Shown in pieces: positions 1 to 64,000 of a DNA stretch of 64,000 nucleotides. The stretch is taken from the NCBI GenBank assembly GCA_003142255.1, contig PLLO01000006.1, forward strand, positions 1 through 64,000, read 5' to 3'. The translations under genes were made by a program, and so were the position numbers. Numbering within the stretch: position 1 is the stretch's first letter; each line of letters begins with the position of its first letter. The notes beneath the pieces are model-generated. The model had not been told where the DNA came from, ran no database searches, and saw nothing but the letters and a program-made list of their open reading frames with translations. This DNA is from Bacteroidales bacterium. Lineage in GTDB: Bacteria; Bacteroidota; Bacteroidia; Bacteroidales; VadinHA17.

Positions 1-699
1 CTGCTGCAGGCTAATACAGACACCATTGGCATATCCGGAGTATTGAATGTTAAGAATAATTTAGTTGTGAACGGGAATATTAACATTTCGGGAAATTACG
101 TTCAGGACACTTCCCTGGTTACCGATATGGATGGCAATACTTACAAAACGATCAGGATTGGACAACAGATCTGGATGGCTGAAGATTTAAAAACCACTAA
201 ATACAACAATGGGACAGCCATATTAAATGTAACTGATAATACAGAATGGGTTTCATTATCCGCACCAGGATACTGTTGGTACGATAATGATAAAGACACT
301 TATAAACCTTATGGAGCATTATATAACTGGTATACTGTAAGCGCAGGTAACCTTTGTCCACAGGGTTGGCACGTACCCGCCGATTTTGAATGGAATGAAC
401 TGTCAATCTTTTTAGGTGGCGAAGTCGTAGGCGGCCAGCTAAAAGAAATAGGCACTGACCATTGGGCAAGCCCGAACCAGGGGGCAACAAATGGAACCGG
501 CTTTACAGCCCTTCCCGGGGGCAGCCGCACCACTGACGGGTTCTTTGATGGTATTGGATTATACGAGAACTGGTGGACATCGACAGATTCAGAAGGATCT
601 GGTTATTATTGGTCGGTAAGCTACGATACCGACGGAGTAGGTTCGGGTGGCATGAGTTATACCAATGGTGCTGCTGTTCGTTGCCTCAAAGATTATTAA
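1..699 (+). CDS. FISUMP-domain surface protein, 5' end cut by the window edge
   Basis: The reading frame is open from base 1, so the gene begins outside the window. A TTG at base 43 could be read as a start but is internal. The first visible residues (about 1-45) resemble the 'DTIGISGVLNVKNNLVVNGNI' style of β-strand repeat found in tail-fibre-like secreted proteins of Bacteroidota. The rest matches the Fibrobacter succinogenes major paralogous (FISUMP) domain: 'DMDGNTYKTIRIGQQIWMAEDL' region, then 'ALYNWY', 'CPQGWHVP', 'TGFTALPGG', 'WWTST' and 'AAVRCLKD' near the end. The function of FISUMP domains is unknown; they are usually extracellular. The gene lies just upstream of four large repeat proteins and may be a further member of that cluster with a different C-terminal module (inference). 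Confidence 0.85.
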   Translation: MLQANTDTIGISGVLNVKNNLVVNGNINISGNYVQDTSLVTDMDGNTYKTIRIGQQIWMAEDLKTTKYNNGTAILNVTDNTEWVSLSAPGYCWYDNDKDTYKPYGALYNWYTVSAGNLCPQGWHVPADFEWNELSIFLGGEVVGGQLKEIGTDHWASPNQGATNGTGFTALPGGSRTTDGFFDGIGLYENWWTSTDSEGSGYYWSVSYDTDGVGSGGMSYTNGAAVRCLKDY

Positions 700-1146
700 C
701 CAGGTAAACAAGTGTATGTCTTACTCACTTTCAAAGCCATATTTATAATAATAACAGCGTTAACCAATTTCATACGATCACCAATAAAAGGGACGGGGTT
801 AAGTGGATTAAAATAAACTTGATCCCGAGTCGCTTCGCTCTCGGGATTTAGCTTCGCCGGGCTCCACTTTCCCGATGGATCGGGACAGGCTGTTCCGGTT
901 CGTCGTGGAATTTATCCCGCTAAAAGCGGGACTCCTCAACTTGCAAGATTTGCCCGACAAAAATCGCCTGTCGCCTGTTTTATATCATAATAATACATTT
1001 TCTCCATTCGTCAAAAATACTTGACATGTTTTTCTTTTTGACCTAACTTTCCTTTTAATTTATTTATTTTCAATTATTAACCAGACCATCGTCCTCCGAA
1101 GCCTTGGCGAAGGAGGGACTATCAAACGCCTTAAAACCTTTCTGTC
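700..1146. other. Intergenic region rich in short palindromes
   Basis: This gap of about 450 bases shows no convincing gene. It holds several short inverted repeats: ATCCCGAG at 822-829 with CTCGGGAT at 840-847, a CCCGCTAAAAGCGGG-type hairpin near 918-932, and an imperfect palindrome of the CCTCCGAAG...GCGAAGGAGG type at about 1091-1119. Such elements are dispersed between genes in Bacteroidota genomes. The promoter of the next gene lies at 1021-1051. Confidence 0.6.
1021..1051 (+). promoter_or_regulatory. Shared-type promoter for the first repeat protein
   Basis: TTGAC at 1021-1025 is followed by TAACTTTC at 1044-1051. The spacing fits the Bacteroidota -33/-7 promoter. The same arrangement precedes at least eight other genes in this window. 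Confidence 0.6.
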
Positions 1147-4137
1147 ATGAAAACCAAACTCCTCTTATCCTCACTTTTATCTTTTTACTTTTGTCTTTTA
1201 TCTTCCCAAGTTCCTCTTGGGTTTAATTACCAGGCCATAGCGCGCGATGGTTCCGGGACTATTATTGCCAATCAGTCAATGCCGGTAGAAATCACTCTCC
1301 AGACCTCTCTTACCGGCGGCACAATAATCTATAAGGAATTATTTTCTTCTATCAGCTCAAACCAGTTCGGAATGATCTCACTCGTTGTGGGAACAGGCAC
1401 CCAGACAGGAGGTTCGGCAACCTCATTTTCAGCGATCGACTGGAGTGCACAGACTCTATTCGTGAAAACGGCAGTCCAGTACCCGGGTTCAACCTGGACA
1501 ACCATGGGAACCAGCCAGGTGTGGGCTGTGCCATATTCACTTGTGGCAAAGAACATTGCTCCGCTCTCGAAGCTTGGAATAACCGGAACTACGACCGATA
1601 TGGAGGAGGCACTGTTTGAAGTTAAGAATCAGGCAGGCAATACCGTCTTTGCAGTCTATAATGAAGGAATAAGGGCTTACGTGGGCAACGGATCGTCAAA
1701 AGGCAAAAAGGGAGGATTTGCAGTTGGCGGTTACGATGCCACAAAGGGCACTACAATTTATGATCTTTTTGTATTAAACACCGACAGTGCGAGGCTCTAT
1801 TTTGACAGCAAACCAAATCTCAAAGGAGCGAGAGGCGGCTTTTCTGTCGGTGGATATGACATGACAAAAGGCGGCATACCTGTCCAGAATTATCTTGAAG
1901 TAAGCAAAGACAGTGTAAGAATATATATTGACAGCAATCCGCTGACCAAAGGTAAAAAGGGAGGATTTGCTGTTGGCGGATATGACATGACTAAAGGCAC
2001 GAATGACAATTACCTGAATGTGAATACAGATGCCACGGGTATAGTCAATCCCGTTAACAGGATTTTATGGTATCCTATTAAGAATGCTTTTCTTACCGGA
2101 AAAGTATTGGTAGAAGCTCCGGATAGTGTTGGTACTAACTCATTTGCTTCCGGGTTTGAATCAAAGGCAAAAGGCCAGTATTCTCAGGCATTAGGATACC
2201 AGGCTATAGCCCGGGGAAATTATTCTACCTCAATTGGTTACCAGTCTGTAGCAAATAAAGATAATTCTTTTGCTTTTGGACAATGGGCACAATCAAAAAA
2301 TCAAGAAAGTTATGCATTTGGCAGAGGAGCTATTGCAGAGGGATATAGAAGCTTTGCCTTTGGAAGTGCCGGAGTTGATACTGCCGGGACGACAACCGGG
2401 GTAACCTATGCCAGGGGTGATTATTCTTTCGCTATTGGACAGGGTTCCCAGGCGTTTGGTCACGGAGCTTTTGCTTTTGGACTTGCAGATGCCGCCAAAG
2501 GAGATTATTCAGTTGCAATGGGATACAAAACCAGTGCAAAGGGTGATTATTCAAGTGCGATGGGATGGGGTACCACGGCAATTGGATTGAACTCAACCAC
2601 AATGGGTTATTATGCCACAGCAATCGGAAACTATTCGACCTCAATTGGATCTTTTACATCAGCAAGCGGGTACAATTCAACCGCAATAGGCAATGGTAAT
2701 AAAGCAGGCGGAGCATATTCAACTGCCATGGGAATATTGACCATTGCAAACGGCGATATTTCAACCGCCATGGGCAATGAAGCCACAGCCAGCGGAAGTT
2801 CATCAACAGCTTTAGGGATGAATACATTAGCCAGTGGAAACATTTCAACCGCTATGGGATATGAGACCATAGCAAGCGGACAAGCTTCAACCGCAATGGG
2901 CTGGCAAACTGCAGCAAGCGGATCCAATTCAATCGCAATGGGGACTTCAACCATAGCAAGCAAAGACTATTCAACTGCAATGGGAACTGAAACTAATGCA
3001 ATAGGAAATTACTCAACCGCAATGGGATATAAAACCACAGCCAGCGGTCTCTATTCAACAGTAATGGGATATAAAGCCACGGCAAACCAAAACTCTTCAA
3101 CCGCAATGGGATATAATACAACAGCAAGCGGAGAAGCTTCAACCGCAATGGGATATGAATCCACAGCAAGCGGATACAATTCAACTGCAATGGGATATCG
3201 AACCAAAGCGATTGGAGACTATTCCGTAGCTACGGGAACAATTACCACGGCAAGCGGATACAATTCAATCACAACAGGCAATGGTACCACGGCAAGCGGA
3301 TACTATTCAACCGCTATGGGAGAACAAACTGTTGCAAGCGGTTATGTTTCAATTGCAACGGGAACCCAGACCAGTGCAACAGGAGGCAATTCAACCTCAA
3401 TAGGCAATGGTACCTCGGCAACAGGAAACAATTCAACTTCCATGGGATATTATACTATAGCAGGCGGACAGGTTTCGACCGCAATGGGATGGTATACAAA
3501 GGCTAAACCTTTTGCCTTGCTCGCTATAGGTCAGTATAATGATTCAACTTGCAGCGCCGGAGGAAGTACGGCATGGACAAATACCGATCCTGTATTTATA
3601 ATCGGCAATGGAACTGCTGATAACGCAAGAAGCAATGCGCTTACAGTTCTGAAAAATGGTTGCATCGGTTTACAATCCGTCATAAGCCCGACTTATGCTC
3701 TGCAGTTACCAAACAGTTCAACTGTTGGAGTTGGATCGGGAAGAGCTTATGCCTGGACGACATACTCCGATAGCCGTCTGAAAGAAAACCAGATGCCTCT
3801 CAGTTATGGCCTCAGTGAGGTGATGGAACTCTCTCCGAAACAATATGTGCATCATAGCAGCATTGACCAGTCAACATGGGCAGAAGAAAACATTCCAAAA
3901 ACAATAGGACTCATCGCCCAGGACGTATACAAGATAATTCCCGAAGCCGTCGATGTTCCTGAAAACAGTGCAACAGGACTCTGGGGCCTGAATTATGACA
4001 AGTTGATTCCGGTACTTGTAAAAGGCATGCAGGAACAACAGCAACAGATCGAAAGCCAGAAAAAGGAAATTGATGAGCTTAAAACCCTCGTCAACAGCCT
4101 TATTGCCAATCAGACAGCGCAGGTTAATAAACAGTAG
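1147..4137 (+). CDS. Secreted repeat protein A: YadA-head-like repeats plus S74-type chaperone domain
   Basis: This 996-residue protein has a signal peptide (about 1-20) and an N-terminal region shared with the next three genes. Three Gly-rich modules of about 42 residues follow (about 182-305), each with a GGFxVGGYDxTKG core and a DSxRxYxDS ending. Residues of about 331-789 form 32 repeats of 14 residues of the STAMGYxTxASG type, which resemble the head repeats of YadA-like adhesins. Near residue 873 SDSRLKEN marks a peptidase S74 (endosialidase-type) intramolecular chaperone domain, with GLIAQDV downstream. A C-terminal coiled coil ends in NQTAQVNKQ. In known families this layout gives a trimeric fibre whose chaperone may cleave itself off; the role here is inferred to be a surface fibre or adhesin. 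ATG at 1147 is supported by the MKTKLL start of its paralogues. Confidence 0.82.
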   Translation: MKTKLLLSSLLSFYFCLLSSQVPLGFNYQAIARDGSGTIIANQSMPVEITLQTSLTGGTIIYKELFSSISSNQFGMISLVVGTGTQTGGSATSFSAIDWSAQTLFVKTAVQYPGSTWTTMGTSQVWAVPYSLVAKNIAPLSKLGITGTTTDMEEALFEVKNQAGNTVFAVYNEGIRAYVGNGSSKGKKGGFAVGGYDATKGTTIYDLFVLNTDSARLYFDSKPNLKGARGGFSVGGYDMTKGGIPVQNYLEVSKDSVRIYIDSNPLTKGKKGGFAVGGYDMTKGTNDNYLNVNTDATGIVNPVNRILWYPIKNAFLTGKVLVEAPDSVGTNSFASGFESKAKGQYSQALGYQAIARGNYSTSIGYQSVANKDNSFAFGQWAQSKNQESYAFGRGAIAEGYRSFAFGSAGVDTAGTTTGVTYARGDYSFAIGQGSQAFGHGAFAFGLADAAKGDYSVAMGYKTSAKGDYSSAMGWGTTAIGLNSTTMGYYATAIGNYSTSIGSFTSASGYNSTAIGNGNKAGGAYSTAMGILTIANGDISTAMGNEATASGSSSTALGMNTLASGNISTAMGYETIASGQASTAMGWQTAASGSNSIAMGTSTIASKDYSTAMGTETNAIGNYSTAMGYKTTASGLYSTVMGYKATANQNSSTAMGYNTTASGEASTAMGYESTASGYNSTAMGYRTKAIGDYSVATGTITTASGYNSITTGNGTTASGYYSTAMGEQTVASGYVSIATGTQTSATGGNSTSIGNGTSATGNNSTSMGYYTIAGGQVSTAMGWYTKAKPFALLAIGQYNDSTCSAGGSTAWTNTDPVFIIGNGTADNARSNALTVLKNGCIGLQSVISPTYALQLPNSSTVGVGSGRAYAWTTYSDSRLKENQMPLSYGLSEVMELSPKQYVHHSSIDQSTWAEENIPKTIGLIAQDVYKIIPEAVDVPENSATGLWGLNYDKLIPVLVKGMQEQQQQIESQKKEIDELKTLVNSLIANQTAQVNKQ

Positions 4138-4158
4138 TTGGTCATTCGTCAAAAAAAC

Positions 4159-4189
4159 TTGATTTGCCTGTTTTTCTGTTTTAACTTGC
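4159..4189 (+). promoter_or_regulatory. Shared-type promoter for repeat protein B
   Basis: TTGA at 4159-4162 and TAACTTGC at 4182-4189 are spaced as in the promoter of the preceding gene. The flanking bases CGTCAAAAA just upstream are also shared with the promoters at 1021 and 7516. Confidence 0.55.
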
Positions 4190-4296
4190 TTTTGTAAATA
4201 TTTGTTTTCGATTATTAACCAGGTCATCGGTCGCAGGAGGCCAACCCGGTTTTGTCTTTGTGCCCTTGAGCCGTTGCGCCTTTAAGCCTTTCTGTC

Positions 4297-7281
4297 ATGA
4301 AAACAAAACTCCTCCTCTGCTTTTTACTTTTTCCTTTTGCCTTTTTCCTTTCGCCTTGCACCGCCCAGGTGCCAATGGGCTTCAACTACCAGGCCATAGC
4401 GCGCGATGGTTCCGGGTCTATTATTGCCAATCAGTCAATGCCTGTTGAAATCACCCTGCAGACTTCCCTTATCGGCGGCACATTAATCTATAAGGAACTG
4501 TTTGCTTCAATCAGCTCAAACCAGTTCGGAATGATCTCACTCGTTGTGGGAACAGGCACCCAGACAGGAGGTTCGGCAACCTCATTTTCATCGATCGACT
4601 GGAGTGCACAGACTCTATTCGTGAAAACGGCAGTCCAGTACCCTGGTTCAACCTGGACAACCATGGGAACCAGCCAGGTGTGGGCTGTGCCATATTCGCT
4701 TGTGGCAAAGAACATTGCTCCACTCTCTAAGCTCGGTATAACCGGAACTACGACCGATATGGAGGAGGCACTGTTTGAAGTTAAGAATCAGGCAGGCAAT
4801 ACCGTCTTTGCGGTCTATAATGAAGGTATCAGGGCTTATGTCGGGAATGGAGACGCAAAAGGAGCAAAGGGTGGATTTTCCGTGGGTGGCTATGACGCAA
4901 CAAAAGGCACTACGATATATGACCTTTTTACATTAAACACTGACAGTGCGAGGATCTATGTTGACAGCAAACCAAACCTCAAAGGAGTGAGAGGCGGCTT
5001 TTCGGTCGGCGGATATGATATGACAAAAGGCGGCATACCTGTCCAGAATTATCTTGAAGTAAGTAAAGACAGTGTCAGAATATATATTGACAGCAATCCT
5101 CTGACCAAAGGCAAAAAAGGTGGGTTTTCTGTTGGAGGATATGATATGACTAAAGGAGGAATACCAGCCCAGGATTACATGCATGTAAGCAAAGACAGCG
5201 TCAGGGTTTATGTTGACAGTAATCCTGCAACCAAAGGTAAAAGAGGGGGCTTTGCAGTCGGTGGATATGATTTGACTAAAGGCGGTGTAACAATAAACAA
5301 GTTTTTAGCTGTGAATCCTGACAGTACAAGGATTTTTACTACTGATGCCAATAAAGGCTTTGGTGTCGGAAGTCTTTCGACCGGAGTTGCCACGAGTTAC
5401 CTTAAGCTTACTCCTGAAAACTATTTTATCGGACACCAAAGCGGTAAAGCAACTACAACAGGAAAATATAACTCGTTCCTTGGATATCAGACCGGATTAT
5501 CAAACACGACAGGAGGATACAATACAATCCTTGGGTACCAGGCAGGCTATACCAATTCAGTAGGGACTTATAATGTGTTTTTAGGTTATAAAGCGGGTTA
5601 TTTTTCAACCTCTTCATATAATACTTTCCTTGGTTACCAGGCCGGTATTACAAATACAATTGGCGAGTATAATGCTTTCATTGGTTATAATACCGGTCTA
5701 TCCAATACATCCGGATCGAACAACGTTTTTCTTGGAAATGAAAGCGGAAGGTCAAATATTACAGGATCATTCAATACCTTCCTTGGTTATCAGGCTGGCT
5801 ATACAAATGATGCAAGCTATAATTCATTTATAGGTTATCAGGCTGGTCTCGCCAATACTTCAGGAAGATATAATGTATTCTTAGGATTTACCGCTGGTTA
5901 CAAAAATACTGTTGGAGAAGAAAATGTATTTGTGGGTGAAGAGGCAGGACATGAAAATACCACAGGCAATTTAAATACTTTCATAGGAAAGGATGCGGGG
6001 TATTTAAATACTGAAGGATACAGAAATGTATTCTTAGGATGGACAACTGGTCTGCATAACACTACAGGAGCTCAAAATGTCTTATTAGGTGATATTGCAG
6101 GTTACAGTAATACAACTGGTTGCAGTAATGTTTGTGTCGGACCTGGCGCTGGATTCGGTCTGAAAACAGGCTATTTAAACATATGCATTGGTAGTAATGC
6201 AGGCTTAAGTTATCCAAATTATATATTATCTGGCTGGAGAAACGTCTTTGTCGGCTGTGATGCTGGTCAAGCGATTACATCGGGAGAAGACAATGTTATG
6301 GTTGGTCCGCTGGCAGGACAAGCAAATGATGTGGGCAGCAGAAATGTATATATTGGAGATGATGCAGCACAATATAATATTTCCGGGAATGACAATGTGA
6401 TTATTGGCTCGTATGCAGGACAAAATATTACTGCCGGTTCAAATAATATATTTATTGGCCAATATGCGGGGCCCAGTATTACCGGGTCAAATTTATTATA
6501 TATAAATAATTCTACTACCTATACAAACACCCCTTTAATCTGGGGGGACTTTAATGCCAGGATCTTGAACTTTAATGGTAAGGTTGGAATTGGAACTACA
6601 AGCCCAACTGCGAAACTTCATATTCAAGGCAGTACACCGACAGATGCTGTTATTTTACTCCAGCCTTCAGCATGGAATAGTACCAGTGATTATGGAGAAT
6701 TGCGTTTTGGTGATATTTCTCATTATATCAGAGGTCAATTTAATACAGGGATGACATTTTATGATTATAATTGTTTTTATTTCGCAAATGCAAATGTCGG
6801 GATCGGAACCTCTACTCCAGGATATAAGTTGACAGTCAACGGAACAACATGGTGCTCCTCCGGTGGCTGGACAGGCTCAGACATAAGGTGGAAGAAAAAT
6901 ATATCTGAAATCAATGATGTACTCATCAATGTATTAGCATTAAAACCCGTTACATACCAATTGAGAGCCGATGAGTTTCCAGAAATGAATTTTACAAATG
7001 ACGTCCAGATTGGTTTAATTGCACAGGATGTTGAAAAAGTATTTCCAAACCTGGTCATGACAGATAACAAGGGCTATAAAGCAGTTTCTTATGAAAAACT
7101 CTCTGTAATCCTGCTTGAAGGTATGAAAGAACAGCAAATGCAGATTGAATCCTACAAATCAGAGATTCAAACATTCCGGACTAAGGTCAACCAGATCGAA
7201 TCCCAGCAAAAGGAAATAGATGAGCTTAAAACCCTTGTCAATAGCCTAATAGCCAATCAGACAGCACAGGTGAATAAATAG
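4297..7281 (+). CDS. Secreted repeat protein B: FLGYQAG-type repeats plus S74-type chaperone domain
   Basis: This 994-residue paralogue of the preceding gene has a signal peptide ending near CTAQ. The first 180 residues are almost identical to those of protein A. Four copies of the 42-residue GGFxVGGYDxTKG module follow (about 183-355). From about residue 369 to 735 there are 21 repeats of about 17 residues with a [VST]F[LI]GYxAGxxNTxG pattern, unlike the 14-residue repeats of protein A. SDIRWKKNI at about 860 and IGLIAQDVEKVFP mark an S74-type chaperone domain. The C-terminal coiled coil (about 945-994) matches those of A and D. It is inferred to be an oligomeric surface fibre whose shaft was exchanged between shared ends. 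An ATG at 4260 opens a different frame and is not the start. Confidence 0.82.
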   Translation: MKTKLLLCFLLFPFAFFLSPCTAQVPMGFNYQAIARDGSGSIIANQSMPVEITLQTSLIGGTLIYKELFASISSNQFGMISLVVGTGTQTGGSATSFSSIDWSAQTLFVKTAVQYPGSTWTTMGTSQVWAVPYSLVAKNIAPLSKLGITGTTTDMEEALFEVKNQAGNTVFAVYNEGIRAYVGNGDAKGAKGGFSVGGYDATKGTTIYDLFTLNTDSARIYVDSKPNLKGVRGGFSVGGYDMTKGGIPVQNYLEVSKDSVRIYIDSNPLTKGKKGGFSVGGYDMTKGGIPAQDYMHVSKDSVRVYVDSNPATKGKRGGFAVGGYDLTKGGVTINKFLAVNPDSTRIFTTDANKGFGVGSLSTGVATSYLKLTPENYFIGHQSGKATTTGKYNSFLGYQTGLSNTTGGYNTILGYQAGYTNSVGTYNVFLGYKAGYFSTSSYNTFLGYQAGITNTIGEYNAFIGYNTGLSNTSGSNNVFLGNESGRSNITGSFNTFLGYQAGYTNDASYNSFIGYQAGLANTSGRYNVFLGFTAGYKNTVGEENVFVGEEAGHENTTGNLNTFIGKDAGYLNTEGYRNVFLGWTTGLHNTTGAQNVLLGDIAGYSNTTGCSNVCVGPGAGFGLKTGYLNICIGSNAGLSYPNYILSGWRNVFVGCDAGQAITSGEDNVMVGPLAGQANDVGSRNVYIGDDAAQYNISGNDNVIIGSYAGQNITAGSNNIFIGQYAGPSITGSNLLYINNSTTYTNTPLIWGDFNARILNFNGKVGIGTTSPTAKLHIQGSTPTDAVILLQPSAWNSTSDYGELRFGDISHYIRGQFNTGMTFYDYNCFYFANANVGIGTSTPGYKLTVNGTTWCSSGGWTGSDIRWKKNISEINDVLINVLALKPVTYQLRADEFPEMNFTNDVQIGLIAQDVEKVFPNLVMTDNKGYKAVSYEKLSVILLEGMKEQQMQIESYKSEIQTFRTKVNQIESQQKEIDELKTLVNSLIANQTAQVNK

Positions 7282-7674
7282 TAGCTGGCCAATCAGGGCA
7301 AAGAAGCAGAGAGATATCATATGTGAAGCACTAACCCCGGGCATATAGCGGCTACCGGTTACCGGCAACCGTAAGAATAAAAGAAGATCCCGGTTGGAGC
7401 TTATTGATTCCTCGCTTTGGCCCGCACTCTTCATGCCGTTCGGAAGCTGACGCCTGATGCCCGTCGCCTGTAATACATTATAAATAATACATATCCATCC
7501 GCTCGTCAAAAAAACTTGACTCGTTTCCCTTTTTGTTCTAACTTTCCTTTCAGTTTATTTTCGTTTCAGCAATTAATTGTTAAACCAAAGGCTATTTGAC
7601 ATTACACCCTAATGCCTTAAAACCGTAACGCCTTAATGCCGTAATGCCTTTTGAGCCTTTAAGCCTCTCTTCCC
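7282..7674. other. Intergenic region with REP-like relic and promoter
   Basis: No gene is visible. ACTAACCCCGGGC near 7330-7342 matches the outer part of the REP elements at 22.3-23.6 kb and looks like a decayed copy. The promoter at 7516-7546 follows. The leader just before the next gene holds short repeats of the type CCTTAATGCCGTAATGCC at about 7610-7650. Confidence 0.5.
7516..7546 (+). promoter_or_regulatory. Shared-type promoter for repeat protein C
   Basis: TTGAC at 7516-7520 and TAACTTTC at 7539-7546 have the same spacing and near-identical surroundings to the promoter at 1021-1051. Confidence 0.6.
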
Positions 7675-9969
7675 ATGAAAACAAAACTCCTCTTCTGCTT
7701 TTTACTTTTTCCTTTCGTCTTTTTCCTTTCGCCTTGCACCGCTCAGGTGCCAATGGGCTTCAACTACCAGGCCATAGCGCGCGATGGTTCCGGGACTATT
7801 ATTGCCAATCAGTCAATGCCGGTAGAAATCACTCTCCAGACCTCTCTTACCGGCGGCACAATAATCTATAAGGAATTATTTTCTTCTATCAGCTCAAACC
7901 AGTTCGGGCTGATCACTCTTGTTGTAGGAACCGGGACGCAGACCGGGGGTTCGGCAGCTTCATTTTCAGCAATTGACTGGAGTGCACAGACACTCTTCCT
8001 GAAAACGGCAGTCCAGTACCCGGGTTTGACCTGGACAACCATGGGAACCAGCCAGGTGTGGGCTGTCCCATATTCGCTGGTGGCAAAGAATATTGCTCCA
8101 CTCTCAAAGCTTGGGATAACAGGAACCACCTCCGACATGGAAGAGGCACTGTTTGAAGTGAAGAACCATGCCGGGCAGACAGTCTTTGCAGTCTATAATG
8201 AAGGGATCAGGGCTTATGTAGGGAACGGTAATGCAAAAGGAGTAAAGGGAGGATTTTCTGTAGGAGGCTATGATGCTACAAAAGGCACTACAGTATATGA
8301 CCTTCTTACATTAAGTACTGATAGTGCCAGGCTCTATTTTGACAGCAAGCCTACATTAAAGGGTGCAAAGGGAGGTTTCTCCGTCGGTGGATATGACATG
8401 ACAAAAGATGGCACATCTGTCCGGAATTATTTTGATATAAGTGCCGATAGCATCAGAGCATATATTGATACCAGCAAGGTTAAAGGTGCTAAAGGAGGTT
8501 TTGCCGTTGGAGGATTTGATGCGACTAAAGGTTATACCAGACTTTTTATGGGAATGACGCCCAAGAATTATTTCATTGGGGAGGGAAGCGGGTCAAATAA
8601 TACATCAGGAATTTATAATTCATTTATCGGATATCAGACAGGTCTGTACAATACATCAGGAGCAAATAATGCTTTCGTTGGATATCAGAGCGGATACAAA
8701 AATAATGTTGGGAACAATAATCTTTTCCTGGGTTACCAAAGTGGCTACAGCAACACCGGAGGCAGTTTCAACTCATTCCTCGGTTATAAAGCAGGCTATT
8801 CAAATACAACTGGAACCTCTAATACATTCCTTGGCAGTTATACAGGAACAGGCAATATCGGGGGGAATGACAACACATTTCTTGGATTCAACGCTGGTTT
8901 TAAAAATACAACAGGGAATGCCAATAACTTCATCGGTACCCGAAGCGGATTAAATAACCTTGGGGGCAGCAATAATGTTTTTCTTGGAACAGAAAGCGGA
9001 TATTCAAATTCAGCCGGAAATTTTAATATTATGATCGGATATCAGGCTGGTTATTCGAACATATCCGGGAGTTACAACAATTTTCTGGGATACCAGGCAG
9101 GGAAGGCAAATTCCGGAGGCCAGTATAATACCATCATAGGTTATCAGGCCGGGGTATCCAACACAGATGGCGGACAAAACGTCTTTCTTGGACATACTGC
9201 AGGATACAACAACCAAACCGGCGATGACAATGTGTTTATCGGTACCCTTGCTGGTCATGATAACACCACGGGAAAGCAGAATGTCTTTCTTGGTACATTG
9301 TCGGGGAATAAAAATAATTCACTGGGGAATGTTTTTATAGGGTGGGCTGCCGGTATGAATAATACGTCAGGGCAGGAGAATGTATTCCTGGGACAGGGTG
9401 CAGGCATGAATAATACAACATTTGGAGGTAATACTTTTATCGGTGCAAGTGCCGGTACATATTTTAGTACTGGTGGCAACAACACTTTTGTTGGTTTTTA
9501 TGCCGGCTGGGGAAACAGTTCAGGAGCATCTGGAAGTGTGAATGTTATTGTCGGTGAGACATCCGGATCAGCATTGACCTCAGGTTGGGCCAATACCTTT
9601 ATTGGTTCCAGGTCGGGGTATACAATTTCTTCCGGCAGCGAGAATGTTTTCCTTGGCCAGGCAGCAGGATATAACAGCAATGGAACAAAAAACGTGTTTA
9701 TAGGTTACAATGCCGGATTTGGAGAGACCATGGGAAATGAAAAACTGTATATTGAAAACTCGAATGCCGACAGCAATAATGCTCTTATTTACGGGGAATT
9801 TGACAATGATATTATTAAGCTTAACGGAACTGTAACTATCCGTGATGTGCTTAAATTGAAACCCAGAACGACTGCTCCGTCTTCCGCATCTGAAGGAGAT
9901 ATATATTATAATTCAACGACTCATAAACTGATGGTATTTGATGGCACTTCGTGGATGGCATGCTGGTAG
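7675..9969 (+). CDS. Secreted repeat protein C: FLGYQAG-type repeats, no S74 domain
   Basis: This 764-residue protein has the same signal peptide and N-terminal region as A and B and three 42-residue GGFxVGG[YF]D modules (about 183-290). About 23 repeats of 17 residues follow (about 300-695), of the same type as in B but with their own sequence. It differs from its neighbours at the end. After the repeats and a short LYIENS...ALIYGEFDN stretch it closes with about 40 residues containing KLKPRTTAPSSASEGDIYYN. There is no S74 chaperone domain and no coiled coil. The stop is followed directly by the promoter of protein D, so the missing end is not simply displaced downstream. How this member folds or is anchored is unknown. 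Confidence 0.8.
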   Translation: MKTKLLFCFLLFPFVFFLSPCTAQVPMGFNYQAIARDGSGTIIANQSMPVEITLQTSLTGGTIIYKELFSSISSNQFGLITLVVGTGTQTGGSAASFSAIDWSAQTLFLKTAVQYPGLTWTTMGTSQVWAVPYSLVAKNIAPLSKLGITGTTSDMEEALFEVKNHAGQTVFAVYNEGIRAYVGNGNAKGVKGGFSVGGYDATKGTTVYDLLTLSTDSARLYFDSKPTLKGAKGGFSVGGYDMTKDGTSVRNYFDISADSIRAYIDTSKVKGAKGGFAVGGFDATKGYTRLFMGMTPKNYFIGEGSGSNNTSGIYNSFIGYQTGLYNTSGANNAFVGYQSGYKNNVGNNNLFLGYQSGYSNTGGSFNSFLGYKAGYSNTTGTSNTFLGSYTGTGNIGGNDNTFLGFNAGFKNTTGNANNFIGTRSGLNNLGGSNNVFLGTESGYSNSAGNFNIMIGYQAGYSNISGSYNNFLGYQAGKANSGGQYNTIIGYQAGVSNTDGGQNVFLGHTAGYNNQTGDDNVFIGTLAGHDNTTGKQNVFLGTLSGNKNNSLGNVFIGWAAGMNNTSGQENVFLGQGAGMNNTTFGGNTFIGASAGTYFSTGGNNTFVGFYAGWGNSSGASGSVNVIVGETSGSALTSGWANTFIGSRSGYTISSGSENVFLGQAAGYNSNGTKNVFIGYNAGFGETMGNEKLYIENSNADSNNALIYGEFDNDIIKLNGTVTIRDVLKLKPRTTAPSSASEGDIYYNSTTHKLMVFDGTSWMACW

Positions 9970-9987
9970 ATATATTTTGGTCCGGTG

Positions 9988-10019
9988 TTGTCCATGTTGC
10001 CCTTTAAATTATAACTTTC
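9988..10019 (+). promoter_or_regulatory. Shared-type promoter for repeat protein D
   Basis: TTGTC begins at 9988 and TAACTTTC lies at 10012-10019, with the usual spacing. A transcript starting about seven bases after the -7 box leaves almost no leader before the ATG at 10030, which favours the ATG at 10060. Confidence 0.5.
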
Positions 10020-10059
10020 ATACAACTATATGGTTTTCAAAGTTCTAATACCTATTGCT

Positions 10060-12597
10060 ATGAAAACAAAACTCCTCTTCTGCTTCTTACTTTTCCCTTT
10101 CTCCTTTCTCCTTTCTCCTTGCATTGCACAGGTGCCTCAGGGTTTCAACTACCAGGCCATTGCCCGCGATGGCTCAGGGACTATTCTGGCTAACCAGGTG
10201 CTGCCTGTTAAGATTGACATCCAGACCTCACTTACAGGAGGTGCCCTGATTTATGAAGAGTCATTACCGTCCGTAACTTCGAATCAGTTTGGGCTTATTA
10301 CACTGGTCGTTGGAACAGGGACCCAAACCGGAGGAAGTGCAGCCTCATTTTCTGCGATCGATTGGAAAGCTCAGACACTATTTCTGAAAACCATCATTCA
10401 GTATCCGGGAACTACCTGGACCACAATGGGAACCTCCCAGATATGGGCCGTTCCATATTCTCTTACTGCAAAAGAAGTTACAGGTCCGCTGACGAAGCTT
10501 GGAATAACCGGAACTACGACCGATATGGAGGAGGCACTGTTTGAAGTTAAGAACCAGGCTGGTAACACAGTCTTTGCTGTTTACAATGAAGGAATCAGGG
10601 CTTACGTGGGCAATGGATCGTCAAAAGGCAAAAAGGGAGGATTTGCCGTTGGCGGTTACGATGCTACAAAGGGCACTACAATTTATGATCTTTTTGTCTT
10701 AAACACTGACAGCGCGAGGCTCTATTTTGACAGCAAACCAAATCTCAAAGGAGCGAGAGGCGGCTTTTCTGTCGGTGGATATGACATGACAAAAGGTGGT
10801 ACGGCAATTCAGAACTATCTGGATGTAAGCAACGATAGTGTAAGGATATATATTGACAGCAATCCTCTGACCAAAGGTAAAAAGGGAGGCTTTTCTGTTG
10901 GGGGATATGACATGACAAAGGGCCCAGTCCCGGTTCAAAGTTATCTTGATGTAAGTAAAGACAGCGTCAGGATATATATCGACAGTAATCCTCTTACCAA
11001 AGCCAAAAAGGGAGGGTTTGCCGTGGGTGGATACGATATGACTAAAGGCACGAATGATAATTACCTGAATGTAAATACGGATGCCAGTGGTATAGTTAAT
11101 CCGGTCAACAGAATTTTGTGGTATCCGAATAAAAATGCTTTTCTGGCAGGTAACATCCGTATCGGGACACCTGACAGTGTTGGGGTAAATTCATTTGCGA
11201 CAGGATATCAATCCAAATCAAGAGGGATGTATTCACAGGCAATGGGATTTAAAGCTATTGCTAATGGTGATTATTCGACTGCTATCGGTAAAAATGCTGT
11301 TGCAAATAATATTAATTCTTTTGCTTTTGGTGAAGGAGCGGCAGCAAGTAATGCTGAAAGCTATGCTATTGGAAAGGGAGCAATTGCTTCCGGTTACAGG
11401 AGCTTTGCTTTTGGCAGCGCAGGATTAGATACTCTTGGCAACCCCACAGTTGTAACGCAGGCAACGGGTGATTACTCTTTTGCTTTAGGTCAAGGTTCTG
11501 TTTCGCAGGGGGTTGGTTCTTTCTCAATAGGATTGGGTAATTATGCAATTGGAAAATACTCCACTGCATTGGGTACACAGGCTTGGGCGACTAAAGAATT
11601 TTCAACAGCTTTAGGTGCTTTTGCTGGAGCAGAAGGTGAATCATCAGTTGCAATAGGTTATGGCGCTGACGCATTGGGGAGGTATTCAATTGCATTAGGT
11701 CAAAATGCTACCACAAAAGGAATCTCTTCAACTGCAATCGGTTCTGATACATACGCATCAGCATCATACGCGACTGCAATAGGATGTTTAACAAATGCAA
11801 TGGGTAGTTACTCAACGGCGATGGGATTCAGTACAGGTGCAAGAGGTGAAAAATCAACTTCTATGGGATCAGGGACGTATGCCAGTGGAAGTATCTCAAC
11901 TGCACTGGGATTTAATAATACTACTCCATCGTATTGCGAAACTGCAATTGGTCTTTATAGTACTAATTACACACCAGGATCCCAAACAGATTATAATTCA
12001 ACTGACAGGTTATTTGTCATCGGCAACGGAACAAATGAAGAAACAAGGTCAGATGCACTTATTGTCTTAAAAAATGCTTATACAGCAATTGGCCATTCAT
12101 CACCTTCTCAAATGCTCGATGTAAATGGTAATGCAAGATTCAGAGGTGTTACATCCGGCACATTTGGCAACAATCTGAATATTATGGCTGATGGAACGCT
12201 TACAACTGCCACATCTGATATTAGTATGAAAGAAAACATAAATCAGATCTCAGATGCCCTGGATCGTGTAATGAAATTGAGAGGTGTATTTTTCAACTGG
12301 AAGAATGATTCAGCAAAAACCAAGCAGATAGGTATGATCGCTCAGGAAGTAGAGCCAGTGGTGCCTGAGATTGTGTTCACCAATCCTGTTGATGGATTGA
12401 AAGGGATAAATTACTCTCAGGCATCAGCGTTATTTGTAGAAGCTATTAAAGAGCAACAAAAACAGATTGAAGGGCAACACCAACTAATTGAAGGACAACA
12501 GCAACAGATCGAAACCCAGCAAAAAGAAATCGATGAGCTCAAATCCCTTATCAACACACTTATTACCAATCAGACAGCGCAGGTGAATAAACAATAG
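10060..12597 (+). CDS. Secreted repeat protein D: YadA-head-like repeats plus S74-type chaperone domain
   Basis: I place the start at the ATG at 10060 because the three paralogues all begin MKTKLL; an in-frame ATG at 10030 would add ten residues before the signal peptide. The protein (845 residues) has four 42-residue Gly-rich modules (about 185-340). Eighteen repeats of 14 residues follow, of the STAxGxxxxAxG type (about 376-639), compared with 32 in protein A. SDISMKENI at about 720 and IGMIAQEVEPVVP mark the S74-type chaperone domain. A Gln-rich coiled coil ends in the shared NQTAQVNKQ. The first 150 residues are more diverged than in A-C, while the modules are nearly identical in DNA to those of A. 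It is inferred to be an oligomeric surface fibre. Confidence 0.82.
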   Translation: MKTKLLFCFLLFPFSFLLSPCIAQVPQGFNYQAIARDGSGTILANQVLPVKIDIQTSLTGGALIYEESLPSVTSNQFGLITLVVGTGTQTGGSAASFSAIDWKAQTLFLKTIIQYPGTTWTTMGTSQIWAVPYSLTAKEVTGPLTKLGITGTTTDMEEALFEVKNQAGNTVFAVYNEGIRAYVGNGSSKGKKGGFAVGGYDATKGTTIYDLFVLNTDSARLYFDSKPNLKGARGGFSVGGYDMTKGGTAIQNYLDVSNDSVRIYIDSNPLTKGKKGGFSVGGYDMTKGPVPVQSYLDVSKDSVRIYIDSNPLTKAKKGGFAVGGYDMTKGTNDNYLNVNTDASGIVNPVNRILWYPNKNAFLAGNIRIGTPDSVGVNSFATGYQSKSRGMYSQAMGFKAIANGDYSTAIGKNAVANNINSFAFGEGAAASNAESYAIGKGAIASGYRSFAFGSAGLDTLGNPTVVTQATGDYSFALGQGSVSQGVGSFSIGLGNYAIGKYSTALGTQAWATKEFSTALGAFAGAEGESSVAIGYGADALGRYSIALGQNATTKGISSTAIGSDTYASASYATAIGCLTNAMGSYSTAMGFSTGARGEKSTSMGSGTYASGSISTALGFNNTTPSYCETAIGLYSTNYTPGSQTDYNSTDRLFVIGNGTNEETRSDALIVLKNAYTAIGHSSPSQMLDVNGNARFRGVTSGTFGNNLNIMADGTLTTATSDISMKENINQISDALDRVMKLRGVFFNWKNDSAKTKQIGMIAQEVEPVVPEIVFTNPVDGLKGINYSQASALFVEAIKEQQKQIEGQHQLIEGQQQQIETQQKEIDELKSLINTLITNQTAQVNKQ

Positions 12598-12617
12598 CTG
12601 GTCAATTGTTTAAAAAT

Positions 12618-12649
12618 TTGACTCGTATTATTATTCTCTCGTAACTTTA
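12618..12649 (+). promoter_or_regulatory. Shared-type promoter before the small membrane protein at 12698
   Basis: TTGAC at 12618-12622 and TAACTTTA at 12642-12649. The spacer, with CTCGTATTATTATTCTCTCG, is almost the same as at 14259 and 15026, so these three promoters are recent copies of one another. Confidence 0.65.
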
Positions 12650-12697
12650 ATCATTCCCGGGTTTGTTGGACCTTTGTTAAATTATAATTAAATAGTT

Positions 12698-13129
12698 ATG
12701 GAAAACCTGATCATTAACCCCAAACATTTAAATAGCAAAAAAATAGCTGGCGGAGTATGGATTCTTTTTGGCATTATTTTATTATTCATAGGAAAAGGCT
12801 CGCTGAGTGAAAAGGATTGGACGAGATCCATAATATTCTGGGTGATAGGAATACTGTTTTTTACTCCTCTCGCGGGTTCCGTTAAATCACAAATCGAGAT
12901 TGGAGAGGGGTGCTTGAAGATCATCTGGATGAACTGGATCAGAACGGTTACAATCCCGGAAACTGAGATTGAAAAAATTATTCTGGCAAAAGACGGGATT
13001 AAAATATACCGGAAAGATAAGAAAGCCGTGAAGCTTTTGATTTATTACATGGAGAAAGAGCAAAAAAATCAGGTCTATATATTTTTTACTGAGTACGCCA
13101 GGGAAAAGAATTTTGTTCTGGAAAGATAA
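12698..13129 (+). CDS. Small membrane protein with PH-like C-terminal part (copy 1)
   Basis: This 143-residue protein has a hydrophilic N-terminus, two membrane segments (about 18-36 and 44-62), then a region of about 80 residues, including TIPETEIEKIILAKDGIKIY, that resembles bacterial PH-like folds attached to paired membrane helices. I recognise no named family and assign no function. It is a close paralogue of the protein encoded on the other strand at 19624-20058, with about three quarters of residues matching by eye. Both lie behind the same kind of promoter. A single-gene transcript is likely. Confidence 0.7.
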   Translation: MENLIINPKHLNSKKIAGGVWILFGIILLFIGKGSLSEKDWTRSIIFWVIGILFFTPLAGSVKSQIEIGEGCLKIIWMNWIRTVTIPETEIEKIILAKDGIKIYRKDKKAVKLLIYYMEKEQKNQVYIFFTEYAREKNFVLER

Positions 13130-13204
13130 TGTAATCAGATGGATGGTATCACATTCAGGATTGTATGCAATTTGTTTTTAGTCAATTGGCTTCCCAAAAT
13201 AAAT

Positions 13205-13240
13205 TTGACTTCTGATTTATATTGCAATAAATTAGCTTTA
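13205..13240 (+). promoter_or_regulatory. Possible promoter for the gene at 13264
   Basis: TTGAC at 13205-13209 and TAGCTTTA at 13233-13240. The spacing is about four bases longer than in the other copies, so this one is less certain. The sequence just upstream (ATTTGTTTTTAGTCAAT) is repeated ahead of the gene at 20270. Confidence 0.4.
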
Positions 13241-13263
13241 TTAAACATTAAACAATTAATCAA

Positions 13264-13590
13264 ATGAAACCAATCCGTTATCTTGCCGCCGGCTTGTTAT
13301 TACTTACAGGGATTTTGCATATCATCCCCATGTTCAAAACTCCTTCTGATCCCAATTCATTACCAATGTTGATTTTTGGTATTGCTTATTTTGCCGTTGG
13401 AGTATTGTTGATTGCGAAGATCAGGTTTGACTCCTTATTAGGGATTATCATACCGATTATTGGATTGGGAATCGGGTTTTTAAAGATCGGCATAAAAAAC
13501 TGGACTAGCATGCTGACTTTCCTGTTTGCAATCGATGCGGTAGTTATAATATGCTGCCTGATTCTGTTACTGAATAAAAAGAAAAGTTAA
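13264..13590 (+). CDS. Small integral membrane protein
   Basis: This 108-residue protein is mostly hydrophobic, with four predicted membrane segments (about 7-24, 36-53, 58-75 and 82-103). The first may be a signal anchor. A short loop after segment one reads MFKTPSDPNSLPM. I recognise no catalytic motif or named family. It stands between two other small accessory genes. Confidence 0.6.
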   Translation: MKPIRYLAAGLLLLTGILHIIPMFKTPSDPNSLPMLIFGIAYFAVGVLLIAKIRFDSLLGIIIPIIGLGIGFLKIGIKNWTSMLTFLFAIDAVVIICCLILLLNKKKS

Positions 13591-13672
13591 GTCACGGTTA
13601 TAATATTATAATTATCAGCCTCCGGAAACATATCATTAATCCGTTATCAAATAATAACTAAAGCCTGTACTT

Positions 13673-14122
13673 ATGAAAAAAATTATCTTTTTAAGTCTGA
13701 TTATTTCTTTAGTAATCGGAAGCTGCACACAACAAGAAGTAAAATCACCAATTGAAGGTCCCTGGCAGGTTATCAGCTGGCAAAGTATAAAAGGTGACAC
13801 ACTACAGTGGAAATTAGGTACTGAGTATGTTGGTAATGAAATAAAAAGCTGGTCAAAGAGTCATTTCCTGTTTGTAGGACGGTATGAACATAAAAAGGAC
13901 TCGACTTTTATAGACAATTATGGCGGTGGAACATATAAGTATGATGGTACCCATTATGATGAAAGTTATATATATTTTGTTGATCAGAAAATGGTTGGGA
14001 CTTCGCAAAAATTATTATTGGAGGTAAAGAATGATACCTTGGTTCAGACCTGGCCTTGTGACGAAAACTGGCAAATAAACAAAAGCAATTATAACGTTCA
14101 AAAATTGGTTAGAGCAGAATAA
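13673..14122 (+). CDS. Small lipoprotein with a lipocalin-like domain
   Basis: The 149-residue product has a lipoprotein signal with Cys18 in VIGSC, so it should be anchored in the envelope. The mature part begins near a 'IEGPWQVIS' motif and alternates hydrophobic and polar β-strands, with a GGGTYKYDG turn. This is typical of the small lipocalin-like/DUF4488-type proteins of Bacteroidota that start with 'GxWxl'. The family assignment is by pattern only. The ligand is unknown. It follows the small membrane protein at 13264 by 82 bases and may share its transcript. Confidence 0.6.
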   Translation: MKKIIFLSLIISLVIGSCTQQEVKSPIEGPWQVISWQSIKGDTLQWKLGTEYVGNEIKSWSKSHFLFVGRYEHKKDSTFIDNYGGGTYKYDGTHYDESYIYFVDQKMVGTSQKLLLEVKNDTLVQTWPCDENWQINKSNYNVQKLVRAE

Positions 14123-14447
14123 TATCACTAACCCCGGGAAGTTAGCGGCTACTGGTGACCGGTTTCCGGCTACCGGAAGAATAAATCACTAACCCCGGGC
14201 TAAGCTCCCCTATCCGGGGGAATCCAGTGAATGGATTATTTCTTGTTTATAAGTAAACTTGACTTGTATTATTGTTGTCTCGTAGCTTTGTTATAATTAA
14301 GCTAATTAATCGGGCACCTTCTTTTTGATGTTATATTGCCTGATTTTTTTCGATTTTCCGTAACACCATCGAAGTACTTGTTGTTTTTTTAATCCGGGGA
14401 ATGAACCAAATGTTAAACAATTCATCAATCTGGTTGTTTAGTAAAGC
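14123..14447. other. Intergenic region with REP-like relics and a promoter
   Basis: Two partial copies of the REP outer sequence, CACTAACCCCGGG, lie near 14128-14140 and 14187-14199, each followed by decayed palindrome bases. The promoter at 14259-14290 follows, with a leader of about 150 bases before the next gene. I see no gene here. Confidence 0.5.
14259..14290 (+). promoter_or_regulatory. Shared-type promoter for the lysozyme-like gene
   Basis: TTGAC at 14259-14263 and TAGCTTTG at 14283-14290. The -7 box matches the Bacteroidota consensus TAnnTTTG exactly. Confidence 0.65.
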
Positions 14448-14864
14448 ATGAAAACATTAAACAAGTTAATTATTGTCACAACATTGCTGATGTCATCCTA
14501 CAGGCTGATGGCTCCGAGCACGGAATTGCTGACGATCACAAGGCCGGATCCCATAGAACCATATACACGGCTCATTCATGCAATTGGCATGGTCGAGACC
14601 AAATGGGATACTCTTGCCTATAATCCGGTTGAGCAGGCAGTCGGGGTTTTTCAGATACGCCCTGTCCGGCTTAAAGATTACAACAAGAGAACAGGAAGCA
14701 GGTACAGAACGAAAGATCTTTATAACTATATGATTTCCGAGAAAATATTCTTGTACTATGCTTCAAAGGCAGGTCCCAATGATTTTGAAAGGATTGCCAG
14801 GAATTGGAATGGCTCAGGCCTCAGAACGTACTATTACTGGGCACAGGTTAAGAAGCAGTTGTAA
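14448..14864 (+). CDS. Exported lysozyme-like/lytic transglycosylase-like protein
   Basis: This 138-residue protein has an N-terminal hydrophobic segment (about 6-20) that looks like a signal peptide. The rest resembles a short goose-type/SLT lysozyme fold. Its features are IGMVETKWDTLAYN, where the Glu would be the catalytic acid, then GVFQIRP in place of the usual GLxQi, and later a short IARNWNGSG that corresponds to the 'YNxG' region. That would place it in the periplasm cutting peptidoglycan. The size and divergence leave open that it binds rather than cleaves glycan. It has its own shared-type promoter. A decayed transposase gene lies just downstream. Confidence 0.6.
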   Translation: MKTLNKLIIVTTLLMSSYRLMAPSTELLTITRPDPIEPYTRLIHAIGMVETKWDTLAYNPVEQAVGVFQIRPVRLKDYNKRTGSRYRTKDLYNYMISEKIFLYYASKAGPNDFERIARNWNGSGLRTYYYWAQVKKQL

Positions 14865-14875
14865 TTTTTGTCGCT

Positions 14876-14966
14876 GACATTTTCATTATACTCCTTCTCC
14901 CACAGCTTTATACGATGATGATCTTCCCGGGTCCTTAATATTCGCGTACTATATTAAGATGGGAAC
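14876..14966 (-). pseudogene. Decayed C-terminal fragment of a RAYT transposase gene
   Basis: Read on the minus strand, this stretch matches the end of the intact RAYT at 22767-23201. One frame gives SHLNxxREY and, after a two-base deletion, the next frame gives DHHRIKLWEKEYNE. The intact gene has SHLNETREYI and EHHRGKSWEEEYNE at these places. The DNA alignment is direct and runs for about 90 bases. The catalytic HxH half is missing. REP-like relics at 14.1-14.2 kb lie nearby, so a RAYT with its repeats probably once sat here. Confidence 0.75.
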
Positions 14967-15025
14967 CGTTGAAAATTCACCATCTCCTCCGAAAGAGTGG
15001 TATTGACAAGCGGTTAAAAATAAAT

Positions 15026-15057
15026 TTGACTTGTATTATTATTCTCTCGTAACTTTA
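15026..15057 (+). promoter_or_regulatory. Shared-type promoter for the exported protein at 15165
   Basis: TTGAC at 15026-15030 and TAACTTTA at 15050-15057. The spacer is almost identical to that at 12618-12649. Confidence 0.65.
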
Positions 15058-15164
15058 ATAAAGCCAAGTTCTTTGTTTTTTAGGTTCAGTAATTTTTGGT
15101 CCTGGATACTTACGAATCTGGTAGATGATAATAAATTAATTCAACCATTTTAAAACTATTCATT

Positions 15165-16058
15165 ATGAGAAAAACTGCTGCCATTGTATTATTAATGGGT
15201 TTAAGCGCATCATTATTTGCCCAGACAAAAACCGGTACTCTGAAAATATTCACTGAGCTGACCGGAACCATTGTCTATCTTGATGACAATAAACAGGAAG
15301 AAAATGTACAGGTGCTTAATAATGTCCCTGTAGGTACGCATTATTTAAAAGTTCTGAAGGATGGCGTGAGCGTTTACGGTGAGCTTATTACAATTCAGGA
15401 AAACACCGTTACCACTGTTCTTGTGAAAAATACAGGGCAGATACAGGAAAAGATACTTGATACTAAAGTAAAAGAGAAGGAAGAATATAATGGCACAAAG
15501 CTTGATATAATTCTTAGCACAGGATCAATTACACAGACTCAGGGCCGCAGTACTTTATTCCCGGGATATTACTCTTATTATGGCTATTCTAATTCATTAT
15601 CATCTACAACTCAAACCACAGACTGGAAAATCATTCAGGGTGGAGTTAAAGAAATTAATGAAAGCACTTTCTTTTCTTTAACAGGAAATTCTGCAGCACA
15701 AAACAGATTATCTCAAGACTGGGCAAATTATGATAAAAAAGACAAAAGGAGAACGACGTATGGACTAATTTCTGTGGTTCCCACATTAGTAATTGCATTC
15801 GATATCATTTTTCATGATAGTTTTGGAAGTGGGGCAGGGCAATCATGGTTTTCCAATAGTGGTACTGTACAAGATGTTGAGGGGTGTATTGGCATAGTAG
15901 CTGGACTCACTTTTGCTTTTTGTGTTACCCCCGGGTTGGGCCCAAGCGTACCATCCGGTCATTATATTTCTGTAGATAACGCTGCAAAGGATGCCAGGGA
16001 ATATAACAGGAAATTAAAAGTTAAACTGGGGCTGCCTGAAAGTTACGATGTGAAATGA
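15165..16058 (+). CDS. Exported protein of unknown function with PEGA-like N-terminal domain
   Basis: The 297-residue product has a clear signal peptide (about 1-19, ending LFAQ). Residues of about 22-90 resemble a small PEGA-like β-domain: TGTLKIFTELTG, then a 'V(P)VGTHYLKVLKDG' stretch. The middle (about 115-160) is rich in Ser, Thr and Tyr. Residues of about 195-260 include two hydrophobic stretches that could be membrane segments or a buried core. I do not recognise the whole protein. It stands alone behind a shared-type promoter and precedes the TPR-CHAT gene, possibly without sharing its transcript. Confidence 0.6.
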   Translation: MRKTAAIVLLMGLSASLFAQTKTGTLKIFTELTGTIVYLDDNKQEENVQVLNNVPVGTHYLKVLKDGVSVYGELITIQENTVTTVLVKNTGQIQEKILDTKVKEKEEYNGTKLDIILSTGSITQTQGRSTLFPGYYSYYGYSNSLSSTTQTTDWKIIQGGVKEINESTFFSLTGNSAAQNRLSQDWANYDKKDKRRTTYGLISVVPTLVIAFDIIFHDSFGSGAGQSWFSNSGTVQDVEGCIGIVAGLTFAFCVTPGLGPSVPSGHYISVDNAAKDAREYNRKLKVKLGLPESYDVK

Positions 16059-16243
16059 TTCTATTTATGGATACTTAAAATATTTTTCGGGTACAAGAAT
16101 TTCTTTGAAAGTCGATATAGCAACATTCCCATGAATTGCAGACTAATTAAATTGCCAGAGAATAATTGAGGCGTGAGAATGTTGCTTAATTTTATTTATA
16201 TTCCATCGTACTCATAATCTGACAAATAATTAAAACAGGAGTT

Positions 16244-19200
16244 ATGAAAAGCTATGTTAAGGCTGCTGCCTTTTTTATTATTTGTTTTTCATTGTTTTCC
16301 TTATGCTCATCTTCGCAAACCATTACTTCTGATACAACTCTGGCAAACCAGTATTCTGATTTAGCATATAAGTGCGAAAATGATTTTAGGTTCGATACGG
16401 CAATTTTCTATGCTGAAAAGGCACGGGATCTAAACATTAGATATTTCGGCGAAAAAAGTTTAAAAAATGCCGGTATATTATTTTTATTGGGTAAGCTATA
16501 CTCTGAAAATAATAAATATGATCTCGCTTTGGATTATTCTTTAAAAGCATTAAAAACAAGAAAAGAAATACTTGGAGAGCAAAATGCTGATGTGGCTGCG
16601 AGCTATGGCAATATCGGAATTGTCTATGACTTAAAAGGTGAATACGATAAGGCCTGGGAATATCATTCTAAAGCTTTGCAATTAAGAAAAGAAATCTTTG
16701 GAGAGAAACATCCTGATGTGGCTGAAAGCTATAATAGTATCGGAGAATTTTATTATGCTACAGGTGAATACGATAAGGCTCTGGAATATCATTTTAAGGC
16801 TCTGCAGATAGATAAAGAAATACTTGGCGAAAGGCATTCATATGTGGCAAAGATTTATAATAATATTGGAAATATTTATGATGATCAGGGTGAATATGAT
16901 AAGGCTCTGGAATATCATTTTAAGGCTTTGCAGATAAGAAAAGAAATCCATGGAGAGAAACATCCTGATGTGGCTGCGAGCTATTATAATATTGGAAATG
17001 TTTATGAAAACAAAGGAGAATACGATAAGGCTCTGGAATATCATTTTAAGGCTCTGCAGATAAGTAAGGAAATCCTTGGCGAAAAACATTTTTATGTGGC
17101 TAACAGTTATAATTGTATTGGGAATATTTATAGTGATAAAGGTGAAAATGATAAAGCTTTGGAATATTATTCCAGGGCTCTGCAGATAAGTAAAGAAATC
17201 TTTGGAGAGAAACATACTGATGTGGCTAATGGTTATAATAATATAGGGAATGAATATTATGCCAAAGGTGAATACGACAATGCTTTGGGATTTTTCTCAA
17301 AGGCATTACAAATACGAAAAGAAATCCTTGGCGAAAAACATCCCGATGTGGCTTCGAGCTATAATAATATCGCAATTATCTATGCTGATAAAGGTGAAAG
17401 CGATAACGCTTTGGAATATTTTTTCAGGGCTTTACAGATAAGAAAAGAAGCTCTTGGAGAAGAACACCCGGAGGTGGCTGGGAATTATGATAATATTGCG
17501 AATGTATATGCTGACAAAGGTGAATATGATAAGGCTTTGGAATATCATTTTAAATCTTTACAAATAAATAAAGAAATCCTTGGCGGGAAACATACTGCAG
17601 TTGCTTCAAGTTATAATGATATAGGGGAAACTTATGAAAAAACAGGTAAACATGATCTTGCATTGGAATATTATCAAAAAGGAGTAGCAAGTTGTTTACG
17701 AAATTTTAATGATACAGCCAATGTTTATTCTATTCCTGTAATTTCAAATATTCTGGACTGGAATTATTTATTACAATCCCTGCAGGCAAAAGCTGAAATT
17801 TTAGCCGATAAAAGTAAAATACTTAAAGATATTGCATATAAGGAAAGGAAGAAAGTTGCCCTCATGCACTACGAGGCCTGCGATACGTTGATTGACTTAA
17901 CCCGCAAGGAATTAAGCACCCAGTCCGATAAGCTGGCATTTGGCGAAAGAGCAAATCAGATTTATAAAGAAGTGATCGACATTTTAACACCTCTCGAAAA
18001 ATCTGACAATGCTGAAATCCTGAACAACATTTCTGATAAAGATGCCGGGCTGGCTTTCTACTTCTCAGAAAAGAACAAGTCAACAGTCCTTCTTGAAGCT
18101 CTTGCTGGTCAGGAAGCGCAAAAATATGCAGGAATCCCGGATAGCTTGCTGCAAAAGGAACATAACCTGAAATCTGATATTGCCTTTTATACAAAAAAAC
18201 TGGTGGAGCTTGAAATATCAGATAGCGTGCAGGTTGCATTTTGTCAGAACATATTATTTCAAAGAAACCGCACTTACGACAGTTTAATAAATGTCTTTGA
18301 AAAACAATTTCCTGAATATCATAACCTGAAATATAATACTAAAACTGTAACAGTAAAGGATATTCAAAAGCTGCTTGACAAAAAGACTGCAATGATATCA
18401 TACTTTGTCGGGGACAGCACTATTACCAGCTTCATTTTGACCAGCAGCAATCTGTACGTGCGGAAAGTGCCGGAGATTAAAAACCTGAACGACAGCATTA
18501 TCTGGTTCCGTTACGGGCTGACAAAGACCAGCCCCAGGATGCAGGAGATCTACCGGAGGCTGGGCAATAAGTTGTATCAGCAGCTTTTTCCAAAAGACCT
18601 TCTGGCCGATAAACTTATCGAAAGCCTGATAATAATCCCTGACGGCAGCCTGGCGATAATCCCTTTCGAAAGCCTGCTTACTGAAAAATATACCGGAGAT
18701 ATCAATACGTATGATGAATACCCGTACCTGATTAAAAAGTATAATGTCAGCTATTCATATTCGGCAAACCTGTTCAGCCAGACTTTCAATAAAAAGCCTG
18801 CTTCTGAAATTGAGATGACAAAACTGAATGACTGGCTGGCATTTGCTCCTGTCTTCGATGACAGCGGGAATCAGAACCTTTCAGTCACATCGCGTGAGCT
18901 GCAGCGGCAATTAAGGGGTCTCGGTACGGATTCCGCGATGGTAAACCGTTCCATGTTCGACAGGGACTATATTACACCACTCCCGGCGACCGAAACGGAA
19001 ACGGAATCCATTTTCAGGATCTTCGATGAAAGCGGCCTTAAAGCTAAGCTGTTGCTGCATGACGATGCCAGTGAACGTTTCATAAAATCAGGCCAGCTGG
19101 CAAATTATAAAGTGTTGCATTTTGCCACTCATGGTTTCGTTAACTCTGAGAAGCCGGAGCTTTCTGGCCTTCTGCTGGCCCGTGATTCAACCGGAGGAGA

Positions 19201-19549
19201 AGATGGGATATTGTATTCCGGAGAGATCTATAACCTGAAGCTGAATGCCGACCTGGTTGTACTATCAGCCTGCGAAACGGGTCTTGGAAAGATCCAGAAG
19301 GGGGAAGGGATAATCGGCCTTACAAGAGCATTATTGTATGCCGGTGCAAGGAATATCATCGTATCTCTCTGGCAGGTTGCCGATGAAAGCACTTCCGATC
19401 TGATGGTTGATTTCTATAAAGACATCCTCGCAGGAAAGGGTGGGCTCTCATATTCCAAAGCACTCAGAAATGCAAAGCTGAAACTGATCAGCGGCGGGAA
19501 ATATGCCCATCCACTGTTCTGGTCTCCATTTATCTTAATAGGTAAATAG
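16244..19549 (+). CDS. Exported TPR-CHAT protein (caspase-like protease fold)
   Basis: This 1101-residue protein starts with a signal peptide (about 1-25). Ten tandem tetratricopeptide repeats of 42 residues (about 75-490) follow, with the SYNNIGxIYxxKGEYDKALEYHFKALQIxKEILGEKH pattern broken only slightly between copies. A helical linker (about 500-690) leads to a C-terminal CHAT domain (about 790-1101). The caspase-type pair is present: His963 in HFATHG and Cys1010 in SACETG, followed by the usual GLTRALLYAGA and SLWQVAD. CHAT proteins are proteases activated through partner domains, and several act in defence or cell death. Here the signal peptide puts it in the periplasm or outside, so the target is unknown. 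The spacing to neighbours suggests a single-gene transcript. Confidence 0.87.
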   Translation: MKSYVKAAAFFIICFSLFSLCSSSQTITSDTTLANQYSDLAYKCENDFRFDTAIFYAEKARDLNIRYFGEKSLKNAGILFLLGKLYSENNKYDLALDYSLKALKTRKEILGEQNADVAASYGNIGIVYDLKGEYDKAWEYHSKALQLRKEIFGEKHPDVAESYNSIGEFYYATGEYDKALEYHFKALQIDKEILGERHSYVAKIYNNIGNIYDDQGEYDKALEYHFKALQIRKEIHGEKHPDVAASYYNIGNVYENKGEYDKALEYHFKALQISKEILGEKHFYVANSYNCIGNIYSDKGENDKALEYYSRALQISKEIFGEKHTDVANGYNNIGNEYYAKGEYDNALGFFSKALQIRKEILGEKHPDVASSYNNIAIIYADKGESDNALEYFFRALQIRKEALGEEHPEVAGNYDNIANVYADKGEYDKALEYHFKSLQINKEILGGKHTAVASSYNDIGETYEKTGKHDLALEYYQKGVASCLRNFNDTANVYSIPVISNILDWNYLLQSLQAKAEILADKSKILKDIAYKERKKVALMHYEACDTLIDLTRKELSTQSDKLAFGERANQIYKEVIDILTPLEKSDNAEILNNISDKDAGLAFYFSEKNKSTVLLEALAGQEAQKYAGIPDSLLQKEHNLKSDIAFYTKKLVELEISDSVQVAFCQNILFQRNRTYDSLINVFEKQFPEYHNLKYNTKTVTVKDIQKLLDKKTAMISYFVGDSTITSFILTSSNLYVRKVPEIKNLNDSIIWFRYGLTKTSPRMQEIYRRLGNKLYQQLFPKDLLADKLIESLIIIPDGSLAIIPFESLLTEKYTGDINTYDEYPYLIKKYNVSYSYSANLFSQTFNKKPASEIEMTKLNDWLAFAPVFDDSGNQNLSVTSRELQRQLRGLGTDSAMVNRSMFDRDYITPLPATETETESIFRIFDESGLKAKLLLHDDASERFIKSGQLANYKVLHFATHGFVNSEKPELSGLLLARDSTGGEDGILYSGEIYNLKLNADLVVLSACETGLGKIQKGEGIIGLTRALLYAGARNIIVSLWQVADESTSDLMVDFYKDILAGKGGLSYSKALRNAKLKLISGGKYAHPLFWSPFILIGK

Positions 19550-19623
19550 CTGTTCGGATTGCTCTCTTGCGGAATCAGTTGCCGGGCATTAAAAGCTGAT
19601 GTGATATCCTAACTCCGGTTACA

Positions 19624-20058
19624 TTATTTTCCTAAAACAAAGTTCTTTTGCTTAGCGTACTGAGTAAAAAATTCATAAACCTGATTTTTTTGCTCTTTTC
19701 CCATGTAATAAAGCAAAAGCTTTACAGCTTTCTTATCTTTCCGGTATATTTTAATCCCATCTTTTGCCAGAATAATTCTTTCAATTTCAGTTTCCGGGAT
19801 TGTAACCGTTCTGATCCAGTTCTGCCAGATGATCTTTAAACACCCCTCACATATCTCGATCTGTGATTTGGTAGAACCCATAAGAGGAGTAAAAAACAAA
19901 ATCCCCAGAATGAAGAATATTATCGCTCTGGTCCAATCTTTTTGTCCCAGTGAGTTTTTTTCGAATATCAAAAAACCGATGGCAATTATAATCCAAAAGC
20001 CGCCAATTACTTTTCTGCTTATTGCCTGTCCCTTATGTTCGATAATCAGGTTGTCCAT
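19624..20058 (-). CDS. Small membrane protein with PH-like C-terminal part (copy 2)
   Basis: The 144-residue protein is a paralogue of the product at 12698-13129. It has the same two membrane segments (about 18-36 and 44-62). The C-terminal region is almost unchanged from SQIEICEGCLKIIWQNW onward, including TIPETEIERIILAKDGIKIY and the DKKAVKLLLYYM stretch. The N-terminal third differs most. It is transcribed away from the gene at 20270, and the two promoters lie back to back. The function is unknown. Confidence 0.7.
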   Translation of the reverse strand: MDNLIIEHKGQAISRKVIGGFWIIIAIGFLIFEKNSLGQKDWTRAIIFFILGILFFTPLMGSTKSQIEICEGCLKIIWQNWIRTVTIPETEIERIILAKDGIKIYRKDKKAVKLLLYYMGKEQKNQVYEFFTQYAKQKNFVLGK

Positions 20059-20106
20059 AGCTGAATGATTTTAATTCAATATTAGTTCGTTAATTCTAAA
20101 GATGAT

Positions 20107-20137
20107 TAAAGTTATACAAAGAGAAATTTAAAGTCAA
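20107..20137 (-). promoter_or_regulatory. Shared-type promoter for membrane protein copy 2
   Basis: On the minus strand TTGAC occupies 20137-20133 and TAACTTTA occupies 20114-20107, with the same spacing as the plus-strand copies. Confidence 0.6.
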
Positions 20138-20219
20138 GTTTATTATTACAAATGGGTTTAATAAGAAATAATTTGCATTATAAAATTTGTTTTTAGTCAA
20201 TCGATCTACTAAAATAAAA

Positions 20220-20250
20220 TTGACTTTAGATTGGATTGGGTGTAACTTTA
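20220..20250 (+). promoter_or_regulatory. Shared-type promoter for the gene at 20270
   Basis: TTGAC at 20220-20224 and TAACTTTA at 20243-20250. The preceding bases ATTTGTTTTTAGTCAAT are also found before the gene at 13264. Confidence 0.6.
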
Positions 20251-20269
20251 ATTCTATAAATTTTTTCCT

Positions 20270-20902
20270 ATGGAGACAAAAAAAGTAAATTCTGGCTCAA
20301 GCCGCAGGCAGTTCCTGACAAAACAATTACCTGCCGGGGCTTTTATGTGTATGGGTTGCAAAAGCTTATTATCTTCTTCTGCTTCATTTATGAATCCGCA
20401 GGAGGTAGCCCGGGGAGCAAAATATCTTACGAATTCAGGAATGACCACTGAAGATGTTCTCAGGTTCACATTGAATAAATGTGTTCCTGTCTACAAAAAA
20501 CTGGGAGGCATTATCGGAAATGAAAAGTTCATTGAAATGCTGAAGGAAGCATCGGCGGAAAAGGGAGCTGATTCTATGAAATCACTAGCCAGGGGTAAAC
20601 CCGGAGAAATGAAGGCTTTTACAGACCATATGAAGAAAATGCTTTCAACTCCTCCTTATGATAAGGCAATACCGTATGAGATCACTGAGGAATCGGATAA
20701 AGTGTTTGAGATAAAATACACCGGCTGTCTGATTGCAAAATTGTACAGGGAAATGGATGCTGCTGAAATAGGGTTTGCTATAGATTGTTCCCCCTGGGAT
20801 AGAATGATTAAAGCATTTAATTCCAAAATGGCAGAAAAAAATATTAAGAATCCCCTGAAGGGAGATGATGTTTGTATACAACGATTTACCCTGGAGACAT
20901 AA
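20270..20902 (+). CDS. Tat-signal protein, possibly of the ATC-hydrolase-like family
   Basis: The 210-residue product begins with a twin-arginine-like signal, SRRQFL at residues 10-15, followed by a hydrophobic stretch with Cys residues (FMCMGC). This suggests export of a folded protein, perhaps lipid-linked. The mature part is helical with DVLRFTLNKCVPVYKKLGG, then FEIKYTGCLIAKLYREM and IGFAIDCSPWDRM. Conserved Cys residues in this order are reminiscent of the L-2-amino-thiazoline-4-carboxylate hydrolase-like family. That assignment is from memory of the pattern and the substrate is unknown. The gene has its own promoter about 20 bases upstream. Confidence 0.55.
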   Translation: METKKVNSGSSRRQFLTKQLPAGAFMCMGCKSLLSSSASFMNPQEVARGAKYLTNSGMTTEDVLRFTLNKCVPVYKKLGGIIGNEKFIEMLKEASAEKGADSMKSLARGKPGEMKAFTDHMKKMLSTPPYDKAIPYEITEESDKVFEIKYTGCLIAKLYREMDAAEIGFAIDCSPWDRMIKAFNSKMAEKNIKNPLKGDDVCIQRFTLET

Positions 20903-21159
20903 TTCAGTTTCAAGTCTTTAAATAATTCTGTAAAGCGGCATCCCCTTCTGTTTGTTTTTAGCGCAATAGCGGCAAGGAAGACCGGGGTTGATCATGCTCC
21001 CATTTCCCAGGTCCCCGGTGAAGGGCCCTGGATGGATGGGTAATTATTATTTAAGTTTGGAGAAATTGACAGGAGAAAATTTACTAATTTTAAATAAAAA
21101 ATTATGTCCTGCCCTGACGAGTTTGTGCATTTTTATAAATTCCATAAAAACATATTAAA

Positions 21160-22263
21160 ATGAATAACAAGATTCTCGGATCAATGGAAGGTTCGCCCCT
21201 GGTAAAAATCGCTGCATTAATAATCATTGCTGCAGGAGTGATTTATGCAAAATCAATAATCACTCCCATTTTACTCGCACTTTTCATAAGTATCATTTGT
21301 GCGCAACCCATTACATGGCTTGAAAAAAAGAGAATCCCCAGATGGCTTGCACTTATCATTGTAATATTTGGATTGATAATACTTTTTTCCGGATTTACTT
21401 ACCTGATAGGAGGAACAGTATCATCTTTTTCAGGCAATCTTTCACAATATGAATCTACCCTTACAACGATCAACAACTCATTTATTCAGTTTTTAAATGA
21501 GGAAGGGATAAAGATCCCTAAGAATCAGTTTCTTACTCTTGTCCAGCCGGCAAAGATCCTTGAATTTACTGCAAGCGCTTTGAATACAGTATTCAATATG
21601 GTGGGAACTACCTTCCTGATCTTCCTTATCATTTTATTTATTCTTCTGGAATTCGGAAGCTTTTCTGTTAAAGCTAAAGCAATTCAGATTGAATCGGATA
21701 AATCCATTTCTTATTATTCTACCATTTTACAGAATATCCGTCACTACCTTGGAATAAAAACCCTGTTATGTTTATCAGTAGGAATTCTTGTCTATTTGGC
21801 ATTATTGATCATTGGGGTCGATTATCCTCTCCTGTGGGCATTGATTGCAGCTCTGATGAATTATATTCCAAATATCGGATCCATCATCGCCACGATCCCG
21901 ACAGTTCTCTTTGCCCTTATACAACTCGGATTAGGTGGTGCACTCTGGACCATGGTCACGACTATGGTTATCCACAATGTTCTTGGAAATTTAATTGAAC
22001 CCAGGATCATGGGAAAAGGTTTAGGCCTGTCAACCCTGGTTGTATTCCTGTCTCTTCTGTTCTGGGGATTTACGCTGGGAATGGTGGGTATGTTCCTGTC
22101 AGCTCCCTTAACTATGACCATTAAAATCATACTGGAACATAATGAAAAAACACGATGGATGGCAATACTTTTGGGAACGCCTGCTGATGCTAAAATATAT
22201 CTTCGGCAAAAAGAATTGACTGAAAAACAGCAACATAAGGAATCGGAATCGAAGGATAAGTGA
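21160..22263 (+). CDS. AI-2E family transporter (PerM-like membrane protein)
   Basis: This 367-residue membrane protein has about eight helices. Paired helices at the N-terminus (about 12-55) are followed by a helix at 62-88. A long soluble segment (about 90-145) and a helical cluster to about 330 then follow. The 'DYPLLWALIAALMNYIPNIGSIIATIP' region (about 222-250) is the hallmark of the AI-2E transporter family, and IEPRIMGKGLGLSTLVVFLSLLFWGFTLGMVG near 275-310 fits as well. Family members export varied small molecules or sodium; the autoinducer-2 role of the name giver does not follow from sequence. The tail after about 345 is charged. The stop runs directly into the REP array. Confidence 0.88.
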   Translation: MNNKILGSMEGSPLVKIAALIIIAAGVIYAKSIITPILLALFISIICAQPITWLEKKRIPRWLALIIVIFGLIILFSGFTYLIGGTVSSFSGNLSQYESTLTTINNSFIQFLNEEGIKIPKNQFLTLVQPAKILEFTASALNTVFNMVGTTFLIFLIILFILLEFGSFSVKAKAIQIESDKSISYYSTILQNIRHYLGIKTLLCLSVGILVYLALLIIGVDYPLLWALIAALMNYIPNIGSIIATIPTVLFALIQLGLGGALWTMVTTMVIHNVLGNLIEPRIMGKGLGLSTLVVFLSLLFWGFTLGMVGMFLSAPLTMTIKIILEHNEKTRWMAILLGTPADAKIYLRQKELTEKQQHKESESKDK

Positions 22264-22342
22264 AAATGTAAATAAGCTGTTCGGGTTGTTCTCTTAAGGA
22301 ATAATCATTTATATGTCCATTTGTCCAATTTCCCTGGGCATT

Positions 22343-22741
22343 GGGCTAAAGCCCATTAATCATAGCTGACCGCCCATCCCGGACTGAAGTCCGGGGTTAG
22401 TGCGGGAGATATAATCATGTGTTTATGGTATGCGGCTGCATATTATTCTGAGGGCTAAAGCCCATAATATGTAGTTGACCGCCCACCCCGGACTGAAGTC
22501 CGGGGTTAATGGTGCCCCGTTATGCATTTAAGATGTACTTCTTTCATTTATTTTGAGGGCTAAAGCCCATAATTTATAGTTAGCTGGTCACCCCGGACTG
22601 AAGTCCGGGGTGAGTTCGATTCTACACGACTCAAATATTGTTCATTATATTGATTAACCCCGGCTTCAGCCCGAAAAAAATATGGGTAGAGAAGAGAATG
22701 TTATGATGTGATCCACTAACCCCGGGCTTCAGCCCGGGGTT
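22343..22741 (+). repeat. REP array, left part (three units plus single palindromes)
   Basis: Three units pair a GGGCTAAAGCCC palindrome (22343-22354, 22452-22463, 22557-22568) with a CCCGGACTGAAGTCCGGG palindrome about 22-35 bases later (centres near 22387, 22496 and 22601). Spacing between units is 109 and 105 bases. A further palindrome, CCCCGGGCTTCAGCCCGGGG, lies at 22720-22739. The DNA between the pairs is also similar. These are the type of repeats that RAYT transposases recognise. Confidence 0.85.
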
Positions 22742-22761
22742 GAAGGTGAAGAAATGAAGCG

Positions 22762-22773
22762 GGGCTTTAGCCC
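22762..22773 (-). repeat. REP core palindrome overlapping the RAYT stop codon
   Basis: The plus strand reads GGGCTTTAGCCC, the reverse complement of the core GGGCTAAAGCCC. Read on the RAYT strand, GGC TAA supplies the final Gly-stop context of the gene. Confidence 0.8.
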
Positions 22774-23201
22774 TCACCATTGGTGAAGCCACTCCCGGAA
22801 ATAAGTTCATTATATTCCTCCTCCCACGATTTTCCCCGATGATGCTCTTCCTGAGTCTTTATATATTCTCTTGTTTCATTAAGATGAGAACTACTGACTG
22901 ATGCTCCATAATAATCTTCAGCCCATTCAAATTTATAACCTGTAAGCTTGTTCTTGTTGACCCAGAAAGACGACTCCCCTTTTATAAGTTGAATCACTTT
23001 CGATAATGACTGGTCGGGATCCAGCGATAGCAGGCAGTGCAGGTGCTCTCTGTGGCCGTTTATCGAGTCGATATAGATTCCTTTCTCCCTTGCATTTTCT
23101 TTTATGTGGCTAATGAGGTTGGTTCTGATCTCGGGATTCAGAAAGGGGACTCTGTTTTTTGTTCCCCAGACACAGTGAAGCCAGTTTTTAACGTACGACA
23201 T
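22767..23201 (-). CDS. REP-associated tyrosine transposase (RAYT, IS200-like Y1 family)
   Basis: The 144-residue protein has the single-tyrosine HUH nuclease layout: the metal-binding HLH at residues 53-55 (in GHREHLHCLL) and the candidate nucleophile Tyr113 in NETREYI. WAEDYYGASVSSSHL precedes it, as in RAYTs. These enzymes nick and join single strands at hairpins formed by REP elements. Both flanks carry REP palindromes here: six units, three on each side. The stop codon TAA lies inside a GGGCTAAAGCCC palindrome (plus-strand 22762-22773). There is no second transposase gene such as TnpB. A domesticated, non-mobile role is the usual view for such genes (established for the family). Activity here is inferred from intact motifs. 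Confidence 0.88.
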   Translation of the reverse strand: MSYVKNWLHCVWGTKNRVPFLNPEIRTNLISHIKENAREKGIYIDSINGHREHLHCLLSLDPDQSLSKVIQLIKGESSFWVNKNKLTGYKFEWAEDYYGASVSSSHLNETREYIKTQEEHHRGKSWEEEYNELISGSGFTNGEG

Positions 23202-23216
23202 AACAGATGGTTTTGA

Positions 23217-23500
23217 GGGCTAAAGCCCATTATTTATAGGTAGCCGGTTACCCCGGACTGAAGTCCAGGGTTAGTGGGTGCCAGGATAATAAAGCGTTTA
23301 AGATGTACCGTTTCCATTTCTTTTTGAGGGCTAAAGCCCATTATTTATAGTTAGCCGGTCACCCCGGACTGAAGTCCGGGGTTAATGGGTGCCAGGATAA
23401 TAAAGCGTTTAAGATGTACCGTTTCCATTTCTTTTTGAGGGCTAAAGCCCATTATTTATAGTTAGCCGGTCACCCTGGACTGAAGTCCCGGGTTAGTGGG
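23217..23500 (+). repeat. REP array, right part: 111-base tandem repeats
   Basis: GGGCTAAAGCCC recurs at 23217-23228, 23328-23339 and 23439-23450, an exact period of 111 bases. Each is followed by a CCCCGGACTGAAGTCCGGGG-like palindrome, imperfect in the first and third copies. The linker with AAGCGTTTAAGATGTACCG is nearly identical in the two full intervals and is also related to the left array. Confidence 0.85.
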
Positions 23501-23573
23501 TGCCAGGAAGATAATAAGCCCCGGATGTTGGCTGTTGTTTCCGCCATTGGACTGAAGACCGAGGTTTATAAAG

Positions 23574-23626
23574 AACCCCGGGCTGTAGCTTTGCGGAATC
23601 GGTGGCCGGCAAGCAAGCCCGGGGTT
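23574..23626. repeat. Long inverted repeat of REP type
   Basis: AACCCCGGGCT at 23574-23584 faces AGCCCGGGGTT at 23616-23626, so a hairpin with a loop of about 31 bases can form. The loop carries TTGCGGAATCGGT, which is related to sequence after the gene ending at 19549. Confidence 0.6.
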
Positions 23627-23800
23627 GACAGGGGTTGAATGAACCTGAATTTCACCCCGAATAGCACGAGGAATGCAGCCCCTGAAAAAGAATAACTATT
23701 AAATAATTATTAATAAATGTATTATCATTTTTATGAGTCCTTAAGTAAATAATAGAATGCCATTCTATTTGTCTTTTAGACAATATGTAAAGCAATTCTT

Positions 23801-23995
23801 TTAAGGTATATTGAGCAAAGTATAGTCCATGTATTTATCATAACACCAATCAGTAAATTTGTCCCAAACCCATTCAGCTGTGTCACAGATTGCATTCCAA
23901 GCTGAACGAAGGGCATCTCCTAATTTACCGCCGCCATTAATTTGAATCATTTCTTCATAGTCTAGCTCTGTTACATTGTACCTCTTTATTTCCAT
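23801..23995 (-). CDS. Double-glycine leader peptide precursor 1 (bacteriocin-like)
   Basis: The 64-residue precursor has a 22-residue leader. Val8, Leu11, Met16 and Ile19 stand at -15, -12, -7 and -4 relative to Gly21-Gly22. That is the pattern C39 peptidases recognise. A third Gly (23) follows. Cleavage after Gly22 would release 42 residues, starting GKLG and containing an amphipathic Trp-rich part with WN and AEWVWD. It has two Cys (residues 37 and 52), so a disulfide is possible. The leader and first half match those of precursor 2 at 25373. Precursor, exporter and fusion protein together suggest a secreted peptide, possibly antimicrobial or a signal; activity is inferred. No modification enzyme is visible nearby. 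Confidence 0.78.
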   Translation of the reverse strand: MEIKRYNVTELDYEEMIQINGGGKLGDALRSAWNAICDTAEWVWDKFTDWCYDKYMDYTLLNIP

Positions 23996-24137
23996 GGCAT
24001 TTAAATTTAAAATTATTACACTAACACAAATCTTAATTATTACTTTTTTGTTTCCTTTTCGGACTAAAATTAAATTGTCATCGTCCGGAGAAAAAGAATT
24101 ATAAGGATTTTCTAATTAAATATTTGCCCCTTTATTA

Positions 24138-25301
24138 CTAGTTTGTTGTATTTAAATTGTTTGGAAAATACATGCTTATTTTTTTCTCAAAATCTGAATT
24201 ATATTTAGAATTCATCTGAACAAGAGTTGAATCCTCTTTAAGAGTTTGTGCCCCAACTTCAAAAATAGGTTCTTTATCTAATTTTATGAAAATGAGTTCG
24301 GAATGATTCTCCCATTGCTTTTCAGGATTATTTTCAGGGAAGGAGAATTTGTAATTCCAATCTAATCTTGATAAGATACCATTTTTATCAAAAAACTGAA
24401 AATATGAATATTGATAATAATACCTTTGCGCATTCTTGGGTCTATTTTCTGCTAATCTGCTGTTAATCATCATTTCAGGATCTAAAAAAGCTTCAACTCT
24501 AAGTATTTTCCCATTAGCTTTATTTATTATTACCCGTCCACTTTTCAAAAGATATCTTTTTCTGGGTTTATAATCCAATCGGGGATTAAAACTTACTATA
24601 TGTATTGAATCTTTTTCTTCCTGATAAGTGAAATACAATAGTTTTTCTGTCTCTTTTGACGCACTGACTAGGAACATATTAATTGGTGCGAATGAAGCTG
24701 GTAGACTAAAACCAGGAATTAACTTCTGTTTGAATAATGGATTTCTATATACTTTAATATTTTCCAGATTATTCTTAATAATCCCACCATGACTGGGGCT
24801 AGATAAAAATTTCAAAACAAATGTAATTTCAGCTTCTGCACTTGCCACCAAAGTGTCACAGTAAATCAACCAATCTCTTCTGTAGCATTTGTAGAACATT
24901 GGTGTATATAATGAACTAAATGAACTATCAACTGCCCTGTCGACTATTAATTTTGCATTTTCTGGGCTTATTATTATGGGATTTAATTCAATAGGTAGTT
25001 CCTCCAATTCAATGACCTTCTTGTTTTTTATTTTATTATAAGCAATCTTTATTGTTTTATAGGCCAAATGGGAGATTTGAATAGAATCATTATTTGAAAG
25101 TGCAATTGAAAAATGACCATCTTGATCAGTTTTTTCAATTATGTTCTTGCCGATTACTTTTATATAAGCAAATGGGATGCACTCTTTTGATTTAGAATCA
25201 ATTATTTGATATTTACTAAATTGTGCATAAATATTTGTGAAAGCATGAATTACAACAAGAAATATTACAAATTCAGATCGCTTAAGTGATGGATGATTCA
25301 T
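24138..25301 (-). CDS. Exported carboxypeptidase-regulatory-like domain protein in the peptide locus
   Basis: I use the ATG at 25301 (MNHPSLKRSEF); an in-frame ATG at 25325 is also open but would leave only a few bases after the terminator of the preceding gene. The product (about 387 residues) has a signal peptide (about 8-27). It then has a carboxypeptidase regulatory-like domain of about 75 residues: IIDSKSKECIPFAYIKV and TDQDGHFSIAL. The rest (about 90-387) is rich in aromatic and charged residues and resembles the DUF5686-type proteins that follow such domains, but lacks the usual long C-terminal barrel. It lies between the two peptide genes on the same strand. A role in self-protection or in handling the peptide is possible but unproven. 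Confidence 0.6.
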   Translation of the reverse strand: MNHPSLKRSEFVIFLVVIHAFTNIYAQFSKYQIIDSKSKECIPFAYIKVIGKNIIEKTDQDGHFSIALSNNDSIQISHLAYKTIKIAYNKIKNKKVIELEELPIELNPIIISPENAKLIVDRAVDSSFSSLYTPMFYKCYRRDWLIYCDTLVASAEAEITFVLKFLSSPSHGGIIKNNLENIKVYRNPLFKQKLIPGFSLPASFAPINMFLVSASKETEKLLYFTYQEEKDSIHIVSFNPRLDYKPRKRYLLKSGRVIINKANGKILRVEAFLDPEMMINSRLAENRPKNAQRYYYQYSYFQFFDKNGILSRLDWNYKFSFPENNPEKQWENHSELIFIKLDKEPIFEVGAQTLKEDSTLVQMNSKYNSDFEKKISMYFPNNLNTTN

Positions 25302-25332
25302 GGCTCTATATTTATTAAAAAGCATGCTTGAT

Positions 25333-25362
25333 AAAAAAAGGACAGTACATTTACTGTCCTTT
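25333..25362 (-). terminator. Intrinsic terminator after peptide precursor 2
   Basis: An 11-base stem (AAAGGACAGTA at 25337-25347 with TACTGTCCTTT at 25352-25362) encloses a four-base loop. On the minus strand it is followed by a run of T residues. It ends the transcript that carries the exporter genes and precursor 2, so the gene at 24138 needs its own start or read-through. Confidence 0.85.
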
Positions 25363-25372
25363 TAATTTGATT

Positions 25373-25576
25373 TCAACTTTTATTACCAAGGTTAACGTTG
25401 ACTCCATTAATAACTTCAATGGATACGGAAATTTTTACATTATCCCAAATCCATTCAGCAGCATCCTTTATACCATTCCAGACATCAGCAAGAAATTCAC
25501 CAAGCTTTCCACCACCGTTAACCATGAGCTGTTCCTGGGTGGTTAGTTCCCTGACAGAAAATTTTTCGATTTCCAT
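25373..25576 (-). CDS. Double-glycine leader peptide precursor 2 (bacteriocin-like)
   Basis: The 67-residue precursor has the same leader layout as precursor 1: Val8, Leu11 and Val19 at -15, -12 and -4 of Gly21-Gly22. The -7 position is Gln16 rather than a hydrophobic residue. Cleavage after Gly22 would release 45 residues starting GKLG, with WN and AEWIWD in the same register as in precursor 1. It has no Cys. The C-terminal half (about 46-67) is β-branched and Asn-rich and differs fully from precursor 1, which is aromatic and charged there. The gene follows the HTH gene by 60 bases and the exporter genes, and ends in a strong terminator, so it is likely co-transcribed with them. Confidence 0.78.
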   Translation of the reverse strand: MEIEKFSVRELTTQEQLMVNGGGKLGEFLADVWNGIKDAAEWIWDNVKISVSIEVINGVNVNLGNKS

Positions 25577-25636
25577 GACAATAAAAATTAAATAAGTATA
25601 GAAAATTTACCCCGTTTTTTTGACAGGCCCGGGGTT

Positions 25637-25978
25637 TTAGCACTGCAACGAAACCTTACTAATTTCGTTCACCATTGTCCGGAAAAAAAGTATTCCGGGA
25701 AGAATAAAACCACCTGTGTATTTTTTTTCTTCCTGGCAGGTCATCGGCTTCAAATTGCAGGTGATCTGTATATCAAATGGCTCCTTGTAATAAAATGTCT
25801 TGACCGATTTTGAGTAAACAATCGGAGCGCCTCGCGACCTTAGTTCATCTATAAGCTCATATAGGCTTGTGCGGCTTACACCCAGCTGACTGGCAAACTC
25901 TTCCGGGGTGCCAGTGGCCCGCTGTGTGACCAGTTTATGCATACGGCTGATGCGATCGAGATATTCAAAGACTTTCAT
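25637..25978 (-). CDS. Small HTH protein of the peptide-export locus
   Basis: The 113-residue product starts with a winged HTH-like motif: TGTPEEFASQLGVSRTSLYELIDELRSRG (about 22-50), of the HTH_11/DeoR-like kind. A β-wing follows (about 51-75). The C-terminal 35 residues have Cys and a hydrophobic ILPGILFF stretch. I know of similar small HTH proteins next to double-glycine peptide genes in Bacteroidota, which fits a regulator of the locus (inference from context). It lies 12 bases after the ABC exporter gene on the same strand. Confidence 0.7.
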   Translation of the reverse strand: MKVFEYLDRISRMHKLVTQRATGTPEEFASQLGVSRTSLYELIDELRSRGAPIVYSKSVKTFYYKEPFDIQITCNLKPMTCQEEKKYTGGFILPGILFFRTMVNEISKVSLQC

Positions 25979-25990
25979 ATTAGGATGTAT

Positions 25991-28156
25991 TTATGTTTTT
26001 ACTTCTTCAAATTCAATAGCCTGTTGCATCCACATTTTCCTGAAATGTCCTTCCATAGCTGACAATTCTGAAAATGTTCCTTCCTGTATTACAGTTCCAT
26101 TGTCAAGGACTATGATCCTGTCGGCAAGACTAATTGTAGAAAGCCTGTGTGCAATTACTATTACAGTCTTTCTTTCGTCCCTCAGCAGCTTCAGGGCATT
26201 CTGAACAAATGATTCAGCAAATGAATCAAGCGATGAGGTTGCCTCATCAAGGATAAGAACTTCAGGATTCCGGTAAAGCGCACGGGCAATTGCGATCCTC
26301 TGCTTCTGCCCTCCGGATAAAGTCGCGCCATTCTCACCAATATAGGTTTTGAAACCGTTTGGGAGGCTCTCTATAAATTTTATCATTCCAAGCTTCTCAC
26401 AAACAGCCAGGATTTCTCCCATATCCGGATTTATTTCTCCTATAGCTATATTATTGATCACGTCTCCTGCAAAAAGATCAATTTTTTGCGGAACAACAGA
26501 AACCACCTTACGCAAGGACTTATTTGTAAAATGCTGAAGATCATAACCACCTACCCTTATATGTCCATCCTGCAGCGGGTACAAATTTTGAAGGAGCGAG
26601 GCAAGAGTGGTCTTTCCTGATCCGCTTTCTCCAACTACTGCTGTTATTTCCCCTTTGTGAATCCTGATGTCAAGGGAATTAAAAACTTCAACCCGGGTTC
26701 CATATCTGAATTTTACATTTTCAAAACATATATCATTTATCATCTCTGGTCTGAGTTCAATTTTATCCTTTTCATCATCAATCTCAAGGTCAAATATCTC
26801 AAACAACCTGTCAGCTGCAATTTTTGCATCCTGCAGAGTACGGTTAAACCCGATAATGCTGGTTACAGGTCCTGTATAATATCCAACGATGGAATAAAAC
26901 GACAGTAATTCCCCGGGCGTGATCTGAGTTTTCATAACGAAGCCGGCTCCCGCCCATAAGACAATAAGTGTTATCAGCTGTGTTACAAGTGCCCCGGAGC
27001 TGGAGGAAAACATTGAATTTAAACCCGATTTATAAATTGTCTCAAGAAGTCCTACGAATCTGGTCTCTGTTCTGAAATTTGAATACTCTTCCAGGTTGAA
27101 TCGCTTGATTGTTCCAGCTGAATTGAGTGATTCGACAAGCTGTGCTTCCAGGTCAGCAGCCCTTTCCATTACTTTTCGCTGGACTTTCCTGTTAAAGCGA
27201 TTCGAGACGTAATAAATTAAAATGTAAAAAGGAACTACAACCAGCATTATTACAGCAAGCTTCCAGAAAAAGGTGAACATAAGAATGAAAGACACGATCA
27301 GGATAAATACATTAAGTATCAGATTAATTGAAACGTCATTAATGAATACTCTTATTTTAACTGCATCGCTGATCCTCGAAATTATTTCCCCTGTCCTCAT
27401 ATTATCGAAAAATGACTGAGGAAGCTTCAAAAGATGCTGATAATAACCAAGTATTAGTGATGCGTCAATTTTTTGTCCTGTCTTAAGAATAAAAAGCGAT
27501 TGGAAAAGGCCAAGGAGCAACCTTAAAAGGATGATCAAAACCATTGCGATACCCATAAGGTTCAGGAGATTCATATTACCTCCAGGGATGACATGATCAA
27601 TGAGCCGACCAACGTAAATAGACATTGAGAGACCCAGCACAGAAAATATAATTGCGCCGACAAGAGCCTGAAACAGGATCCTGCTGTTTGGCTTGATTAG
27701 TTGCCAAAGACGAACAGATAATGATGCTTTTTCATCTTTCACGCTAAACTTTTCACCTGGGGCAATAAGAATCAGAACCCCGGTCCACTCTTTTCTGAAT
27801 TGCTCATGAGGAATTTTATGAATATTCCCGTCTTCCGGATCCATTATCTGAATAAACTTGTTAGTTGCCCTTAAAATCACAACATAGTGAGTCAGAATTC
27901 CATTTACTATAAGATGAGCAATAGCAGGCTTTGGTATTTTGAACAAGCTATCCCATTCACCCTTGACCCCTTTTGCCAGGAATCCCATTTTTGCTGAAGC
28001 TTCGATCAAACCAAGGACATTAGTTCCTTTTCGGTCAGTTCCCGCGAACTGCCGTATCCTTGAAACCGGCAATCTGACATTATACCATGCAGCAACAGAT
28101 GCAAGACAAGCGGCTCCGCAATCAGTAATATCCCTTTGTTTGACTTTGATATTCAT
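25991..28156 (-). CDS. C39-peptidase ABC exporter for double-glycine peptides
   Basis: The 721-residue protein has three domains. An N-terminal C39 peptidase (about 1-130) keeps its catalytic set: Cys13 in DITDCGAACL, a His in THYVV and an Asp in IMDPEDG. A six-helix ABC membrane domain spans about 160-430. The ATPase (about 480-715) has Walker A GESGSGKTT, signature LSGGQKQRIAIAR and Walker B LILDEATSSLD. Such exporters cut the leader after the double glycine and pump the core peptide out, with a fusion protein. The gene overlaps the membrane fusion gene by four bases (ATGA). The two peptides encoded downstream are the likely substrates. Confidence 0.93.
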   Translation of the reverse strand: MNIKVKQRDITDCGAACLASVAAWYNVRLPVSRIRQFAGTDRKGTNVLGLIEASAKMGFLAKGVKGEWDSLFKIPKPAIAHLIVNGILTHYVVILRATNKFIQIMDPEDGNIHKIPHEQFRKEWTGVLILIAPGEKFSVKDEKASLSVRLWQLIKPNSRILFQALVGAIIFSVLGLSMSIYVGRLIDHVIPGGNMNLLNLMGIAMVLIILLRLLLGLFQSLFILKTGQKIDASLILGYYQHLLKLPQSFFDNMRTGEIISRISDAVKIRVFINDVSINLILNVFILIVSFILMFTFFWKLAVIMLVVVPFYILIYYVSNRFNRKVQRKVMERAADLEAQLVESLNSAGTIKRFNLEEYSNFRTETRFVGLLETIYKSGLNSMFSSSSGALVTQLITLIVLWAGAGFVMKTQITPGELLSFYSIVGYYTGPVTSIIGFNRTLQDAKIAADRLFEIFDLEIDDEKDKIELRPEMINDICFENVKFRYGTRVEVFNSLDIRIHKGEITAVVGESGSGKTTLASLLQNLYPLQDGHIRVGGYDLQHFTNKSLRKVVSVVPQKIDLFAGDVINNIAIGEINPDMGEILAVCEKLGMIKFIESLPNGFKTYIGENGATLSGGQKQRIAIARALYRNPEVLILDEATSSLDSFAESFVQNALKLLRDERKTVIVIAHRLSTISLADRIIVLDNGTVIQEGTFSELSAMEGHFRKMWMQQAIEFEEVKT

Positions 28157-29322
28157 CCTTTATCATTGAAATAAGGATTGACCCATTTGTCAACCTTGTC
28201 AAATAGCAAATTGAATAATGAGCGCCGGTTCACAATAATTCTTGCATTAAGGCTCATCCCTTTCCTGATTTCTGCATTCACTCCGTTTTTAAGAGAGAGA
28301 AAAGTTTTTTCAGGCTTGCATTTAATTCTGAAGTAGGCATCCTCGCCGTTTTCAACAATAATATCATCAGAGATATCAATTATGCTGGCATCAAGCAGGC
28401 CCCATTCGTTATAGTTAAAAGCATCGACCTGGATGCGGACTTTCTGACCTGAATTAATTAATCCTATATTATCGGGCTTGATGAAGCATGTAGCAACCAT
28501 TTCTCCGGAAGGTGATATTTCTGCAACTTGTTGATTACTTCCTATAATTGCGCCTTCCTGTATCTCCGAACTGCGGATTATTTCTCCGCTGACAGGAGCC
28601 AGGACAATCCTGTTTCTCAGTTGTTCGAGGCAACCTTCAAGCTCCGCTTGCAATATGGCAGCGTCATTTATTCTTTGCATGAGATCGGATTGCCACAGAC
28701 TCTTATTATAAAATAGTATCTGATCAAGGTTTTTCTCTTCGGTCTGGAAGATGAACATGCTATTTTCAAATTCAGTATCTGCAATAAGATCCTGGTCATG
28801 AAGAATGACATTCCTCTCATGTTCTGTCTTGGATTTTCGATATTTCTGTGATTGAATTTCAATTGAATTCTTCATTTTTGAGAATTCAGCTTGATATTTT
28901 TTTGTTTGAAAATTCTTAACGTCAAAACTAAAAAGTCCCGAATCCGGCAAAGTGAGCTTTTCAAGATCTGAAATTGCCCGGTTGTTTTCAAGGATTCTCT
29001 TCTGAAGGGTCCTTTTTTGAGCCTTCGAGGCTTCCGATTCTATTATTAATAAGGTATCTCCTTTCTCTATGGCAAGGCCGTTCTTTATTGAGGTGAAGAT
29101 AACTTTCCCCTGGTAGGGGGAATAGATTGCTTGTTTCTCAATATTTGATTGAAAATATCCTCTTGCCTGGACAGTAATATCGACATAAACAAATGGAAGT
29201 ACCCCAATACCCAGGATTACCATCACTAAAATAGTCCAATAAATTATCTGGCTTCGCGAGGTAACCCTGATAAGATAACTTTCCAAAGTACAATTAGTCA
29301 ATGTCGACGGGATCAGATCCAT
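28153..29322 (-). CDS. HlyD-type membrane fusion protein of the peptide exporter
   Basis: I place the start at the ATG at 29322 (MDLIPSTLTN), because this matches the usual beginning of such proteins in Bacteroidota. The frame is open to an ATG at 29439, which would add 39 unusual residues. The product (about 389 residues) has one N-terminal membrane helix (about 28-48). A half-lipoyl motif, IYSPYQGKV, a coiled-coil hairpin (about 95-215), a second lipoyl half (IVLAPVSGEI) and a β-barrel follow. It would bridge the ABC exporter to an outer-membrane channel, which is not encoded here. It is the first gene of the exporter operon. Confidence 0.88.
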   Translation of the reverse strand: MDLIPSTLTNCTLESYLIRVTSRSQIIYWTILVMVILGIGVLPFVYVDITVQARGYFQSNIEKQAIYSPYQGKVIFTSIKNGLAIEKGDTLLIIESEASKAQKRTLQKRILENNRAISDLEKLTLPDSGLFSFDVKNFQTKKYQAEFSKMKNSIEIQSQKYRKSKTEHERNVILHDQDLIADTEFENSMFIFQTEEKNLDQILFYNKSLWQSDLMQRINDAAILQAELEGCLEQLRNRIVLAPVSGEIIRSSEIQEGAIIGSNQQVAEISPSGEMVATCFIKPDNIGLINSGQKVRIQVDAFNYNEWGLLDASIIDISDDIIVENGEDAYFRIKCKPEKTFLSLKNGVNAEIRKGMSLNARIIVNRRSLFNLLFDKVDKWVNPYFNDKG

Positions 29323-29479
29323 AAACTTTAAGTATTTGGATGTGCCACTTAACCCAGAAAACATGAGACAATTCGTTAATACATGTCTTAATTGCATGAT
29401 TTGTGACACGAAAAAATCATATATTATTAAACAGACCAATAATTTAGATTGATTCTAATTAATTTCAGATTAATGTGAT

Positions 29480-29493
29480 GAGGGCTAAAGCGC
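29480..29493 (+). repeat. Partial REP palindrome
   Basis: GAGGGCTAAAGCGC repeats the first arm of the REP core GGGCTAAAGCCC with a mutated second arm. Together with the array at 22.3-23.6 kb it brackets the peptide-export locus. Confidence 0.5.
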
Positions 29494-29587
29494 GTCGCCT
29501 TCCTTATTTCCCGACCAAAAGACAACCAGACCTGCACAACCTGCATGACATCGCGAAGCGATCGCACGATCTTTCCAAAAAATCGAT

Positions 29588-29595
29588 TAGATTTG
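29588..29595 (+). promoter_or_regulatory. -7 box of the trpS promoter
   Basis: TAGATTTG at 29588-29595 fits the Bacteroidota -7 consensus TAnnTTTG. Transcription would start near 29602, after the upstream in-frame ATG at 29597, which supports the ATG at 29618 as the start of trpS. No clear -33 box is visible. Confidence 0.5.
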
Positions 29596-29617
29596 CATGT
29601 TTTTTAATATTCGGTTT

Positions 29618-30607
29618 ATGGAAACGATAGTAAGCGGCATACGGCCAACAGGCAACCTGCACCTCGGCAATTATTTCGGCGCAGTAAGCAACTTCCTCAA
29701 AATGCAGAAGGAGAATAATTGCTTTTTCTTCATCGCCGACTATCACGCCCTCACTACTCACCCTAAACCCGGGGATATTCAAGGCAACATAAAGCAGGTT
29801 CTTGCCGAATACCTTGCCTGCGGAATCGACCCTGAAATAGCTACTGTATTTATCCAGAGCGATGTCCCCGAAGTATTCGAGCTTTATCTTCTTCTTAACA
29901 TGAACGCTTACATAGGCGAGCTGCAGAGAACAGCCTCATTCAAGGAGAAGATCCGTAAGCAGCCCGATAACATCAACGCCGGCCTTCTTACTTATCCCGT
30001 TCTGATGGCTGCCGATATAATTATCCATCGTGCCACCAAGGTGCCCGTGGGCAAGGACCAGGAGCAGCACCTCGAGATGACCCGCCGCTTTGCCCGGCGC
30101 TTCAACTCCATGTACAGCGTAGAATACTTCCCTGAACCCGATGCATATAATTTCGGGCATAAGCTGCTCAAGATACCCGGCCTCGACGGCTCCGGCAAGA
30201 TGGGTAAGAGCGAGGGCAACGGCATCTTCCTCGCCGACACTCCCCAGGATATAAGGAAAAAGGTAATGAGGGCCGTCACCGATGCCGGTCCGCAGACACC
30301 CGGCGAAAAGCCTTCAGAAGCTGTAAAGAATCTCTTCACCATCATGAGCGTGGTTTCCGACCCTGCAACAGTTAAACATTTCAGGGAGATGCATGCCTCA
30401 TGCGAGATCCGCTACGGCGACATGAAAAAGCAGCTTGCTGAGGATATAATTAAGTTTACCGAACCTATCCGTGAGAGGATAATCAGTATAAGTGCCGATA
30501 ACAGGTACCTTGCAAAGGTCGTTGCAGCGGGAGCAGAGAGGGCCCGGGAAAGCGCATCAAAAACTATCAGGGATGTCCGCTCGATAATAGGATACAAGCC
30601 CTTCTGA
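29618..30607 (+). CDS. trpS: Tryptophanyl-tRNA synthetase
   Basis: This 329-residue enzyme attaches tryptophan to its tRNA in the cytoplasm. It is a class I synthetase with the HIGH-type motif in TGNLHLGNY at the N-terminus, the KMSKS-type motif GKMGKS near residue 195, and PVGKDQEQHLE between. The length is typical. The start at 29618 is preferred over 29597 because METIVSGIRPTG is the usual beginning and the -7 box lies at 29588. Nothing in it suggests a specialised resistance form, though it lies beside a locus that makes Trp-rich peptides; it is read in the opposite direction and is taken as the housekeeping copy. Confidence 0.95.
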   Translation: METIVSGIRPTGNLHLGNYFGAVSNFLKMQKENNCFFFIADYHALTTHPKPGDIQGNIKQVLAEYLACGIDPEIATVFIQSDVPEVFELYLLLNMNAYIGELQRTASFKEKIRKQPDNINAGLLTYPVLMAADIIIHRATKVPVGKDQEQHLEMTRRFARRFNSMYSVEYFPEPDAYNFGHKLLKIPGLDGSGKMGKSEGNGIFLADTPQDIRKKVMRAVTDAGPQTPGEKPSEAVKNLFTIMSVVSDPATVKHFREMHASCEIRYGDMKKQLAEDIIKFTEPIRERIISISADNRYLAKVVAAGAERARESASKTIRDVRSIIGYKPF

Positions 30608-30883
30608 GCATATAAAGAAAAAGCCAGGCTTTTGAGGTCCTGGCTGCCTTGAAGATTCAAGGATATGATTGAGATTGCCTGTGTGATCATATAAAAACAA
30701 ATTGCGTGCCAAAAATAGATCGGGCGCCTTTCCGTTATTAACCTATTATCTGTTAATTTTATTCTTTTAGATACGGTGAACATTAATAAGACAAATCGAC
30801 AGGAGCTTTCCCCCCTGGGGGAAACGGGAAAGGGGGTTGTTTGAAGTATGATGGAAATGGTTATTTATTAAAATTTTCGAGAA
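30608..30883. other. Intergenic hairpins after trpS
   Basis: AGCCAGG at 30622-30628 can pair with CCTGGCT at 30639-30645, with no T-run, so its role as a terminator is uncertain. A CCCCCCTGGGGG palindrome near 30811-30822 belongs to the dispersed poly-C/G hairpin family seen after other genes here. I see no gene. Confidence 0.45.
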
Positions 30884-33568
30884 GTGGGGAAGAAAATCAT
30901 CTGGTTCCTTATTGTTGTCCTGGTTGTTATCCTTGCCCTCCTCGGGTATTTTCTCAGGCAGGGGAGGACAAATCTTCTTACCGACCCCTGGAAAGCGATT
31001 CCGGCCGATGCGGCTGTGGTGATTGAAACGGCCGATCTGCAGAGCTTCATCGGTTCCATTTCGTCGAACAAGGGTATCTTCGGTGAGATAGCCAAAGTGA
31101 AGGAGTTCAGGGATTTCAATGCGAAGGTTAAATTCCTCGCCGGCCAGCTCGGCAAGCCGGGCTATAAAAAGCTGTTAAGCGGGAACAGTGCAATAATCTC
31201 ATTTCATCCTTCCACCGGCGGAAAGCTCCGGCCTCTGCTTTCGATGGCAATCCCCGGTGAAATAAAGAGCAAACAGGTTAAGGATATGCTCAGGTCGTCG
31301 GGAATAGCGGCTATCGGTGAAAAGCCTTTTCACGGAAACTCGCTGTTATCAATACCTTTTGCTGCCGGCGACCGCAAGGATACCGTATGGGTCTCAGGTG
31401 TTCCCGGATTGTTATTTTGCTCCTCTTCCGAAGCTGTAATAAAAAAAGCCATACTGCAGTCCGGCACAGAGAACGACATCAGGAACACTCCCGGCTTTAC
31501 GAAGGTACTTCAGGCTTCAGGTAAGAACGAAGACAGGATCTTTGTCGTCTTCAGTAACCTGAAGGGTTTGCTTCGGCCGCTTTTCACCCGGGGATCGGGT
31601 TACCTTGCCGATAAGATAATTAAGCTTGCAGAATGCACCGAAGGTGATATTTATATAAATGAAAATGGCATAGTACTTACCGGCTATACCGAAACGACCA
31701 GCCCCGGAGAATCCCTCTATAAGCTCAAGGCAGGAACTCCCGGGCAGCTTCAGACATACAAGATCCTTCCTGCGGCAACCGTCTTTTTTGAAACGGTCCT
31801 GTTGAATAACGTAAAGACGGAGGCAAAAAGCGCAGAATCTCCGACAAAGGCTTCGGAGCTGGCAGATAAGCTTCGCGAGTTTACCGGCGGCGAAATTACG
31901 AAGGCATATATCGATATTAAGGATCAGCCGGTCAGAAATAATTCCCTCGTCATTTACAGGCTGAAGAACAGGGTAAGTGCCGAGAAAATATTCCTCGACG
32001 ATTTCGGACCCGGTATCACCAGGGATAATGTTATTTTCTTCACACCCGACGATGTTGTGAAAGTGCCGGTATATGCAACCCCGTATAGCGGCTTCGCATC
32101 AGAGATCATACCCGGGTTTGCGCCTGATTTCGACGATTCTTTCTTTACCTTCTACGATAATTATCTTATAACCGGAAGTTCCTATGCTACCGTCTCCAGG
32201 CTGCTTTACGACAACCTTCTCAATAAGACCCTTGCCAATGATCTTACATACAGGGATTTTGAGAGTACTCTTCCGAGCATTGCCGGCTACTTCTTTTATT
32301 GCGTCCCGTCGCGCATAACCGAATATCTTGCAGGTACTTTTAACGAAGACATTATAAACGGCCTCCGCTCCAATAAAAAATCGCTCGCCAAGATCCAGGC
32401 CATTGGATACCGTCTCACCTCGAGCAATAATATGCTTTATAACAGCCTGTCGGTAAAGTTCAAGGAGGAAGCCAGGGAGGAATCGAATACGGAATGGGAG
32501 ACTCTGCTCGACACCGTTGCGGCGATCAAGCCCTTCTTCTTCACAAACCATACCACAGGAGCCAAGGAGATATTTATCCAGGATCTGAATAACAATGCTT
32601 ACCTGGTGAATGCAGCAGGAAGGGTTCTCTGGAAGGTTCCTCTCCGGGAGCGCATTACCGGCACGGTGTACATGATTGATTTTTACAAAAACGGGAAATA
32701 CCAGATCCTCTTTTCCGGGAAGAACTACCTGCACCTCCTCGACAGGAACGGCAACTATGTCGAAAGATACCCGGTGAAGCTGAGGTCGCCTGCGACAAAT
32801 TCTATGGCACTCTTCGATTATGACAATGACCGTAATTACAGGATACTCATCGCAGGTGAGGATAAAATGGTATATGTCTACGATAAAAACGGAAATACTG
32901 TAAAGGGGTGGACACCATTCCGTACAAGCGGAACGGTGATTTCGGAAATATCCTGGTTCGGTGTTTCGGGCAAGGATTATATTATTGTTTCGGATGAGCT
33001 GTCACTCTATTTCCTCGACCGCCAGGGAAGCAAAAGAGTCAACCTTAAGGAACCGGTGACCAGGGCCGCGAAATCTGCATTAAGGCTCATCCCGGGAAGG
33101 GAGCCTTCTGTTGTATGCTCATCACCCGCCGGGACCATTCAGCAGATCTATTTTGACGGCACTGTTAAAAAATCCGATATTGTAAAGCTTTCAGGTGACC
33201 ATTCATTCGATATTTTTGATGTAGATGGCGATGGTTTTGGTGAATATGTTTTTATAGACGCAGGGATGTTGTATCTTTATAATCACAACAAGTCCGCGAT
33301 GTTTACAAGGGATTTCGGTTCAAAGAACCTTGGTGGGCCTATAAGTTTTGTTTTTTCGGCCTCTGACAGGAAAATAGGGGTCTTTGACATTGACAAGAAC
33401 CTTATTTACCTTATAAACGGAGAGGGTGTGACTATGAATGGTTTTCCACTTAGAGGAGCCTCTATGTTCTCAATAGGGAAATTGTCGGATAGTAGCGGCT
33501 GGCACCTTATTGTCGGCGGCACAGACAGATTCCTTTATAATTATAAATTAAACACAGAAGTTAATTGA
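30884..33568 (+). CDS. DUF3352-like envelope protein with C-terminal β-propeller-like repeats
   Basis: The product has 894 residues and begins with GTG at 30884. One N-terminal membrane helix (about 5-24) is followed by a large extracytoplasmic part. It carries IPADAAVVIETADL (about 38-50), typical of the DUF3352 family. The C-terminal third (about 550-890) has repeated short strands such as DYDNDRNYRILIAGEDKMVYVYDKNGN and FDVDGDGFGEYVFIDAGMLYLYNHN, which resemble FG-GAP or WD-like blades. Function is unknown; it may report on or bind envelope components. It is the first gene of a four-gene unit with gaps of 7, 13 and 14 bases. Confidence 0.72.
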   Translation: MGKKIIWFLIVVLVVILALLGYFLRQGRTNLLTDPWKAIPADAAVVIETADLQSFIGSISSNKGIFGEIAKVKEFRDFNAKVKFLAGQLGKPGYKKLLSGNSAIISFHPSTGGKLRPLLSMAIPGEIKSKQVKDMLRSSGIAAIGEKPFHGNSLLSIPFAAGDRKDTVWVSGVPGLLFCSSSEAVIKKAILQSGTENDIRNTPGFTKVLQASGKNEDRIFVVFSNLKGLLRPLFTRGSGYLADKIIKLAECTEGDIYINENGIVLTGYTETTSPGESLYKLKAGTPGQLQTYKILPAATVFFETVLLNNVKTEAKSAESPTKASELADKLREFTGGEITKAYIDIKDQPVRNNSLVIYRLKNRVSAEKIFLDDFGPGITRDNVIFFTPDDVVKVPVYATPYSGFASEIIPGFAPDFDDSFFTFYDNYLITGSSYATVSRLLYDNLLNKTLANDLTYRDFESTLPSIAGYFFYCVPSRITEYLAGTFNEDIINGLRSNKKSLAKIQAIGYRLTSSNNMLYNSLSVKFKEEAREESNTEWETLLDTVAAIKPFFFTNHTTGAKEIFIQDLNNNAYLVNAAGRVLWKVPLRERITGTVYMIDFYKNGKYQILFSGKNYLHLLDRNGNYVERYPVKLRSPATNSMALFDYDNDRNYRILIAGEDKMVYVYDKNGNTVKGWTPFRTSGTVISEISWFGVSGKDYIIVSDELSLYFLDRQGSKRVNLKEPVTRAAKSALRLIPGREPSVVCSSPAGTIQQIYFDGTVKKSDIVKLSGDHSFDIFDVDGDGFGEYVFIDAGMLYLYNHNKSAMFTRDFGSKNLGGPISFVFSASDRKIGVFDIDKNLIYLINGEGVTMNGFPLRGASMFSIGKLSDSSGWHLIVGGTDRFLYNYKLNTEVN

Positions 33569-33575
33569 TTCCGGT

Positions 33576-35693
33576 ATGTTCAGGAAATCATTTGTTTTAA
33601 TTTCATTGATTGGCATCATCGTTGTGGCAGGATGCGTTAAAGAGACGTATGACCTCACAAAGCTTTCCAAACAGGCTCATCTGTCACCGACATTAGCCAT
33701 TTCTGCAGCGTACGGCGACATCTCGCTCAAGGACATTCTCAAAGCGAACGATACCGTCGTCTTCGGAAGCGATAATTTCATAAAGCTGGTCTTTAAAAAA
33801 GATTCGGTAGTGAATTTCAAGCTGTCAGATTATTTCGATCTGAACAACATGGTTTCGTACACGAAAACATTCCCGATCGGGGACCTTGCCCTGGTTCCGT
33901 TCCTTGGAACCATAAGCTTCCCTCTCGGCCAGATAAGCTCGCATTTTACGCCCGCGCTCAAGGCGCAGTTCATCGCACTTGATGACGGTGGCACTCACCC
34001 TTTCCCGTCATTCCCTGCAGTCAATATGGGAGAGACGCCTTATTCAGCTTTCACAAATTTTGAATATGCCACCTTCAGTCAGGGCTCAATTGATGTATTT
34101 GTGAAGAATAACCTTACGGCACCCCTGACCGGCGTTACCGTTACCCTATATAACACCGCCGGGCATACCCAGATCGGTTCGCCCGTTACAATTTCCGCGA
34201 TAGCTGCCGGCTCAACAGGCATGTCGTCAATCAACCTGGCAGGACTGACAGTTAAGAATGCAATCACCGCAGCTGTCACAATTAACGGCAGCCCGGGAAA
34301 CTCAACTCCGGTAATTATAAGCCTGAGCGGAAGCAATGTACAGGTCGATATTTCAGGCAGGGACATGAAAGTGCTGTCAGGAAAAGTAATTATCCCGTCA
34401 CAGGCGCTTACTTCATTTACTGAAAGTGACACCATTCCCTTTGATCCCGGCACGGGAATAGAGGTCAGCTACATTAAAATGAGATCCGGAAACCTTTCCT
34501 ATTCGCTGAACTCAGGAACGCCGCTTAAAGCTTCGGTGTCGATTACCCTTCCGTCGACCCTCAGGAGCGGTACTCCGATCTCGGAGTCTCTCACTGTAAA
34601 CCCCAACGCAACAGCCTCGGGTAACATATCGGTGAGCAATTCGACAATTGACCTCGGCAAAAAGATCTCACATCCTTATAATCTTTTACCCATCGTAAGC
34701 TCCATAAATGTAAGTTCGCAAAATTCCCTGGTGATATTCAACAGCACTGACAACATGAAGCTGACCCTCTCTTTTCTCAATCCGAACTTCGAATATGTGA
34801 AAGGATATTTTGGCCAGCAGACAGAGACAATTGCTAAAGACACCCTTGACCTGAGCATAAAGGATATTATGAATCACATTACTGGAAGCTTCCTGGTTTC
34901 GAATCCTTCAATCAATATAAATTATACAAACTCGTTTGCCATTCCTGTTCAGATAACCCTGAATGCTGCAGGGTATAAGAAAAGCGATGTTGTACAGCTT
35001 GGGCTTGCCCCTGTAATGCTGAGTTATCCTGCTGCCCCTGCCGATACTGTCAAAACTGATGTGTTTTCAGTGAATAAAACTAATTCGCAGCTTCCGCAGC
35101 TTATTTCAATGCCTCCCGAGAGGATAATTTTCTCCGGAACTGCATTGATGAATCCTGCAGGGAATACCGGCTCCAGGGATAATTACCTGTTCAGTAGCAG
35201 CCATTTTCTCGGGAACCTTGAAGTTGTAGTACCTCTGGAGTTCAGGATGAACAACCTGCAGTTTGCCGATACGGTTAAGAATTTCATGAAGGATAATAGT
35301 ACCGGCAGCAGTCCCATAAAACCTGAAGACTTTGAATTCCTTCGCGTGGATATCACTGCCGACAACGGATTCCCTCTGGGCGTTTCTCTAAAACTGGTTC
35401 TCTACGATTCTGCCTCGCATGCCCATAAATCCACCATTGATGCGACCGACGTGCTTAAACCTGCGCCAGTTGATGCAAATGGAAAAGTAACGGCTCCTTT
35501 CAGCACCGCTACAAGCATAACAATAAGCCGCGAATTCTGGAATTCGATCAATACCGCTGACAAGATCATCTTCGTTTTTTCAATGAATACGACAGACAGC
35601 GGGTCAAAGGACGTAAAGATCTATTCAGACTATAAGATTAATTTCAAGGCGGCCCTGGTTTTAAAGCCAGATATAAAGTTCAGTTTGAAGTAA
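33576..35693 (+). CDS. Large lipoprotein of unknown function
   Basis: The 705-residue product has a lipoprotein signal with Cys20 in VVAGC. The mature part is almost entirely β-strand and turn, rich in Ser, Thr, Asn and Ile, without a visible catalytic motif. TYDLTKLSKQAHLSPTLA follows the lipid Cys. Internal stretches such as LKLTLSFLNPNFEYVKGYFG hint at repeated immunoglobulin-like sandwiches (inference). It is translated 7 bases after the DUF3352-like gene and 13 bases before the outer-membrane barrel gene, so the three are likely co-expressed. Confidence 0.7.
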   Translation: MFRKSFVLISLIGIIVVAGCVKETYDLTKLSKQAHLSPTLAISAAYGDISLKDILKANDTVVFGSDNFIKLVFKKDSVVNFKLSDYFDLNNMVSYTKTFPIGDLALVPFLGTISFPLGQISSHFTPALKAQFIALDDGGTHPFPSFPAVNMGETPYSAFTNFEYATFSQGSIDVFVKNNLTAPLTGVTVTLYNTAGHTQIGSPVTISAIAAGSTGMSSINLAGLTVKNAITAAVTINGSPGNSTPVIISLSGSNVQVDISGRDMKVLSGKVIIPSQALTSFTESDTIPFDPGTGIEVSYIKMRSGNLSYSLNSGTPLKASVSITLPSTLRSGTPISESLTVNPNATASGNISVSNSTIDLGKKISHPYNLLPIVSSINVSSQNSLVIFNSTDNMKLTLSFLNPNFEYVKGYFGQQTETIAKDTLDLSIKDIMNHITGSFLVSNPSININYTNSFAIPVQITLNAAGYKKSDVVQLGLAPVMLSYPAAPADTVKTDVFSVNKTNSQLPQLISMPPERIIFSGTALMNPAGNTGSRDNYLFSSSHFLGNLEVVVPLEFRMNNLQFADTVKNFMKDNSTGSSPIKPEDFEFLRVDITADNGFPLGVSLKLVLYDSASHAHKSTIDATDVLKPAPVDANGKVTAPFSTATSITISREFWNSINTADKIIFVFSMNTTDSGSKDVKIYSDYKINFKAALVLKPDIKFSLK

Positions 35694-35706
35694 CCTGTAA
35701 AACGAA

Positions 35707-37188
35707 ATGTTTATGATCAGGAAAATCAAATATATCCTTGCCCTGCTTTTGGTGCTGTTTACCTTGAATTCGTCAGCCCAGAACAGCCAGGTTCTTTATT
35801 TTATGAACCTGCCGCAAAGGCATCTTCTGAACCCGGCACTGACTCCTACAAACTCAGTGTACATAGGGTTGCCGGTATTATCGGGGATAAACCTGAATGT
35901 CAATAATAACTTCTTCAATTTTTCCGATGTGTTTATCAAGGGGGTAGTTGCTGATTCGCTGGTAACCTTTCTTCACCCTGATTATGATCCAGCCAAGTTC
36001 CTTGCTAAGATCAAGGATATAAACTCTATCGAGCCTGAAGTCCAGGTTCAGCTCTTCAGCCTTGGTTTCAGGGCAGGGAAGGACCTCTATATTTACTTTG
36101 ATATAAATGAAAGAGTTGATGCAAACGTGGCATTGCCGGGAGATATCTTCAGGCTTGCCCTGGCAGGAAATGAACAGTTTCTGGGAAGCACAATCGATCT
36201 ATCATCGCTGAGGGGCGATCTTATGAGCTACACAGAGATCGGACTAGGATTCTCGAAGAATTTCACCAGCAAACTGCGGCTGGGCATAAGGCCGAAGATG
36301 CTCCTGGGCTTAGCTGATGCTTCGATAGAAAACAATTCACTGGGCATAACGGTTAACAACGATTATACGCACACCCTCAATGCCGACCTTATGGTTAATT
36401 TCAGCGCACCGGTCACTGTATATACCAGCGGCCAGAATAGCTTCGACAGCATTAAGTTTGACGACTCAAGGTTTAAAACAGGTAAAGACATTTTAGATTA
36501 CATTCTGAATACAAAGAATCTTGGTTTCGGCGTCGATATAGGAGGCGAATACAGCTTTTCCGATAAATTTAAGATATCGGCAGCAGTTACCGACATCGGG
36601 TATATCAAATGGAAAAGAGACATTTCGAACCTTAAGGCTAAAAGCACGTTTACTTTCAGCGGTGTCAACCTGCTCGATGTTTATAACGGCACCATGACGT
36701 TTGATTCCCTTGGCAAGGAAATGCTGGATTCACTGAAAAAGTCTTTCTACCTCACCAATGTGTCAACTCCATTTACAACCACTCTCCCCATTGGAGTTAC
36801 CCTGGGCGGATCGTATAATCTGACAAAAAGCTTCTCAATAGGATTATTGTCCTATACAAAATTCATCGGGAAACAGTACAAGGAAGCGCTCACCCTTTCA
36901 GCCAATGTCAATTTCGGGAATGCTTTTTCAACGACTCTGGCATATACTGCTATGAACAACCGCTACGATAATTTAGGCTTCGGAATGTCATTCAGGACCG
37001 GCTGGCTCCAGTTTTATTTACTTGCAGACAGGATACCGGTAACCTGGAACAAAATAAAAATTGACAGCAGTACTACAATACCTCTTCCTGACAGCTGGAA
37101 TACCGTGCAGGTCAGGCTTGGGATGAACCTTTGCTTCGGCAACAAGCTCAAAAAGAAGAACGACAAGCCGATGGTTATTGTTCAATAA
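35707..37188 (+). CDS. DUF5723-family outer-membrane β-barrel protein
   Basis: This 493-residue protein has a signal peptide (about 1-24, ending SSAQ). It then has the LYFMNLPQRHLLNPALTP start typical of DUF5723 proteins in Bacteroidota, which resemble PorP/PorV-type barrels with an 'NPA' motif. The remainder alternates strands ending in aromatic residues, as in outer-membrane barrels, and ends with a charged KKKNDKP tail. Its substrate is unknown. It follows the lipoprotein gene closely; the two probably act together in the outer membrane (inference). Confidence 0.75.
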   Translation: MFMIRKIKYILALLLVLFTLNSSAQNSQVLYFMNLPQRHLLNPALTPTNSVYIGLPVLSGINLNVNNNFFNFSDVFIKGVVADSLVTFLHPDYDPAKFLAKIKDINSIEPEVQVQLFSLGFRAGKDLYIYFDINERVDANVALPGDIFRLALAGNEQFLGSTIDLSSLRGDLMSYTEIGLGFSKNFTSKLRLGIRPKMLLGLADASIENNSLGITVNNDYTHTLNADLMVNFSAPVTVYTSGQNSFDSIKFDDSRFKTGKDILDYILNTKNLGFGVDIGGEYSFSDKFKISAAVTDIGYIKWKRDISNLKAKSTFTFSGVNLLDVYNGTMTFDSLGKEMLDSLKKSFYLTNVSTPFTTTLPIGVTLGGSYNLTKSFSIGLLSYTKFIGKQYKEALTLSANVNFGNAFSTTLAYTAMNNRYDNLGFGMSFRTGWLQFYLLADRIPVTWNKIKIDSSTTIPLPDSWNTVQVRLGMNLCFGNKLKKKNDKPMVIVQ

Positions 37189-37202
37189 AATATGGCTGAC
37201 GG

Positions 37203-37382
37203 ATGATCCTTCTTCTTCGCGTATTTCTAATAGGGCTCATATTTTACCTGATCTTCAGGTCTTTTTTGCAGTTTGCCGGAAACGGCGATAAAACTGCCGG
37301 CAGCCGTAAAAAGGCTGAAAAAGGCAAGCATATATCAAAGGATACGGGTGAGTATATTGATTACGAGGAGACGGATAAGTAA
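37203..37382 (+). CDS. Small DUF4834-like membrane protein
   Basis: The frame from ATG at 37203 to TAA at 37380-37382 encodes 59 residues. An N-terminal membrane helix (MILLLRVFLIGLIFYLIF) is followed by a short basic and Gly-rich linker, and a C-terminal acidic motif, GEYIDYEE. This layout is that of the DUF4834 family, small proteins found widely in Bacteroidota. The function is not known. It lies 14 bases after the barrel gene, as the last gene of that unit. Confidence 0.7.
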   Translation: MILLLRVFLIGLIFYLIFRSFLQFAGNGDKTAGSRKKAEKGKHISKDTGEYIDYEETDK

Positions 37383-37390
37383 ACGGGTGT

Positions 37391-38149
37391 TTATTTCCTT
37401 ACATGCATTTTCAGCTGTTTTGCCAGGGCATTAGCAAATATAAAATCATTTAATACTTCATTATCTGAATGAAGTATTTCATTTTTATTGCCCTCCCAGC
37501 ATATTTTTCCTTCATTGATAAATACAATATTTGTCCCGATCTCGATAACTGAATTCATATCGTGAGTGTTTACGATAGTTGTTATTAAATATTCTTCAGT
37601 GATCTCTTTGATAAGTGCATCGATCAGGATAGCATTGGGCGGATCGAGTCCTGAGTTAGGCTCGTCACAAAAAAGGTATTTCGGCTTTAAAGAAATAGCC
37701 CTGGCAATCGCCACCCTTTTCTTCATCCCTCCGGATAGTTCGGAAGGGAATAAATTATTGGCATTTGTTATATTAACCCTTTGAAGGCAGAAATTGACCC
37801 TTTCATTTTTTTCCTCGAGTGTCTGATCAGTAAACATATCAAGAGGGAACCGGACGTTTTGTTCAACTGTCAGAGAATCGAAAAGAGCGCTTCCCTGGAA
37901 AAGCATTCCCATTTCCTGCCTGATCTTCTTCTTCTCTTTAAAATCGAGTTTGTTGAAAAGAATATCTTCAAACCATATTTCACCTGAATCAATCTCATGA
38001 AGCCCCACTATAGATTTAAGAAGAACGGTTTTCCCGGATCCGCTGCGGCCTATGATGAGATTTGTTTTTCCTGTCTCGAAGATAATGGAGATATCATTCA
38101 GGACGACATGGCCGTTGAACGACTTTTCGAGATGCTTTACGGTTATCAT
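37391..38149 (-). CDS. mlaF: ABC transporter ATPase, MlaF-like
   Basis: The 252-residue ATPase has Walker A GRSGSGKT, signature LSGGMKKRVAIARA, and Walker B LFCDEPNSGLD, followed by the Mla-type 'HDMNSVIEIGTNIVFINEGK' region. MlaF drives phospholipid transport between membranes with MlaE and an MCE protein. It overlaps the mlaE-like gene by four bases. No MCE (MlaD-like) gene lies nearby, so the third component must be elsewhere. The assignment rests on its pairing with the permease and the GGMKKR signature. Confidence 0.88.
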   Translation of the reverse strand: MITVKHLEKSFNGHVVLNDISIIFETGKTNLIIGRSGSGKTVLLKSIVGLHEIDSGEIWFEDILFNKLDFKEKKKIRQEMGMLFQGSALFDSLTVEQNVRFPLDMFTDQTLEEKNERVNFCLQRVNITNANNLFPSELSGGMKKRVAIARAISLKPKYLFCDEPNSGLDPPNAILIDALIKEITEEYLITTIVNTHDMNSVIEIGTNIVFINEGKICWEGNKNEILHSDNEVLNDFIFANALAKQLKMHVRK

Positions 38150-38889
38150 GAAAGCAGGAGTTGAGTAAGTACAACGTTGAAGAGGAGGATCATCACACTG
38201 CTGAATACTACTGCTTTTGTGCTTGCACGGCCTACCTCAAGGGATCCTCCATCTACATAATATCCCTGGAAAGACGAAACGCTTGTGATGATAAAGGCAA
38301 AGACAAGCATTTTGGTTAAAGAATATACAATATAATATGGTATGAACGCATACTGGATACCGTAAATAAAATTCGCTGATGTTATGACTCCTGCAGAGGT
38401 TCCTGCGGCCCACCCGCCAAGAATACCGATGCAAATGCTTAAAAGTGTAAGTATAGGGAAGAAGAGCAGGGTAGCGATTATTTTCGGAAGAATAAGGTAT
38501 GAAGCAGAGTTGACACCCATCATCTCAAGGGCATCTATTTGCTCGGTGACTCGCATAGTGCCTATTTCCGATGCTATGCTCGATCCGACTTTCCCGGCCA
38601 GGATCAGTGCCGTGATTGTTGATGAGAATTCGAGGATAATGGAATCGCGGCAGCCTAAGCCAATAAGATAAGTAGGATATATTGGATTTTCAGTATTATA
38701 TGCCGTCTGCAGTGTAATGACAGCACCCATAAAGAAGGAGATTATTGCTGTGATCCCGACTGAATAGAAGCCCAGATACAAAAGTTCATGCATTGTTTGC
38801 TTATAATAGACATACGGTTTTTCAGGCCTGGAGAATACCTTCTTGAGGAGCAGGAAATAACGCCCGAATTGTGTAAGAAACTTTATCAT
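38146..38889 (-). CDS. mlaE: ABC transporter permease, MlaE-like
   Basis: The 247-residue permease has five to six membrane helices. The family's central motif is seen: SSIASEIGTMRVTEQIDALEMMGVNSASYLILPKI (about 106-141). MlaE forms the membrane channel of a lipid-transport system, with the ATPase encoded just downstream. A promoter lies at 38909-38916, divergent from that of manC. The direction of lipid transport in Bacteroidota is not established. Confidence 0.9.
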   Translation of the reverse strand: MIKFLTQFGRYFLLLKKVFSRPEKPYVYYKQTMHELLYLGFYSVGITAIISFFMGAVITLQTAYNTENPIYPTYLIGLGCRDSIILEFSSTITALILAGKVGSSIASEIGTMRVTEQIDALEMMGVNSASYLILPKIIATLLFFPILTLLSICIGILGGWAAGTSAGVITSANFIYGIQYAFIPYYIVYSLTKMLVFAFIITSVSSFQGYYVDGGSLEVGRASTKAVVFSSVMILLFNVVLTQLLLS

Positions 38890-38908
38890 GTCTATTGCTA
38901 ACAGAGGT

Positions 38909-38916
38909 CAAAATTA
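38909..38916 (-). promoter_or_regulatory. -7 box for mlaE-mlaF
   Basis: The minus strand reads TAATTTTG, matching TAnnTTTG, about 20 bases before the start codon. The -33 box is not clear. Confidence 0.4.
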
Positions 38917-38973
38917 CAAATATTTACCATATTTCACCCGGACAGGTTTTAAAACCCTTAGGATAATTAATCA

Positions 38974-38981
38974 TATATTTG
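38974..38981 (+). promoter_or_regulatory. -7 box of the manC promoter
   Basis: TATATTTG followed by C is a full match to the Bacteroidota -7 consensus. The ATG is 30 bases downstream. Confidence 0.5.
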
Positions 38982-39011
38982 CATCATGTGTTAAGCTTTA
39001 ATTAATCAATT

Positions 39012-40097
39012 ATGGATAACAGATATGTAATTATAATGGCCGGTGGAGTAGGAAGCAGATTCTGGCCCCTGAGCCGCAGGGAAAAGCCCAAGCAGTTTCT
39101 CGACATTCTTGGCACAGGCGAAACTCTACTTCAGCAAACATTCAGAAGGTTCAAATCTGTCGTTCCCGAAAAAAATATTTTTATTGTTACAAGTGCCGAG
39201 CATAAAGATATAGCCGTTTCACAGCTCGATATTGATCCTGACAATGTTCTGGCAGAGCCTTTCAGACGCAATACTGCTCCTTGTCTTGCATATGGCACTT
39301 TCAGGATATTGAAGGAGAATCCGGATGCAGTAATTGCCGTTACTCCGGCAGATCACCTTATATTAAAGGAAGAAAGGTTCAGCAAGCTTATTCAGGAGAG
39401 CATGGATTTTGTGAAAAACAACGATGCGCTGCTAACGCTTGGGATAAAGCCTGACAGGCCCGAAACAGGGTACGGATACATTCAGGCAGACCGTAAAAAG
39501 CCGGTAAAGGAAAATGAGAATCTGCTCAAGGTCAAAACCTTTACTGAAAAGCCTGATATAAACCTGGCTAAGAAATTCCTGCAGAGCGGAGATTTTTACT
39601 GGAATTCCGGAATCTTTATCTGGAATATCAAAACAATACTGGCAGCCTTTGAAAAATACCTTCCTGAAATGTTCTCGGCCTTCGATGAAGGCAAGAAATT
39701 GTTCGGCACAAAGCAGGAAAAAAACTTTATTAGGAGAACGTACACTGAATGCAGGAGCATATCAATAGACTATGGAATAATGGAGAAAGCCAATAATGTT
39801 TATGTTATGTGCACTGATATCGGATGGTCCGACCTTGGTACCTGGAGTTCGCTATATGAACACTCTGCTGTCGATAAAAAAGGTAACTGCATTGTCGGGG
39901 GTAATCTTTTTTCGTACGATAACAAAAGAACCATTTTCAACCTTTCATCAGGGAAGGTAGCAGTGATCCAGGGGCTCACTGATTATATAGTCGTTGATTC
40001 CGACGATATTCTTCTGGTAGTAAGCAAAGCAGAGGAGCAGAACATCAAGAATTATCTTGAAGACGTAAAGAAAGAAACCAAAGAGAAATACCTATAG
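39012..40097 (+). CDS. manC: Mannose-1-phosphate guanylyltransferase
   Basis: The 361-residue enzyme makes GDP-mannose from mannose-1-phosphate and GTP for glycan synthesis. MAGGVGSRFWPLSRREKPKQF near the start (about 10-30) is the nucleotidyltransferase signature. Later motifs are VTPADHLI, FTEKPD and WNSGIFIW. The length matches the single-domain form without the isomerase half. It is divergent from mlaE and ends at a two-way terminator. Confidence 0.93.
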   Translation: MDNRYVIIMAGGVGSRFWPLSRREKPKQFLDILGTGETLLQQTFRRFKSVVPEKNIFIVTSAEHKDIAVSQLDIDPDNVLAEPFRRNTAPCLAYGTFRILKENPDAVIAVTPADHLILKEERFSKLIQESMDFVKNNDALLTLGIKPDRPETGYGYIQADRKKPVKENENLLKVKTFTEKPDINLAKKFLQSGDFYWNSGIFIWNIKTILAAFEKYLPEMFSAFDEGKKLFGTKQEKNFIRRTYTECRSISIDYGIMEKANNVYVMCTDIGWSDLGTWSSLYEHSAVDKKGNCIVGGNLFSYDNKRTIFNLSSGKVAVIQGLTDYIVVDSDDILLVVSKAEEQNIKNYLEDVKKETKEKYL

Positions 40098-40105
40098 CCC
40101 CCAAA

Positions 40106-40119
40106 CCCCCTGAAGGGGG
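40106..40119. repeat. Poly-C/G palindrome after manC
   Basis: CCCCCTGAAGGGGG, with a related CCCCTTTAGGGG shortly after at about 40139-40150. The same kind of element occurs after the PBP gene and glmS. Confidence 0.6.
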
Positions 40120-40175
40120 CTTTAACTATTCTTTAAGTCCCCTTTAGGGGATTTAGGGGCAGACTGCATAACAAC

Positions 40176-40205
40176 AAAAAAGGCTGTGTTTTCCACAGCC
40201 TTTTT
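40176..40205. terminator. Two-way terminator between manC and gldN
   Basis: GGCTGTG at 40182-40188 pairs with CACAGCC at 40194-40200 around a five-base loop. An A-run lies before it and a T-run after it, so it can end transcription from both sides. Confidence 0.85.
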
Positions 40206-40222
40206 GCTTAGAACAATATCTT

Positions 40223-41050
40223 CTAATATTCCCAAAGGTCGTGTTCAAAATCAAACAGCTGCGTTTTAAGGCGCTCAGCTTCAAATAGCGAAGCTTTGCC
40301 TATAGTATATTCATTAATGTTCCTGTCGTTGTATACATTAGATTCTCCGTAAATGATGCTGCTGAATCTCCTTTGCATGAAAAGATCATCAAATGAGATC
40401 CTCTGGGCATCATTATTGGCAGTGAAAGTTTCATTCTTTGCAAGGACGTCCCTGATATCGTCAAATTTAACCCAGAATAAAGCTATGTGAACAGTCTGGT
40501 TGGTTTCAGTATCGTAACCCATGTAAAATGGACATACTGCAATAATCCTGACATCGAGCTTCGAATATTTTTTGTCAAAATACCACTCTTCGTAAAGCAT
40601 CAGCTGCTTTATCTCTTCAGGTTTTGCCGATTCAGGTATTACTGAATCGCGCGTATGACCGGCTGCATCAATCTGGATATGCTGGATCTTTGTGGTTGCC
40701 CCCATATGTGTCTGGATATCCTGATAAGTGGTCGGGACATTTACATTTTGGGATGAATAGGCTGTAACTCTGCCAGCCTGGATCTCTTCAAGAAGAATCG
40801 TTATAAAACTTTTCCTGCCATCACGGACATCTGTACGTGTAGGGTAATACAACGACTGATTCTCTTTTTCCCTCAGGTCGATCAGGCGATAGTACCTTTT
40901 TGACCATACAGCATCAGCTTCCCTCAGGTAAGGATACTCGATCTTCCTGGCTTCAGGTATGGATTTCTGGTAAATATCACCGAAAGACTGACCGATTGCC
41001 ATTCCTGAAATTGCCAAACCGACTATCCCTAAAACAATTCTTTTATTCAT
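40223..41050 (-). CDS. gldN: Type IX secretion/gliding protein GldN (PorN)
   Basis: The 275-residue periplasmic protein has a signal peptide (about 1-21). It continues with [45 protein letters not shown], a motif region typical of GldN/PorN. GldN forms a ring with the GldK lipoprotein under the outer membrane in the type IX secretion system (established for the family). It is the last gene of the porP-gldK-gldL-gldM-gldN unit, 24 bases after gldM, and faces the terminator at 40176. Confidence 0.93.
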
Positions 41051-41074
41051 AGCAGTAAATAATATATTACTTAT

Positions 41075-42694
41075 TTAATCCAGTTTCAAAACAATCGGGC
41101 TAAGTTCCATGGGTAATCCGTCAGGACCGACTGCTTTTATCTTCTCTATAATTAATGTCTGACCTCTTGTCATCCCTCCAATAGCTTCTTTTTGCTTTGA
41201 GGTCAGATTACCGCTGGTACTGAACTCCTCAACGTCACCCATTCGTCCGCTATAAAATATCGAGAACCCGGTAATCTTGTAAAGAAGGTTAAAGTCAAAA
41301 CCCTCAAGTTTTGCATATACACCGGTCTGTGCGAGTGCCACGCTCTTGGAAACGGTACCTCCGCTGACTGCGTTTGCAAATGTGCCTTCAGGTTTTGGAA
41401 TTTTTTTAACCCTGAAAGGATAAGGCTTATATGATGTAACTTTGCCGTTGGCATCTTTTGTCGAAACTACTATCTGAACGTCCTGGCTGGCAGAAGTGGG
41501 CTTAATGAAATAATTACCCCTGAAATCCTCGCCATTGATGTTTTTTATTCTTTCAGCAGTTTCGCTCCCGTTAACAACCTTGATGGATATCTGGTTTGGA
41601 TTGAATCCCGGGACCGAAACATCAAGCGGGTTAGGAATTCCTGCATACATAACGTTCATGGCTGTTGGAGAGCAAATCACATTCTGTGGGCCAACGGTAT
41701 ATGTAGCTGAGAAAGAGTATGGTTTAACACTGCCGTCAGGGGCGTGTAATGCGATAACACCTCCCCAGGTTTTCGAACCGATGGAAGTGGGGCGGACGGT
41801 ATATACGCCCTTGCCCTTGTCGTCAAGAGGAAGCACCTGGTCTCCGACTGTGATAGTCGGCTGCTGTGTTGAATCGGTGGCAGAAATAAATACGACGGCA
41901 TTATAATTGCTTCCCAGAGTCACATAGTTTGCATCGGGAATTACTATAGGATCGAGTTTATTGAATTTGAATGAAGAAGCGTCGATCTGGGTATAAAGGT
42001 GGTTAATGACCTCTGTTTCACCGTTTCTGACATCAACCTGGATCCTGGATAGAAGAGCCAGGGCTCCAACAACAGGCATTGTCTGGAACATAAGATTTGG
42101 CCAGGGTTCCTTTTGCTTATCTTCACTTAATCCATCTTCGGCAGTAAGGCTTTTGTTCAAAGCATCTTCGGCTGATAAATTCTTCCCGTTCTCATTAAGA
42201 GTCTGAATAAGAAAATTACGGTAATCATTTATCTGGGTTTTCAATGCAAAGCCTTTCCCGGTTTCATTCGAAGCAACAAGGATCTGAGATGGCACATTGG
42301 ATTCATCATATTTAGCAATCAAGTCAATGTTGTAATCTGTCCCGATAACAGCTTTTTCGGCAACAGCCTTATCAGCTCCATCAGCCGTTTTAATGATTTC
42401 AATCTTAAGATTCTGGATATAATCGAATATTTCATCAGCACGTTCCTTTACGGCAAAAGCGGATTCCTTGTACTTCCCTGCTTTTGTATGGTTCTCTGCA
42501 TCGGCCCTGGTAAATTCAGCATAAATGAGGTTATTCTTATTACTATAATTCTTAACAGTTGTTGTAAGCCCCTTATCAACTCTCATAAATGCTTTTACGG
42601 CTTCTTTTGACACGTTAAGGGCAAGCATTGCGGTGAGGACCAGGTACATCATACCGATCATCTTTTGCCGCGGGGATAGCTTTTCGTGAGCCAT
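41075..42694 (-). CDS. gldM: Type IX secretion/gliding protein GldM (PorM)
   Basis: The 539-residue protein begins MAHEKLSPRQKMIGMMYLVLTAMLALNVSKE, where one inner-membrane helix (about 13-30) anchors a long periplasmic stalk of β-domains. GldM couples the GldL proton-driven motor in the inner membrane to the GldK/GldN ring (established for the family). The length and domain order are as in well-studied members. It lies 38 bases after gldL. Confidence 0.95.
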   Translation of the reverse strand: MAHEKLSPRQKMIGMMYLVLTAMLALNVSKEAVKAFMRVDKGLTTTVKNYSNKNNLIYAEFTRADAENHTKAGKYKESAFAVKERADEIFDYIQNLKIEIIKTADGADKAVAEKAVIGTDYNIDLIAKYDESNVPSQILVASNETGKGFALKTQINDYRNFLIQTLNENGKNLSAEDALNKSLTAEDGLSEDKQKEPWPNLMFQTMPVVGALALLSRIQVDVRNGETEVINHLYTQIDASSFKFNKLDPIVIPDANYVTLGSNYNAVVFISATDSTQQPTITVGDQVLPLDDKGKGVYTVRPTSIGSKTWGGVIALHAPDGSVKPYSFSATYTVGPQNVICSPTAMNVMYAGIPNPLDVSVPGFNPNQISIKVVNGSETAERIKNINGEDFRGNYFIKPTSASQDVQIVVSTKDANGKVTSYKPYPFRVKKIPKPEGTFANAVSGGTVSKSVALAQTGVYAKLEGFDFNLLYKITGFSIFYSGRMGDVEEFSTSGNLTSKQKEAIGGMTRGQTLIIEKIKAVGPDGLPMELSPIVLKLD

Positions 42695-42732
42695 TTTGTA
42701 GGTAGTTTAATTAGGTAAAAACAAATGCTGTA

Positions 42733-43611
42733 TTACTTGACGTTCATAGCAGAAAGCATATTCCCGTATACATTATTCAAAGCCGACAGGTTATCGTTCA
42801 GTTTGGTTACCTGTTCGCGGTATTTTTTGGTGTCGCCTGCCGATTCAGTAAGATCTTTCATAAGACCCTGAAGACCTTTGAAGAGATTATCAGATTCTTT
42901 CACATGATCGTCTGCTCCCTTTTTCTGCAGTTCATAGACAGCATTGAGTGCTGAGAGGTTTTTATTGAGTACCTCCAGCTGCTGCTGGTATGATTTGCCT
43001 CCCATTTCGATTTGTGAAAGGGAATCAGCCATGTTTTTATAGGTAGATCCGGTTTCATTAATCACTTTGGTGGTATTTTGATATGAATCTGCCAGTTTGC
43101 CAAGAGAGTCAGTGGCGTTGTTAATTGACCCCATATATTTATTTGAAGCAGCTGATATGTCGCCCATAACGCTGATATTTGAAGTTGCGTCGCCAAGCTT
43201 TTTCATCCCCACTCCGAGTTTCTGGAATAGTTCGGGAGTGATTTCAGCTTTTTCGAGCATCTCGTCAAATTTCGAGAGAGCAACAGAACCGCCGCCGCCA
43301 CCTGAGAAGCCGCCGCCGACAGCACCGCGCTCTTTAGCTCCATGGGAGGGAAGTTCTTCTCCCTCTTCAGGAATGCCGGCAAGTTCAGGATAGACCAGAG
43401 ACCAGTCTATCTCTTCATGTAACGGCTCGAAGGCTGAAAAGAAGAAGATAACTGCTTCTGTTAACAGACCGAGGGTAAGCATTGGTCCTGCCAATGGCCA
43501 GTGCTGTATTTTAAACAATGCACCAACAATTACGACTGAAGCACCTAAACCATAAAGTTTTGCGATGAAATTCTTCCACCCGCTGCTTTGTACTAATTCT
43601 GCTAGGCTCAT
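42733..43611 (-). CDS. gldL: Type IX secretion/gliding motor protein GldL (PorL)
   Basis: The 292-residue inner-membrane protein has two helices (about 15-35 and 40-60) and a Glu between them in the second (TEAVIFFFSAFEPL). This region is thought to carry the proton path of the motor. A Gly-rich linker (GGGFSGGGGGS, about 98-108) joins them to a cytoplasmic coiled-coil tail with many Asn, Ser and Lys residues. GldL and GldM form the motor of the type IX system. The Gly run is longer than I recall for model members; this is a mild oddity. Confidence 0.93.
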   Translation of the reverse strand: MSLAELVQSSGWKNFIAKLYGLGASVVIVGALFKIQHWPLAGPMLTLGLLTEAVIFFFSAFEPLHEEIDWSLVYPELAGIPEEGEELPSHGAKERGAVGGGFSGGGGGSVALSKFDEMLEKAEITPELFQKLGVGMKKLGDATSNISVMGDISAASNKYMGSINNATDSLGKLADSYQNTTKVINETGSTYKNMADSLSQIEMGGKSYQQQLEVLNKNLSALNAVYELQKKGADDHVKESDNLFKGLQGLMKDLTESAGDTKKYREQVTKLNDNLSALNNVYGNMLSAMNVK

Positions 43612-43658
43612 ATTCCTGATAATTTTAGGGTTATTTCAATTTTATGTGTTTCTGGTTA

Positions 43659-45005
43659 TTATAATTCTGCTCCGATATAAGATCTGACGTTACGGAACCC
43701 AACGTATGATTTTGTGGAATCCTGGTATTCATAATCCCTTGCGCTTGTCTGAAGGAAATATGAAATATCTTTCCATGAGCCGCCGCGGATAACCTTGCGT
43801 TTCATTATGGGAGGATCCTGGGGCAGGGAGTTATACTCATAATTTGGCATAAGATCGTGCTGGAAGATATAAGCTGATGGCTGATATGCGCAGCAGGTCC
43901 ATTCTGCAACGTTCCCTGACATATCATAAAGTCCGAATTCGTTGGGTTCGTATGAACCTACTTTACCTGCGTAAACGTTTCCGTCGTCAATATAATTTCC
44001 GCGCAAAGGTTTGAAGTTGGCAAGAAAGCACCCCTTGTAGTTACGGGTGTATGGCCCTCCCCATGGATACATTGAGAGGTCGAGGCCACCCCTGGCGGCG
44101 TATTCCCATTCTGTTTCAAGAGGAAGCCTGTAGTCCTGCACGTCGGGAATGCCGTTCTGTCTGAGTGCTGTATTCATGAAATCAGTTCTCCAGTGGCTGA
44201 ATGCAGTTGCCTGTGTCCATGATACACCAACAACCGGATAATCATCAAATGAAGGATGCCAGAAATAGAGAGAAGCCTGCGGGTCGTTGAACGAATAGGT
44301 GAAATCCCTGATCCAGCATAGAGTGTCAGGATAGATGTTGAGCACATAGTGCAATATGAATGATGAACGGTCTTTTACGTCAGTACGGATACCGTCGAGA
44401 TTTGCGACTTTCCCTTCATACTTTCCGGTTCCATTCTTGTAATCCTGGACATATCTTGCTTTTGCAGCCTGCTGGTAATCGACTTTGAAATATGAATAAT
44501 TTAGTTTACGAACATCAATCTGTTTTCTGCCATTGAATCTTTCTTCAGGAGGGTAGAGCATTTCTTCCATAATACCCTTGGTAGTCTCTTCTTCGGGGTC
44601 AATCTTCTCTTCCCAGTTGATAACATGGGGTTCAATTGCATTGCCGTCAGCGTCAACAACGAAATATTGCCTGTCAGTTATAGAGGCTTCTCCGAGTTTT
44701 GTCCTGAGGATGGAATCGCGTACCCAGTAAACAAACTGACGGTACTTGTTATTTGTAATTTCAGTCTGGTCCATCCAGAATGCATCGACAGTAACAGATT
44801 TTGAAAGGCTGTTCATTGCGAAAAGAGCATCCTGGTCACTGGGTCCCATCATGAAATTACCGGCAGGTATGAAAGCCATCTCCATCGGTTCCGGTTCGAA
44901 GAATTTCTTTCTTCCCTGAACACCAGTCAGCTCGCCGTTTTTAGATGAGCCGCATCCGCTTAAAAGTAATGTAATTATCAGGGTAGATAGGATTACCTTT
45001 TTCAT
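43659..45005 (-). CDS. gldK: Type IX secretion/gliding lipoprotein GldK (PorK)
   Basis: The 448-residue lipoprotein has Cys18 in LLSGC. A formylglycine-generating-enzyme-like (FGE) fold follows: MAFIPAGNFMMG, WMDQTEITNNKYRQFV, VVGVSWTQATAFSHWR, RLPLETEWEYAARGG, YDMSGNVAEWTC and VIRGGSWKD. GldK has no known enzyme activity; it forms the outer-membrane-side ring of the type IX system with GldN. It starts 45 bases after the porP gene ends. Confidence 0.95.
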   Translation of the reverse strand: MKKVILSTLIITLLLSGCGSSKNGELTGVQGRKKFFEPEPMEMAFIPAGNFMMGPSDQDALFAMNSLSKSVTVDAFWMDQTEITNNKYRQFVYWVRDSILRTKLGEASITDRQYFVVDADGNAIEPHVINWEEKIDPEEETTKGIMEEMLYPPEERFNGRKQIDVRKLNYSYFKVDYQQAAKARYVQDYKNGTGKYEGKVANLDGIRTDVKDRSSFILHYVLNIYPDTLCWIRDFTYSFNDPQASLYFWHPSFDDYPVVGVSWTQATAFSHWRTDFMNTALRQNGIPDVQDYRLPLETEWEYAARGGLDLSMYPWGGPYTRNYKGCFLANFKPLRGNYIDDGNVYAGKVGSYEPNEFGLYDMSGNVAEWTCCAYQPSAYIFQHDLMPNYEYNSLPQDPPIMKRKVIRGGSWKDISYFLQTSARDYEYQDSTKSYVGFRNVRSYIGAEL

Positions 45006-45050
45006 ATTTTTAGAATTTGTAATGCAAGTAAGTTATTTTTTTTTTAATAA

Positions 45051-45995
45051 TCATAAAAATCTGATACTTTTATATCTCATCGGACTTTTTCCAAGGTTCA
45101 TATTAAAACAATAGTTAACCATAAATTCATGCGACCCGGTCGAATTCTTCCTGATGTCTGAAAGCGTGAAGTCATAGGAATATCCAATCCTGATACCGTT
45201 ATAAAGCTCAAATCCCACGATTCCTATAAATGCATCACCGGCTCTGTATGAAACGCCGCCCCATACTTTTTTATTGTATCTCACAAGTGAGGTAACATTA
45301 AACTGGGCAACCTTGCCATCGCTGTACACAAACACTGAAGGGAGCAGCTCAAGTGAGGGATTTGGGAGCTGAAGGGTATAACCTGCAGTAAGGTAATAAT
45401 GCCTGCTGACGTAGGTATTTCCCTTCGTGTATTTTATTTTAGGACGGTTGATGTGAGTTACTGAAAGTGAAGCATAATATTTATCGCCTTGCAGAAAGGC
45501 TCCGAGGCCTGCATCGAAGGCAACAAAGCTCTCCTTGGTAACGGGGATCAGGGGGTCCTGGTCAGGCTGTGTAAAGCCATCGCCGCTTGGTATTATCCAG
45601 GCCGGATCAATAGTTTTGTTGATCATGCCAAGGTTGATTCCAAGTCCCAGTTTCCCGATATTCAGATCAAGGAGGTAAGAATATGCTAAAGAGAGATTTA
45701 TGTCTTTATCGAATCCAATGTTGTCGCTTTCAACCACAAGACCCACGCCGCTCTTTATCCTGAACGGTGAAATTGGAGCGGAAACATTGAATATCGTTGT
45801 TCTCGGGGAACCGTTAAAACCGAGCCATTGCTGCCTGTTAATGGCTGTAGCGCATATCATTCCGGAAGTCCCGGCAATGCCCGGATTATAAGTCAGTATA
45901 TTGAACATGTTCTGGCTGAACACAGGATCCTGCTGCGCCCATCCGGGGCAGGATAATAAGACTAAAAAAAGAAATGCGATACCAGCTCTTTTCAT
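45051..45995 (-). CDS. porP: PorP/SprF-family outer-membrane protein
   Basis: The 314-residue product has a signal peptide (about 1-20, ending GWAQ). The PorP/SprF start follows: QDPVFSQNMFNILTYNPGIAGTSG. The rest is an outer-membrane barrel. These proteins act with the type IX system, PorP in protein export and SprF in adhesin secretion. Its place at the head of the gldKLMN unit argues for the PorP role. Confidence 0.9.
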   Translation of the reverse strand: MKRAGIAFLFLVLLSCPGWAQQDPVFSQNMFNILTYNPGIAGTSGMICATAINRQQWLGFNGSPRTTIFNVSAPISPFRIKSGVGLVVESDNIGFDKDINLSLAYSYLLDLNIGKLGLGINLGMINKTIDPAWIIPSGDGFTQPDQDPLIPVTKESFVAFDAGLGAFLQGDKYYASLSVTHINRPKIKYTKGNTYVSRHYYLTAGYTLQLPNPSLELLPSVFVYSDGKVAQFNVTSLVRYNKKVWGGVSYRAGDAFIGIVGFELYNGIRIGYSYDFTLSDIRKNSTGSHEFMVNYCFNMNLGKSPMRYKSIRFL

Positions 45996-46061
45996 TTCTT
46001 TGCCTGAAAAAACAATTATATGAGATTAACGAGTAAAATAAGTAAAAAACTAAAACGTAAA

Positions 46062-46091
46062 CAAATATACTTTTATTTATTTCCGGGCAAA
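46062..46091 (-). promoter_or_regulatory. Promoter of the type IX secretion operon
   Basis: On the minus strand TTTG (46091-46088) and TATATTTG (46069-46062) are separated by 18 bases. This is a near-consensus Bacteroidota promoter. The leader before porP is about 60 bases. Confidence 0.65.
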
Positions 46092-46174
46092 AAATATTCA
46101 TTTTGATGAATACTTGCCACTTTCATGATGAACAGAAGCGGATGTTTGATGAAAGGGTATAAAAAGAGGACAAG

Positions 46175-47344
46175 TCAGGGTTTTAATCTTTCTGCACCGC
46201 GAACCCACCTTTCGGGAACTTCATTCCTGTTAGCCTTCAGGTAATCGTCATGTGAACAGGCAATGTAATGATTCACATCATTCCCGGAGGGCATCTCCAT
46301 CCACCACCTGTCAGTAAGGTTGCTCTTGACGAAGATAAGGTCGTCGTCGAGATCAGTAACCCTTACATGGTATCTAATGAATCTACCTGAATGGTAGTCG
46401 TTTAAGACAGGCGTCTCATATTGCTTCTGTGAAAAACCCTCAAGGAAGAACCACACGATCTGAGCAGCCAGTCCGCTTGTCTGGTTCCTTACATCGAGAT
46501 CAGGATCCACATCAAACAGGCCGAATATTTTCAGGTTGTCGGAGATGCCTGCATATCTTGCAAGCAGGCATATTTCTTCACCGTAAAATCCATTCGGTGA
46601 AGGGCTTATTGTACCCGGAGCATCTGACTGCCTCACAGATGATATATCAAATACAGCCACATCAGAATCCCTGAAAAGCGGCTCTGTGAGGTGGATGGCT
46701 TTCCTGGCATCTCCTGTCCTTACAAGCTCTGATTTTCGCCGCAGGAACCTGTTTATCACCTGCTGGTCATTAAGATGTGTCTGGTACCCGATATTAATGA
46801 AATGATCGAATGTGCTTTTATGATTCTGAAGAATGGAATTAAGATAGCTGAATGAATCAAATTCCTTCCTGTCGCCGATGAAATCAATCCTTGAATCGAC
46901 CGATAAGAGAGAATATTTTTTCTTTAGCTGCGTCATCGTCCTGTCAATAGCAGTAACAAGTGCGCTGCTGCCTCCGATAATTACCGGGAATACATTTTCG
47001 CTCAGGAGGAAAACCAGGATATCGTTCAGCCCTGCAATGGTATCGTTGAAGGTTGTGCCCTGCTTCATGTTGCCAAGGTCAATGATCTTAGACTTGCCCG
47101 GTATCCTGGCAAGCCTGTAGAGTTCTCTCCTTATGCTGTCGGGTCCCTTCATCGTACCGGTACCCGGTGAGTTCCTGCCCTCGGGAACGCCTAAAATGGC
47201 TATTTTGTACTTGCCGGGGTCCCTCAGCGAAGTGCTTTCGGTATGAACAGTAATGTTATGCACGAATCCTGCCTGTCCTGCCAGGCTTTCAAAACCGGGC
47301 GGATCAATGCTCACAGGGTTGAAATAATCATTAAGATCTGTCAT
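46175..47344 (-). CDS. Arginase-fold protein with degenerate metal site (formimidoylglutamase-like)
   Basis: The 389-residue protein aligns with the ureohydrolase family by layout, but the metal-binding motifs are largely lost. The usual GGDHS is GGSSA, so the His is absent. The DAHxD motif is VDSRIDF, with the His replaced by Arg. The SxDxDxxDP motif is FDISSVRQSDAPG, with only the first Asp kept. At least three ligands are missing, so catalysis as an arginase, agmatinase or formimidoylglutamase is unlikely. Such genes are often annotated formimidoylglutamase. It follows topA by eight bases and precedes the type IX operon, a pairing I recall from other Bacteroidota, so a structural or regulatory role is possible (inference). 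Confidence 0.82.
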   Translation of the reverse strand: MTDLNDYFNPVSIDPPGFESLAGQAGFVHNITVHTESTSLRDPGKYKIAILGVPEGRNSPGTGTMKGPDSIRRELYRLARIPGKSKIIDLGNMKQGTTFNDTIAGLNDILVFLLSENVFPVIIGGSSALVTAIDRTMTQLKKKYSLLSVDSRIDFIGDRKEFDSFSYLNSILQNHKSTFDHFINIGYQTHLNDQQVINRFLRRKSELVRTGDARKAIHLTEPLFRDSDVAVFDISSVRQSDAPGTISPSPNGFYGEEICLLARYAGISDNLKIFGLFDVDPDLDVRNQTSGLAAQIVWFFLEGFSQKQYETPVLNDYHSGRFIRYHVRVTDLDDDLIFVKSNLTDRWWMEMPSGNDVNHYIACSHDDYLKANRNEVPERWVRGAERLKP

Positions 47345-47352
47345 GATTCCGA

Positions 47353-49659
47353 TCAGGAAGTTTTTTTGGTTTTATCGCTTTTTTCAATGATTTTCAGACA
47401 CTCTTCCTTTGTCAGTTTTTGTACATCGGTACCTTTTGGCAGGCGGTAGTTTTGCTTATCCTTTGTAAGGTATGGGCCATACCTTCCGTTAAGTACCATT
47501 ATTTCGCCGAAGTCCTTGATTATCTTGTTTTTCTCGCTCTCATTCTTCTCACTGATTATCTCCAGAGCCCGCTCCATGTTTACTGAATATGGATCATCAA
47601 TACCCTTTTTCAATGAAAAGAATTTGCCTTTGTACCTGATATAAGGGCCGAATTTTCCAACACCGATCACCATCTCCTCGCCCTCGTGCATTCCAAGCGA
47701 CCTGGGCAGCCTGAACAGGTTCAGTGCCTCATCGAGAGTGATCGTCTCAAGAAGCTGATTCTTAATCAGGCTTGCGAATCTGGGCTTGTTGCCGTTGTCA
47801 GAATTTCCAATCTGCGCAACTGGTCCGAATCTTCCCATTCTGACGCTGACCGGCTCACCTGTTTCGGGATGATTTCCGAGTACCCTGGTACTTGTTTTCC
47901 GGTCCTTTTTCTCGAGCGTATTTTCAATGGTTTTATGAAATGGACCATAAAAATTACGAAGCATCTGAGGCCATTTCAGATCGCCCATGGCAATCTCGTC
48001 GAACTGCTCTTCAACCTCTGCAGTGAAATTATAATCAACAATATCGGAGAAATTCTCAATCAGAAAATCATTCACAATCATTCCAATGTCCTGCGGAAAC
48101 AGCTTGGATTTTTCTTTGCCTGCAACTTCCTGTTTTGTAGTCGCAGTTATCTTGCCGTTATCGAGGTTCAGTATTTTTATCTGGCGTTTTTCACCAGGTC
48201 TGTCTTCGCGCGAGACATATCCCCTGTTCTGAATTGTTGAGATAGTAGGGGCATATGTTGAAGGACGCCCGATACCAAGCTCCTCGAGCTTCTTAACAAG
48301 ACTTGCCTCGGTATACCTTGGCGGCGGAATGGTGAATCTCTGGGTTGCGGCTATACTATAGATATAATATAAAGGCATACCCTTTTTCACCACAGGAATT
48401 GTATCTCTCTCCTCATCACCGTTCTCCTGGTCGGTCGATTCCATGTAAACTTTCAGGAAGCCGTCAAATTTTATGACCTCGCCGGTTGCGCTGAATTTGA
48501 CAGGAGAATTATTCATGTCAATTGTGATGGTCGTTTTTTCAACTTCTGCATCAGCCATCTGCGAAGCAATAGTCCTTTTCCAGATTAGCTCGTACAGCCG
48601 CTTCTCATTATTGTTGCCGCCGACGGTAGCATTGTCGGGATAGGCAGGACGTATAGCTTCATGGGCCTCCTGTGCTCCTTTGGTTTTTGTCTTGAACTGG
48701 CGTGTTTTAGAATATTTTTCGCCGAACTCCGCAATGATTACTTCGCGCGATTTTGCCAGTGCAAGCTTCGAAAGATTAGTTGAGTCGGTTCTCATATAGG
48801 TAATCTTTCCAGCCTCATAAAGTTTTTGGGCTACAGCCATTGTCTGAGATACTGAAAATCCGAGCTTTCGGTATGCTTCCTGCTGAAGGGTGGATGTAGT
48901 AAACGGAGGAGCAGGTGATCTTGTTCCCGGTTTCACAGTCACATCGCCAACTGTATATGCAGTGTTGCAGCACAATTTAAGGAATTCCCGGGCATCATCC
49001 TCATTTGGGAAACGTTTTGAGGCTTCAGCCTTAATAATACCATTATCAGCATTACCGGTCTCTTTTGTGAACTCTCCGGTAACCCTGAAGGATGATTCGG
49101 ATTTGAATGATATGATCTCCCTTTCCCTTTCAACGATCAGTCTCACGGCAACCGACTGTACCCGTCCCGCAGAGAGGGAAGGCTGAACTTTTTTCCACAG
49201 TACCGGAGATATTTCAAACCCTACAAGCCTGTCGAGTATACGCCTGGCCTGCTGCGAATTAACGAGATTCATGTCAATGGTTCGCGGAGTTTCAATTGCT
49301 TTTGAAATAGCTTCTTTGGTTATCTCGTGAAACACTATTCTTTTGGTGGTTGCAAGGTCGAGATTAAGAACAATTGCGAGATGCCATGCTATTGCTTCTC
49401 CTTCCCGGTCCTCATCAGAGGCAATCCATACTGTCTTTGCTTCTGATGCAGCTTTCCGGAGCTCGCTTACAACCTTTGCTTTTTCTTTCGGAACCTCGTA
49501 AACAGGAGCAAAATCCTTCTCAACGTCAATTCCGGAATTCTTTTTTGCAAGGTCCCTTATATGACCATAGCTCGATACAACATGAAAATCCTTCCCAAGA
49601 AACTTCTCAATCGTTTTAGCCTTTGCAGGCGACTCTACAATTACAAGATTATCGATCAT
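47353..49659 (-). CDS. topA: DNA topoisomerase I
   Basis: The 768-residue type IA topoisomerase relaxes negative supercoils. The N-terminal Toprim domain has VIVESPAKAKTIEKFLG and DEDREGEAIAWHL. The catalytic Tyr is in YMRTDSTNLS, near residue 288. The C-terminal part lacks zinc-finger Cys sets. Instead it carries three repeats of the G(R/K)(F/Y)GP type: GRFGPVAQIG, GKFGPYIRYKGKFFSLKKG and GRYGPYL. This is the common arrangement in Bacteroidota. The degenerate arginase-fold gene follows by eight bases. Confidence 0.96.
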   Translation of the reverse strand: MIDNLVIVESPAKAKTIEKFLGKDFHVVSSYGHIRDLAKKNSGIDVEKDFAPVYEVPKEKAKVVSELRKAASEAKTVWIASDEDREGEAIAWHLAIVLNLDLATTKRIVFHEITKEAISKAIETPRTIDMNLVNSQQARRILDRLVGFEISPVLWKKVQPSLSAGRVQSVAVRLIVEREREIISFKSESSFRVTGEFTKETGNADNGIIKAEASKRFPNEDDAREFLKLCCNTAYTVGDVTVKPGTRSPAPPFTTSTLQQEAYRKLGFSVSQTMAVAQKLYEAGKITYMRTDSTNLSKLALAKSREVIIAEFGEKYSKTRQFKTKTKGAQEAHEAIRPAYPDNATVGGNNNEKRLYELIWKRTIASQMADAEVEKTTITIDMNNSPVKFSATGEVIKFDGFLKVYMESTDQENGDEERDTIPVVKKGMPLYYIYSIAATQRFTIPPPRYTEASLVKKLEELGIGRPSTYAPTISTIQNRGYVSREDRPGEKRQIKILNLDNGKITATTKQEVAGKEKSKLFPQDIGMIVNDFLIENFSDIVDYNFTAEVEEQFDEIAMGDLKWPQMLRNFYGPFHKTIENTLEKKDRKTSTRVLGNHPETGEPVSVRMGRFGPVAQIGNSDNGNKPRFASLIKNQLLETITLDEALNLFRLPRSLGMHEGEEMVIGVGKFGPYIRYKGKFFSLKKGIDDPYSVNMERALEIISEKNESEKNKIIKDFGEIMVLNGRYGPYLTKDKQNYRLPKGTDVQKLTKEECLKIIEKSDKTKKTS

Positions 49660-49752
49660 TTAAAGCGAGATTATTTTAGTAAAAAACTTTGGCAAAGTAA
49701 GTCAATTAGCTTCCAAACTTCAAAATAACGGCAAACATTCTTTATTATTTAC

Positions 49753-49760
49753 TAATTTTG
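49753..49760 (+). promoter_or_regulatory. -7 box for the PBP gene
   Basis: TAATTTTG, matching TAnnTTTG, lies 18 bases before the ATG. The -33 box is unclear. Divergent from topA. Confidence 0.4.
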
Positions 49761-49777
49761 ATTCAAATATTTCATCG

Positions 49778-52123
49778 ATGAATGTGAATAAAAACAACCG
49801 CAAATATCTTATCTGGTTCTGGGGATTATTCTCCGTGCCGTTCATTGTTGCCATTTTATTGTTTATCCTTATCTCGAAGGGGAAACTGGGGCCGATGCCC
49901 TCCTTCGCCGAGCTTGAGAACCCTCAGTACAACCTGGCTGCCGAGGTATATTCAGACGACGACATTCTGCTGGGCAAGATAAGCGTTGAAAACCGGACAT
50001 GGACCGAATACAAGGATCTTTCGCCATATCTCATAAATGCCCTGGTTTCGACTGAGGATATCAGGTATTACCGTCATTCAGGAATAGATGTGAGGGGACT
50101 GGGAAGAGCAATTTTCCGAACGATCATTATGGGTCAGAATACGGGAGGCGGAAGCACAATTACCCAGCAGCTGGCCAAGCAGCTTTACCCCAGGGATACG
50201 GCGAGGGTTTCATCATTTACGAAGAAGCTAAGACTGGGCGTCTCCAAGTTCAAGGAGTGGCAAACGGCAGTCAAGCTTGAAAACAGGTACACGAAGGAAG
50301 AGATAATAACCATGTACCTAAATAAATATGACTTTCTCTATCATGCAATCGGAATAAAGTCGGCTGCCAGAGTCTATTTCAATACCACTCCCGATTCTCT
50401 AAATTTACAGCAGGCTGCGACGCTTATCGGCATGCTGAAGAATTCCAGCGCCTACAACCCTTTAAAATATGGCGACAGGATGTTACAGCGGCGCAATATT
50501 GTTTTATCACAGATGGCAAAATACGGCTATATTAAACCTGCCATTGCCGACTCGGTAAAGAAGCTTCCGATAGAACTCGACTTCCAGATCGAGGATCATA
50601 ATAGCGGAAGGGCTACATACCTCAGGGAATATCTAAGGAATATTATACGAAGGCCCGAACCTGACAGGAGGAAATACATTCAGCAGGCTTCATATGATGA
50701 TGCTCTCTGGGAGTGGCAGAATAATCCGCTCTATGGCTGGTGCAACAAGAACAAGAAGCCTGACGGAACAAATTATGATATTTACAGGGATGGGCTGAAG
50801 ATATATACCACTCTCAATTCAAAGATGCAGCAGTATGCCGAAGAAGCGGTTGCCGAACATTTGTCAAAAGAGGTGCAGCCCGACTTTTACCATACCGCAA
50901 AATATTTAAAAAATCCACCCTTTTCTGACGATCTGCCAAGAGCCAAGACAGATGAGCTCCTGATGGCTTCGGTAAAGCAGAGCGACAGGTATTACGTGAT
51001 GAGAGCCAGAGGTTTTTCTGAGGACTCTATAATGCTCGCATTCAATACACCTGTAAAAATGAAGGTATTCTCTTGGAAGGGAGACCGGGATACGATTATG
51101 ACCCCGCTTGACTCGATTAAATATTATAAGTATTTTATAAGATCCGGCTTTATGGTTGAAGAACCTTCATCAGGATATGTAAAAGCTTATGTCGGGGGAC
51201 CTGACTTCAGGTATTTCAAGTGGGATGCTGTAACCCAGCAGAAAAGACAGGTCGGAAGTACAATAAAGCCATTCCTTTATACAATTGCCATGCAGAATGG
51301 TTATTCACCATGCTATGAAGTTGAGGATATTCCCCGCACCTTCGATGTAGGCGACAGCATATGGAGGCCAAAAAGCTCCGGAAACAAGGCGTACTGGGGC
51401 AAGATGGTAACACTCAAATGGGGACTTGCACAATCCGAGAATTATATTTCAGCCTGGCTGATGCAGCAGTTCAGTCCTGCAGCGGTTGTTGACATTATGC
51501 ATAAGATGGGTGTTAGAAGCTTCATTGATCCTGTACCTTCGATCTTCCTTGGAACATCGGATGTCAAGCTTGAAGAGATGGTGGGAGCCTACGGGACATT
51601 TGCCAACAAGGGCGTTTACGTAAAACCGATGTATGTCACAAGAATTGAAGATAAAAACGGGAATGTTATAGCGAGGTTCTCTTCTAAAATTGAAGAGGTA
51701 TTGGATGATAAGACATCTTATCTTATGCTCAATCTTTTGCAGGGAGTCGTTCTTACAGGTTCGGGACAGAGAATGAGAAGAGAGCCCTATAACCTGATGA
51801 ACCAGATCGGGGGCAAGACAGGAACTACTCAGGAACAATCAGACGGATGGTTCATGGGAGTTACGCCCAACCTTATCGGCGGTGTGTGGAGCGGCTGGGA
51901 GGACAGGGCAATTCATTTTCTTACCCTTGGTGAGGGGCAGGGTGCAAATATAGCTCTGCCGATCTTTGCAATATTCCTGCGGAAAGTTTATGATGATCCG
52001 CAATTCGGTATAATGGAAACTGATGAATTCGAGCGTCCGGCTGGTTTTAATATGGAGCTCGATTGCGACAGGGTTAAGAGGGAGAGTTCACGAAGAGATA
52101 ACCCGCTAAAGAGCAGGTATTAA
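49778..52123 (+). CDS. Class A penicillin-binding protein (PBP1A-like)
   Basis: This 781-residue enzyme polymerises glycan strands and cross-links them outside the inner membrane. It has one helix (about 13-34). The GT51 transglycosylase domain (about 60-230) contains EDIRYYRHSGIDVRGLGRAI and GGGSTITQQLAKQLYPR. The transpeptidase domain (about 410-720) has STIK near residue 492, SEN in QSENYISAW and KTGT near residue 679. The order of motifs and the length are typical of the single class A PBP found in many Bacteroidota. It is convergent with the radA unit; a region of palindromes lies between. Confidence 0.93.
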   Translation: MNVNKNNRKYLIWFWGLFSVPFIVAILLFILISKGKLGPMPSFAELENPQYNLAAEVYSDDDILLGKISVENRTWTEYKDLSPYLINALVSTEDIRYYRHSGIDVRGLGRAIFRTIIMGQNTGGGSTITQQLAKQLYPRDTARVSSFTKKLRLGVSKFKEWQTAVKLENRYTKEEIITMYLNKYDFLYHAIGIKSAARVYFNTTPDSLNLQQAATLIGMLKNSSAYNPLKYGDRMLQRRNIVLSQMAKYGYIKPAIADSVKKLPIELDFQIEDHNSGRATYLREYLRNIIRRPEPDRRKYIQQASYDDALWEWQNNPLYGWCNKNKKPDGTNYDIYRDGLKIYTTLNSKMQQYAEEAVAEHLSKEVQPDFYHTAKYLKNPPFSDDLPRAKTDELLMASVKQSDRYYVMRARGFSEDSIMLAFNTPVKMKVFSWKGDRDTIMTPLDSIKYYKYFIRSGFMVEEPSSGYVKAYVGGPDFRYFKWDAVTQQKRQVGSTIKPFLYTIAMQNGYSPCYEVEDIPRTFDVGDSIWRPKSSGNKAYWGKMVTLKWGLAQSENYISAWLMQQFSPAAVVDIMHKMGVRSFIDPVPSIFLGTSDVKLEEMVGAYGTFANKGVYVKPMYVTRIEDKNGNVIARFSSKIEEVLDDKTSYLMLNLLQGVVLTGSGQRMRREPYNLMNQIGGKTGTTQEQSDGWFMGVTPNLIGGVWSGWEDRAIHFLTLGEGQGANIALPIFAIFLRKVYDDPQFGIMETDEFERPAGFNMELDCDRVKRESSRRDNPLKSRY

Positions 52124-52151
52124 CAGGTGCAACGGTACATGCCAGACCCCT

Positions 52152-52237
52152 GGCCCGCTAAGGCGGGCCTGCCCCCTGAAGGGGGCATAATTCAGTGACT
52201 TTATAAGAATTATTGGGAGAGACCCCCTTCAGGGGGT
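52152..52237. repeat. Palindrome cluster between the PBP gene and radA
   Basis: Three palindromes stand together: GGCCCGCTAAGGCGGGCC at 52152-52169, GCCCCCTGAAGGGGGC at 52171-52186 and ACCCCCTTCAGGGGGT at 52222-52237. They separate two convergent genes and may act in termination; neither has a clear T-run. Confidence 0.65.
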
Positions 52238-52263
52238 GGGCTGAACGAAGAGAAGACCGGGGG

Positions 52264-53625
52264 TTAGCTGAATAAGGACCTGACGAGATTCTCTATTTTT
52301 CCGACATGTACAACCTCGATATCAACTCCTTTCAGAGATAGATTTTTGTGAAATTTTGAGACATATATCTTTTTGAATCCCATTTTTGAAGCTTCCCTGA
52401 TCCGCTGCTCGATCCTGGAGACTGGCCGTATCTCACCGGATAATCCGGTTTCACCCGAAAAACATATATCTCTTGATATTGGAATGTCAAGATTGGATGA
52501 GAGAACCGAGCTCACGATTGCAAGGTCGATTGCAGGATCTGATACCTTGATCCCGCCTGCAATATTCAGGAATACATCCTTCACGCCAAGCCTGAAGCCG
52601 GCCCTTTTCTCAAGGACGGCAAGTAGCATGTTAAGTCTTCGGATATCAAATCCTGTTGAGCTTCTCTGAGGGGTTCCGTATACTGCGCTGCTCACCAGTG
52701 CCTGTGTTTCGATGAGGAATGGACGTAGACCGTCGACTGTTGCAGCTATGGAAATTCCGCTCAGTGATTCTTCATGCTGGTTAATGAAAAGCTCGGATGG
52801 GTTATTGATCTCTTTAAGACCCGACTCGACCATTTCAAAAATTCCGATCTCTGAAGTCGATCCAAACCTGTTCTTGACGGAACGGAGAATGCGGTACACA
52901 TAATTGTTGTCGCCTTCAAAATAAAGAACGACATCGACAATATGTTCAAGGACCTTCGGCCCAGCAAGCGTCCCGTCCTTGGTGATATGTCCGATCAGGA
53001 AGACAGGGATGCCTGATAATTTTGAATATTTCAGAAGCTGAGCTGCGCATTCACGCACCTGAGAGACTGATCCCGCAGAAGATTCCAGCATCGAGGTGCT
53101 GATTGTCTGTATTGAATCAACTATTATAAGTCCCGGTTTCAGGTTCTCGGAATGGGTGAGTATGGATTCGAGGTCTGTCTCGCTTAGAATGTAGCACTGC
53201 GGATTGGAGTTTTTCAGCCTTCGTGCCCTGAGGCTTATCTGCTCTTCGCTCTCTTCGCCGGAGACATATAATATCCTTGTATCTTTCAGAGCCAGGGCAA
53301 GCTGAAGAGCAAGAGTTGATTTACCTACTCCTGGCTCTCCTCCGAGCAGAATTACAGAGCCGCTTACCATTCCGCCGCCAAGAATCCTGTCGAGTTCTGA
53401 AATGCCTGTTTTATGCCGGTTCTTTTCGTCAGCTTCAATATTATCAAGGAGCTCCGGTTTTCTTTTTTCCATGTTGGCAGAAAAGCCGGTACCCCGTGAA
53501 GAAGCAGGCGCGATTATTTCCTCATGGTAGGTATTCCACTCCTTGCAGGAGGGGCATCTGCCAATCCATTTGGCCGATTCGACGCCGCAATTCTGGCATA
53601 CGAATACTGTTTTAGCTTTTGTCAT
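52264..53625 (-). CDS. radA: DNA repair protein RadA
   Basis: The 453-residue protein helps process recombination intermediates. It has an N-terminal zinc motif (CQNCG...CPSC, about 10-31) and a RecA-like core with Walker A GGEPGVGKST. The RadA-specific KNRFGSTSEIGIFEM (about 251-265) follows. The C-terminal Lon-like domain closes it. It overlaps the flippase-like gene upstream by four bases and is the last gene of the panC-panD-flippase-radA unit. Confidence 0.95.
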   Translation of the reverse strand: MTKAKTVFVCQNCGVESAKWIGRCPSCKEWNTYHEEIIAPASSRGTGFSANMEKRKPELLDNIEADEKNRHKTGISELDRILGGGMVSGSVILLGGEPGVGKSTLALQLALALKDTRILYVSGEESEEQISLRARRLKNSNPQCYILSETDLESILTHSENLKPGLIIVDSIQTISTSMLESSAGSVSQVRECAAQLLKYSKLSGIPVFLIGHITKDGTLAGPKVLEHIVDVVLYFEGDNNYVYRILRSVKNRFGSTSEIGIFEMVESGLKEINNPSELFINQHEESLSGISIAATVDGLRPFLIETQALVSSAVYGTPQRSSTGFDIRRLNMLLAVLEKRAGFRLGVKDVFLNIAGGIKVSDPAIDLAIVSSVLSSNLDIPISRDICFSGETGLSGEIRPVSRIEQRIREASKMGFKKIYVSKFHKNLSLKGVDIEVVHVGKIENLVRSLFS

Positions 53626-54650
53626 ACGGTGTCAGCAGTTTTATTTTTGCGGTTTCTGCCATACATTATATAAATTGAAACAAGGCCGACCAATATTTCA
53701 AAAATGATCTGTGATTCATGCGAAAGCAGGGCATAAGTAAGACCGTCTTCCCGGCTTATCCCCTGAATCACAATGAGTACCTGTGATACGGCCCAGTGAA
53801 AAGCTCCGAAACCGGCCTGAACCGGGACAGACATTGCCAACCCGCCTACCACAAGTATAATAAGTGAATTCCAGAATGAAATATCCGATGTGCTCTTAAG
53901 ACAGAATACAACCACCCAGGTCATGAAGGCGTAACTGATCCATATCCCAAATGTAAGGAAAATGAATTCCCATTTTCTATTGAGGCTTGTAATTGTTTTG
54001 AGTCCGGTTATTACTCCTTTTGCAATATCAAATATCTTTGCAAAAAACCGGAATTTACGAAGGCTTTTTCTGTAACGTATCATCAGGTATAGTGCAGCAA
54101 CAGCAAGAAAAGCAAGCAGTGCCCAGAATATCCAGGGGAGATTTACCACCGAAAGGACTTTTTCCCTTAATGGCATGAAAATGCTCTCTTTCAGGAACTT
54201 ATTAATAAGAGCTTCGCTTGTGGAAATAATTATTATAAGGAAAAGGAGAACCGATAAAAAATCAATTGTACGTTCAATGATCACGGTTCCGATAAGCTTA
54301 TCGACAGCAATTTTTTCTTTTTTCCCAAGAACCACGCAGCGGGTTACTTCTCCGATCCTTGGCAATGCGATATTTGCCATGTATCCGATCATCATGGCAT
54401 GAAATGTATGCCAGAAAGAAGGATTGAAACCAAGCGGATGAATCAGCAATTGCCAGCGGCGTGCACGTAAGATAAAAGCCAGCAGGCTGAATATGATCGA
54501 CAGGATGAGCCAGTAGTAATTAGCTTCTTTCAGGTTTTTGGCAAGGCTTTTAAAATTAACATTCCGGAAAGCCAGCCATAATAAAAGAATTCCTAGAGCC
54601 AGAAATCCGAGAAACTTCAAAGCCTGTATAACGAACTTTCTGAAATTCAA
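53622..54650 (-). CDS. YbhN-like/LPG-synthase-type membrane protein
   Basis: The 342-residue integral membrane protein has about eight to nine helices, with an amphipathic [69 protein letters not shown] region (about 63-130). This pattern, with LPRIGE in place of the more common 'PxRxGE', marks the lysylphosphatidylglycerol synthase transmembrane/YbhN family. The catalytic part of true LPG synthases is absent. A role in lipid movement is suggested for relatives; the substrate here is unknown. It overlaps panD and radA by four bases on each side. Confidence 0.85.
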
Positions 54651-54997
54651 ATCAGTTTATTTGTTTTGGTATCGGGAAAAATTATAGCAGGATGGAATTT
54701 TCTTGCTTCTTCAAATTCCATTGATGCATATGACATTATCAAAATAATATCTCCGACGAGAACTTTTCTGGCAGCCGCTCCGTTGAGGCAAATGGCTCCG
54801 GATCTTCTTTCGCCCTTAATGACATAAGTTTCGAGACGCTCACCATTATTCAGATCCAAAACCTGCACCTTCTCATTTTCGATGATGTTGGCAGCATCCA
54901 TCAGATCTTCATCAATCGTTATGCTCCCGATATAATTAAGGTTGGCTTCGGTTACCGTCACCCTGTGGATCTTCGACTTTAAAATTTCAATTAACAT
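54647..54997 (-). CDS. panD: Aspartate 1-decarboxylase
   Basis: The 116-residue pro-enzyme makes β-alanine for coenzyme A. The self-cleavage pair Gly24-Ser25 in NYIGSITID is present; cleavage gives the pyruvoyl cofactor at Ser25. GAAAR and the short length fit the family. It lies downstream of panC by 57 bases and overlaps the next gene by four bases, so panC and panD form a pantothenate unit. Confidence 0.95.
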
Positions 54998-55054
54998 GAG
55001 CGTTGAGTAAGTATGAAGTAAAACAACGGGGCAAAGGTAAGTAACCTTTTTATT

Positions 55055-55912
55055 TTATAATAGCGGGAATTCAATATTATCAATGAGCCTTATCTTACCT
55101 GCCTTAACGGCAATACATCCGAAATATTTCTTTCCTTTTTCCATTTCCTTTCGCGATTCTACTATCCTGAGCTCTCTGTCGTCTGCTATTTCGAAATATT
55201 CGACTTCAAACCCGGCTCTTTCATTAATATTGCCAGTGACATATTTCTTAATCTCCGGGATATCATTTTTCCTGATCATTTCTGCTGCCCTGGAAATTGT
55301 CTTAAATATTACAGGAGCATCTTTCCTTATCTGTGGCTCCAGAAGCCTGTTCCTGCTGCTCATTGCCAGTCCGTCGGGCTCGCGCACGATGGGATTGGAT
55401 GAAATCTTAATGTGAAAATTCAACTGCCTGACAAGCTCCCTTATTACAGCTACCTGCTGAAAATCCTTTTGTCCGAAATAGGCGATGTCAGGTTTTACAA
55501 TTTCAAAGAACCTGCTCACGACCTGTGCAACACCGTTGAAATGGCCGGGGCGCCGCTTTGCCTCCATTACATTATCGAGATTACCGAAATGAAAGACCCT
55601 TTTATCCGGGGTCGGATAAATTTCACTGTCGGTGGGGGTGAAAACCAGGTCGTCTTCCCTTAAAACCGTATTAAGCAGTTTTAGATCAGAATCAGGCGTT
55701 CTCGGGTACCTTTTAAGATCATTCTTATCGTTGAACTGGGTCGGGTTTACGTATATGCTTATTACTGCCTGGGCGCATTCAAGGGTTGCGCTTCTCACAA
55801 GAGATAAGTGCCCTTCATGCAGTGCTCCCATCGTAGGAACTAAACCAACCGGTTTGCGATGTGTGGTCTCCAGTTGTTTCTGAATCCCGGTTACGGTGCT
55901 TATAACCTTCAT
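55055..55912 (-). CDS. panC: Pantothenate synthetase
   Basis: The 285-residue enzyme joins pantoate and β-alanine with ATP. The N-terminal PTMGALHEGHLSLV has the HIGH-like nucleotide motif. YVNPTQFN, AYFGQKDFQQVAVI and SSRNRLL are also present. It begins a four-gene minus-strand unit. The -7 box at 55931-55938 is close to the start, giving a short leader. Confidence 0.96.
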   Translation of the reverse strand: MKVISTVTGIQKQLETTHRKPVGLVPTMGALHEGHLSLVRSATLECAQAVISIYVNPTQFNDKNDLKRYPRTPDSDLKLLNTVLREDDLVFTPTDSEIYPTPDKRVFHFGNLDNVMEAKRRPGHFNGVAQVVSRFFEIVKPDIAYFGQKDFQQVAVIRELVRQLNFHIKISSNPIVREPDGLAMSSRNRLLEPQIRKDAPVIFKTISRAAEMIRKNDIPEIKKYVTGNINERAGFEVEYFEIADDRELRIVESRKEMEKGKKYFGCIAVKAGKIRLIDNIEFPLL

Positions 55913-55930
55913 GAGTTATGGATTAAGATG

Positions 55931-55938
55931 CAAAGCTA
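55931..55938 (-). promoter_or_regulatory. -7 box of the panC operon
   Basis: The minus strand reads TAGCTTTG followed by C, an exact match to the Bacteroidota -7 consensus. Confidence 0.5.
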
Positions 55939-56044
55939 ACAGTAATTAATGCAAGATAGCAAAAGTTTAACGGCAACCTGTAACCTGCATCATCCGGCAA
56001 ATAATTGCAAAACCATATTAAATAATAATATCATTTATTTATAT

Positions 56045-56052
56045 TATCTTTG
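56045..56052 (+). promoter_or_regulatory. -7 box for the GT5-domain gene
   Basis: TATCTTTG followed by C is an exact match to the -7 consensus, 35 bases before the ATG at 56088. Confidence 0.5.
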
Positions 56053-56087
56053 CACCTTATTACGAAATGGCATATCCAGGCAGGTAA

Positions 56088-56894
56088 ATGGAAAGCAGGA
56101 AGGTATTATTTATTTCACAGGAGATCACTCCATATCTGGGGGAAACCAAGTTATCAAAGATCGGCAGGTATCTGCCCCAGGGCATTCAGGAAAAGGGCAA
56201 GGAGATACGCACTTTCATGCCAAGATATGGTTGCATCAATGAGCGCCGGAACCAGCTTCATGAGGTTATAAGGCTTTCGGGGATGAACCTGATCATTGAT
56301 GATACTGATCATCCTCTTATCATTAAGGTAGCTTCAATCCAGAGTGCGAGGATGCAGGTCTATTTTATCGATAATGATGACTATTTTCAGAGGAAATTTA
56401 TTATTACAGATGCAGCAGGCCGGGAATTTGAGGATAATGACGAGCGGGCCCTATTTTTTGCCCGTGGCGTAATTGAAACCGTAAAGAAGCTTCGCTGGGC
56501 TCCGGACATAGTCCATTGCCATGGATGGATGTCGGCACTCGTACCTGTATATCTGCGCAACATTTACAGCGATGATCCCCTCTTCCATAATTATAAAATA
56601 ATCTATTCGATTTACAATAATGATTTTAATACGCCGTTTAGATCAACGTTCGCTGATAAACTGCGATTTGACGGTATCGACAATGAGAACCTTAAGCTGG
56701 TGAAAACCCCAAATTTTATAAACGTTTCGAAACTGGCAATAAAATATTCCGACGGGATCATTATCGGCAGCGAAGATATAAATGATGAATTGACAAAGTA
56801 CCTGAAGACAGTAAACAAGCCTGTTCTTCCTTATAAAGATGAGAGCCAGTACATTGATGCCTACAATGAATTTTATGACAAGATTTTATCGTAA
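56088..56894 (+). CDS. Glycogen/starch synthase N-terminal-domain protein
   Basis: The 268-residue protein matches only the N-terminal (GT5) half of glycogen synthase. It has the start VLFISQEITPYLGETKLSKIGRYLPQGIQEKGKEIRTFMPRYG, with 'K' present where the sugar-nucleotide loop KxGGL would be, here KLSKI. The motif DIVHCHGWMSALVPVYL is also present. The C-terminal nucleotide-binding half is absent; the gene ends where that half should start. Such short forms are common in Bacteroidota beside panC and glmS. The activity is doubtful without the second half. It slightly overlaps the DUF4270 gene. Confidence 0.82.
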   Translation: MESRKVLFISQEITPYLGETKLSKIGRYLPQGIQEKGKEIRTFMPRYGCINERRNQLHEVIRLSGMNLIIDDTDHPLIIKVASIQSARMQVYFIDNDDYFQRKFIITDAAGREFEDNDERALFFARGVIETVKKLRWAPDIVHCHGWMSALVPVYLRNIYSDDPLFHNYKIIYSIYNNDFNTPFRSTFADKLRFDGIDNENLKLVKTPNFINVSKLAIKYSDGIIIGSEDINDELTKYLKTVNKPVLPYKDESQYIDAYNEFYDKILS

Positions 56895-58266
56895 TCCCAT
56901 ACTTCCCGGAAGATTAATTTCTGAAAATATTTTAAAAGTCCTTCCTATCCTGTTAACGGCAGGTGTACTGTTTATTGCCACTGCCTGTGAAGAGAATCCT
57001 TCAAAAATAGGTGCCGGTTTGTTACCTGGTTCCGATTATGTCACAATAAAATCGACCGATTCGATAACCGTAAAGTCATACACAATGTATAATGATTCGG
57101 TTAGATCTGAAAACCCGGCAATCTCATACCTTGGCGATATGTATGATCCCTATTTCGGAACGACAACGGGTGGTTTTGTTAGTCAGCTGTGGCTTAATAC
57201 CAACATGACGAATGAAGACTTCATAGCAGTTGATTCAGTAAAGCTTTACCTGAGACTTCTCACCGTCAAGGGCGATACGACATCCAAACATACATTGAAG
57301 ATGTCTGAGATCTCCCAACGGATATATGATTCTTTACCCTACTATTCGAACCAGGCTGTTCCGCTTACAGGGGATGAGTGGAATGTTGAACTTCCCACCC
57401 TGAGGGCAGACACCATAAATGACATTGTTGTCACCATTCCTAATACCTTCGGAGAGCATTTAACCCGTGATAAATCAATGCTTTTCATGAAAGATAGTAG
57501 TAATAAAAAAATTATTTTACCTGATTTCAGATCATATTTCGCTGGATTGTCTTTTCAGTTGATTCCATCCTCAAACCCTGTTTTTATCTCTCTGAGTGTT
57601 GCATCTGTTACTTCTACCGGCACGCCTGTCGATTATTTCACTGTTTATACCCACAACGGAGTCCAGGTCTCCTCGTCTTATGATTTTCTCCTCGGTGCCA
57701 GGCACATCACTCCATCGTTTAACCTCTTTAAACACGACTTCTCTACTGCTGATGCGGATAAAAAGATTCAGCACATTAACGACGGGTACGCAGACAAGGT
57801 CTCATATTTACAGAACATGAACGGCGTATATACGCGGATTGATATTCCTTTTCTGAAAGCCATGAAGAGTGACCCCAATTTTAAAAATGTTGCCATTAAT
57901 AAAGCACGTCTGATAATTCCTTTTGTTGTCGACACCACGAAAGAGATTATTTTTGCCAAAACCATTCCATCAATAGTTTACCTTAGATATATCATCAACA
58001 CGGGCTATAAACACTATAAACAGGTGGTTCAGGATTATTTAGATGTCGGTGCAACATTCTATGACGGAAAGCCTGATACTGTGACTTCAATGTCGTACAA
58101 TATCAATCTGGCAGCATATTTACAGAAATATCTTAACGATGCCACTGATACAATTACGCCCAGCCTTGAATTGTTCCTGCTGTCGACATCTGAGTATAAC
58201 GCAATTCTTGCGGCCAACAATAACCCCAAGCGGGTAAAATTTGAATTTACTTATACTAAGTTCTAG
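56875..58266 (+). CDS. DUF4270-family lipoprotein
   Basis: I use the ATG at 56875, which gives 463 residues; earlier in-frame ATGs at 56839 and 56866 overlap the GT5-domain gene more. A lipoprotein signal has Cys38 in IATAC. The mature part, beginning near ENPSKIGAGLLPG, is the DUF4270 hallmark. The rest is β-rich with paired 'DSVKLYLRL' type strands. The function is unknown. It lies before glmS with a 53-base gap and may share its transcript. Confidence 0.85.
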   Translation: MTRFYRNPILPGRLISENILKVLPILLTAGVLFIATACEENPSKIGAGLLPGSDYVTIKSTDSITVKSYTMYNDSVRSENPAISYLGDMYDPYFGTTTGGFVSQLWLNTNMTNEDFIAVDSVKLYLRLLTVKGDTTSKHTLKMSEISQRIYDSLPYYSNQAVPLTGDEWNVELPTLRADTINDIVVTIPNTFGEHLTRDKSMLFMKDSSNKKIILPDFRSYFAGLSFQLIPSSNPVFISLSVASVTSTGTPVDYFTVYTHNGVQVSSSYDFLLGARHITPSFNLFKHDFSTADADKKIQHINDGYADKVSYLQNMNGVYTRIDIPFLKAMKSDPNFKNVAINKARLIIPFVVDTTKEIIFAKTIPSIVYLRYIINTGYKHYKQVVQDYLDVGATFYDGKPDTVTSMSYNINLAAYLQKYLNDATDTITPSLELFLLSTSEYNAILAANNNPKRVKFEFTYTKF

Positions 58267-58319
58267 ATTTTTAGAACCAAATTGCTAAATTAGTACCCGC
58301 AATCTGAAATTTATCTTTT

Positions 58320-60155
58320 ATGTGCGGAATTATCGGTTATATAGGGTTTAAACCTGCCCGTAACATCATCATTAACGGATTAAAGCGCCTTGAGTACCGC
58401 GGATATGATTCTGCCGGGATGGTGCTTGTTAATGGCGAAATAAAAATATATAAGTGCAAGGGCAGGGTAAAAGACCTTGAGGAGCTGGTCAATAAATCAA
58501 ATTTTGACGGGACAACAGGTATGGGGCATACAAGGTGGGCAACACACGGAGAGCCTAATGAACTGAACGCACACCCCCAGGTCTCATATAAGGGTAATTT
58601 TGTAGTTGTACATAACGGGATAATTGAAAATTATTCTCTTCTGAAAAAACACCTTCAGAGCAGGGGAGTGGTTTTTACCAGCGAGACAGATACCGAGGTC
58701 CTGGCCAATCTGATCGAACATCTTTATATAGAAGGAAGCCTGACAGCAGAACAGGCAATTATGCTTGCTCTGAATAGAGTTCAGGGAGCATATGGACTTG
58801 GAATTATCTGCACTAAGGAGCCCGATAAGATTTTTGCTGCAAAAAGGGGAAGCCCGCTGGTAATCGGCGTTGGCGATGGCGAGAACTTTATTGCTTCCGA
58901 TGCCACTCCGATAGTTGAATATACCCAGAAGGTTATTTACATGAACGACGACGATGTAGCCATCATCACAAAAGATCAGATCATTATTAAGACCCTGAAG
59001 AATGAATTGATAGAGCCTGATATTAAAGAACTCGATCTGAAGATCGGGGAGATTGACAAGGAGGGCTTTGCTCATTTCATGCTAAAGGAGATATTCGAGC
59101 AGCCCCGGGCCATTCATGATACTTTCAGGGGAAGAGTGCTTCCCGACAGGTCGGGAATAATGCTCGGAGGACTGCATGATGTACTTGACACAATGTCACA
59201 GGCTGAAAGGATCATCATCGTAGCCTGTGGTACTTCGTGGCATGCCGGACTTCTTGGCGAATACATATTTGAAGAATATACCAGGATCCCCGTTGAGGTA
59301 GAATATGCATCAGAATTCCGTTACAGGAATCCGATCATCCGGAAAGGAGATATTGTCATTGCAATAAGCCAGAGCGGTGAAACGGCCGATACCCTTGCAG
59401 CTGTAAAGCTTGCCAGAGAGAAGGGAGCCAAGGTAATAGGGATATGCAATGTGGTAGGAAGCAGCATTCCCCGCGAAACAGACGCAGGTGTCTATACTCA
59501 TGCCGGCCCTGAAATAGGTGTTGCTTCAACAAAAGCTTTCACATCACAGGTTACTGTCCTGGCCATGATGGCTTTCGAAATAGGACACCTTAAAGGGATC
59601 ATCTCTGATTCATTCTATAAAGAGCTTATTACTGAACTTGTTTCAATCCCTTCGAAGATAGAGAAAGCGCTGAAGGTCAACGAACAGGCCCTTGCCCTGG
59701 CAAAGATGTTCGAAAACACTCATAACGCTCTCTACCTTGGCAGAGGTTACCTTTTCCCGGTAGCTCTCGAAGGAGCACTTAAGCTTAAAGAGATCTCATA
59801 CATTCATGCAGAAGGTTACCCTGCTGCAGAAATGAAGCACGGCCCCATCGCCCTTATCGATGATAACATGCCAGTAGTTGTCGTCGCCACCAGGGACGAT
59901 ACATACGAAAAGATCATTAATAATATCCAGGAAATAAAGGCAAGGAAAGGAAAGGTCATCGCAATCGTCACCGAAGGCGATGAGATCATAAGGAAAATGG
60001 CTGACTATGTGCTTGAGGTTCCGGAAACAATGACCGTTTTCTCAGGGCTGCTGGCTGTCATTCCGCTCCAGCTTTTATCTTATCATATTGCTGTGCTCAG
60101 AGGCTGCAACGTTGACCAGCCCAGGAACCTTGCAAAATCAGTTACTGTAGAATAA
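58320..60155 (+). CDS. glmS: Glutamine-fructose-6-phosphate aminotransferase
   Basis: The 611-residue enzyme makes glucosamine-6-phosphate for cell-wall and glycan synthesis. After removal of Met1, Cys2 of MCGIIGYIG is the glutaminase nucleophile. The glutaminase domain (about 1-230) has GHTRWATHG and HNGIIENY. Two SIS sugar-isomerase domains follow: CGTSWHAGLLGEYIFEE, SQSGETADT and a second around residue 470. The C-terminal AKSVTVE ending is conserved. I see no glmS-type ribozyme in the short leader. Confidence 0.97.
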   Translation: MCGIIGYIGFKPARNIIINGLKRLEYRGYDSAGMVLVNGEIKIYKCKGRVKDLEELVNKSNFDGTTGMGHTRWATHGEPNELNAHPQVSYKGNFVVVHNGIIENYSLLKKHLQSRGVVFTSETDTEVLANLIEHLYIEGSLTAEQAIMLALNRVQGAYGLGIICTKEPDKIFAAKRGSPLVIGVGDGENFIASDATPIVEYTQKVIYMNDDDVAIITKDQIIIKTLKNELIEPDIKELDLKIGEIDKEGFAHFMLKEIFEQPRAIHDTFRGRVLPDRSGIMLGGLHDVLDTMSQAERIIIVACGTSWHAGLLGEYIFEEYTRIPVEVEYASEFRYRNPIIRKGDIVIAISQSGETADTLAAVKLAREKGAKVIGICNVVGSSIPRETDAGVYTHAGPEIGVASTKAFTSQVTVLAMMAFEIGHLKGIISDSFYKELITELVSIPSKIEKALKVNEQALALAKMFENTHNALYLGRGYLFPVALEGALKLKEISYIHAEGYPAAEMKHGPIALIDDNMPVVVVATRDDTYEKIINNIQEIKARKGKVIAIVTEGDEIIRKMADYVLEVPETMTVFSGLLAVIPLQLLSYHIAVLRGCNVDQPRNLAKSVTVE

Positions 60156-60271
60156 GAATAATATACCCCCATCCCTCCCGAGTACTCGGGATTCCCCCAC
60201 GGGGGAAGGAGAATAAAAGATACATTTCCCCCTTGGGGGAAAATGAAAGGGGGTAAAAAAACAAATGGGAA
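60156..60271. repeat. Palindromes between glmS and the DUF4954 gene
   Basis: Three palindromes lie in this short gap: TCCCGAGTACTCGGGA at 60176-60191, TTCCCCCACGGGGGAA at 60192-60207 and a TTTCCCCC...GGGGGAAA hairpin at about 60225-60242. They resemble the poly-C/G family after manC and the PBP gene. Confidence 0.6.
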
Positions 60272-62272
60272 ATGAGTCTGAAAACCAGATACCGGAAGCT
60301 TCAGGGGAGAGAGATTAAAATTCTGATTTCAAATGGCTGTTCAGCTGAAGACTGGAATAATGTGAGAGTCCTTGATGGATTTGATCCGGCAAGGTGCAGA
60401 AATGTTATTTTTTCAGGCGATATAAGAATAGGAGCCCTTAAAGGCTCAGTTACGGATGAGGCAGGTGTAACTATTCCATCCGGCATTATGAATTCCCGGC
60501 TTCATAACTGCACCATAGGTTCGGATGTTATAATCAGCAACATAGGAGACTGCATAGCCAACTACGATATTTCAGATGGTGTCATTATTAAAAACTGCGG
60601 TAAAATTGTCACAGAAGGCATATCCGGATTCGGAAACGGTACGCCGGTAGCAGTGCTCAATGAAACAGGTGGAAGAATGGTAAGGATACATGACCGGCTG
60701 TCGGCTCATGAAGCCTATATCATGGCCCTCTATCGTCATCGCAGCAAAGCCATTTCAATCATTGGGAAAATGGTAGATAATTATACGGCATCACACTCAT
60801 CTTCAGTCGGGACGATAGGCACCAGATCAAGTATAGTGAATTGCAGCAGCATAAGAAACGTAAAGTTTGGTCCCTTCAGCCATGTTGAGGGAGCGATGAG
60901 CCTTAATGAGGGATCAGTCAACAGCTGCATAGAGGATCCTGTTTTCATTGGCCTCGGGGTAATAATGAAACATTTCATTGCCTCATCAGGATCGGTGGTC
61001 ACAGAATCGACTCTTATAGACAAGTGTTTTATCGGCCAGGGGACTGTTCTCGGAAAACACTATTCGGCAGAAAACTCTCTTTTCTTTGCAAATTGCGGGG
61101 GATTTCATGGCGAGGCTTGTTCCATTTTCGCCGGGCCGTATACTGTAACGCATCATAAGTCGACGCTGCTTATTTCCGGTATTTTTTCGTTCATGAACGC
61201 AGGAAGCGGTTCAAACCAGAGCAATCACATGTACAAGCTCGGACCAATACACCAGGGTATCATGGAGCGTGGTTCAAAAACTACGAGCGATTCCTACCTG
61301 CTGTGGCCTGCACGCATCGGTCCATTCACCCTTGTGATGGGAAGGCACTACAAAAACCCTGACACCACTTCACTTCCATTCTCATACCTGATTGAAAGCA
61401 ACGACGAAAGCATCGTGGTCCCTGGAATAAACCTCCGGAGCGTCGGGACAATCAGGGATGCTCAGAAATGGCCTCAGCGCGACAGGAGAAAAGATCCCCG
61501 CAAGATTGACCAGGTAAACTTCAACCTTCTGAGCCCGTTTACAATTCGTAAGATGTTTGATGGCAGGGAGCTTCTGCGCAAAATAAAATCAGATAGAGGC
61601 GGAAATGCCTCTTCATATTCCTGGGGAAATATGAAGATAAAGGGAAGCGCACTCGAACGCGGTATTGAACTTTACCAGACCGGGATTAACAAATTCCTCG
61701 GGAACTCACTAATAAAGCGGCTCGAGAAAACTGATTTCCGGACAAACAAGGAATTAAGACAGCAACTTACGGCTGTTAATCCAATCGGAAGGGGAGAATG
61801 GGTCGATCTTGCCGGCCTGCTTGCCCCGATGGAGGCAGTTGATGCTCTTCTTGATAAAATTGAATCGGGGAAAATCGAATCACCTGATGCGCTTGAAAAT
61901 GCATTTATAGAAATGCATGGTTCCTATTATGATTATGAGTGGACCTGGGCCTGCGATAGAATTGAAAAGGAAGAGTCTAAAAAGATATCAGACTTTAAAT
62001 CTGAGGATGTGATCAGGATCGTCGGGAAATGGAAGAAGAGCGTGGTTGACCTGGATAACCTTCTCTATGAGGATGCACGGAAGGAATTTACCCTTTCCTC
62101 GATGACTGGATTCGGAATTGATGGCAGCGATGAGATCAAAAAGCTTGATTTTGAACAGGTGAGGGGAGAGTTTGAATCAAATAGCGTGGTTGCTGCAATC
62201 CGCGATCACATAAAACAGAAAACGGCTCTCGGTGATGAGCTTATCGGCAGGATGAAAATGATAAAGGAGTAG
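60272..62272 (+). CDS. DUF4954-family protein with left-handed β-helix
   Basis: The 666-residue protein has a central left-handed β-helix region (about 50-330) with hexad-type spacing, as in acyltransferases and nucleotidyltransferases. Examples are SRLHNCTIGSDVIISNIGDC and NSCIEDPVFIGLGVIM. The C-terminal part (about 400-660) is helical, with a WRDRRKDPRK-like basic segment near 408-420. The DUF4954 family is found in Bacteroidota beside glmS and nucleotide-sugar genes. A role in UDP-sugar or acyl transfer is suggested only by context. It converges on rfbB with a gap of four bases. Confidence 0.78.
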   Translation: MSLKTRYRKLQGREIKILISNGCSAEDWNNVRVLDGFDPARCRNVIFSGDIRIGALKGSVTDEAGVTIPSGIMNSRLHNCTIGSDVIISNIGDCIANYDISDGVIIKNCGKIVTEGISGFGNGTPVAVLNETGGRMVRIHDRLSAHEAYIMALYRHRSKAISIIGKMVDNYTASHSSSVGTIGTRSSIVNCSSIRNVKFGPFSHVEGAMSLNEGSVNSCIEDPVFIGLGVIMKHFIASSGSVVTESTLIDKCFIGQGTVLGKHYSAENSLFFANCGGFHGEACSIFAGPYTVTHHKSTLLISGIFSFMNAGSGSNQSNHMYKLGPIHQGIMERGSKTTSDSYLLWPARIGPFTLVMGRHYKNPDTTSLPFSYLIESNDESIVVPGINLRSVGTIRDAQKWPQRDRRKDPRKIDQVNFNLLSPFTIRKMFDGRELLRKIKSDRGGNASSYSWGNMKIKGSALERGIELYQTGINKFLGNSLIKRLEKTDFRTNKELRQQLTAVNPIGRGEWVDLAGLLAPMEAVDALLDKIESGKIESPDALENAFIEMHGSYYDYEWTWACDRIEKEESKKISDFKSEDVIRIVGKWKKSVVDLDNLLYEDARKEFTLSSMTGFGIDGSDEIKKLDFEQVRGEFESNSVVAAIRDHIKQKTALGDELIGRMKMIKE

Positions 62273-62276
62273 TTTC

Positions 62277-63338
62277 CTATCTGCCTGAATACATTGAATC
62301 ATAGTATTTTTCGTAATCGCCCGAAATAACATTGTCGAGCCATTTCTGGTTTGACAAGTACCAGTCAACAGTTTTTTCAAGACCCTCTTCAAACTTCGGG
62401 ATCGGCGACCAGTTCATCTCCTTCTGTAGTTTTGAGGAGTCAATGGCATACCTGAGGTCATGACCCGGCCTGTCCTTCACAAATGTTATAAGCTTTTCTG
62501 ATGTGCCTGCAGTACGGTTGAGCTTTTTGTCCATAATCCTGCAAAGCATCCTTATGAGATCAATGTTCTTCCATTCATTATTTCCGCCGATATTGTATGT
62601 CTCACACGGCTTACCATTATGAAAAATAAGGTCTATGGCCGATACATGATCTTCGACATAAAGCCAGTCGCGGATGTTTTCTCCCTTGCCATATACAGGT
62701 ACTGCCTTGTTATTCTTTATATTATTTATTGCCAGCGGTATAAGCTTTTCAGGGAACTGGTTGGGGCCGTAATTATTTGAGCAGTTGGAGATGACGACCG
62801 GTAATCCAAATGTATGGTTATATGCCCTTACAAGGTGATCGGAGCTTGCTTTTGAAGCTGAGTAGGGACTTTTTGGATCGTAAGCAGTCTCCTCAGTGAA
62901 CATGCCTTCGCTACCGAGCGAACCGTAAACCTCATCGGTGGAAATATGATAGAAAAGCTTCCCGATGAAATCCTTCTGCCAGGATGCAAGTGCTCCGTTT
63001 AAAAGGTTAACAGTACCTACAATATTTGTAAATACGAACTCATCAGGACCGGTTATTGACCTGTCGACATGCGATTCTGCAGCAAGATGTATTACCCCGT
63101 CGAAGTTGTATTTCCTGAAGAGCCCAAGAACTGCCTCTTTATTTACAATATCGATCTTTTCGAAAGAGTAATTCTTTTTGAAATCAATGTCGGCAAGATT
63201 CTCAAGATTCCCTGCATATGTGAGCTTGTCGGCATTTATCACAAGGTAAGAGGGGTACCTGGTAACGAATCTCCTGACTACATGCGAACCTATAAAACCG
63301 GCTCCCCCTGTTATAAGAATTGTCTTTTCCCAGTTCAT
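62277..63338 (-). CDS. rfbB: dTDP-glucose 4,6-dehydratase
   Basis: The enzyme (353 residues) is the second step of dTDP-rhamnose and related sugar synthesis. I use the ATG at 63338, giving MNWEKTILITGGAGFIGSHV, since the ATG at 63374 lies within galE and adds an unusual segment. Motifs: GGAGFIGSH (NAD), HLAAESHVDRS, STDEVYGSLG and the YSASK catalytic pair. It follows galE by five bases on the minus strand, so the two are likely one unit. Confidence 0.94.
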   Translation of the reverse strand: MNWEKTILITGGAGFIGSHVVRRFVTRYPSYLVINADKLTYAGNLENLADIDFKKNYSFEKIDIVNKEAVLGLFRKYNFDGVIHLAAESHVDRSITGPDEFVFTNIVGTVNLLNGALASWQKDFIGKLFYHISTDEVYGSLGSEGMFTEETAYDPKSPYSASKASSDHLVRAYNHTFGLPVVISNCSNNYGPNQFPEKLIPLAINNIKNNKAVPVYGKGENIRDWLYVEDHVSAIDLIFHNGKPCETYNIGGNNEWKNIDLIRMLCRIMDKKLNRTAGTSEKLITFVKDRPGHDLRYAIDSSKLQKEMNWSPIPKFEEGLEKTVDWYLSNQKWLDNVISGDYEKYYDSMYSGR

Positions 63339-63343
63339 ATTGA

Positions 63344-64000
63344 TTAATTTTTCTTCCTGACGGCTTTCTCCCATTCCCAGGCCGTTTTCATTGCTTCATC
63401 CAGTGAACTCAAAGTCTTCCAGCCCAATTCCCTGTTTGCAAATGATGGATCGGCCCATATCTTCTCAATGTCGCCGGCTCTTCTGCCGGTGATTTTGTAT
63501 TTCAGCTTAATTCCCGAAACCCGTTCAAATGATTTAATAGCTTCAAGTACCGACACGCCTTTCCCTGTGCCAAGGTTAAACACCTCATAATCATGTTTGT
63601 TTTTATTTTCCAGCATCCTCTTTACTGCAATGACATGAGCCTTTGCAAGGTCAACAACATGAAGATAATCGCGGATGCATGAACCATCGGGTGTGTTGTA
63701 ATCATCGCCGAAGATTTTCAGTTCATTCCTCAGTCCCAGTGCTGTCTGGGTAATAAATGGAACAAGGTTTTCCGGGACTCCCCTTGGCAGCTCACCTATG
63801 AGCGCTGATTTATGCGCACCTATCGGATTGAAATATCTTAAAGAGATTGCCTTTATGTTTTTGTTTGCAGCTACCGTATCCCTGATGATCTCTTCTCCTA
63901 TCTGCTTTGTATTTCCATAAGGTGATATTGCAGGCTGAATCGGAGCGTCTTCGGTTACAGGCAGTTTTTCAGGTTGTCCATATACAGTGCATGAAGATGA
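63344..64000 (-). CDS. galE: UDP-glucose 4-epimerase, C-terminal part, cut by the window edge
   Basis: The frame is open from the stop at 63344 to base 64000, giving 218 residues, and the first about 120 residues of the gene lie outside the window. The Met at 63616 is internal. SSSCTVYG and SPYGNTK give the Ser and the Tyr-x-x-x-Lys catalytic pair. NPIGAH and DDYNTPDGSCIRDYLHVVDLAKAH are GalE-specific. The enzyme interconverts UDP-glucose and UDP-galactose. It is upstream of rfbB in the same transcript. Confidence 0.93.
   Translation of the reverse strand, partial: SSSCTVYGQPEKLPVTEDAPIQPAISPYGNTKQIGEEIIRDTVAANKNIKAISLRYFNPIGAHKSALIGELPRGVPENLVPFITQTALGLRNELKIFGDDYNTPDGSCIRDYLHVVDLAKAHVIAVKRMLENKNKHDYEVFNLGTGKGVSVLEAIKSFERVSGIKLKYKITGRRAGDIEKIWADPSFANRELGWKTLSSLDEAMKTAWEWEKAVRKKN

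Follow-up and report, generated by a model that had tools for sequence, protein, structure and literature searches.

What does a Bacteroidales locus that encodes a peptide exporter, two short precursors and a small helix-turn-helix (HTH) protein produce, and how is production matched to export? The locus lies at positions 23801-29322, on the minus strand, of a 64-kb stretch of DNA that was analyzed as a whole (the window). An initial annotation had assigned it six genes on a single strand, all of which were recovered on the minus strand where they had been placed, and its claim that a modification enzyme is lacking agrees with a domain search that found none among the cassette genes checked. 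By type, the locus is predicted to encode a class II-like bacteriocin that stays unmodified. The interpretation as a C39 leader-peptide export locus without a modification enzyme holds, but the annotation missed a leader on the HTH protein and a DNA core shared by both precursor genes; likewise overlooked was that the 3′ end of the HTH gene overlaps a putative control element of precursor 1. Searching Rfam gave no match at gathering scores. To look for an empty site at trpS, the flanks of 29 of 56 matches in other genomes were scanned; the far side of the site was not reached in them.

Export is assigned to two proteins. The HlyD-type periplasmic adaptor (28153-29322, minus strand) matches PF13437 (E 2.6e-15) and, below the cut-off, TIGR01843 (E 4.1e-37); its N-terminal start, MDLIP, is common to the window and one other locus (L028). 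The C39-peptidase ABC exporter (25991-28156, minus strand) combines in one chain a C39 domain (PF03412, E 1.4e-31), an ABC membrane domain and an ATPase, as in PCATs, while its score against TIGR01193 (522.0 bits) is slightly below the cut-off of 523.85. The full catalytic set that had been claimed is present as Q7, C13, H90 and D106, residues whose presumed roles are consistent with the alignment to 4ry2. The latter is the nearest solved structure by sequence (E 6.9e-157), deposited as "ABC-type bacteriocin transporter" and known as PCAT1. From established C39 biochemistry, the exporter is predicted to cleave after GG and to export the product. Among 97 other genomes, 57 from the same genus and 40 from the order, 13 contain an exporter match at 1e-120 or better, at 45-95% identity and with two of them partial; because of this recurrence, the locus is more than a chance occurrence. 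Five of these 13 genomes (G044, G009, G042, G005 and G071), and also Echinicola arenosa, have short GG precursors next to the exporter. Most of the remaining exporter contigs stop too soon to show precursors, and the fully visible exporter region of G059 contains no short GG precursor.

Precursor 1 (25373-25576, minus strand) has a 22-residue leader, MEIEKFSVRELTTQEQLMVNGG, and a 45-residue core, and precursor 2 (23801-23995, minus strand) a 22-residue leader, MEIKRYNVTELDYEEMIQINGG, and a 42-residue core with two Cys. The matching leaders noted earlier were borne out: the precursors are 41% identical overall, and, contrary to the annotation's own refuting condition, their leaders can be aligned to C39-substrate leaders from other loci, with single-sequence E-values that are weak (0.005 at best). 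The cores had been described as unrecognized, in line with a profile of both precursors searched against 393 genomes of the order, where 16 other genomes gave matches, all of them short and weak; the best (E 0.0017) is to a leader. In the genomes searched, both cores are orphans. Their first 24 residues are amphipathic to a degree equaled by only 0.1% and 0.4% of 2000 shuffles. As a type assignment only, the cores are class II-like, with antibacterial activity predicted for the unmodified peptide. A two-peptide product is plausible because a precursor pair with a DWDNF-type and a FAY-type core recurs in four other loci (L026, L038, L107 and L199) and because an L199 precursor passes the class IIb bacteriocin model TIGR03949 (23.7 vs 21.5 bits). 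Against the curated class IIb models, one window precursor (P0004) had no match and the other (P0006) matched only NF038034, at E 0.01 and 16 bits vs the 37 required.

The gene between the precursors (24138-25301, minus strand; an upstream ATG would place the start at 25325) encodes an exported protein with a CarbopepD_reg_2 domain (E 4.3e-9). It appears to be a recurrent partner of the precursors, given that a full-length homologue occurs in a second precursor-rich locus (29% identity over 343 aa, E 7e-46), and it is a candidate for an immunity or envelope role. Its single-sequence AF2 model was unusable (mean pLDDT 31.6), and it had no match on plasmids. CPBP/Abi-type (Rce1-like) membrane proteins are encoded near precursors in four other loci (L026, L027, L028 and L199); the domain search detected none among the window genes checked.

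The HTH protein (25637-25978, minus strand) has a winged-helix fold, as judged from PF08279 (HTH_11; 25.0 bits, equal to the cut-off), an AF2 model with block means of 86-93 for residues 11-70 (below 50 for residues 89-113), and Foldseek matches led by TM1602, NiaR and BirA, with weak E-values of 0.02-0.05. A profile of the protein searched against PDB sequences matched antibodies, taken as chance, and weakly NolR and Aca7. It is best read as a predicted DNA-binding, winged-helix regulator of the precursor genes. Its C-terminal segment reads ...MTCQEEKKYTGG followed by 23 residues, and the leader-like stretch within it, LKPMTCQEEKKYTGG, comprises residues 76-90 (25709-25753, minus strand). Across 15 HTH proteins from the phylum, 22-68% identical to that of the window, G90 is the only invariant column past the DNA-binding half. 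A leader profile was built from 76 neighboring precursor-like ORFs with the GG omitted, and GG sites in the long ORFs of the same loci served as the null. Against this profile, the mean score of 44 HTH segments is 1.86, that of 531 GG sites -12.57 (p 1.6e-22) and that of the HTH segments after shuffling -8.45 (sd 0.63); the window segment scores 4.0. Nine of the 44 fall below -4, some through misregistration, as the site was set at whichever [GA]G came first past the wing; this, together with spurious ORFs among the 76, should weaken rather than inflate the signal.

Could the GG pair instead be structural, or the relic of an old precursor fusion, in an otherwise ordinary cassette whose regulator never contacts the exporter? 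We regard this as unlikely, though with an appreciable chance of being correct. Consistent with it, the leader part apart from the GG is only loosely conserved (pN 0.26 vs 0.12 in the body, six genomes of the genus). Positions -7 and -4, usually hydrophobic in double-glycine leaders, are often polar in the window's own clade, and the AF2 leader helix is of low confidence (mean about 52, residues 81-90). The GG itself, by contrast, is retained even where synonymous sites have diverged strongly and proteins are about 30% identical, and the profile match reaches past it. Since the pair is encoded by 16 codon combinations in 43 proteins, the constraint acts on the protein.

Linkage bears on the same question. 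Of 38 HTH proteins from Bacteroidota that are complete and linked to an exporter, most of them about 30% identical to that of the window, 36 carry a [GA]G past the wing (G1167 being doubtful); the motif is absent from 12 of the 18 complete small HTH proteins with no exporter in view. The difference (Fisher 2.3e-6) ignores kinship, and the family members are related and hence not independent points, so that the counts overstate independence, which favors the reading as an ordinary cassette. Left out of the count were two contig-cut proteins (G095 and G006) and two of 347 residues, and the 67-locus table omits one further HTH match, a 360-residue frame in G509. Among the six of these 18 that have the motif, four adjoin GG peptides (G657, G694, G863 and G1145), G653 is at the end of its contig and G838 has a chance AG, which argues against a motif unconnected to export. 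As far as contigs show, the leader is nearly confined to exporter- or precursor-linked members of the HTH family. Two exporter relatives show no HTH gene, one in G059 (L032) and one in G071 (L038), the latter within its 6.3-kb contig. Four of eight plasmid records were examined; on pAT7 of Aureibacter tunicatorum, an HTH protein ending in SATDMYHINGG plus 17 residues adjoins TolC, HlyD and a C39 ABC exporter, and its tail is not upstream of a precursor.

In six genomes of the genus, the DNA that encodes the tail is under constraint at synonymous positions, with a pS of 0.32 compared with 0.70 for the body and 0.78 for the leader. Together with the stretch that follows, it recurs without an HTH gene in nine places in seven of 42 loci; no second copy was found in most of the 42. 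For eight of the nine copies, the start of a GG-leader ORF falls inside the copied stretch or no more than 163 nt past it. In the window, this putative cis element spans the tail-coding end and the stretch before precursor 1 (25577-25708, core 25673-25694, minus strand), and its core is found again upstream of precursor 2 (24079-24100, minus strand). A core pattern derived from relatives, distinct from another built from the two window sites themselves, has exactly two matches in the 64 kb, one ahead of each precursor and both with three mismatches, and two matches occurred in none of 100 shuffles. A short hairpin, ACCCCG...CGGGGT, lies directly 3′ of the HTH stop (25609-25635, minus strand) and is kept in genus relatives, with one pair changed on both sides.

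The idea that every clade uses one and the same palindromic operator was not supported: inverted repeats at the HTH 3′ end differ between clades, exceeding all 30 shuffles in 7 of 42 loci, and that of the window is not significant (7 vs a shuffle mean of 6.1 and maximum of 8). A CACTG...CAGTG repeat with few mismatches occurs there in 9 of 12 loci scanned, and such repeats could be RNA hairpins instead of an operator. Separately, the -7 promoter box of Bacteroidota (TAnnTTTG) was considered as a source of the tail motif common to members of family f142.

These data also weigh on whether the HTH protein is itself a precursor, its winged helix being a former regulator turned into a long leader from which a tail of 10-39 residues is exported, perhaps as a pheromone. 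Long, enzyme-derived leaders are reportedly known from the NHLP and Nif11 families; here too a folded domain closes with GG and is encoded next to a C39 exporter, and the tails look conserved within the genus. That conservation, however, is at the DNA level in the window's genus, the same DNA recurs in several loci without the HTH frame, and the tails vary in length and frame, being frame-shifted in L028 and ending straight after the GG in L110. Parts of the DNA-binding half also remain conserved, and the leader domain is HTH_11 rather than nitrile hydratase alpha or Nif11. We consider this reading improbable, and the tail as a conserved pheromone was rejected on codon analysis and the repeated elements, despite the genus-level tail alignment.

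Less probable still is that the protein imitates a leader, as a membrane-tethered or inhibitory factor that blocks the exporter's peptidase when no precursor is present and does not regulate transcription. The C-terminus is indeed leader-like, and a winged helix could conceivably act as a bulk plug. Residues of the helix-turn-helix and wing are nevertheless among the best conserved in the 15 members (S35 invariant, Y64 nearly so), and the HTH gene overlaps the precursor control element where visible. Moreover, 37 HTH-[GA]G genes have 300 nt or more of downstream sequence, and in 36 of them a GG-leader-like ORF begins within 400 nt, by a loose test that accepts any ORF 38-100 residues long whose [GA]G falls roughly between residues 14 and 40.

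We give an even chance to the reading that couples transcription to export, with an HTH regulator that bears the exporter's leader and controls the precursors. We infer exporter binding, cleavage, DNA binding by the HTH protein and the sign of regulation as follows. The exporter would cut both precursors past the GG and send out two amphipathic cores, as expected from C39 biochemistry. The winged-helix protein would control the precursor genes through the element that starts inside its own 3′ end and has its core repeated ahead of precursor 2. Because its C-terminus is a double-glycine leader, the peptidase domain may bind it, probably cutting off the tail. The likeliest logic is that the regulator would be captured or trimmed by an exporter that is free and working, and displaced by a flood of precursor, such that precursor output would follow export capacity. 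The predicted cut site in the HTH protein lies near the point where its coding sequence runs into the cargo control element. The wider proposal, of a Bacteroidota-wide family of transcription factors with a C39 leader tag, for which the exporter is the sensor that sets cargo transcription and the cut site lies near the control element, is put forward tentatively, at somewhat below an even chance.

To our knowledge, little is known of how Bacteroidota control C39-exported peptides, and text searches of open-licence PMC papers found no description of a regulator with a double-glycine leader in the titles, abstract openings and passages covered. If the proposal is true, a regulator carrying the exporter's substrate tag would match production to export without a separate sensor kinase, and the double-glycine leader would thereby gain a new use. 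The HTH-GG signature is also a simple marker for further peptide loci with unrecognized cores, flagging as well the DNA element that may drive them. The cassette is present in named strains (Echinicola arenosa CAU 1574 and Aureibacter tunicatorum NBRC 107587), which makes it testable.

Among known systems, the bacteroidetocins, as presented in the excerpted text of their report, resemble the locus in coming from Bacteroidota and in having a double-glycine precursor, a C39-type ABC exporter and no obvious immunity gene (PMC6671954). They differ in that their four-gene region encodes a 5-TM protein and a thiol oxidoreductase, neither of which is among the locus genes, whereas the window has HlyD, HTH and CarbopepD_reg_2 proteins (PMC6671954). 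For HetC of Nostoc, it was proposed that the N-terminal part of a cleaved PCAT substrate acts on a transcriptional regulator; the excerpted text of that study identifies no such substrate, whereas the window's candidate is encoded next to its exporter (PMC10986499). PCAT bacteriocin export, as represented by the 4ry2 exporter, shares domain order, catalytic residues and double-glycine substrates with the window, where, in contrast, the local regulator also bears a leader. Class IIb bacteriocins (lactobin A/cerein 7B, TIGR03949) are approached through the related L199 precursor, which passes the curated cut-off, while the window precursors fall under every such cut-off. NHLP and Nif11 precursors resemble the HTH protein in that a leader domain with a fold of its own ends in GG and is encoded next to a C39 exporter, but in the window this domain is a winged helix, and in the genus tested the tail shows no conservation at the peptide level. 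FlgM, which regulates the cargo of an exporter, carries that exporter's signal and is itself exported by a type III system. The likeness lies in an exporter signal on the regulator of that exporter's cargo, and the locus, if read correctly, would bring to peptide exporters an export-coupled gene control that is FlgM-like in spirit but works by docking or trimming: FlgM itself leaves, whereas only the tail of the HTH protein could leave.

The initial annotation described a peptide-export locus of six genes at 23801-29322, and gene positions together with domain matches place all six on the minus strand. The exporter, P0002, is a full C39-ABC protein whose sequence-closest solved structure is 4ry2, an 'ABC-type bacteriocin transporter'. 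Precursors 1 (25373-25576) and 2 (23801-23995) are paralogues (41% identical) with a common leader and a common first half of the core (GKLGxxLxxxWNxIxDxAEWxWD). Modelled as helices, the first 24 core residues are amphipathic, a level reached by 0.1% and 0.4% of 2000 shuffles; the core charges are -2 and -3, and core 2 contains two cysteines. The two precursors are the only copies in their genome; among 393 genomes of the order, 16 others gave short, weak matches only (best E 0.0017). Nearby, an IS200-like transposase gene (22767-23201, minus strand) lies amid six copies of a 74-nt repeat within 22330-23589; the repeats contain GGACTGAAGTCC and GGGCTAAAGCCC palindromes, and the transposase weakly matches REP-associated tyrosine transposases, under the cut-off. 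Another ABC exporter of the same genome aligns with P0002 from residue 5 onward (32% identity), and the stretch around it holds a short ORF with a leader-like RGG (L040:3045-3185 and G000:C19:243219-245372).

A search of 98 genomes for the exporter (57 from the genus and 40 from the order, plus the source genome of the window) gave a match of 1e-120 or better in 14, the source genome included. A helix-turn-helix (HTH) gene adjoins the exporter in 10 of these 14; the contigs of G035 and G034 stop too early to show one, none was seen beside the exporter in G059, and none lies within the 6.3-kb contig of G071, though double-glycine (GG) precursors are present there. In those loci of the genus whose contigs are long enough (L026, L027, and L028), HlyD is followed by the exporter, the HTH gene, two or three short GG precursors whose cores are unrelated, and lastly membrane proteins of the CPBP/Abi type (PF02517), a type with a role in bacteriocin immunity. 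For the exported CarbopepD_reg_2 protein P0005 (24138-25301), 9 of 61 further genomes in the genus have matches, all partial and confined to the first part of the protein; a full-length homologue lies amid several precursors in the relative locus L199. Two CarbopepD_reg_2 proteins, one below the Pfam cut-off, lie amid the GG precursors of L199 (451-1809 and 7333-8487), so proteins of this type may regularly accompany precursor-rich loci. A precursor pair with DWDNF(K/E)xG and FAY(D/R)xG cores occurs together in L026, L107, L038, and L199, and because it recurs in distant Bacteroidota, a real two-peptide bacteriocin family is suggested.

The small HTH protein of the locus, P0003, itself resembles an exporter substrate at its C-terminus, which reads ...LKPMTCQEEKKYTGG through the leader GG and FILPGILFFRTMVNEISKVSLQC beyond it. 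An AF2 model from six sequences displays a winged HTH, a low-confidence short helix (81-87), and a disordered tail from residue 89; its best Foldseek matches are TM1602, NiaR, and BirA (E 0.02 and worse). Across 15 diverse members, the last glycine of the [GA]G motif is the sole invariant column in the C-terminal half, and 43 members encode the pair by 16 codon combinations (GG in 38, AG in 5). A 13-position leader profile, built solely from 76 neighbouring precursor-like ORFs with GG excluded, scored 44 HTH segments at a mean of 1.86 (median 4.39). In long ORFs of the same loci, 531 GG sites averaged -12.57, and shuffled HTH segments averaged -8.45 (sd 0.63, 200 rounds).

The invariant glycine with its varied codons and the profile match carry more weight than motif linkage counts. 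HTH profile searches matched 31 of 395 genomes phylum-wide, 22 of 346 in one order (8 already known), and 22 of 128 in another (10 already known). Combining these matches with exporter relatives and Echinicola, and excluding one 360-residue match, gave a table of 67 loci. The motif follows the wing in 37 of 40 loci with a same-strand exporter, counting the doubtful G1167, which has YGNG at the usual place and GG only at the very end; of the three without it, G095 is cut by a contig end, G662 stops just before the motif, and G735 lacks the usual C-terminus. It occurs in 3 of 7 loci of other arrangement and in 6 of 20 with no exporter in view: GG precursors adjoin in G657 (also with an exporter remnant), G694, and G1145, a short GG ORF adjoins in G863, G653 is at a contig end, and G838 has a chance AG. 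With two cut proteins and two 347-residue proteins dropped from the respective groups, 36 of 38 exporter-linked members carry the motif versus 6 of 18 without an exporter in view (Fisher p 2.3e-6), a contrast that is description more than test because the family shares descent.

Beyond the glycine, the tail looks like DNA control rather than peptide, judging from sequence comparison. Among six genomes of the genus, uncorrected synonymous difference amounts to 0.70 over the HTH body and 0.78 over the leader, but to 0.32 over the final 21 codons (0.22 when the window sequence is left out). The HTH frame stops directly after GG in L110 and shifts right after it in L028, leader and GG being kept in both, and stops before GG in L114; in all three, the DNA past the break still resembles that of relatives. 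In 7 of 42 loci, tail-coding DNA and the stretch after it are repeated elsewhere within the locus, nine copies altogether: L028 (98% over 116 bp), L175 (95% over 165), L107 (94% over 136), L103 (84% over 165 and 85% over 52), L111 (74% over 158), L113 (80% over 119 and 74% over 125), and L125 (82% over 34). Eight further loci gave only other matches, in most of them the repeat against itself, and 27 gave none. A GG-leader ORF starts inside or at most 163 nt past eight of the nine copies, the ninth preceding a 32-residue ORF without GG. Because tail-DNA copies thus precede GG-leader ORFs elsewhere, the HTH reading frame is predicted to run into a precursor control element. A core pattern derived from relatives, allowing at most 3 mismatches, matches the 64-kb window exactly twice (expected 0.01), at 25676-25695 before precursor 1 and at 24082-24101 before precursor 2. 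The predicted element may act as operator, promoter, or RNA structure. The genus has near-perfect palindromes with matched centre changes there, and G-U pairs in the repeats fit RNA also; the inverted repeat beats all 30 shuffles in 7 of 42 loci, and the window's own is not significant against shuffles.

Gene order around the HTH gene carries information. The exporter and adaptor genes precede, follow, or flank it, depending on the family, yet in 36 of 37 testable cases a GG-leader-like ORF begins no more than 400 nt downstream of it. An annotated exception is the 15-kb plasmid pAT7 of Aureibacter tunicatorum (L203, NZ_AP025312.1), on which HTH-NGG, TolC, HlyD, and C39-ABC all run in the same direction and, of four GG peptides, three point away and one follows the exporter. 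The motif is absent from HTH relatives that sit next to conjugation genes on two Bacteroides plasmids and from one on a Persicobacter plasmid; no exporter is annotated in the stretch, for which the gene table is incomplete.

By sequence, the putative regulator is tied to the precursors through the shared element and to the exporter through its leader. When precursors are scarce, the exporter peptidase domain would bind the regulator's leader, with or without cutting, and thereby alter regulator activity at the control element. Contact between regulator and exporter, taken alone, is reasonably probable; the whole chain, from leader binding to changed activity at the element, could equally well hold or fail. 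Docking or trimming is likelier than export of the tail as a signal, because the testable cases show no peptide-level conservation of the tail. The accessible portion of the open-access PMC literature yielded no description of a leader-tagged regulator, and a survey of Bacteroidales RiPPs (PMC10352776) mentions, in its available text, one cluster with an HTH gene and no leader feature for it. The nearest idea in the available text is the proposal made for HetC (PMC10986499).
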